From positions 1-33,507 of the forward strand of contig CAIVBM010000034.1 in NCBI GenBank assembly GCA_903904195.1: a DNA stretch of 33,507 nt, read 5' to 3'. This document shows positions 1 to 33,507 of this stretch, piece by piece. This DNA is from an uncultured bacterium. GTDB taxonomy: Bacteria; Patescibacteriota; Minisyncoccia; Phycocordibacterales; UBA9973. Numbering within the stretch: position 1 is the stretch's first letter; each line of letters starts with the position of its first letter. The translations under genes were made by a program, and so were the position numbers. The notes below the pieces were generated by a model, which had not been told where the DNA came from, ran no database searches, and saw nothing but the letters and a program-made list of their open reading frames with translations.

Positions 1-1688
1 GTAACAATGTCTTTGAAGGAGCAGGCATCGCCCATACTCGTTGGGCTACACATGGCATACCTTCAGATTTAAATGCTCATCCACATCTATCAAACGACGG
101 AACCATAGCAATAGTTCACAATGGAATAATTGAAAATTATCTTTCTCTTAAAAAAGTTTTAATAAATAAGGGATACAAATTTAAAAGTGAGACCGACACA
201 GAAGTTTTGGCAAATCTAATTGAAGATATAAAGAAAAACGCAAAAATAAAAAGAGGGATGAGTATAGATGAAGCAGTACGACTAGCATTAGAGCAAGTAA
301 TTGGTGCTTATGCTATTTTAGTCATATCAAAAGATGATCCAGACACAATGGTAATAGCCAAACTAAGCAGTCCGGCAGTTATTGGTATTGGAAATGGCGA
401 GTTTTTTATCGCTTCTGATGCCACACCCATCATTGAACATACAAAAAAGGTGGTTTATTTAGAAGATGGTGAAATGGCGATAATAAGTAAAGAAAAAAAC
501 AAAAAACTTTCTCTTAAAATCAAAAATATAAAAAATAATATTATTAAAAATCCATATATACACCAACTAAAGACTAAAATAGAGGAACTAGAAAAAGGTG
601 GTTTTCCACATTTTATGATAAAAGAGATTTTTGATCAGCCAGAATCTCTCAGAAATACCATGCGAGGAAGAATAGTCATGGAAAAAGGAAATGTAAAATT
701 TGGCGGACTTGAAAAATTTAAAAACGAATTCAAAAATCTGGAGCAATTGACTATCATAGGGATGGGCACAGCCAGATTTACCGGCCTTATTGGCGAATAT
801 GCATTTGAAGAATTGGCAAAAATAAAAACAAAAGTAGAATATGGTTCAGAATTTACATATCGTAATGTGGCGACGTCCTTTAACAATGGATTAATAGCTA
901 TTTCACAGTCTGGAGAAACGGCTGATACATTAAACGCCATCAAGAAAGCAAAAAAGGACAAGATACTCACGATCGGAATTGTAAATGTTATCGGTTCGAG
1001 CATTGCCAGAGAAGTAAATGCTGGAATATATAACCACATAGGGCCAGAAACAGCAGTAGCTTCGACCAAGGCATCCACTTCACAAGTTCTTCTCCTTATC
1101 ATGCTCGCTATTTACTTTGGAAGAATGCGAAATTTATCTAAAAATAATGGACAAGAAATTTTAAAGGAAATAGAAAAGCTTCCCTCACTCGTAGAAATAA
1201 TTTTAAAAGATGCAAAGCAAATAAAAGAACTTGCAAAAAAATACAAGAAAAGTTCAAACTTCTTTTTCCTTGGACGAAAATATAATGCTGGTACTGCTAT
1301 GGAAGGCGCGCTCAAGATGAAAGAGTGTTCATATATTCATGCCGAGGGATGCAATGGAGCTGAACTCAAACATGGCCCTATTTCTCTCATAGATAAAGAT
1401 TTTCCATCACTTGTCATAGCACCGATGGATAGTATGTATGAAAAAAATAAGACACACATACAAGAAATAAAAGCTAGGGGTGGTAAAGTCATCGCTCTTA
1501 CTACTATCGGTAATAAAGAATTAAATAGTATCGCTGATGATGTGATATATATTCCAAAAACTCTTGAAATACTAACTCCAATATTAGCTTTTATACCAAT
1601 GCAACTTTTGGCATACTATATAGCGGTAGAACGTGGTAATGATGTAGACAAGCCTCGCAACTTGGCAAAAAGCGTAACTGTAGAATAG
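1..1688 (+). CDS. glmS: Glutamine-fructose-6-phosphate aminotransferase (GlmS), 5' truncated by the window edge
   Basis: Frame 3 is open from the window start (NNVFEGAGIAHTRWATHGIPSDLNAHPH...HNGIIENY) and continuous with the 207..1688 ORF; SIS domains (SQSGETADTL, SxTKAST), C-terminal KPRNLAKSVTVE. Confidence 0.97.
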   Translation, partial: NNVFEGAGIAHTRWATHGIPSDLNAHPHLSNDGTIAIVHNGIIENYLSLKKVLINKGYKFKSETDTEVLANLIEDIKKNAKIKRGMSIDEAVRLALEQVIGAYAILVISKDDPDTMVIAKLSSPAVIGIGNGEFFIASDATPIIEHTKKVVYLEDGEMAIISKEKNKKLSLKIKNIKNNIIKNPYIHQLKTKIEELEKGGFPHFMIKEIFDQPESLRNTMRGRIVMEKGNVKFGGLEKFKNEFKNLEQLTIIGMGTARFTGLIGEYAFEELAKIKTKVEYGSEFTYRNVATSFNNGLIAISQSGETADTLNAIKKAKKDKILTIGIVNVIGSSIAREVNAGIYNHIGPETAVASTKASTSQVLLLIMLAIYFGRMRNLSKNNGQEILKEIEKLPSLVEIILKDAKQIKELAKKYKKSSNFFFLGRKYNAGTAMEGALKMKECSYIHAEGCNGAELKHGPISLIDKDFPSLVIAPMDSMYEKNKTHIQEIKARGGKVIALTTIGNKELNSIADDVIYIPKTLEILTPILAFIPMQLLAYYIAVERGNDVDKPRNLAKSVTVE

Positions 1689-1695
1689 AAAATTA

Positions 1696-2214
1696 CTAAA
1701 TATGTTTTAGATAATATTTAAGCGCTTCATGAAAAGGTTTTGCGTATCTGCGTGGATGTAAAGCTAAATCACGACTTAAAATATTTGGAGATAAAAATTT
1801 ATAACTAGCTATTTCATGAGGGTCGACTGATACTTTTTCTGATTTTCCTATAAACAAATGATGAATTCCTCGTATTTTATAACCGATTACATCAAACCTC
1901 CCAATGTCTTTTAAGGGAATTGTAATACCGAGTTCTTCTTTTAATTCCCTTTTTGCAGAAATTTCATAACTTTCTCCTTGTTCAATATGTCCTCCAGCAG
2001 AAGATGTGATCTGATTTCGGTATCTTTTTATATTATGTGGCCTTTTACAAACCATAATTTCTCCTTTTGTATTAAAAAGCAAAATGTGAACAAACCTTGT
2101 AAAAAGTCTTAATTTTTTTGCATCTTCTTTTGTTCCAGCACGTATGATATTATCATTTATATCAACCAAATCGTATATTCCAACGTTTTCTGGATTTTTA
2201 ATATTACGTTTCAT
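1696..2214 (-). CDS. NUDIX hydrolase
   Basis: Perfect Nudix box GX5EX7REUXEEXGU: GHIEQGESYEISAKRELKEELGI. Confidence 0.9.
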   Translation of the reverse strand: MKRNIKNPENVGIYDLVDINDNIIRAGTKEDAKKLRLFTRFVHILLFNTKGEIMVCKRPHNIKRYRNQITSSAGGHIEQGESYEISAKRELKEELGITIPLKDIGRFDVIGYKIRGIHHLFIGKSEKVSVDPHEIASYKFLSPNILSRDLALHPRRYAKPFHEALKYYLKHI

Positions 2215-2228
2215 ATTTGAATTATATC

Positions 2229-2960
2229 ATGAATTTATCATATAAAATTTTAGAAAAAGATTATTATAAAACGTTGCGCTTTCTTTCTAATTGTTTAAAT
2301 GTAAAAAACAAATCTATCTCTGATGCTAAACTTCCTTATTTATTAGAAAATAAAACTTTTCTTAAGTTAAAACCAAAAAGTTGTTGGATAATTTCTGCTA
2401 TATCAGGGGCAGGTAAAACAACTATATCAAAACAATTAGTTTCTGTAAAATTCATAAAATTACCAAATGTAACAACAAGACTTAAACGTTCAGAAGAGAA
2501 GGATGGTGATTATATATTTATTAACAAATCTAAATTCTTGTCATGGAACCATAAAAATCTTTTATTTCACCCCCACAAAAGAAATGGTGTATGGCAAGCT
2601 ATATTAAAAAAAGATATAGAAAAGTTAAAAAAAGGAAAAACACTTTTTTATCTAGATAAAAGTGTTGCTTCTTCAATTATTCTTGAAAAATCTTTACCAA
2701 AAAAAGTTGAATTCACTTTTTTGTATCTACTTGCTCCAACATTTAAAGAACTTTTAAAAAGAATACTAAAAAGAGAATCCTTAAGAAGGAAAAAAGAAAA
2801 ACGTCTCAATGAAGAAGATATACTTAAAAGGTTTAAAGAAGAAATTAACGATATGAGAAAAAGTATAAATCTTCCTTATGTTTATATCGTTAATGATTCT
2901 CTCAGTAGAGTAAGGAAACTTTTAAATAAGCCTATAAAAGATTCACGAAGTGTAAAATAA
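2229..2960 (+). CDS. Guanylate-kinase-like P-loop protein, divergent, with about 55-aa N-terminal extension
   Basis: P-loop SGAGKTT, then NVTTRLKRSEEKDGDYIFINKSKF resembling the GMK TTRxxRxxExxGxDYxF segment. ATG at 2229 preferred over the TTG at 2217. Confidence 0.65.
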   Translation: MNLSYKILEKDYYKTLRFLSNCLNVKNKSISDAKLPYLLENKTFLKLKPKSCWIISAISGAGKTTISKQLVSVKFIKLPNVTTRLKRSEEKDGDYIFINKSKFLSWNHKNLLFHPHKRNGVWQAILKKDIEKLKKGKTLFYLDKSVASSIILEKSLPKKVEFTFLYLLAPTFKELLKRILKRESLRRKKEKRLNEEDILKRFKEEINDMRKSINLPYVYIVNDSLSRVRKLLNKPIKDSRSVK

Positions 2961-3000
2961 TCTATTTGTTTTTAACTCACAGATATACTAATATATCTAT

Positions 3001-5964
3001 ATGATTTCACGGATATATGTAATGCCTAAAAATGAAGCGATCAAGGCAGATTCATATCTAATTGACTCTAAACTATCTAAAAAAGAGCTTATACAGCTCG
3101 CTCTTGCGCTTACAAATCCAATTTTGGAGAATTATTTCATAAATGAATCTCCTCAAATCAAAGGCTTTTCATTTGCTATAGAAATAGGTTTTTTGCCTGG
3201 AGTTACAGATAATGTCGGTCACACAGTAAAAGAAATAACTAAAGATTTATTACACCTAAAGAAAGATTCTGATTTCCAAGTATTTACTTCAAAAATTTTC
3301 TTTGTAAAGGAAAAGAATACTGAAAAAGTTCGGGAATATTCACTCACTCTCTATAACCCTCTTATCGAGAGGGCTAATATCGTATCTATAAAATCTAACA
3401 AAATAAACTTTTTAAATGAAATACCAAAAGTAATTCTCAAAAAAAGAAAACTTGTTATAAATGTATCACTTGGGTCAGATGACGAACTTATTGAAATTGG
3501 AAAAAAGGGAATAAAGAATGATGATGGCACAAGGAGAGGGCCACTCGCTTTAGATTTGTCTTCAATGAAAGTTATCAAAGAATATTTTTCTAAACTAAAA
3601 AGAAATCCAACAGATATAGAATTAGAATCCCTAGCCCAAACTTGGTCTGAACACTGCAAACACACTATTTTTGCTAATCCTATAGACGATATCAAGGATG
3701 GCTTATATAAAACTTATATCAAAGGCGCTACAAATTTAATACGAAAAAATATTCAAGAAAAAGGCGGACAAGATTTCTGTGTTTCTGTATTTTCTGATAA
3801 TGCCGGAGGAATAATCTTTGATAACGATTATTTAATCACCCATAAAGTTGAGACTCACAACAGTCCTTCGGCGCTTGATCCATTTGGAGGAGCAGTCACG
3901 GGGATAGTAGGAGTAAATCGTGACACGATTGGCTTTGGGCTCGGCGCAAAACCAGTAGGAAATGTATATGGTTTTTGTTTTGGCGAACCAAATGATAAAA
4001 AACCTCTTTTCCGTGATAAAGAAAAAAAGCAAAAGATGCTTTCTCTAAAAAGGATAATGGATGGTGTGGTAAAAGGCATAAATGTGGGCGGAAACTGTTC
4101 TGGAATTCCAACTGTTTCTGGATTTGTAAAGTTTGACGACCGTTACAGAGCAAAACCTTTAGTCTTTGCCGGCACAGTAGGATTAATTCCAAGAAAAATA
4201 AATGGAAAACCATCACACGAAAAGACTGCTTTAGCGGGGGATTATATTGTGATCGTTGGTGGAAGAGTAGGATTAGACGGTATACACGGCGCCACTTTTT
4301 CTTCTGTAGTAATGGATTCAAATTCTCCAGCCACTGCAGTACAAATAGGTGATCCTATCACACAGAAAAAGTTGAGTGATGCATTGATCAAAGAAGCACG
4401 TGATATGGATTTATATAACAGTATTACCGACGATGGTGCTGGGGGGCTTTCTTGTTCAGTTGCAGAGATGGCAAAAGAATGCGGTGGAGCAAAAGTATTT
4501 TTAGATAAAGTTCCTCTCAAATATCCTGGTTTGAGCCCTTGGGAAATTTGGATTTCTGAATCACAAGAACGAATGACACTCTCTGTGCCGAAAAATAAAT
4601 GGAAAATATTTAATAAACTTATGCAAAGTCGTGGTGTAGAAGCCACAGCAATAGGTGAATTTACCAGTTCTCCCAAAATCATCGTGCAATATGGCGGGAA
4701 AAAGATTATGGATATGGAAATGGAATTTCTACACAATGGATTACCAAAACATCATCTAAAAACAGAACCAAATAAATTCACCTCTCCCCAAACCCCTCTC
4801 CTTAATAAGGAGAGGGGAAAAAGGGGTGAGGTATATACTAAAACTCTAGAAACCTTACTTGCAGAAAACAACGTCAGTGGTTTTAATTTTATTTCACAGC
4901 AATATGACCACGAGGTGCAAGCATCTTCAGTTTTGAAGCCCACCACAGGCGCTGGCCGTATAAACACTGATGCTCAAGTCTTTCGTCCTGTTTTAAATTC
5001 CAATAAGGGTGCGGTATTATCAACCGGAATTTGTCCTTCTTATGGAGACATCAGCACTTATCACATGGCATCTTGCGCATTAGATACTGCAATAAGAAAT
5101 TCTATCGCCTGTGGAGGAACACTTTCAGAACTCGCTATCTTGGACAATTTCTGTTGGTGCTCATCAAATGACCCAAAACGCCTAGCACAGCTCGTAGACG
5201 CGGTAAAGGCCTGTTATGACTGCGCTGTGGGCTATGGCACTCCTTTTATCTCGGGAAAAGACAGTATGTTCAATGATTTTAAAGGCTATGATGAAAGGGG
5301 TAATGAGGTCGCTATTTCTATACCGCCAACACTTTTAATTTCCGCAATTAGTGTGATGCCTGATTTATATAAAACTGTTTCTCCGGAATTTAAAAATAAT
5401 GGCGATGTTATTTACTTGTTGGGAGAAACAAATGATGAGCTCGGCGGGGGAGAGTATTTTAAAATGCTTGCAAAAAATATCCACCCCGCCTTGAAAGGCA
5501 CCCAGGAAGAGGGGAATAATACAATTGGGCAAAATGTTCCGAAAGTTGATTTAGAAAAAAATACAAAAACTTATCTGGCCACAGAAAAAGCTATCCAGAA
5601 AGAACTTTTAGCTTCATCAATGTCTGTGACTTCAGGCGGATTAGCGATTGCCTTAGCCAAAGCCTGCGTAGGAGGGAATATCGGATGCAAGGTTTCAATC
5701 GACAAAATAAACGGAAGCCTTGCTTCCGTTTTATCGATAGATGCCAAGCTTTTTTCCGAAAGCCAAGGCAGAATTCTTATTTCTGTATCTCCAAAAAATA
5801 TTAAAGAATTTGAGAGTATAATGAAAGATATCAGTTATTTTAGACTTGGAAAAGTAATAAAAGGCGAAAAATTATTAATTACAGATAGAAAAAATGAAGT
5901 AGTTGATACAAATGTTAAAAAATTGACTAATATTTATCATAAATTCTCAAATTCACAAAAATGA
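3001..5964 (+). CDS. purL: Phosphoribosylformylglycinamidine synthase, synthetase subunit (987 aa, separate from PurQ)
   Basis: Motifs TWSEHCKHTIF, VETHNSPSALDPFGGAVTG, SGKDSMFNDF; purQ follows as a separate ORF. Confidence 0.95.
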   Translation: MISRIYVMPKNEAIKADSYLIDSKLSKKELIQLALALTNPILENYFINESPQIKGFSFAIEIGFLPGVTDNVGHTVKEITKDLLHLKKDSDFQVFTSKIFFVKEKNTEKVREYSLTLYNPLIERANIVSIKSNKINFLNEIPKVILKKRKLVINVSLGSDDELIEIGKKGIKNDDGTRRGPLALDLSSMKVIKEYFSKLKRNPTDIELESLAQTWSEHCKHTIFANPIDDIKDGLYKTYIKGATNLIRKNIQEKGGQDFCVSVFSDNAGGIIFDNDYLITHKVETHNSPSALDPFGGAVTGIVGVNRDTIGFGLGAKPVGNVYGFCFGEPNDKKPLFRDKEKKQKMLSLKRIMDGVVKGINVGGNCSGIPTVSGFVKFDDRYRAKPLVFAGTVGLIPRKINGKPSHEKTALAGDYIVIVGGRVGLDGIHGATFSSVVMDSNSPATAVQIGDPITQKKLSDALIKEARDMDLYNSITDDGAGGLSCSVAEMAKECGGAKVFLDKVPLKYPGLSPWEIWISESQERMTLSVPKNKWKIFNKLMQSRGVEATAIGEFTSSPKIIVQYGGKKIMDMEMEFLHNGLPKHHLKTEPNKFTSPQTPLLNKERGKRGEVYTKTLETLLAENNVSGFNFISQQYDHEVQASSVLKPTTGAGRINTDAQVFRPVLNSNKGAVLSTGICPSYGDISTYHMASCALDTAIRNSIACGGTLSELAILDNFCWCSSNDPKRLAQLVDAVKACYDCAVGYGTPFISGKDSMFNDFKGYDERGNEVAISIPPTLLISAISVMPDLYKTVSPEFKNNGDVIYLLGETNDELGGGEYFKMLAKNIHPALKGTQEEGNNTIGQNVPKVDLEKNTKTYLATEKAIQKELLASSMSVTSGGLAIALAKACVGGNIGCKVSIDKINGSLASVLSIDAKLFSESQGRILISVSPKNIKEFESIMKDISYFRLGKVIKGEKLLITDRKNEVVDTNVKKLTNIYHKFSNSQK
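4780..4832. repeat. Palindromic repeat copy 1, in frame inside purL
   Basis: ACCTCTCCCCAAACCCCTCTCCTTAATAAGGAGAGGGGAAAAAGGGGTGAGGT; interrupted inverted repeat translated as TSPQTPLLNKERGKRGEV. Confidence 0.9.
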
Positions 5965-7631
5965 AAACAGAAAACGAAAACCGAATATGCCAGAATTGCA
6001 AGAAAGAATTCGTTATAGAACCGGATGATTTTTCTTTTTACGAAAAGATGAAGGTGCCAGCACCAGAAAAATGTCCGCAATGCAGAAATCAGTTACGCAT
6101 GCTTTTTAGAAATTTTAAAACTCTTTACAAAAGACCTTCCAGTAAAACGGGGAAAATGATCGTTTCTATGTATAGTCCTGATGTGCCATTTCCTGTTTAT
6201 GATATAGAAGAGTGGTGGGCGGATGATTGGGATGCTTCATCTTGTGCCATAGATCTTGATCTTTCTTTTCCATTCATAAAACAAATCGGTGAACTGGCAA
6301 ATAAAGTCCCTCGTTTTGCCATAATGAATACAAAAAGCACTAATTGTGAGTATTCAAATATAACTTTTAAATCAAATAATTGTTATCTAATTTTTGGTTG
6401 TGTGGAAGATGAAAACTGCGATTATGGACATATTGTCTGGAATTCAACTGATTGTGTTGATAATTTATATGTATATAAATGTGAGCTTTGTTATGAATGC
6501 ATAGACTGCCTGGGGTCAAATAGATTACTTTATTCGCAAGAATGTGAAGCCTGTGTGGACTCCATCGGCCTCTATGACTGCCGTGGTTGTACTAATTGTA
6601 TTGGCTGTGTCGGTTTACGCCAACAATCTTACAATATATTTAACCAGCCAGTTACAAAAGAAGAATATAAAAAATTCTTACAAGAATATCCGATAAATAA
6701 AAAAGAAAATATTGAATATATATTCAATAAACGAGAGGAAATGCGAAAACAAAAATCAGCTCGTTCTGTTTTTGGTTCACATAATAATAATGTCTCTGGA
6801 GACCATGTATATAATGCTCATAATGTTCATCAATCATTTGACATAAAGGGCGGAGAAAATAGTAAATATTGTTTTACTTCGGGAAAAGTAGTTGAATCTT
6901 ATGACATATCATTTAATCCAAACATTGAGTATAGTTATCAATCCTTAGCTTCTTTATCAAGCAGTAATTTAGTTGGCGTACATTTAGTTAATGATTCCAG
7001 TCACGCATATTATTCTGAAACTTGTTTCAATTGTAAGAATTTATTTGGCTGTTTTGGTTTAAGGAATAAACAATATTGTATTTTAAATAAGCAGTATACA
7101 AAAGAAGAATACGAAAGACTTGTTCCTAAAATTATTGAAAACATGAAAAAGAGTGGGGATTGGGGTAATTTTTTTCCAGCATGGATGAGTCCGTTCGGCT
7201 ACAACGAATCCATAGTAAATGAATATATGCCTCTAAAAAAAGAAGAAGCTTTAGCTTTAGGATTTAAATGGAAAGATAACATTCCAAGCACCACTGGAAA
7301 AGAAAACTGTGTTTATAATGAATTGCCCAACAATGCAGAAGAATACAACGACGAAAAACTCTTACCATTAATTTTAAAATGTGAATCATGCGCCAAAAAT
7401 TATCGTTTTATTTCAAGAGAAATCGCTTTTTACAAAAGAATGAAGCTAGCTCTTCCAAGTAAATGTTTTAATTGTAGACATGCGGAACGTATGAATAAAA
7501 GAAATCCACGAAATTTATGGGAAGTTAACTGCGCAAAATGCGGTACTGAAACTCTTACATCATATAAACCTGAAGATCAAAAAATTTATAAAATTTATTG
7601 CGAAAAATGTTATCAGCAGGAAGTATATTGA
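5961..7631 (+). CDS. Cysteine-rich protein with N- and C-terminal zinc ribbons, unknown function
   Basis: N-term CQNCKKEF...CPQCR and C-term CESCAKNY...CFNCR, CAKCG...CEKCY; repeated Cys/aromatic segments in the middle. ATGA overlap with the purL stop. Confidence 0.85.
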   Translation: MKTENENRICQNCKKEFVIEPDDFSFYEKMKVPAPEKCPQCRNQLRMLFRNFKTLYKRPSSKTGKMIVSMYSPDVPFPVYDIEEWWADDWDASSCAIDLDLSFPFIKQIGELANKVPRFAIMNTKSTNCEYSNITFKSNNCYLIFGCVEDENCDYGHIVWNSTDCVDNLYVYKCELCYECIDCLGSNRLLYSQECEACVDSIGLYDCRGCTNCIGCVGLRQQSYNIFNQPVTKEEYKKFLQEYPINKKENIEYIFNKREEMRKQKSARSVFGSHNNNVSGDHVYNAHNVHQSFDIKGGENSKYCFTSGKVVESYDISFNPNIEYSYQSLASLSSSNLVGVHLVNDSSHAYYSETCFNCKNLFGCFGLRNKQYCILNKQYTKEEYERLVPKIIENMKKSGDWGNFFPAWMSPFGYNESIVNEYMPLKKEEALALGFKWKDNIPSTTGKENCVYNELPNNAEEYNDEKLLPLILKCESCAKNYRFISREIAFYKRMKLALPSKCFNCRHAERMNKRNPRNLWEVNCAKCGTETLTSYKPEDQKIYKIYCEKCYQQEVY

Positions 7632-7689
7632 CCTCTCCCCAAACCCCTCTCCATCTGCATAATGGAGAGGGGAAAGAAAGGGGTGAGGG
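7631..7689. repeat. Palindromic repeat copy 2, intergenic between the zinc-ribbon gene and purQ
   Basis: ACCTCTCCCCAAACCCCTCTCCATCTGCATAATGGAGAGGGGAAAGAAAGGGGTGAGG; same arms as 4780-4832 with a different centre. Confidence 0.9.
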
Positions 7690-7701
7690 AATTAAAGACA
7701 T

Positions 7702-8457
7702 ATGAAAACCAAAAAACCAAAAATTATAATAATGTCAGGATACGGACTCAATTGCGAAGAAGAAACAAAGTTCGCTTTTGATTCAGCGGGAGGACAGGCA
7801 GACATAGTGCATATAAATGACCTCATCGCCAAGCCAAAAATGCTTTCGGAATATCAAATTCTAGTTTTTCCTGGAGGATTTTCTTATGGTGACGATACTG
7901 GCAGTGGAAAAGCTTATGCAAATAAATTTAAAAATCATTTAGCAAAAGAGCTTACGGAGTTTCTATCTCGTGATACCCTCGCAATAGGTATCTGTAATGG
8001 ATTTCAGATTATGACCAACCTAGGAATCTTGCCGGGTGCTTTGGCTCAGAATAAAAATGGACAATATATAGATAGGTGGGTAGATCTAAAAGCGGGAGGG
8101 GTTAGCCCATGGCTCAAAGGAATCAAAAAAATATCGCTCCCAATAGCGCACGGTGAAGGACATTATGTGATAGATAAAAAAGATTACGAAAATATGAAAA
8201 AAAATGGACAGATAGCTTTTACTTACGCAAAAGGAGAAATTTACAATTTTCAAAATCTAGAATATAATCCAAACGGAGCTCAATATGACATTGCTGGAGT
8301 TTTGGCATATAATGGCAGAGTGCTTGGAATGATGCCACACCCAGAGAGAGCTATGTTTTCACATCAGAATCCAACGTGGTATAAGAATAAAAAGGTACCA
8401 AAAGAAGGGAAAGGATTACAGATTTTTAAAAACGCAGTTAATTACTTTAATAAATAA
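7702..8457 (+). CDS. purQ: Phosphoribosylformylglycinamidine synthase, glutaminase subunit
   Basis: FPGGFSYGDD, GICNGFQIM, MMPHPERAMF (class I GATase triad regions). Confidence 0.96.
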   Translation: MKTKKPKIIIMSGYGLNCEEETKFAFDSAGGQADIVHINDLIAKPKMLSEYQILVFPGGFSYGDDTGSGKAYANKFKNHLAKELTEFLSRDTLAIGICNGFQIMTNLGILPGALAQNKNGQYIDRWVDLKAGGVSPWLKGIKKISLPIAHGEGHYVIDKKDYENMKKNGQIAFTYAKGEIYNFQNLEYNPNGAQYDIAGVLAYNGRVLGMMPHPERAMFSHQNPTWYKNKKVPKEGKGLQIFKNAVNYFNK

Positions 8458-9858
8458 ATGAGCGAATTAAAAGAAAAGTGTGGAATCGTAGGAATATACG
8501 GTAAAGGTTTACCTATTTCAAAACTAGCATTTTTTAGCTTATTTGCTCTACAACACAGAGGTCAAGAAGCTTCCGGTATCACCACCAGTAACGGCAAAAG
8601 ACTTTTTACGCACAAAGGCGCAGGACTCGTATCTCAAGTTTACACTGAAAAAAATATCAAAGATTTAAAAGGGCACATAGGCATAGGACACAACAGGTAT
8701 TCTACTTCTGGTGGAAGCGCACTTGATCATGCCCAACCAGTAATAAATAAAAAAGAAACTTTTGCGCTTGCTCACAATGGCAACCTGCCGAGCGTGCGAG
8801 CTCTTGAAGTTTTCCTTGCTTCAAAAAAAGCATTACAGAAAAATCGTTCAGACTCAGAATTAGTCACAGACACAATTGAATTGTATATAAAAGAGGGAAA
8901 CTCTGTGGAAGAATCAGTTAAAAAAGCTTACCCACTCATAACTGGTGCATTTTCAATAGTAATGATGGACAAAAATAACCTCATTGCAGTACGAGACACA
9001 TATGGAATGCGTCCACTAGCACTTGGAAAAATAAACGACGGCTACATCGTAGCATCAGAAACATGTGCGATAAAGACCATCGGCGCCACCATCATAAGAG
9101 AAATCAAACCAGGAGAAATGATCATCATAAATGACAAAGGTGTCACAAGTGTGCAATTAGAAAAGTCTACACCAAAACACGACATATTTGAATACGTATA
9201 TTTTGCTAGACCAGACAGCGTCCTAAACGGTAAATTGATTTACGATGTCAGGAAAAATTTCGGTAAAATGTTGGCAAAAGAATATAAATTGAAAAATATT
9301 GATTGCGTAGTGCCCGTGCCTGATACTGCTACTCCTGTGTCACTCGGATATAGCCAAGCATCAGGTATACCGATAGAAATGGCCCTTGTGAAAAATCGTT
9401 ATGTTCATAGAACATTCATTGAACCAGACAAGAAATCTCGCAAACACAGCGTCGCATTAAAACTCATTCCACTTCCAGAAGTCTTAAAAGACAAAAGAAT
9501 CGCTGTCATAGACGACTCAATAGTGAGGGGCAATACAATGAAAAGGTTGGTAGGGTCATTGTTTAAAAATGGCGCTAGAGAAGTGCACCTACTCATCTCT
9601 TCTCCACCAATACGTTTTCCTGATTTTTATGGCATGGATACTCCAAATCAAAACGACTTGATTGCTTCTCACAAAACTGTAGAAGAAATTCGTAAATTCC
9701 TCGGTGCTACTTCAGTCAACTATCTTTCTCTTAATGGTTTAATAGAATCTATCGGTTTACCTAAAGACCATCTTTCTACTTCATGCTTCACAGGCGTTTA
9801 TCCTATAGATCTAAAAGAACGCAAAGATGAGGTAAGTTATGATGTCCCAAATAAATAA
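8458..9858 (+). CDS. purF: Amidophosphoribosyltransferase
   Basis: CGIVGIYG with Cys8, LQHRGQEASGI, IGHNRYSTSG, PRPP loop VIDDSIVRGNT. Confidence 0.97.
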   Translation: MSELKEKCGIVGIYGKGLPISKLAFFSLFALQHRGQEASGITTSNGKRLFTHKGAGLVSQVYTEKNIKDLKGHIGIGHNRYSTSGGSALDHAQPVINKKETFALAHNGNLPSVRALEVFLASKKALQKNRSDSELVTDTIELYIKEGNSVEESVKKAYPLITGAFSIVMMDKNNLIAVRDTYGMRPLALGKINDGYIVASETCAIKTIGATIIREIKPGEMIIINDKGVTSVQLEKSTPKHDIFEYVYFARPDSVLNGKLIYDVRKNFGKMLAKEYKLKNIDCVVPVPDTATPVSLGYSQASGIPIEMALVKNRYVHRTFIEPDKKSRKHSVALKLIPLPEVLKDKRIAVIDDSIVRGNTMKRLVGSLFKNGAREVHLLISSPPIRFPDFYGMDTPNQNDLIASHKTVEEIRKFLGATSVNYLSLNGLIESIGLPKDHLSTSCFTGVYPIDLKERKDEVSYDVPNK

Positions 9859-10456
9859 AACCAAACTTGCAGTCCTTATTTCTAATGCTGGTACTGGCAC
9901 GAATCTTCTAGCTATAATTGACGGAATTAATTCTGGTAAAATAAATGCAGAGATTTGTGCTGTAATTTCAGACAGAGAAGATGCAAAAGGATTAGAACAT
10001 GCGCGAAAAAATAATTTAAAAATAGAAATTTGTCCCAAAAAAGAATCATTACTTTCACTTTTGCAAAGATTAAATCCCGATTATATTTGTCTAGCAGGTT
10101 GGAAACAAATTATTTTAGACGAAGTGATTTTAGCTTTTCCAAATAAAATTCTTAACCTACACCCAGGATTAATTCCAGATACCATAGAAGGTAAGATAGA
10201 AAATCCAGATGGTAGCGAAGCATTATGGAATAAAGGTAAATTGACAGATAAGGCTATTCTTAACTTTCTTGAACAAAAATCCACTTATGCTGGTTCTTCT
10301 ATCCATTTTTTAACCTTATATTTTGATTTTGGGCCAGTTTTAGGGAGGGTTTTTGAAAAAATTGAAGTTGGTGACACAGTGGAATCTTTATATGAAAGGC
10401 TAAAGAAAAAAGAAAACGAATTATATGTGGAAGTCTTGGAAAAATTATGCAAATAA
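9839..10456 (+). CDS. purN: Phosphoribosylglycinamide formyltransferase, divergent
   Basis: LISNAGTGTNLLAIIDGI, NLHPGLIPD, SSIHFLTLYFDFGPVL; overlaps purF and purD. Confidence 0.88.
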   Translation: MMSQINKTKLAVLISNAGTGTNLLAIIDGINSGKINAEICAVISDREDAKGLEHARKNNLKIEICPKKESLLSLLQRLNPDYICLAGWKQIILDEVILAFPNKILNLHPGLIPDTIEGKIENPDGSEALWNKGKLTDKAILNFLEQKSTYAGSSIHFLTLYFDFGPVLGRVFEKIEVGDTVESLYERLKKKENELYVEVLEKLCK

Positions 10457-11745
10457 AAAAACAAAAAATTTTAATAGTCGGGTCGGGTGGAAGGGAACAC
10501 GCTATAGGATGGAAAATAGCGCAATCAAAACGAGCCTCTGATTTATATTTCGCCCCTGGAAATGCTGGCACCCTAGAACTCGGCACAAATGTCACTATTT
10601 CTGCTACCGACATTCCCAAACTTGTAGAATTCGCCAAAAAAGAAAAAATAGATTTAACTTTAGCTTTACCTGACGACCCACTCGCACTCGGTATTGTAGA
10701 TGAATTTCAAAAAGCAGGTCTGCATATATGGGGTACGACCAAAGCTGCAAGCGAACTAGAGTGGTCAAAGGCTTATGCCAAGGAATTTATGAAAAGACAC
10801 AAGATTCCTACTGCTAAGTATGAGATTTTTACTGATTTTAAAAAAGCTAAAACTTATGTAGAAAAAGGTTTAGTTCCAATAGTTATAAAAGCTAGCGGTC
10901 TAGCGCTCGGTAAAGGAGTCACTGTAGCACAAACAAGAGAAGAAGCTATCAAAGCTCTTGAAAATATTTTAATAAAAAAAGTTTTTGGAAATGCTGGTAA
11001 TGAAGTAGTAATAGAAGAATATCTTTCAGGCATAGAAATCTCTATCCATGCAATTTCAGATGGGAAGAATTATAAAATCTTTCCATCATCACAAGACCAT
11101 AAACGTATTTTTGATGGAAACTATGGTCCTAATACTGGCGGTATGGGAGTCATAGCACCACTACCTTTTATGAATCAAACGATGATGAATGAAATTGAAA
11201 AAGAAATAGTGATGCCGACAATCAAAGGAATGGCGGGGGAAGGCAGGCCGTTCGTCGGATGTCTGTACCCAGGAGTGATGCTAACCAAAGACGGACCAAA
11301 GGTTTTTGAATTCAATTCCCGTTTCGGCGACCCGGAAACTCAAGCCTATATGCGAATACTAGAAACCGATTTTCTCGATATCGTTGTGGCGAGCCTTGAA
11401 GGAAAATTAAATGATTTAGAAATAAAATGGAAAAAAGACGCCTTTGCTTGCAATATTGCGCTCGCTTCCGGCGGATACCCCGGAAATTATGAAAAAGGAA
11501 AGATAATTTCAGGAATCAAGGAAGCAGAGTTGCAACCAGATATAATAGTTTTCCACGCAGGAACTAAAACAGATAAAGATAAAATCACTACAAATGGCGG
11601 AAGGGTATTGGGAGTTTCAGCTATAGGAGCAACACTAGAAGAAGCTCTCAAAAAGGCGTACAAAGCCATAGAAAAAATTTCTTTCGAAGGAATGCAATAC
11701 AGAAAAGATATTGGCAAAAGCGCAATGGAACTGACAAAAAAATAA
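10447..11745 (+). CDS. purD: Phosphoribosylamine-glycine ligase
   Basis: ILIVGSGGREHAIGWK, ATP-grasp KASGLALGKGV, FGDPETQ. Confidence 0.97.
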   Translation: MQIKKQKILIVGSGGREHAIGWKIAQSKRASDLYFAPGNAGTLELGTNVTISATDIPKLVEFAKKEKIDLTLALPDDPLALGIVDEFQKAGLHIWGTTKAASELEWSKAYAKEFMKRHKIPTAKYEIFTDFKKAKTYVEKGLVPIVIKASGLALGKGVTVAQTREEAIKALENILIKKVFGNAGNEVVIEEYLSGIEISIHAISDGKNYKIFPSSQDHKRIFDGNYGPNTGGMGVIAPLPFMNQTMMNEIEKEIVMPTIKGMAGEGRPFVGCLYPGVMLTKDGPKVFEFNSRFGDPETQAYMRILETDFLDIVVASLEGKLNDLEIKWKKDAFACNIALASGGYPGNYEKGKIISGIKEAELQPDIIVFHAGTKTDKDKITTNGGRVLGVSAIGATLEEALKKAYKAIEKISFEGMQYRKDIGKSAMELTKK

Positions 11746-13065
11746 TTATTTATCCCACTTAAAGAAATGGTCTCTATCCGGGCCGGTGCCGACGGAGATG
11801 ATTTTTACATTTAAATCAGCAAGTTTGGCTTTTATATATTTCAAATATGAAGCAAGTTCTTTGGAAACTTTTTTCTTGTCTTTAACCCCAAAATTATCTC
11901 CACCCCAACCAGAAATTTCTTCTGTGACTACATCCGACACTTCATTTAAATATAGAGGAAATTCTTTGAGGGCTTTTCCAGCTTTTTTATAACCTGTCAC
12001 GACTTTTACTTTTTCGGAGAGGCAAATGTCGGCTTTATTTATGAAAATTTTATTTACGCCAGAAAGACCAATAGCATGACGAAGGGCAAAAAGGTCGAGC
12101 CATCCGCACATTCTAGGTCTGCCGGTAGTAGCGCCAAATTCGTTACCCGCTTTTTGGAAAAGTTTTTCCAGAGCTTCGTCTTTGATTCTGGCAGGGAAAG
12201 TTCCTCCGCCCACTTTCGTCGTGTAAGCTTTAATGACGCCGTATATATCTCGCAGATATGTATGAGGCACGCCTAGACCGAGACAAACATTTGCCGGTAG
12301 AGTATTACTACTCGTAACATTTGGATAATCTCCAAAATCAATATCAAGCATCACAGCTTGCGCTCCCTCTGCCAAGATATTTTTGCCAGCATTTAATCTT
12401 TTTAATATTAAAAATGACAAATCACAAATCTGTAATTTCTTGAGTTCATTTAAAGCTTCCATCCATTTGTCTTTGGCTTCTTTTATTTTGTCTAAATTAA
12501 TCTCAAATCCATATTTTTCTTTGTACATGTTGAGAAGGTTTATATGAAATTCTGAGAGGATAGCTTCTTTTTGTTCAAAATCGGATAAAAGTATATCGCC
12601 AATCAAAAGCGCCTTTCTGGCTCGTACATCACTATATACTGGGCCTATACCTCTACTAGTAGTACCTATTTTAGATCCACCCTTACTTCGTCTGTGTTCA
12701 TCTGCTTGATCTAGAAATGGATGTAAATATGAAACTAGTTTTGCGCGATTTGAAATATATAAGCGGGGAGCAGTATTAAAACCTAAATCTTTTAATTGTT
12801 TTATTTCTGATATCAAAGAAACGACATCCACGACTACGCCATTACCGATATATAACTCAATATTTTTACGAAGACAGCCAGATGGAATAATGTGCCCGAT
12901 AAAAGTTAAATTTCCAGACTTGATAGTATGTCCAGCATTTGCTCCACCATGAAAACGAGCCACAGCAGAATATATTCCGCTAGATAAAAGTTCATCTATA
13001 TTTTTTCCTTTTCCTTCATCTCCCCACTGCAATCCTACGACTGCATCTATAAATCCTTTTTTCAT
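11746..13065 (-). CDS. purA: Adenylosuccinate synthetase
   Basis: VVGLQWGDEGKGKNIDEL, HGGANAGHT, TTGRPRMCGWLD. Confidence 0.97.
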   Translation of the reverse strand: MKKGFIDAVVGLQWGDEGKGKNIDELLSSGIYSAVARFHGGANAGHTIKSGNLTFIGHIIPSGCLRKNIELYIGNGVVVDVVSLISEIKQLKDLGFNTAPRLYISNRAKLVSYLHPFLDQADEHRRSKGGSKIGTTSRGIGPVYSDVRARKALLIGDILLSDFEQKEAILSEFHINLLNMYKEKYGFEINLDKIKEAKDKWMEALNELKKLQICDLSFLILKRLNAGKNILAEGAQAVMLDIDFGDYPNVTSSNTLPANVCLGLGVPHTYLRDIYGVIKAYTTKVGGGTFPARIKDEALEKLFQKAGNEFGATTGRPRMCGWLDLFALRHAIGLSGVNKIFINKADICLSEKVKVVTGYKKAGKALKEFPLYLNEVSDVVTEEISGWGGDNFGVKDKKKVSKELASYLKYIKAKLADLNVKIISVGTGPDRDHFFKWDK

Positions 13066-13068
13066 AAT

Positions 13069-14568
<1,500 letters not shown>

Positions 14569-14629
14569 TTATATTAGCATGAAAATAAACAAAAATAAAC
14601 CAAAAATAAATTTAGTATAAATAGAAAGA

Positions 14630-14683
14630 CCCCGAGAAGCGGAGCTTCCTGAGGTCTGACAAAATTCATATTTACGCTCGGGG
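14630..14683 (-). terminator. Hairpin terminator of the small minus-strand gene
   Basis: CCCCGAG 14630-14636 pairs with CTCGGGG 14677-14683; inner GAAGC/GCTTC; minus strand continues TCTTTCTATTT. Confidence 0.65.
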
Positions 14684-14730
14684 TTGTGTCTTTCTTGTTA
14701 CACATACCCCAGGGTTTTTGTTGATGTTCA

Positions 14731-14982
14731 CTAGACGAACCATGTGATGTTAGTTTCGATCCACCTCTGGACCTCGTCTGGATGTCCGAAGGCCCAAAGC
14801 AAGCCAAGAACCACCAGAACGACAGCGCAACCCAACACCACGTGAGCCCACAAGCAGCCCTCGAACCACTTCTGAATCTCAACGAACAGCTCAATCTTTT
14901 TCCGACCACCCAACCGTCGGGAAATGCGAACGGGGGATGCTTGTCGCGCAGGAGCAACATACGGAGTAGTAGTAATAGCCAT
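14731..14982 (-). CDS. Small single-TM protein (83 aa), unknown function
   Basis: MAITTTPYVAPARQ...HVVLGCAVVLVVLGLLWAF...; GAGG upstream of ATG, promoter at 15009-15037. The longer ORF start would overlap the -10. Confidence 0.6.
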   Translation of the reverse strand: MAITTTPYVAPARQASPVRISRRLGGRKKIELFVEIQKWFEGCLWAHVVLGCAVVLVVLGLLWAFGHPDEVQRWIETNITWFV

Positions 14983-15008
14983 AATTTTGTCCTCAACTTT
15001 CAATGAAT

Positions 15009-15037
15009 AGCATATCATATTATTTTACAAAAGTCAA
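15009..15037 (-). promoter_or_regulatory. Sigma70-type promoter
   Basis: Minus strand TTGACT - 17 nt - TATGCT. Confidence 0.7.
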
Positions 15038-15084
15038 GCGCTAATTTAGTTAACCTTTTCAACATTTTCATATATCATAGCCAT

Positions 15085-16623
15085 ATGGATAATATACAGA
15101 TTCTAATCATAGATTATGGCTCACAATACACGCTCGTCATCGGCAGAACCCTGCGCGAGCTCGGTGTGCGAAGCGTGATATTGCCACCCAAAAAAGTAGA
15201 TGCATGGCTAAAGATAAATACTCCAAAAGCAGCAATACTTTCAGGAAGTAATTGGAGTGTACACAATGATGGCGCGCCAGAGCTTCCAAAATCTTTAGAC
15301 ATCACTGGCAAGAAATATTTTATTTTAGGAGTTTGTTACGGTATGCAACTTCTTGCTTATAAACTCGGTGGTAAAGTAGAAAGACCACTTTCTCATCGTG
15401 AGTATGGACCAGCTATTGTAAACACAAACACAACGCATCCACTTTTCAAAAATATAAAAGAAAAAACAGAAGTTTGGGCGAGTCATGGAGATACAGTGAC
15501 GAAACTTCCAAAAAACTTTGTCTCAATAGCAACTTCTGGAGGTATCGCTGCGATGAGCGATAAAAATAATCATGTACTTGGAATCCAATTTCACCCTGAA
15601 GTCACTGACACAAAAGAAGGTAAAAAGATATTGCAAAATTTCCTTACTTTGTCTGACTGTAAAAAAGACTGGAATCCGATGGATTTGATTCATCAAATCC
15701 AAAACGAAGTTCTAGACATCGTAAATAAACAAAAGAAAGATAAGCAAAAAGTTATTTTAGGTGTCTCGGGTGGAGTGGACTCTACCACACTCGCTGCCAT
15801 ACTGGCTCCAGTCTTGAAAGAAAAGCTTATCTGTGTGGCTATAGATACAGGCGGACTGAGAGCAGGTGAACTTGTTGAACTAAAAACAAATACAAGGAGC
15901 GCAAAAATCAAAAATTTAACAATAATAGATGCGGAAACAGAATTTATAAAAAATATCGGCACTACAATAGATGGAGAAGAGAAAAGAGCAAAGTTCCGTA
16001 CTGAATATAAAAGAATATTTGAAGAACAAATAAAAAAACACAATGCGGGCTTTATCGTACAAGGCACCTTGGCCACAGACATCATTGAAAGCGGAAAAGC
16101 AGGGGAATCAGCAATGATAAAAACCCATCACAACGTCGGCCTTTCATGGGAAGTAGATGATTTACATCCACTTAGAAATTTATTCAAATATGAAGTTCGC
16201 GAACTCGCTCGAGTGATGAAACTTCCGAAGGCTGTGTATGAACGAAATCCTTTCCCGGGCCCAGGTTTATTCTTGCGAGTCGTCGGCACACCGGTAACGG
16301 AAGAAAATATACAGCTAGTACGGGAAGCGGACAAATCCGTGCGAGATATTCTGAAAAAAAATAATTTGGAAAAAGAAATTTCCCAAGTCATCGTCGCCCT
16401 CCTCGGAATAAATTCAGTGGGAGTGAAAGGTGATGAACGTGTGTATGGACACTCCTTGGCTGTACGAGCTGTTCAAACCGTAGACTTTATGACAGCAAAA
16501 GGTTATTACTTTTCACAAAGCATTATAGATGAAATAACTAGCGCTCTGACAAAACATAAAGACATAGTGCGCGTATTTTTTGATATGACGCCGAAGCCTC
16601 CGGCCACGACGGAGTTTGAATAA
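15085..16623 (+). CDS. guaA: GMP synthase (glutamine-hydrolysing)
   Basis: IIDYGSQYT, GVCYGMQLLAY, FHPEVTDT, GVSGGVDSTTLA, NPFPGPGL, KPPATTEFE end. Confidence 0.97.
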   Translation: MDNIQILIIDYGSQYTLVIGRTLRELGVRSVILPPKKVDAWLKINTPKAAILSGSNWSVHNDGAPELPKSLDITGKKYFILGVCYGMQLLAYKLGGKVERPLSHREYGPAIVNTNTTHPLFKNIKEKTEVWASHGDTVTKLPKNFVSIATSGGIAAMSDKNNHVLGIQFHPEVTDTKEGKKILQNFLTLSDCKKDWNPMDLIHQIQNEVLDIVNKQKKDKQKVILGVSGGVDSTTLAAILAPVLKEKLICVAIDTGGLRAGELVELKTNTRSAKIKNLTIIDAETEFIKNIGTTIDGEEKRAKFRTEYKRIFEEQIKKHNAGFIVQGTLATDIIESGKAGESAMIKTHHNVGLSWEVDDLHPLRNLFKYEVRELARVMKLPKAVYERNPFPGPGLFLRVVGTPVTEENIQLVREADKSVRDILKKNNLEKEISQVIVALLGINSVGVKGDERVYGHSLAVRAVQTVDFMTAKGYYFSQSIIDEITSALTKHKDIVRVFFDMTPKPPATTEFE

Positions 16624-16739
16624 GGACTGGACTTTCTCCTAAAAAGGTGTCAATATGGCGGTTGATGTACCTTGGCCTAAACAAACACAGCTCCTAGAGA
16701 GTATTGTGTGGCTAGGAATTGAAAGAGGAGGAGATAACC

Positions 16740-16970
16740 ATGAAGAAAATAATGCTCATTTTGCGCAGGCTGTTGCACCAAGGAAGAGGAGAGGGATTGC
16801 TTTCCCTGCTGTCCGATTTGGGGCGATGGATGACAAAAACCGAGCCACAGAAACCCAAGGATCTTGATCGAGGAGAACCGGGAAGCTTCGTCACTAGGCG
16901 AAGGTTCGTTAATGACCGCCCAGTGACCAACCCCCCCCGTCGTAGACGAATCGCTTTCTTTGATGTGTAA
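16740..16970 (+). CDS. Small Arg-rich protein (76 aa), unknown
   Basis: GAGGAGATAACC-ATG; MKKIMLILRRLLHQGRG...NPPRRRRIAFFDV. Competing ORFs in other frames exist. Confidence 0.4.
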   Translation: MKKIMLILRRLLHQGRGEGLLSLLSDLGRWMTKTEPQKPKDLDRGEPGSFVTRRRFVNDRPVTNPPRRRRIAFFDV

Positions 16971-16991
16971 ATACCACACATCCGGCTCGAT

Positions 16992-17077
16992 GGAGGGGTC
17001 AAGCGACCCCTCCTCGGCCAGAATCGAAATCAAAAGCCGTTTGGGCTTTCTGAAAGGAAAGCTTAACCGGCTTTTTT
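16992..17077 (+). terminator. Tandem hairpins ending in a rho-independent terminator
   Basis: GGAGGGGTC-aagc-GACCCCTCC (16992-17013), then AAAAGCCG...CGGCTTTTTT (17032-17077) with nested GCTTTC/GAAAGC. Confidence 0.75.
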
Positions 17078-17111
17078 CATTTCTATATTTTTATGTTAAT
17101 ATCTTTCTATA

Positions 17112-18626
17112 ATGAAAAAGATTAACTCGGCGCTGGTTTCAGTTTTTAATAAAGACGGGCTTGAAGAAATCATCAAGCTTTTAAATAATCATAAAGTAAA
17201 AATTATTTCCACCGGCGGAACAGCAGAATTTATATGCAAGTTGAAAATCCCTGTGGCCGAAGTAGAAACCATCACAAATTTCCCCGCAGTATTCGGCGGA
17301 AGAGTAAAGACTCTCCAACCGCAGATTTTTGGCGGAATTCTAAATCGCCGAGATAACAAAGAAGACCAAAAAGAAAAAGCTAAACACAAAATAGAAGACA
17401 TAGATTTAGTTATCGTGGATCTTTATCCATTTGAAGAAACTTTGGCAAAATACGGAAACGAACCCTCCTTCGCTAAAGCTTCGGCGGGCGAAGAAGAAAT
17501 CATAGAAAAGATAGACATCGGCGGAGTTGCTCTCATCCGCGCAGCTGCAAAGAATTTTAATGATGTAGTCATAATTCCTTCAAAGCACCAGTATCAGGAA
17601 TTAATTGAAATACTTAAAAAGGGTAATGAAACAAGTTTAGAGGAACGCAAGAAATTTGCTGGAAACGCATTTGAAGTGACGAGTATGTATGACAATGCTA
17701 TTCGCGGATTCTTTCAAGGAAAGAAATTACGCTATGGAGAAAATCCTCACCAAAAAGCTGAATTTATAGGAAACATGGAAGAAAGTTTTACTCAACTTCA
17801 CGGCAAGGAACTTTCTTTTAATAATTTTATAGATACCGAAGCTGCCATGATGACAGTCAGTGATTTTAAAGATCCTGCTTTTGCTATTATCAAACATATG
17901 AATGCTTGTGGACTAGCGGTTAGAAACGAAGGTCATTTATTTGAAGCATATGAAGCAGCTTATGCTGGAGATCCTGTTTCAGCTTTTGGCGGGATACTTG
18001 CTGCAAATAGAAAAATAGAAAAAAATATCGCCGAACTCATAAAGAAACAGAAACTTTTTATAGAAGTCATAATTGCGCCGGATTTTTCAAAAGAAGCCTT
18101 AGACATATTAATGGAGAAAAAAGATTGTCGAATTTTGAAGTGGAAAAATCCCGTTATTCCTAAAAGACAAAACAGGACATGCTTTACTGGCATACTTTCG
18201 CAAGATAGGGACACTCATATAGAAACTGAGGCAGATTTAAAAGTAACATCAAAACGAAAGCCTACGGAAAAGGAAATAAAAGATTTACTAATAGCGTCCA
18301 TCGCCACAAAACATTTGAAATCAAACTCTGTCGCTTTAGTAAAAGATGGCACGCTCCTAGCAATGGGTTGCGGACAGACATCACGCATTGACGCTCTCAA
18401 GCAAGCGATAGATAAAGCGAACAAATTCGGATTTTCGCTCAAAGGCGCCGTGCTTTCTTCCGAAGCTTTTTTCCCGTTTCCTGATTGTGTGGAAATGGCA
18501 GGGAATGCCGGAGTTACGGCTGTGATTCACCCCGGAGGCTCAAAGAACGACCAAGCATCTATAGATATGGCTGATAAATTCAATATGGCAATGGTCACGA
18601 CAGGTTTTAGGCATTTCAAACACTAA
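17112..18626 (+). CDS. purH: Bifunctional AICAR transformylase/IMP cyclohydrolase
   Basis: ALVSVFNKDGLEE, STGGTAEF, RYGENPHQ, KHMNACGLA, AGDPVSAFGG, SEAFFPFPD. Confidence 0.97.
   Translation: MKKINSALVSVFNKDGLEEIIKLLNNHKVKIISTGGTAEFICKLKIPVAEVETITNFPAVFGGRVKTLQPQIFGGILNRRDNKEDQKEKAKHKIEDIDLVIVDLYPFEETLAKYGNEPSFAKASAGEEEIIEKIDIGGVALIRAAAKNFNDVVIIPSKHQYQELIEILKKGNETSLEERKKFAGNAFEVTSMYDNAIRGFFQGKKLRYGENPHQKAEFIGNMEESFTQLHGKELSFNNFIDTEAAMMTVSDFKDPAFAIIKHMNACGLAVRNEGHLFEAYEAAYAGDPVSAFGGILAANRKIEKNIAELIKKQKLFIEVIIAPDFSKEALDILMEKKDCRILKWKNPVIPKRQNRTCFTGILSQDRDTHIETEADLKVTSKRKPTEKEIKDLLIASIATKHLKSNSVALVKDGTLLAMGCGQTSRIDALKQAIDKANKFGFSLKGAVLSSEAFFPFPDCVEMAGNAGVTAVIHPGGSKNDQASIDMADKFNMAMVTTGFRHFKH
17468..17493. 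repeat. Short palindromic element in frame inside purH
   Basis: CTTCGC-TA-AAGCTT-CGGCGG-GCGAAG, translated SFAKASAGE. Confidence 0.7.
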
Positions 18627-18654
18627 TTGACAAAGATATTTCTAGGTGTAGTAT
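18627..18654 (+). promoter_or_regulatory. Sigma70-type promoter
   Basis: TTGACA - 16 nt - TAGTAT, followed by palindrome GTGGCACCGGTGTCCAC at the predicted transcript start. Confidence 0.7.
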
Positions 18655-18729
18655 TTTTAACGTGGCACCGGTGTCCACATTTTTCGTTCTTTGTAATTGT
18701 GTATTGAACCCTTAACCGAGGAGGAAAGA

Positions 18730-18894
18730 GTGAGTGTACTTGAAGTTGCAATAAGACTCAGACGGGCTTTTATGAGAGAAGCCAAAGCTACGTTCGGAAT
18801 TCAAGTTGCATGGATCGGCAACAAGCTCTGTTTTGTCGATACCAGAAAACCTGTTCCGGACATCCCAATGGTCTCTCTAGGACTACGCCCATAA
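18730..18894 (+). CDS. Small protein (54 aa), unknown; GTG start
   Basis: GAGGAGGAAAGA-GTG; V(M)SVLEVAIRLRRAFMREAKATFGIQVAWIGNKLCFVDTRKPVPDIPMVSLGLRP. Confidence 0.5.
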   Translation: MSVLEVAIRLRRAFMREAKATFGIQVAWIGNKLCFVDTRKPVPDIPMVSLGLRP

Positions 18895-18923
18895 CCCCAA
18901 CCAACTAAAAGGAGAAACAGAAG

Positions 18924-19085
18924 ATGGCAAAAAAGACATGGAGAGAGGAACGAATGGATGAGGTACTGACCGGCAGTGGCACAACCACCAAACGGCCCAG
19001 AAAAAAATCTCGAAAACATAGCAAACCCGTAACTGGGTTGTGGTCAAGAAGGCCAAGAAACAGCCCCACGGACATAACGTATTGA
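18924..19085 (+). CDS. Small very basic protein (53 aa), unknown
   Basis: AAAAGGAG upstream of ATG; MAKKTWREERMDEVLTGSGTTTKRPRKKSRKHSKPVTGLWSRRPRNSPTDITY. Missed by the supplied ORF track because of length. Confidence 0.45.
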   Translation: MAKKTWREERMDEVLTGSGTTTKRPRKKSRKHSKPVTGLWSRRPRNSPTDITY

Positions 19086-19105
19086 GAAGGGGTAATTATC
19101 AAAAT

Positions 19106-19180
19106 CCTGCCAATGGCAGGTGGCAAACTGCGAGGTTTGCCGGCCTCGTGGAAGCTTTGCTTTTGCGAGGTCTTTTCTTT
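19106..19180 (+). terminator. Three consecutive hairpins, the last a terminator
   Basis: CCTGCC/GGCAGG (19106-19120), GGCAAAC/GTTTGCC (19122-19141), CCTCG...CGAGG + TCTTTTCTTTT (19144-19180). Confidence 0.75.
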
Positions 19181-19206
19181 TGTTGTAAAAATGATAATAT
19201 AAAACC

Positions 19207-19737
19207 ATGGCAAAAGATCTAAAAGTGGGCATAGTTATGGGCTCGGATTCGGATTTGGAAGTGATGGCAGAAGCAGCAAAGGTGCTTGAAGAATTCGACG
19301 TTCAATATGAAATCACAGTTGCTTCAGCTCATCGTTCTCCTGAAATAGTTCATAAATATGTAAATAACGCAAAAGATAGCGGAATAAAAGTCATCATCGC
19401 TGGAGCTGGTGGAGCAGCGCATTTGGCTGGAGTCATCGCATCTCTCACCACTTTACCTGTCATCGGTATACCAATAAAAACAAAAAGCCTAAACGGACTC
19501 GATTCACTTTTATCTACAGTGGGCATGCCTCCTGGAGTACCAGTAGCAACTGTCGGAATTAATTCTGCGAAAAATGCCGGAATTTTGGCCGTTGAAATAC
19601 TTGCAATAAATGATAAAGATTTAGAAGAAAAAATAATTGCTTATAAGAAAAAACTAGGTAAAGAAATAGAAATAAAAAACGAAAAACTTTCAAAAGTTGG
19701 TTTTAAAAAATACATAGAAGAAAATAAGAAAAAATAA
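19207..19737 (+). CDS. purE: PurE (class I-like, N5-CAIR mutase family)
   Basis: [50 protein letters not shown]. Confidence 0.95.
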
Positions 19738-19742
19738 TTTAA

Positions 19743-20777
19743 ATGCAAAAGTTGTCATATAAAAATTCAGGAGTAGACATAGACATTGCCAACAACACAA
19801 AAAGTGAAATGGCAAAAATTTTAGAAACACAAAACAAAAGAGTAATGAACAAAGTCGGAGCTTTCGCCACACTATTTGACGGAAGTTTTCCCGAATACAA
19901 GCATCCAGTATTAGTATTTAAGACCGAAGAACCTGGCTCAAAACAAAAACTAGCATTAGAAAATAACAGTGTAGAGACTATTTGCTATGACCTTATAAAT
20001 CATCTTATAAATGATGCCATCGTAATGGGCGCAAAGCCTCTGTCGGTGCAAGACTGTCTAGTATGCGGAAAAATAGAAAAGGATGTAATCCTCAGAATGG
20101 TAAAAACTTTAAGCGAAGCCTGTGTAGAAAATGGTTGTATTTTAACTGGCGGTGAGACTTCTGAACAACCTGGCGTAGTAGAAAAAGGAACATACATAAT
20201 GACAGCGAGCATCGTAGGTGTGGTAGAAAAAGAGCTCATCATAGATGGTTCTAAAATAAAAGAAGGGGACATAGTGCTAGCTTTAGCTTCAAATGGAATC
20301 CACACAAACGGCACTTCTTTAATAAGAAAGATAATGGAACAAAAACCCGAAATTCTAAAAGAAAAAATAAATGGTAAAAATTTTATTGAAAGTATTTTGA
20401 CACCACACAAATGCTATTACAATAGTTTAAAAGATTTATTTGGCAAAAGTGGGCTAGTCGGCCTAGCACATATCACCGGAGGTGGAATCAAGGAAAATTT
20501 AAATAGAATATTGCCTTCAAATTTAAATGCTGAGATTGATATAAGTAAAATCAAAATCTTACCACTTTTCAAAATACTAAAAAAGTTTGGAAACTTGGCA
20601 GATGATGACATGATGAGAACATTTAATATGGGAGTAGGTATGACAGCTGTCGTAAAAAAGGATTTTGTCAGTGAAGCAAAGAAACATTTAAATAAATTGG
20701 GCATAGACACTTATGAAATAGGGGAAATTATCAAAGGAAAAAAGGTGGTTGATTTTAAGGGGAAATTAAATTGGTAA
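19743..20777 (+). CDS. purM: Phosphoribosylformylglycinamidine cyclo-ligase
   Basis: YKNSGVDIDIANN, DLINHLINDAIVMGAKPL, GGETSEQPGV, HITGGGIKENLNR. Confidence 0.96.
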   Translation: MQKLSYKNSGVDIDIANNTKSEMAKILETQNKRVMNKVGAFATLFDGSFPEYKHPVLVFKTEEPGSKQKLALENNSVETICYDLINHLINDAIVMGAKPLSVQDCLVCGKIEKDVILRMVKTLSEACVENGCILTGGETSEQPGVVEKGTYIMTASIVGVVEKELIIDGSKIKEGDIVLALASNGIHTNGTSLIRKIMEQKPEILKEKINGKNFIESILTPHKCYYNSLKDLFGKSGLVGLAHITGGGIKENLNRILPSNLNAEIDISKIKILPLFKILKKFGNLADDDMMRTFNMGVGMTAVVKKDFVSEAKKHLNKLGIDTYEIGEIIKGKKVVDFKGKLNW

Positions 20778-20799
20778 TTATAAATAATTTTTAAATAAT

Positions 20800-21732
20800 A
20801 TGAATATTCTCGAAAAAACAAATTTTAAAAATCTAGGAGAACTATATGTTGGAAAAGTCAGAGATGTTTATAGCCAAAAAGATAAAGTTATTTTAATTTC
20901 AACAGACAGATACTCTGCTTTTGACAGAAACTTGGCATTAATACCATGCAAAGGACAAGTATTAACACAAACTAGTCGTTTCTGGTTTAAACAAACAAAA
21001 GACATAGTAAAAAACCATATATTAGATTTTCCTGATCCAAATGTGGTCATAGGAAAAAAGTGTAAAGTTATTCCAATAGAAATGGTAGTGCGTGGATATA
21101 TCACTGGAATTACTGGGACTAGTCTATGGACACTTTATCAAAAAGGCCAAAGGGATTTTGGTGATTTTACTTTACCTGATGGTATGAAGAAAAATCAAAA
21201 ATTAGACCACCCACTTTTAACCCCCACCACTAAATCAAATGAACATGATAGGCCATTAACGACAGCAGATATAATAAAAGAAAAAATCATATCTGAAGAA
21301 TTGTGGAAGAAATTAGCCGATGCTGCAATTAAATTATTTAAACGCGGGCAAGAAATCTCTTTAAAACATGGCTTAATCCTCGTAGATACCAAATATGAAT
21401 TTGGTTTAGATGAAAAAGGAGAATTAACACTTGTAGATGAAATACACACACCAGACTCTTCTAGATATTGGCAAGCAAAGACTTACGAAGCTCGTATTGC
21501 AAAAGGTTTAGAACCAGAAAATTTTGATAAAGAATTTTTACGTTTATGGTTTAAAGAAAACTGTGATCCATATAAAGACAAAGTCGTACCTGAAGCACCA
21601 AAAGAATTAGTAGAAGAATTGTCTCGTAGATATATACAAATCTATGAACAAATAACTGGGGCTTCATTTAAAATAGAATCTGGAGATATAAAAAAGAGAA
21701 TAGAAAATAATCTTAAAAAATACACTATATGA
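20800..21732 (+). CDS. purC: SAICAR synthetase
   Basis: GKVRDVYS, STDRYSAFDRNL, EMVVRGYITGI, DEIHTPDSSRYW. Confidence 0.96.
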   Translation: MNILEKTNFKNLGELYVGKVRDVYSQKDKVILISTDRYSAFDRNLALIPCKGQVLTQTSRFWFKQTKDIVKNHILDFPDPNVVIGKKCKVIPIEMVVRGYITGITGTSLWTLYQKGQRDFGDFTLPDGMKKNQKLDHPLLTPTTKSNEHDRPLTTADIIKEKIISEELWKKLADAAIKLFKRGQEISLKHGLILVDTKYEFGLDEKGELTLVDEIHTPDSSRYWQAKTYEARIAKGLEPENFDKEFLRLWFKENCDPYKDKVVPEAPKELVEELSRRYIQIYEQITGASFKIESGDIKKRIENNLKKYTI

Positions 21733-23093
21733 CCCATGCAATAAATCCACTAGACGGAAGATATTTTGAGAAAACTCGTGCACTCTCACCGTTCTTTTCT
21801 GAACAAGCTCTGATGAAATACCGAGTGATGATGGAGGCAGAGTATTTTATTGCACTTTCTCTTTCAGGAAAAGTAGTTTTACGCAAATTTACTCCAGATG
21901 AAATAAAAAAAGTCAGAAATCTTTACGAAAAGTTTGATGATGCTTCTTATGAAGAAATAAAAAAGGGTGAGGCAGTCACAAATCATGATGTGAAAGCAGT
22001 TGAATATTTCTTAAAAGAAAGACTTTCCAAAACTTCGCTAACAGACAGCATTGAATGGCTTCATTTTGCCATCACTTCCGAAGATACGAATAATATCGCA
22101 TACGCCCTTATACTGTCTGACTCTTTAGGTAAGGTCATTATTCCTTCTATACTTGAAATAAAATCAGAATTGGATAATCTTGCAAAAAAATACAAAGATT
22201 TACCAATGCTCGCACGAACGCACGGACAACCAGCCAGTCCTACGACTTTTGGCAAAGAAATGAAAGTCTTCTCTGAAAGACTCGAAAAGTATTCTAATAT
22301 TCTAAAGAATATTAGAATAGATACAAAATTAAACGGCGCCACAGGAAACTTTAATGCACACAATGCAGCTTATCCAAATATAGATTGGCCGGAATTCAGT
22401 GCGAAATTTATTGAAAGCTTCAACAAAAACCGCAAACAAAAACTAGCTCTAAATTTATTTACTACACAGATCGAGTGCCACGATAGCTATATAAATATCT
22501 TTGATACTCTAAAACACATAAATACTATTTTAATTGGATTAAACCAAGACATGTGGAGATATATTTCTGATGGCTGGGTAGGACAAAAGACAAAAGCGGG
22601 GGAGGTGGGGAGTTCTACCATGCCTCACAAAATAAATCCTATTGATTTTGAAAATAGCGAAGGAAATTTGGGCCTAGCAAACGCTTTGTTTGAATTTTAT
22701 GCCCGCAAGTTACCAATCTCTCGCCTCCAACGAGACCTTTCAGACTCTACAGTTGAACGTAGTTTTGGTACGGCTTTTGGACACACATATTTGGCTTATG
22801 TTTCGCTTTTAAAAGGATTAAGTAAAATAAATGTTAATGAAATAAAGATAAAAGAAGATTTAATGATGCACCCCGAAGTAGTCACCGAAGCTATCCAGAC
22901 TATTCTGCGCCGAGAGGGAATAAAAATGCCGTATGAACAGCTGAAAGAATTGTCCCGCGGAAAAGAAATAACTCTTTCCGATATTCATAAATTTATAAAC
23001 ACCCTAGATGTCAGCGATAAAATTAAAAAAGAATTATTGAAAATCACTCCGGAAAATTACACAGGTCTGGCGTCCAAGCTCGCTTCAAAATAG
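21729..23093 (+). CDS. purB: Adenylosuccinate lyase
   Basis: INPLDGRYFEKT, ARTHGQPASPTTFGKE, GSSTMPHKINPIDFENSEGN; ATGA overlap with purC. Confidence 0.96.
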   Translation: MTHAINPLDGRYFEKTRALSPFFSEQALMKYRVMMEAEYFIALSLSGKVVLRKFTPDEIKKVRNLYEKFDDASYEEIKKGEAVTNHDVKAVEYFLKERLSKTSLTDSIEWLHFAITSEDTNNIAYALILSDSLGKVIIPSILEIKSELDNLAKKYKDLPMLARTHGQPASPTTFGKEMKVFSERLEKYSNILKNIRIDTKLNGATGNFNAHNAAYPNIDWPEFSAKFIESFNKNRKQKLALNLFTTQIECHDSYINIFDTLKHINTILIGLNQDMWRYISDGWVGQKTKAGEVGSSTMPHKINPIDFENSEGNLGLANALFEFYARKLPISRLQRDLSDSTVERSFGTAFGHTYLAYVSLLKGLSKINVNEIKIKEDLMMHPEVVTEAIQTILRREGIKMPYEQLKELSRGKEITLSDIHKFINTLDVSDKIKKELLKITPENYTGLASKLASK

Positions 23094-23117
23094 TCTAATA
23101 AAAGTAATTAAAAATCG

Positions 23118-23162
23118 AAACAGCCAGACACTTTTTCTCCTTTCGGTGTGTTCTGGCTGTTT
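23118..23162. terminator. Bidirectional hairpin terminator
   Basis: AAACAGCCAGA / TCTGGCTGTTT with T-rich flanks on both strands. Confidence 0.8.
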
Positions 23163-23198
23163 TAGAAGAGTATGAGACTCTTAACCCCTTGCCGAAGA

Positions 23199-23510
23199 TC
23201 AATACAGATGAGTTATCGGCATGGCACCTTCTTTGAGCTTCACCGTCAGAATCCTGTTGACAGGGTCCCATCCGGTAATGGTAACTTCTTCCGCAGTGTC
23301 CCGCACGGAGTTGGTGAAAATCGCACTTCCGTAGGAAACCGCCTCCGACCCACCGCTCATCAGCTTCACTTGAGCGACAAGGGCGGTTATGGGTTCGAAT
23401 GGTTGGTCGAAGGTGAAAAGCCTGCCATAGCCGACGACAATCGTAACCTTCTTACTTGGATCTGGGACTTGTCCCGCTGGATCGATTCCAAATGGAAACT
23501 GCTTTTGCAT
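23199..23510 (-). CDS. Small protein (103 aa), unknown
   Basis: MQKQFPFGIDPAGQV...; AAGGAG upstream; own promoter at 23564-23591 and terminator at 23118-23162. Confidence 0.6.
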   Translation of the reverse strand: MQKQFPFGIDPAGQVPDPSKKVTIVVGYGRLFTFDQPFEPITALVAQVKLMSGGSEAVSYGSAIFTNSVRDTAEEVTITGWDPVNRILTVKLKEGAMPITHLY

Positions 23511-23563
23511 GATGTGTTCTTTCTCCTTGGTTGATATTTTGCTTTGGCGAACTGTTTTTTAGT

Positions 23564-23591
23564 ATTCTAATACTTTTTTTATGTTTGTCAA
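23564..23591 (-). promoter_or_regulatory. Sigma70-type promoter
   Basis: Minus strand TTGACA - 16 nt - TAGAAT; -10 lies inside inverted repeat AGTATT-AG-AATACT (23561-23574). Confidence 0.65.
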
Positions 23592-23628
23592 GGTGTAGTA
23601 ATATTTCAATAGCGTGTAAGATAGAAAG

Positions 23629-23895
23629 ATGCTACTCAGAATTTTGGCTTTTATTATTCTGCTGTTTTCAGTGCTCTTTATGCCTTTTTGGGTATCTGTC
23701 ATATTATCCTTCGCTGGTATGGTTTATTTTCCGTTTTTTCTTGAGGCTGTCTTGTTGCTTCTCCTCTCTGACCTTCTTTTTGGCGTGAAAGAAATAAGGC
23801 TTTTTGATATGATATTCGTCTCTTCCACAATTGCGCTAGTTTGCCTCATAATTTTAGAAATATTTAAAAAAGAGTTAAGACTTCGCACAAAATAA
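23629..23895 (+). CDS. Small multi-TM protein in mreD position upstream of PBP2
   Basis: 88 aa, largely hydrophobic; 2 nt upstream of PBP2; TAAGAT 6 nt before ATG. Confidence 0.65.
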   Translation: MLLRILAFIILLFSVLFMPFWVSVILSFAGMVYFPFFLEAVLLLLLSDLLFGVKEIRLFDMIFVSSTIALVCLIILEIFKKELRLRTK

Positions 23896-23897
23896 AA

Positions 23898-25604
23898 ATG
23901 GTCTTTCGAAAATTTAAAAAAAACAAAATAAGAGATTCTTTTGTCGAACCTGACGAAATTTTTCTTGATTCTAAAAATCTAGAGAATTTTGACCGTCAAC
24001 AATTTGAAGGACGAATAGAAAAACCAATCAAAAGAAAGACGATAAACTTCCTCGGCGCTTTTTTTGTACTTGTGATTATAATTTTCGGGTCGCGCCTGTC
24101 TTATCTACAAATACAAAACGGCGATGCTTATAGAAAAAGAAGTGAAGATAATATTCTAGAAAAAGTCAGTATTTTTACCGAGAGGGGAATAATTTATGAC
24201 CGAAACAAAAAAGAATTGGCTTGGAATAAATCATCAGGTACTAATCCAAGTGAAGACATGTCTTTGTCTTATACGCGCGCATATATGTCACCAGGATTTT
24301 CACACTTACTTGGTTATGTGAGCTATCCAGCAAAAGACAATACAGGGAATTATTGGCAAACTGAATTTCTTGGAAAAGATGGATTGGAAAAAGAATATCA
24401 AAACGAACTTAAGGGAGAAAATGGTTCAAAAATAATTGAGGTTAATGCAAGGGGAGATGTTAATTCAGAAAATATTATCAATTCTCCAAAACAAGGCACT
24501 GATCTGACGACAACTATTGATTCAAGAATTCAAACAGAGTTATTTACTTTAATTAAAACTTTATCACAGAGTAATGGATTTTCTGGTGGAGCTGGTGTCA
24601 TAATGGATGCGCAAAATGGAGAAGTTTTAACTTCCACCAGTTATCCAGAATATGATTCTGAAACATTATCTCTAGGAAAAGACGCAAATAAAATTAATGG
24701 ATATTTTACAGACAAAAGAAAACCATTTCTTGATAGAACTATTTCAGGACTTTATACTCCAGGTTCAATCGTAAAGCCATTTTTTGGCTTGGGTGCTCTA
24801 AATGAAGGAGTTATTGACCAATATAAGCAAATCCTTTCAACTGGATCCATCTCCATTCCCAACCCTTATTTTCCTGATCAAAAAACAGTTTTCAAAGACT
24901 GGAGAGCAAATGGTTGGACAAACATGGCGCAAGCTTTAGCCGTATCTTCTGATGTTTATTTTTATGAAATAGGTGGTGGCTTTGGTGATCAAAAAGGACT
25001 TGGCATCAGCAATATAGAAAAATACGCAAACCTTTTTGGCTTTGGAGAAAAAACTGGAGTAGATCTACCGGACGAAACTGAGGGTACGATACCGAGTCCA
25101 GAATGGAAAATAGCAAACTTTAAAGGTGACGCATGGCGCATAGGAGACACTTATCATACTGCAATCGGACAATACGGATTTCAAGTGACTCCGATGGAAA
25201 TGGCCAGAGCTGTTTCTTCTATTGCAAACTATGGCAAACTTTTAACTCCACATTTTATAGTCGGTGACACTCAAAAAGAAAATCAATTTTCTAATTTAGA
25301 CTTACCAAAAGAATATTTTGATGTAATACACCAAGGCATGAGGCAAGCAGTGACTGCCGGTACAGCCGTTTCGCTCAACGTGCCATATGTCGAGGTCGCA
25401 GTTAAGACTGGTACAGCCCAACTCGGAGTCGCCAAAAATAAAGTCAACTCTTGGGTTATCGGTTTTTTGCCATATGAAAATCCTAAATACGCTTTTGCCA
25501 TAATGATGGAAGCCGGACCCACGACAAACAGTGTAAACGCTTCTACTGTAATGCGACAACTCTTGAACTGGATGTCTGTAAATACTCCAGAATACTTTAA
25601 ATAA
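23898..25604 (+). CDS. mrdA: Penicillin-binding protein 2 (transpeptidase)
   Basis: N-terminal TM, YTPGSIVKPF (SxxK), SSDVYFY, KTGTAQ. Confidence 0.92.
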   Translation: MVFRKFKKNKIRDSFVEPDEIFLDSKNLENFDRQQFEGRIEKPIKRKTINFLGAFFVLVIIIFGSRLSYLQIQNGDAYRKRSEDNILEKVSIFTERGIIYDRNKKELAWNKSSGTNPSEDMSLSYTRAYMSPGFSHLLGYVSYPAKDNTGNYWQTEFLGKDGLEKEYQNELKGENGSKIIEVNARGDVNSENIINSPKQGTDLTTTIDSRIQTELFTLIKTLSQSNGFSGGAGVIMDAQNGEVLTSTSYPEYDSETLSLGKDANKINGYFTDKRKPFLDRTISGLYTPGSIVKPFFGLGALNEGVIDQYKQILSTGSISIPNPYFPDQKTVFKDWRANGWTNMAQALAVSSDVYFYEIGGGFGDQKGLGISNIEKYANLFGFGEKTGVDLPDETEGTIPSPEWKIANFKGDAWRIGDTYHTAIGQYGFQVTPMEMARAVSSIANYGKLLTPHFIVGDTQKENQFSNLDLPKEYFDVIHQGMRQAVTAGTAVSLNVPYVEVAVKTGTAQLGVAKNKVNSWVIGFLPYENPKYAFAIMMEAGPTTNSVNASTVMRQLLNWMSVNTPEYFK

Positions 25605-25609
25605 TCAGA

Positions 25610-25638
25610 TTGACTTTTTCTATATTTAATGTTATTTT
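25610..25638 (+). promoter_or_regulatory. Sigma70-type promoter
   Basis: TTGACT - 17 nt - TATTTT. Confidence 0.6.
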
Positions 25639-25653
25639 AAATACAAACAACCA

Positions 25654-25705
25654 CTGGGGTAAAGGAAAACTTGAGCTCCTTGTGGGGCTCGTTCTTTTAC
25701 ACCAG
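25654..25705 (+). promoter_or_regulatory. Long 5'-UTR hairpin upstream of the prenyl-synthase-like gene
   Basis: CTGGGGTAAAGGAA...GAGCTCC-ttgt-GGGGCTC...TTCTTTTACACCAG fold-back. Confidence 0.55.
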
Positions 25706-25727
25706 AAAATGAAAGGCTTCTTTGTCC

Positions 25728-26714
25728 ATGAAAAAAACATCAGTCCTGATAAGGGACTTATGCCGGTCCAGAGTTCATCTTAATGGTCTTTTAGCCAAGC
25801 GGATTAATGAGCTCTTTCCGGACAAGTTCTTTGCCGGAGAGATTTGGAGACGAATCAAACATGGTCGAAAGATCAGATCGCTTTTGTTTCTTTCTTTGGT
25901 GAACATCCTCAACCCGAGGGTCAAGAAAAGTGCGCACATGGATGTCTGTCTCAGTATCGAAATGGTGCACGCGGCATCTTGCCTCGTGGACGACATTCTC
26001 GACGGCGACGATGTTCGGCACGGAGAATGGTCTTCCCAGGCAATTTTAGGGACGCCGGTTTCAGTGCTTCAGGCGCATTTCTTGTCTGCGAGAGCCCTTG
26101 AGCTCACCAGTCAGTGGAGCGAGATTTCAAAATCGCTCATTGGAACATATCGACGACTTACTATCGGCGAGATGTACGATATCCTCCTTCCAGAACCGAC
26201 AAGCGGATGGATATGTGGGGGATACACTGAGAGAGTGTTCCAGAAAACAAGCGCGATGTTCCAGTTCAGCTTTGAGGCAGCGGCTCTAATTGCTGGACGC
26301 GAGGAATTGAGAGAACGGCTCAAATCCCTCGGGTATGTGTTCGGGAAGTTGTACCAATTCTCGAACGACTTCTACGACATGCAGAAGCAAAACATCCGGA
26401 AACGGCATAGTGCTAGCCAATCCTGGCGAATCACTTTTTCGTTGCCGGTGGCATGCTACCTGAAACTCCAAGGAGTAAAAGGTGTTCGCGCTGAACTAAA
26501 AAAGGGCATGCTTACGTACAACGAGTGGATGAAGTTCCTTGAAAAAATATGGGTAGCGGATGTTCACACGCTAGCCCATGACGTGCTGAAGGAAACCGAA
26601 GAAGAAGTGAAAACGTTCATTGAATCTTCGGGACTGCCGAGAGGACTTCAACAAAAGTTCTTCGGCTTGGTCGATCTCATCATGCAGGAGGACTTCTGGT
26701 ATCACTCATGCTAA
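25728..26714 (+). CDS. Trans-isoprenyl diphosphate synthase-like protein, divergent
   Basis: HGRKIRSLLFLS, IEMVHAASCLVDDILDGDDVRHG (first Asp-rich motif), GKLYQFSNDFYDM (second motif, NDxxD). Confidence 0.75.
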   Translation: MKKTSVLIRDLCRSRVHLNGLLAKRINELFPDKFFAGEIWRRIKHGRKIRSLLFLSLVNILNPRVKKSAHMDVCLSIEMVHAASCLVDDILDGDDVRHGEWSSQAILGTPVSVLQAHFLSARALELTSQWSEISKSLIGTYRRLTIGEMYDILLPEPTSGWICGGYTERVFQKTSAMFQFSFEAAALIAGREELRERLKSLGYVFGKLYQFSNDFYDMQKQNIRKRHSASQSWRITFSLPVACYLKLQGVKGVRAELKKGMLTYNEWMKFLEKIWVADVHTLAHDVLKETEEEVKTFIESSGLPRGLQQKFFGLVDLIMQEDFWYHSC

Positions 26715-26723
26715 TCAAACAAT

Positions 26724-26768
26724 AAACCCTGAAAGGAGGTGAAAAACCCTCGTTCAGGGTTTTCATTT
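26724..26768 (+). terminator. Terminator with alternative stems and SD-like loop
   Basis: AAACCCTGAA (26724-26733) or AAACCCT (26744-26750) can pair with AGGGTTT (26756-26762), followed by TCATTTTT. Confidence 0.75.
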
Positions 26769-26786
26769 TTCATTTCAAATAGTCTT

Positions 26787-26815
26787 TTGCATTGATACTC
26801 ATTTTTTGATACAAT
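26787..26815 (+). promoter_or_regulatory. Promoter directly abutting a start codon (leaderless)
   Basis: TTGCAT - 17 nt - TACAAT (TGA before it) - 6 nt - ATG. Confidence 0.7.
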
Positions 26816-26821
26816 ATTCAT

Positions 26822-27046
26822 ATGCGTAAAGTATATATACTTTTAATTTTAGGTATTTGGATGGCTGTATTGCCGTATCTTGGTTTTCCTTATTCATGGA
26901 AAGACAATCTAACGACACTTTCTGGATTAGGCCTAATTTATATCAGTTTTGTAATGTACAAAGAACATAAAAAGAGGGAAGTCAAAGTTGAAAAAACTTT
27001 TGAGAGTTTCAAGGAAAACAAATTTGAAGGAGAAGGACAAATATAA
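26822..27046 (+). CDS. Small membrane protein (74 aa)
   Basis: Two hydrophobic segments then a charged tail; promoter directly upstream. Confidence 0.7.
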   Translation: MRKVYILLILGIWMAVLPYLGFPYSWKDNLTTLSGLGLIYISFVMYKEHKKREVKVEKTFESFKENKFEGEGQI

Positions 27047-27078
27047 TAAATTAATTTAAAAAAAATATTTAAATAAAT

Positions 27079-28293
27079 ATGCAAAATTTTTCAAAAAGTA
27101 CAAAGATTACGATAATGGTTTTGGTTATTTTAGTAGCTTTCTTTTTAGGTGTTTATGTAGACAATCATAATCGTCCAGAATTAGAAAAAGTCACCGGTAT
27201 TTCCAATAAAGACACTGCCGTCACTACGACTGCAGACTTTTCACCTTTTTGGAAAGTTTGGAATCTTATAAATGAAAAATCTCCGACAGCCGACAAAATC
27301 AGTGATCAGGACAGAGTTTACGGCGCTATTTCTGGCCTCGTCAGCTCTTTAAATGACCCATACAGCGTATTCTTTAATCCAGACGATGCAAAGGCTTTTG
27401 AAGACGAAATCGCTGGTAATTTTACTGGAATCGGTATGGAAGTCGGCATCAAAGATAAAGTCCTCACAGTCATAGCTCCGCTCAAAAACACTCCAGCCTT
27501 CAGAGCAAATCTAAAACCTGGCGATATGATTTTGAAAATTGAAAAAACAATTACTTCAGGTTTAACTATTGAAAATGCAATTAAACTCATGCGTGGAGAA
27601 AAGGGCACACCTGTCACTCTCACAATACTTAGATCTGGAAACAAAAATCCATTTGAAGTAAAAATAATTCGAGACACTATTGATGTGCCAACACTTGATA
27701 CTGAGCTACGACCAGATGGCATTTTTGTAATTAAACTTTACAGCTTCTCTGCCAACTCAGCAAATCTTTTCCGAGATGCAATTAAAAAATTTGTAGAATC
27801 TGGAAGTGATAAACTCATCTTAGACTTACGAGGAAACCCAGGTGGATACTTGGATGCCGCTGTAGACATATCTAGCTGGTTCTTACCAAGCGGTAAAACC
27901 GTCGTAACTGAAGACTATGGTAACAATCAAAAACCCGATGTATTTAGAAGTAAAGGTTACAACATATTTAATGACAAACTAAAATTCGTCATTTTGATAG
28001 ACAGTGGATCTGCTTCAGCATCTGAGATAGTCTCTGGAGCAATGCAAGACAATGGCGTGGCAAAACTCGTAGGAAGTCAAAGTTATGGTAAAGGTTCTGT
28101 ACAAGAAGCTATAAAAGTAACTCCTGATACTCTTTTAAAGATTACTGTAGCTAGATGGCTCACACCAAATGGGACTTCTATTTCCTTAAAAGGATTGACC
28201 CCAGACTATCCTGTAGAGATTACTCAAAAAGACTTAGACAATAAAATAGATCCGCAATTAAATAAGGCGGTAGAAATATTATTAGCAAAGTAA
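27079..28293 (+). CDS. ctpA: C-terminal processing peptidase (S41, PDZ)
   Basis: N-terminal TM, PDZ GIGMEVGIKDKVLTVIAPLKNTPA, LDLRGNPGGYLDAAVDI, DSGSASASEIVSGA, GSQSYGKGSVQ. Confidence 0.93.
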   Translation: MQNFSKSTKITIMVLVILVAFFLGVYVDNHNRPELEKVTGISNKDTAVTTTADFSPFWKVWNLINEKSPTADKISDQDRVYGAISGLVSSLNDPYSVFFNPDDAKAFEDEIAGNFTGIGMEVGIKDKVLTVIAPLKNTPAFRANLKPGDMILKIEKTITSGLTIENAIKLMRGEKGTPVTLTILRSGNKNPFEVKIIRDTIDVPTLDTELRPDGIFVIKLYSFSANSANLFRDAIKKFVESGSDKLILDLRGNPGGYLDAAVDISSWFLPSGKTVVTEDYGNNQKPDVFRSKGYNIFNDKLKFVILIDSGSASASEIVSGAMQDNGVAKLVGSQSYGKGSVQEAIKVTPDTLLKITVARWLTPNGTSISLKGLTPDYPVEITQKDLDNKIDPQLNKAVEILLAK

Positions 28294-28310
28294 CTCCTTA
28301 AAGTACGCAT

Positions 28311-28754
28311 ATGAAAGTAATATTTTTAAGTGAAGTACCCAGAGTAGGAAAAAAAGATGATGTAAAAGAAATAAGCGATGGATATGCTATGAATTTTCTA
28401 TTTCCTCGCAAGCTAGCTGTTTTAGCCACACCAAAAGCCTTAGCAGAATTAGAAATACGCAAAAAAGAAATCGCAATTGAAAGGGAAGTGAGAGAAGACC
28501 TTTTAATGAAAAACTTAGAAGAAATAAAGGGTAAAATAATAACAATTAAAACAAAAGCTGATGAAAATGGACACCTATTTGCTCAAGTTCACAAGAAAGA
28601 AATCGTAGATGCCATGAAACAACAAGGTCATGCTGACATATCCGAAGAATTCATTGCCCTAGAAAAACCAATCAAAGAAATAGGGGAGCACAACGTCCCC
28701 ATCTTGATCAAGGGCAAAAAATCTTCATTCAAGCTTATTGTAGAGAAAAAATAA
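28311..28754 (+). CDS. rplI: 50S ribosomal protein L9
   Basis: MKVIFLSEVPRVGKKDDVKEISDGYAMNFLFPRKLA. Confidence 0.95.
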   Translation: MKVIFLSEVPRVGKKDDVKEISDGYAMNFLFPRKLAVLATPKALAELEIRKKEIAIEREVREDLLMKNLEEIKGKIITIKTKADENGHLFAQVHKKEIVDAMKQQGHADISEEFIALEKPIKEIGEHNVPILIKGKKSSFKLIVEKK

Positions 28755-28760
28755 AGTTCA

Positions 28761-28794
28761 CAAAATAAAATCCCCGTTTGGGGATTTTATTTTG
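28761..28794. terminator. Bidirectional terminator between rplI and rpmA
   Basis: Perfect 15-bp stem CAAAATAAAATCCCC-gttt-GGGGATTTTATTTTG. Confidence 0.9.
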
Positions 28795-28802
28795 TATGTT
28801 TT

Positions 28803-29075
28803 TTATTTTACGTTTACAACTTTCTTTACTGATGTCTTACCGTTGAAAGAAGTTTTGCGTCTAGAGCCAAATTTGACTGTGCCATCCTTTAGGGCAAAGA
28901 GGGTATGATCCTTGCCTAAGCCGACGTTTTCACCAGCCATAACGACTGTGCCACGCTGACGTACGATAATAGAGCCAATATTAGCCTTTTCACCATCGTA
29001 AAGCTTCACGCCTAAATACTGTGGATTTGAGTCTCTTAAATTTTTCGCGGTCCCGCCGGCTTTTCTATGTGCCAT
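28803..29075 (-). CDS. rpmA: 50S ribosomal protein L27
   Basis: [42 protein letters not shown]. Confidence 0.97.
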
Positions 29076-29133
29076 ATAGTTTTAATTATGTAATTTAAAT
29101 GTTAAACTAACAAGAATCAGTATAAACGATTAT

Positions 29134-29535
29134 ATGGAAAAAATCAAGTCAAAAATAACAAACTATATTGAGAGTGAGAAAGGGAAGGATATTTTGATAG
29201 TTATCATAGTTATTTTACTAGGTTTAGGCTCTTTTGAGCTAGGTAGACTATCAAAAGAAGATAACTCTTCGGGTGTAAAGATTGAATATCCTAATCAAGA
29301 CAACAATAACAATACTGACACTACTTTGTCTCAATCTGCACAAATAAATAAAAATCCGGCAATATCAACCAACGATTCAATTAATAAGGCTTTTTTTGCT
29401 TCAAGTAAAGGGAGTAAATATTACACGATTAGCTGTTCTGCTGGCAAAACTATAAAACAAGAAAATAGAATTTATTTCGCAACTAGTGAGGAAGCCGAAA
29501 ATGCTGGATATCAACTATCTGGCGGATGTAATTAA
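29134..29535 (+). CDS. TM-anchored protein with a C-terminal Ada-like metal-binding-type domain
   Basis: N-terminal TM, then SKGSKYYTISCSAGKTIKQENRIYFATSEEAENAGYQLSGGC. Confidence 0.6.
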   Translation: MEKIKSKITNYIESEKGKDILIVIIVILLGLGSFELGRLSKEDNSSGVKIEYPNQDNNNNTDTTLSQSAQINKNPAISTNDSINKAFFASSKGSKYYTISCSAGKTIKQENRIYFATSEEAENAGYQLSGGCN

Positions 29536-29547
29536 ATAAGTTCTCCT

Positions 29548-29878
29548 AAAAAAAGAAGCCGCTCTCCCCAGTACGATGAGCGTAAAGGGGAGAAGCTGGC
29601 TTGCCATTGATGCCTCAAACGAAGCAACTCGTGATTACCTATGTTCCTTGTTGGGTATTACCCTTTGGGACGAACAATAGGTATCTTTCTTATTGCTCAT
29701 GGTTTGGTGGCGATAGGCCGTGTTAGTGGCCTTTGCGCGCCGGTATTCAACCCTGTTTGGGTTCCATCAACCTTTTGGTCTTCAACTCCAATTTAAACAG
29801 AGATCAAACACCGGCGCGTGACTACGAGCTGTATAAGTAGATCTTCATAGTCGTAAAATGGACGCACGAATGCATCCA
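29548..29878 (-). ncRNA. Candidate structured noncoding RNA, ~330 nt, unidentified family
   Basis: Several helices: 29860-29866/29871-29877 (UUCG loop), 29820-29827/29845-29852, 29736-29747/29807-29818, 29716-29719/29728-29731, 29636-29646/29672-29683, and terminator hairpin 29555-29602 with U-tract 29548-29554. Promoter-like TTGCTG...GATATA just upstream. No convincing ORF. Confidence 0.75.
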
Positions 29879-30070
29879 AAAAAAATATATCACAAATAAA
29901 AAAATTACCAGCAAAAACTAAAGATTAAAGTTTTATTAAAAAAGATAAAGATGCTCAAAAATAGTTGGGGGAGCGGGGTTATTGAATATAGCACCGTGTC
30001 GCACAATATATGTTGGTTACCCATACTAGCTGAGGATGCTAGGTATTATATATAGAGTACGAGAATAGAC

Positions 30071-30271
30071 TTACTTAACACTATTGAATAGATCCTTGAG
30101 CCAATTTAAAGCCTGTTGAATATAATTCATGATGTCAGCCCAAGTTAAATGAAAGTAATCTAGAATGCCGGTTATAGTTATGTGGAAATAACGCATCAAC
30201 AAAAGAGCAATAATTATGATGATGATTAATTTGATAAAGCCACTCCCCTTACCATTTATGATATTTTTCAT
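30071..30271 (-). CDS. Small membrane protein (66 aa)
   Basis: MKNIINGKGSGFIKLIIIIIIALLLMRYF...; the longer ORF start overlaps the promoter. Confidence 0.6.
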   Translation of the reverse strand: MKNIINGKGSGFIKLIIIIIIALLLMRYFHITITGILDYFHLTWADIMNYIQQALNWLKDLFNSVK

Positions 30272-30281
30272 ATGTCTTAAC

Positions 30282-30310
30282 ATTTTACCACAAGTTAATA
30301 ATTCTATCAA
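30282..30310 (-). promoter_or_regulatory. Promoter for the 66-aa membrane protein, near-leaderless
   Basis: TTGATA - 17 nt - TAAAAT with TGG extension; -10 ends 10 nt before ATG. Confidence 0.65.
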
Positions 30311-30333
30311 AACCAACAGTGCAAAAGTTTAAT

Positions 30334-31665
30334 TTATTCTGAAACTTTTTTATTTAATAATGTAGAACTTATTGTATAAGATGGTAAATAATATAAAGCA
30401 TCTAAATATGCGTTTACAGGTGCTACAGGTAGCCTATAAATACGTCCACCACAGGCAGCAGATGGCATTGAAGACATTTTGACCGCTTCTGATGCGTATA
30501 ATGACACATGGAGGTGCGGACCAGTAGTATGTCCGGTATTACCGCTATAACCCACCATCTCACCTCTTTTAATTTGTTGTCCTTCGTAAACTTTTATAAG
30601 TGATAGGTGACCAAAAGTACTAGAAAGTCCATTGCTATATTTTATAAAAATAAATTTTCCAAAAGATGCACCGTAACAAGTTAAATCTGTATCACCGACA
30701 CCTAAAACAGTTCCGTCTGCCATGGCAAAGACTGGAGTACCTACTGAAGCTCTAAAATCCACTCCATTGTGCGTCCCCGAAGCATATAAACGCTTTGAGT
30801 CTACAGTTTTACCGAATAGTTGAGTCACAAATACCTTTTGAAGTGGCCAGCTTAAAACTCCTGCATTTGGCAACTTTGAAGGATCCAAGATGTATTGCAA
30901 CTGCCCTTCATAATCCTGTATTTCTTTTTCAAAAGCATCTCTTTGAGCGATTCTACTTGCTAATAATTTTTGATAATTAGCTTCGCTGTTTTTAGTTTGT
31001 TTTAAAAGTTTATTCTTTTCATTGGTATTTTGTATTACTATCTTTTGTTGATCATTGAGTTCAGATTTTAGAGAAACTAATTCATTTTTAGCACTTATGG
31101 TTTCTTTTCGTGTGCTTTCTAACTCGCCTTTTATTTGTTTTAATTTGACTATGTCTTGTCTGACAGTTTCGCGAATAGTGGCTATATTTTCTAAATCATT
31201 CCAAGCCACTGACAAATCTTTTGAAGACAAAAGTGTATTAAAAATGTCGCTTTGTTCAAATTCATTTGTTTGCACTATACCCATGGCGATAGATTGAATG
31301 TTGTTGTTTATAGTGTCTTGTTTTGTGTTTATATCAGAACTCAAACTCTTTATTTTAAGATTGGTTTTATCAATTTTTTTCTGAGTTACAGCGATATCTG
31401 CATTGAGCTTCTTTCTAGTAATATCTAGTTCTTTTAAAGAAGTCGCCAGAGAATTCTTTTGTTGTCCTATAGTATCAAGTTCACTTTGATAAGAAGCTAT
31501 TTCTTTTTCAAGATTTTGTATATCTAGATTCCTTTGATCTATTTGATTCTGAAGATTTTGCGCCACCTGAGCATAAGAAAAAAAACCAGGTGTTAAAAGT
31601 AAAGCTAAAGAAAGTATGACACTAAATAGCTTTTTGTAATCTAGAAAGAGTTTCATTTTTGCCAA
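30334..31665 (-). CDS. Coiled-coil M23 peptidase (EnvC/NlpD-like)
   Basis: Signal/TM, long coiled coil, HNGVDFRA and TTGPHLHVSLY. Start could be 31656; overlaps the gltX 3' end. Confidence 0.92.
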   Translation of the reverse strand: MAKMKLFLDYKKLFSVILSLALLLTPGFFSYAQVAQNLQNQIDQRNLDIQNLEKEIASYQSELDTIGQQKNSLATSLKELDITRKKLNADIAVTQKKIDKTNLKIKSLSSDINTKQDTINNNIQSIAMGIVQTNEFEQSDIFNTLLSSKDLSVAWNDLENIATIRETVRQDIVKLKQIKGELESTRKETISAKNELVSLKSELNDQQKIVIQNTNEKNKLLKQTKNSEANYQKLLASRIAQRDAFEKEIQDYEGQLQYILDPSKLPNAGVLSWPLQKVFVTQLFGKTVDSKRLYASGTHNGVDFRASVGTPVFAMADGTVLGVGDTDLTCYGASFGKFIFIKYSNGLSSTFGHLSLIKVYEGQQIKRGEMVGYSGNTGHTTGPHLHVSLYASEAVKMSSMPSAACGGRIYRLPVAPVNAYLDALYYLPSYTISSTLLNKKVSE

Positions 31666-32932
31666 TTATTGAAGCAATAATAAAAGGATCGGGGGATTTA
31701 TCTAATCCTGATAGGGCAAAACGCACTGGATGCAAGAGCTCTCCCCTACTTTCTAGATTGTCCGCAATTGACATTAAAGTAATTTTTATAATCTCAGTAT
31801 TAAAATCATTTTCACTGATACTTTCCAAGGCTTTTATAGCTAATTTTAAATTCTGATTAATTTTTTCTGAAGAAGTTTTTTTATAAATAAGCTTTGCTTT
31901 GTCTATCACTGGTGATTTGAAAAAGAAATCTAACTCCCCTTTTGCAACCATACTTTTTACATCACTCCATTTAGAAATTCTCTCAAAAATAATAGGAACT
32001 AATTTAGGATTTCTCATATTTTCTGGAAGTTGCTCTAAAACATTTTTATTTATTTCCCCTGATGAAAGTAATTTCATATGTTCTTTATTGAACCATTCTA
32101 ATTTTTCTTGGTTAAAAATAGCAGGACTTTTTTGTACTCTTTCTAAATCAAAAGATGCGATTAATTCTTCTCGAGAAAAAATTTCTTTTTCAGTGCCTGG
32201 ATTCCAGCCAATAAATGTAGCTCCGTTCAAAACAGCCTCTGGCAAAAAACCTAGTTTTTTATATTCCGTTACCGCCAATGCTCCTCTACGTTTTGAGAGT
32301 TTTAATTTATCAGGACCCAATACAAGTGGCAAATGGGCATATATTGGAGTTGTTGCACCTATGGCTCTCTGGATTAAAATCTGTCTAGAAGTATTAGAAA
32401 CATGATCTTCTCCTCTTATTACATGAGTAATGCCCTCTTCAAAATCATCTACGACGACAGCTAAATGAAAAAGTGGCTCATTTAAATTTTTAGCAATTAT
32501 AAAATCACCCAAATCTTCAGTGTTCATTGTTACTTCTCCTTTTATTTCATCTTTGAAAGTGACATTTATATTCGGATTTTTAAATCTAACAAGTTCTTTC
32601 ATGGCTCCACTGCCATCCTTGGCTTCTTCTTTTGATATATAAGCATTCCCCTCTTTTATCATTTTTTCTAAATAAAATTTATGCCTGCCTGCGTTTTCTG
32701 ATTGTCTGTAAAACTTATCATATGAAAGACCAAGCCAATCAAGACCTTCAATTATGTTTTCTTCAAATTCCTTTTTTGAGCGTTCTTTATCTGTATCTTC
32801 AATTCTAAAGACAAAAGAACCATTGTGTTTCTTGGCAAAAAGATAAGCAAAAATGGCGGTTCTGAAATTACCTAAATGCGGAAACCCCGTCGGCGACGGC
32901 GCAAATCTGGTTACGACTTTATTTTCTGACAT
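31622..32932 (-). CDS. gltX: Glutamyl-tRNA synthetase
   Basis: RFAPSPTGFPHLGNFRTA, RIEDTDKERS, KLSKRRGA; ATG at 32932 preferred over the longer ORF because of the -10 box immediately upstream. Confidence 0.95.
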   Translation of the reverse strand: MSENKVVTRFAPSPTGFPHLGNFRTAIFAYLFAKKHNGSFVFRIEDTDKERSKKEFEENIIEGLDWLGLSYDKFYRQSENAGRHKFYLEKMIKEGNAYISKEEAKDGSGAMKELVRFKNPNINVTFKDEIKGEVTMNTEDLGDFIIAKNLNEPLFHLAVVVDDFEEGITHVIRGEDHVSNTSRQILIQRAIGATTPIYAHLPLVLGPDKLKLSKRRGALAVTEYKKLGFLPEAVLNGATFIGWNPGTEKEIFSREELIASFDLERVQKSPAIFNQEKLEWFNKEHMKLLSSGEINKNVLEQLPENMRNPKLVPIIFERISKWSDVKSMVAKGELDFFFKSPVIDKAKLIYKKTSSEKINQNLKLAIKALESISENDFNTEIIKITLMSIADNLESRGELLHPVRFALSGLDKSPDPFIIASIIGKNETLSRLQKAI

Positions 32933-32971
32933 AACTATATAATAACATAAAAAATAAACTCTAAAAATGGG

Positions 32972-33006
32972 AATTGCGCTGAGAGGTTTCCCTGCCCAGC
33001 GCAATT
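32972..33006 (-). terminator. Terminator of the 82-aa gene
   Basis: AATTGCGCTG / CAGCGCAATT perfect 10-bp stem; minus strand continues CCCATTTTT. Confidence 0.75.
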
Positions 33007-33036
33007 GTTGTTTTGGATAATCGGAAACGCAAGCCC

Positions 33037-33285
33037 TCAATGATACTTGCAAAAGAGAGCTGTCACGCCGATAACCAAGATGATTAGACCAAAGACCAGA
33101 GTTCCTTGAGTTACCTTGAAAACTCGGATGAAATCGCCGTGGGCGGTCTCAGTCAGAGAATCAATGAACTTGCGAGCCTGTTCTTGCCTTGGAGAAGCAG
33201 AAAGATCGGCAAGCATCATTTGATTTTTTATGTAGGCACCCGAAAAAGTCATGAATGCCCCGACAATGAACAGAAACCATTCCAT
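33037..33285 (-). CDS. Small two-TM protein (82 aa), unknown
   Basis: MEWFLFIVGAFMTFSGAYI...LVFGLIILVIGVTALF; AAAGGA upstream of ATG. Confidence 0.65.
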   Translation of the reverse strand: MEWFLFIVGAFMTFSGAYIKNQMMLADLSASPRQEQARKFIDSLTETAHGDFIRVFKVTQGTLVFGLIILVIGVTALFCKYH

Positions 33286-33332
33286 AAGATCATCCTTTCT
33301 TGTTTGTGTTGCGGTTGTGGTTTACTTTTTTG

Positions 33333-33361
33333 ATACTACAACAACTTTGCGTTTTTGTAAA
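33333..33361 (-). promoter_or_regulatory. Sigma70-type promoter
   Basis: Minus strand TTTACA - 17 nt - TAGTAT. Confidence 0.65.
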
Positions 33362-33416
33362 TACCTTCGTAATGGTTCAATAGCTTGGAATCACCCATAG
33401 GTTTAGGATGATTCAT

Positions 33417-33507
33417 ATGCCATACACAACAAACAAAAACATGCCGAGGATTAGAAGAGACGCTGCCGACCTTGCGAGTAAGGGATGGTCGACAAGAAAG
33501 GTAGCGA
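33417..33507 (+). CDS. N-terminal fragment of a possible HTH/transposase protein, truncated by the window
   Basis: MPYTTNKNMPRIRRDAADLASKGWSTRKVA: resembles the HTH start of transposase-type proteins. Confidence 0.4.
   Translation, partial: MPYTTNKNMPRIRRDAADLASKGWSTRKVA

Follow-up and report, generated by a model that had tools for sequence, protein, structure and literature searches.

Genomic context of the locus

The window, which is the whole 33,507-nucleotide stretch of DNA that was analyzed, is part of a genome (G000) of 679 kb in 54 contigs that is assigned to Candidatus Nomurabacteria from its named relatives. The gene order at the locus recurs across the genus and consists of gltX, an M23 peptidase gene, an 81-aa membrane-like protein (M81), a spacer, a convergent 133-aa ORF whose match to Ada-Zn is marginal, rpmA, and rplI, with a dif-like site inside the spacer between M81 and the convergent ORF. 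In G000 and in RIFOXYD2_FULL_35_12 (G070), the closest sequenced sister species, a structured insert is located between the dif-like site and the convergent Ada-Zn-like ORF; these two genomes are sisters in the M23 tree, with a support of 91/95. The RNA stretch lies on the same strand as gltX, M23, and M81, and M81 ends approximately 190 nt upstream of it. The features of the locus are listed in Table 1.

When up to one mismatch is allowed, the dif-like core ACATATATTGTGCGACA is found in 52 of the 80 genus genomes, mostly as a single copy, and a reversed-pattern control yields 0 genomes. We infer that this sequence is the chromosomal dif site. Genes for tyrosine recombinases adjoin the site in several relatives.

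Several further observations concern this site in the relatives. Many of them (L072, L076, L079, L086, L091, L095, and L098) carry two hairpins approximately 100 nt upstream of the dif-like site, which contain a second, inverted dif-like sequence and recall the folded attP of CTX-type phages. The arms of these hairpins vary between species yet remain complementary, and the arrangement is absent from the window and from G070. Additionally, the motif CTTCCCT recurs 30-60 nt behind the dif-like site (L084, L093, L098, and L100) and in several relatives extends to CCCTTCCC, whose complementary strand reads GGGAAGGG and resembles GGGNAGGG, the KOPS of E. coli; alternatively, the motif could be part of a terminator. 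In G011, G027, G060, G062, G003, G069, and G103, the dif-like site is oppositely oriented relative to the convergent ORF and M81, as if a short segment had been inverted.

Predicted structure of the RNA

The 331-nt reference on the minus strand folds with an energy of -128.5 kcal/mol, compared with a mean of -85.9 +/- 5.1 for 100 dinucleotide shuffles (z = -8.4), none of which folds as well. The complementary strand folds less exceptionally (z -3.9). Consistent with the original prediction that the stretch has no convincing ORF, the minus strand of 29548-29878 lacks any ORF of at least 60 aa. The stems named in that prediction are all present at their positions, both in the sequence and in the predicted fold, and two elements are described differently here. 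The GC-rich region that had been considered multibranched is predicted by the minimum-energy fold to form one long imperfect hairpin of ~32 pairs (P3), and the 11-bp stem, which is indeed present, is not a separate element and instead forms the tip of a longer imperfect helix (P5).

Table 1. Features of the structured RNA locus in the window
Feature	Position	Strand	Basis or remark
dif-like Xer site core ACATATATTGTGCGACA, upstream of the RNA	29997..30013	(-)	52/80 genus genomes
Upstream block TGCTGGTAATTTTTTT, -35/UP-like region	29898..29913	(-)	identical in G070
TG-extended -10 (TGA TATATT), six nt before the predicted start	29884..29892	(-)	read from sequence; putative
Structured RNA, ~330 nt	29548..29877	(-)	z = -8.4; no Rfam match
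P1, 5' hairpin from the predicted +1	29860..29877	(-)	fold; GGAUGCA-UUCG-UGCGUCC
P2 hairpin, GACUAUGA/UCGUAGUC	29820..29852	(-)	fold
Possible 8-codon ORF MKIYLYSS in P2	29822..29848	(-)	MVIRFYSH at the aligned place in G070; weak
P3, long GC-rich hairpin	29736..29818	(-)	fold; outer 10 pairs compared with G070
P4, small hairpin, GGCC/GGCC	29715..29732	(-)	fold; one double change vs G070
P5, long imperfect helix with 11-bp stem at tip	29612..29711	(-)	fold
11-bp stem UACCUAUUGUUC/GAACAUAGGUA	29683-29672 with 29646-29636	(-)	fold; tip of P5
Intrinsic terminator hairpin and 7-T tail	29548..29602	(-)	sequence and fold

The window genome contains several families of strong palindromic inserts, some of them inside genes, and the hairpins of the RNA could be a cluster of such repeat insertions with no function as RNA. 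This origin is very unlikely because comparison of the RNA with its own genome yields nothing longer than 17-nt chance matches; moreover, the RNA lacks the target-derived inverted flanks typical of these inserts and possesses a promoter-like region and a terminator. Long inverted copies of the target flank the palindromic inserts (L204:2263, L179:11601, L197:1761, L185:9921, L195:1121, L191:6401, and L192:12801), which resemble the Rickettsia palindromic elements. Elsewhere in the window, four intergenic stretches (14574-15018, 16655-16970, 18730-19030, and 23199-23510) are richer in GC (~0.45-0.5 vs 0.355) and contain small ORFs, several of which are accompanied by a ribosome-binding site and a hairpin resembling a terminator.

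Putative promoter and terminator

The upstream block TGCTGGTAATTTTTTT has no further exact copy within the window, and TGCTGGTAATTT occurs one more time elsewhere in the window genome. At the place of the putative -10 element, G070 reads TG-T-TAAACT-N6-G, so that the two copies share a TG-extended -10 and, after a gap of six nucleotides, the G that opens the 5' hairpin. A consensus promoter scan and a simple terminator scan listed neither the promoter nor the terminator of the RNA, the latter because its loop exceeds the length that the scan allows, and both elements therefore rest on sequence reading and on their conservation in G070. The earlier proposal that the RNA has its own promoter and terminator thus fits the sequence and the sister copy and finds no counterpart in the simple scans.

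The stretch could instead be the structured 3' untranslated end of a gltX-M23-M81 transcript, i.e., a multi-hairpin terminator region rather than a separate gene. The common strand and the short distance to M81 are consistent with this possibility, as is the terminator scan of the minus strand between M81 and P1, which found none and leaves the end of the RNA as the only strong terminator. However, the conserved upstream block, the TG-extended -10, and the position of P1 exactly at the predicted +1 in both species would not be expected of a 3' end; such an end is also absent from most relatives, and P1-P5 far exceed the needs of termination. We consider this explanation rather unlikely.

The sister copy in G070 and compensatory changes

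The G070 RNA is 256 nt in length (z = -5.1) and lies at the same locus and on the same strand as the window RNA, with 71% identity over 110 nt in the dif-side flank. Its 5' hairpin of 7 bp begins at the predicted +1. In both copies, the 5' hairpin is followed in the same order by P2, a long GC-rich hairpin, a hairpin of 4-5 bp, and a complex helix. A T-tailed terminator hairpin (in G070, a GC-rich hairpin and 8 T) closes the series and directly precedes the convergent ORF. The P2-like stem of G070 opens with the same ACTATG, and its closing register differs from that of the window P2.

The RNA sequence itself is mostly unalignable between the two species. The best local alignment, which starts 27 nt into the window RNA and runs across P2 and P3, is marginal, with 26-34 of 1000 shuffles as good. 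In the outer 10 pairs of P3, three compensatory double changes and one single change are observed, and 0 pairs are broken; P4 shows one double change. When the same number of changes is scattered over P3, all pairs are kept in ~0.1% of trials (chance ~0.001), a simple null that was computed after the hand-made alignment had been chosen. In a shuffle control of the P2-P4 alignment, which comprises two hand-trimmed sequences with loops shortened to equal length and is limited by that number, 21 of 500 shuffles reach the observed values. Significant covariation in the GC-rich and the 11-bp stems had been proposed as support for a new family; the former bears double changes in 3 of 10 pairs, and the latter, like the rest of P5, is not alignable. 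With two homologues, the covariation support is modest. Because of this, and because a covariance model built only on the window copy does not detect its G070 counterpart at significance, the case for homology relies less on structure statistics than on the locus, the flank, and the promoter.

The local alignment also raises the possibility of a short-peptide gene or translational leader, in which P2 would encode a translated 8-codon ORF and the remaining structure would be regulatory. Within the gapless portion of the alignment, MKIYLYSS and MVIRFYSH have their start and stop in common; four codons differ at one base, always the third; and P1 ends 10-11 nt before the ATG in both copies. A coding role is nevertheless very unlikely, as the window copy has no clear Shine-Dalgarno sequence, 8 codons are very short, and no co-directional gene precedes the terminator that a leader could control.

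Orthologous proteins of the window genome and G070 have a median identity of 82%, and the tmRNAs are 91% identical over 400 nt and the RNase P RNAs 92% over the best 156-nt piece. Judged by these comparisons, the RNA locus evolves much faster than the housekeeping RNAs of the cell.

Distribution in the genus

Within the scope of the searches, two of the 80 genus genomes, G000 and G070, carry the RNA. The convergent ORF is readable in 50 genomes, and in 35 of these, the search pattern locates the dif-like site on the same side within 700 nt. The gap between the two is 13-102 nt in 30 of the 35 genomes and exceeds 300 nt in five (G000, G070, G033, G068, and G097). The long spacers of G068, G033, and G097 were rejected as copies of the RNA: they are unstructured (z -1.6 to +0.2) and are read as other inserts. 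For genomes in which the dif-like site is inverted or missed by the pattern, the absence of the RNA rests on sequence reading and covariance searches.

Searches with blastn, using the window RNA against 60 relatives and the G070 RNA against the 80 genus genomes, returned only self and chance matches. The two-sequence model R1 recovered its two source copies in the genus, which is circular given that it was built from both, and only the window copy among 397 genomes of the order. Model R2, built from the window copy alone, gave no other significant match genome-wide and missed G070 there; its score for the G070 copy was 6.6 bits (E = 2.8 in 49 kb), and at the local loci, its top matches were the dif-side hairpins of relatives, which ranked above G070 and indicate a lack of specificity. 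The homologue search proposed with the original prediction yielded a copy at the same locus in G070, although not one that the single-copy model finds significant. The simplest history is one gain in the common ancestor of the two species. A limited literature search uncovered no description of RNAs of this kind in Patescibacteria.

A clade-specific insertion directly beside a dif-like site may suggest the cargo or remnant of a mobile element that entered via the host Xer recombinases, and the recombinase genes next to the site in some relatives, together with the different inserts between the dif-like site and the convergent ORF in several others, agree with such an entry. However, neither species shows a second dif-like copy at the opposite end of the RNA, the insert carries no mobility gene, and the insertion point apparently lies some tens of nucleotides beyond the dif-like site. 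Searches of phage records gave no match, and those of plasmid records gave one short chance match. This origin is thus improbable.

Comparison with known RNA families

None of the families in Rfam 15 matches the window at the gathering threshold, and hits up to E = 10 are at chance level, as are all those of the G070 copy; the proposed comparison with Rfam hence assigns neither copy to a family. The absence of tmRNA, RNase P, and SRP signatures, which had been noted previously, is confirmed, as no such family is matched and the first two RNAs are encoded on other contigs. The only RNase P RNA match of the genome (RF00010, E = 8e-29) is on contig C20 and not at the RNA locus, and its tmRNA (RF00023) is on contig C38, with no match in the RNA stretch. 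ARAGORN detects no tRNA or tmRNA in the window. Bacterial SRP RNA (RF00169) has no match anywhere in the window genome, and 6S RNA (RF00013) has none in the window or elsewhere in that genome; identity with either is unlikely because the sequence occurs in only two species of the genus. An SRP RNA is expected in the window genome, and a divergent form may be missed by RF00169.

RNase P RNA and tmRNA are similar in length to the window RNA, which matches neither; unlike the window RNA, both are strongly conserved with G070. 6S RNA is likewise non-coding with long hairpins, but it forms a closed rod with a central bubble, whereas the window RNA is composed of tandem hairpins. Intrinsically terminated multi-hairpin bacterial sRNAs share the promoter-like region, the several hairpins, the terminator, the intergenic location, and the narrow range. 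In contrast to these sRNAs, the window RNA has no Rfam family and no detected conserved pairing target, and its fold is kept while its sequence is nearly lost between species whose proteins have the median identity given above.

Interpretation and possible function

The stretch is real, structured, lineage-specific, and outside Rfam. The fold, the absence from Rfam, the insertion at a conserved site, the conserved upstream block, and the terminator hairpins point to a young, stand-alone structured ncRNA gene of Candidatus Nomurabacteria, in which the fold rather than the sequence is kept, and this explanation is favored with moderate confidence. The lineage-specific ncRNA of the original prediction is consistent with the lack of an Rfam match, the occurrence in two of 80 genomes, and the retained upstream block, and the covariation proposed as support for it is found only in part. 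Such a gene would occupy the spacer, in most relatives very short, that separates the dif-like Xer site from the convergent gene, and it would have been acquired, or kept, by the ancestor that the window species shares with G070. Transcription would proceed from the TG-extended -10 promoter, with a predicted start at the 5' hairpin and an end at the intrinsic terminator.

The product may act as a free RNA. Potential antisense targets were sought in the start regions of 406 orthologue pairs, and no joint signal emerged (correlation 0.04, with the best pair no better than permutation); this is a weak negative, as the test covered only stretches that are more than 50% unpaired and start regions of 120 nt. 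Since selection appears to preserve the fold as the sequence diverges, and no joint antisense signal is observed, a role that depends on structure, for instance protein binding or sequestration, is most likely, ahead of a conserved antisense seed. More speculatively, and with little probability, the RNA could represent a new fast-evolving class tied to the dif region, either as a cassette brought or kept by Xer or as an RNA that participates in terminus events.

An RNA gene cleanly inserted at a conserved locus in two sister species would illustrate how such a gene can be born and then drift rapidly in sequence under a kept fold. Additionally, the dif-like neighborhood may serve these reduced genomes as a landing region for accessory genes.
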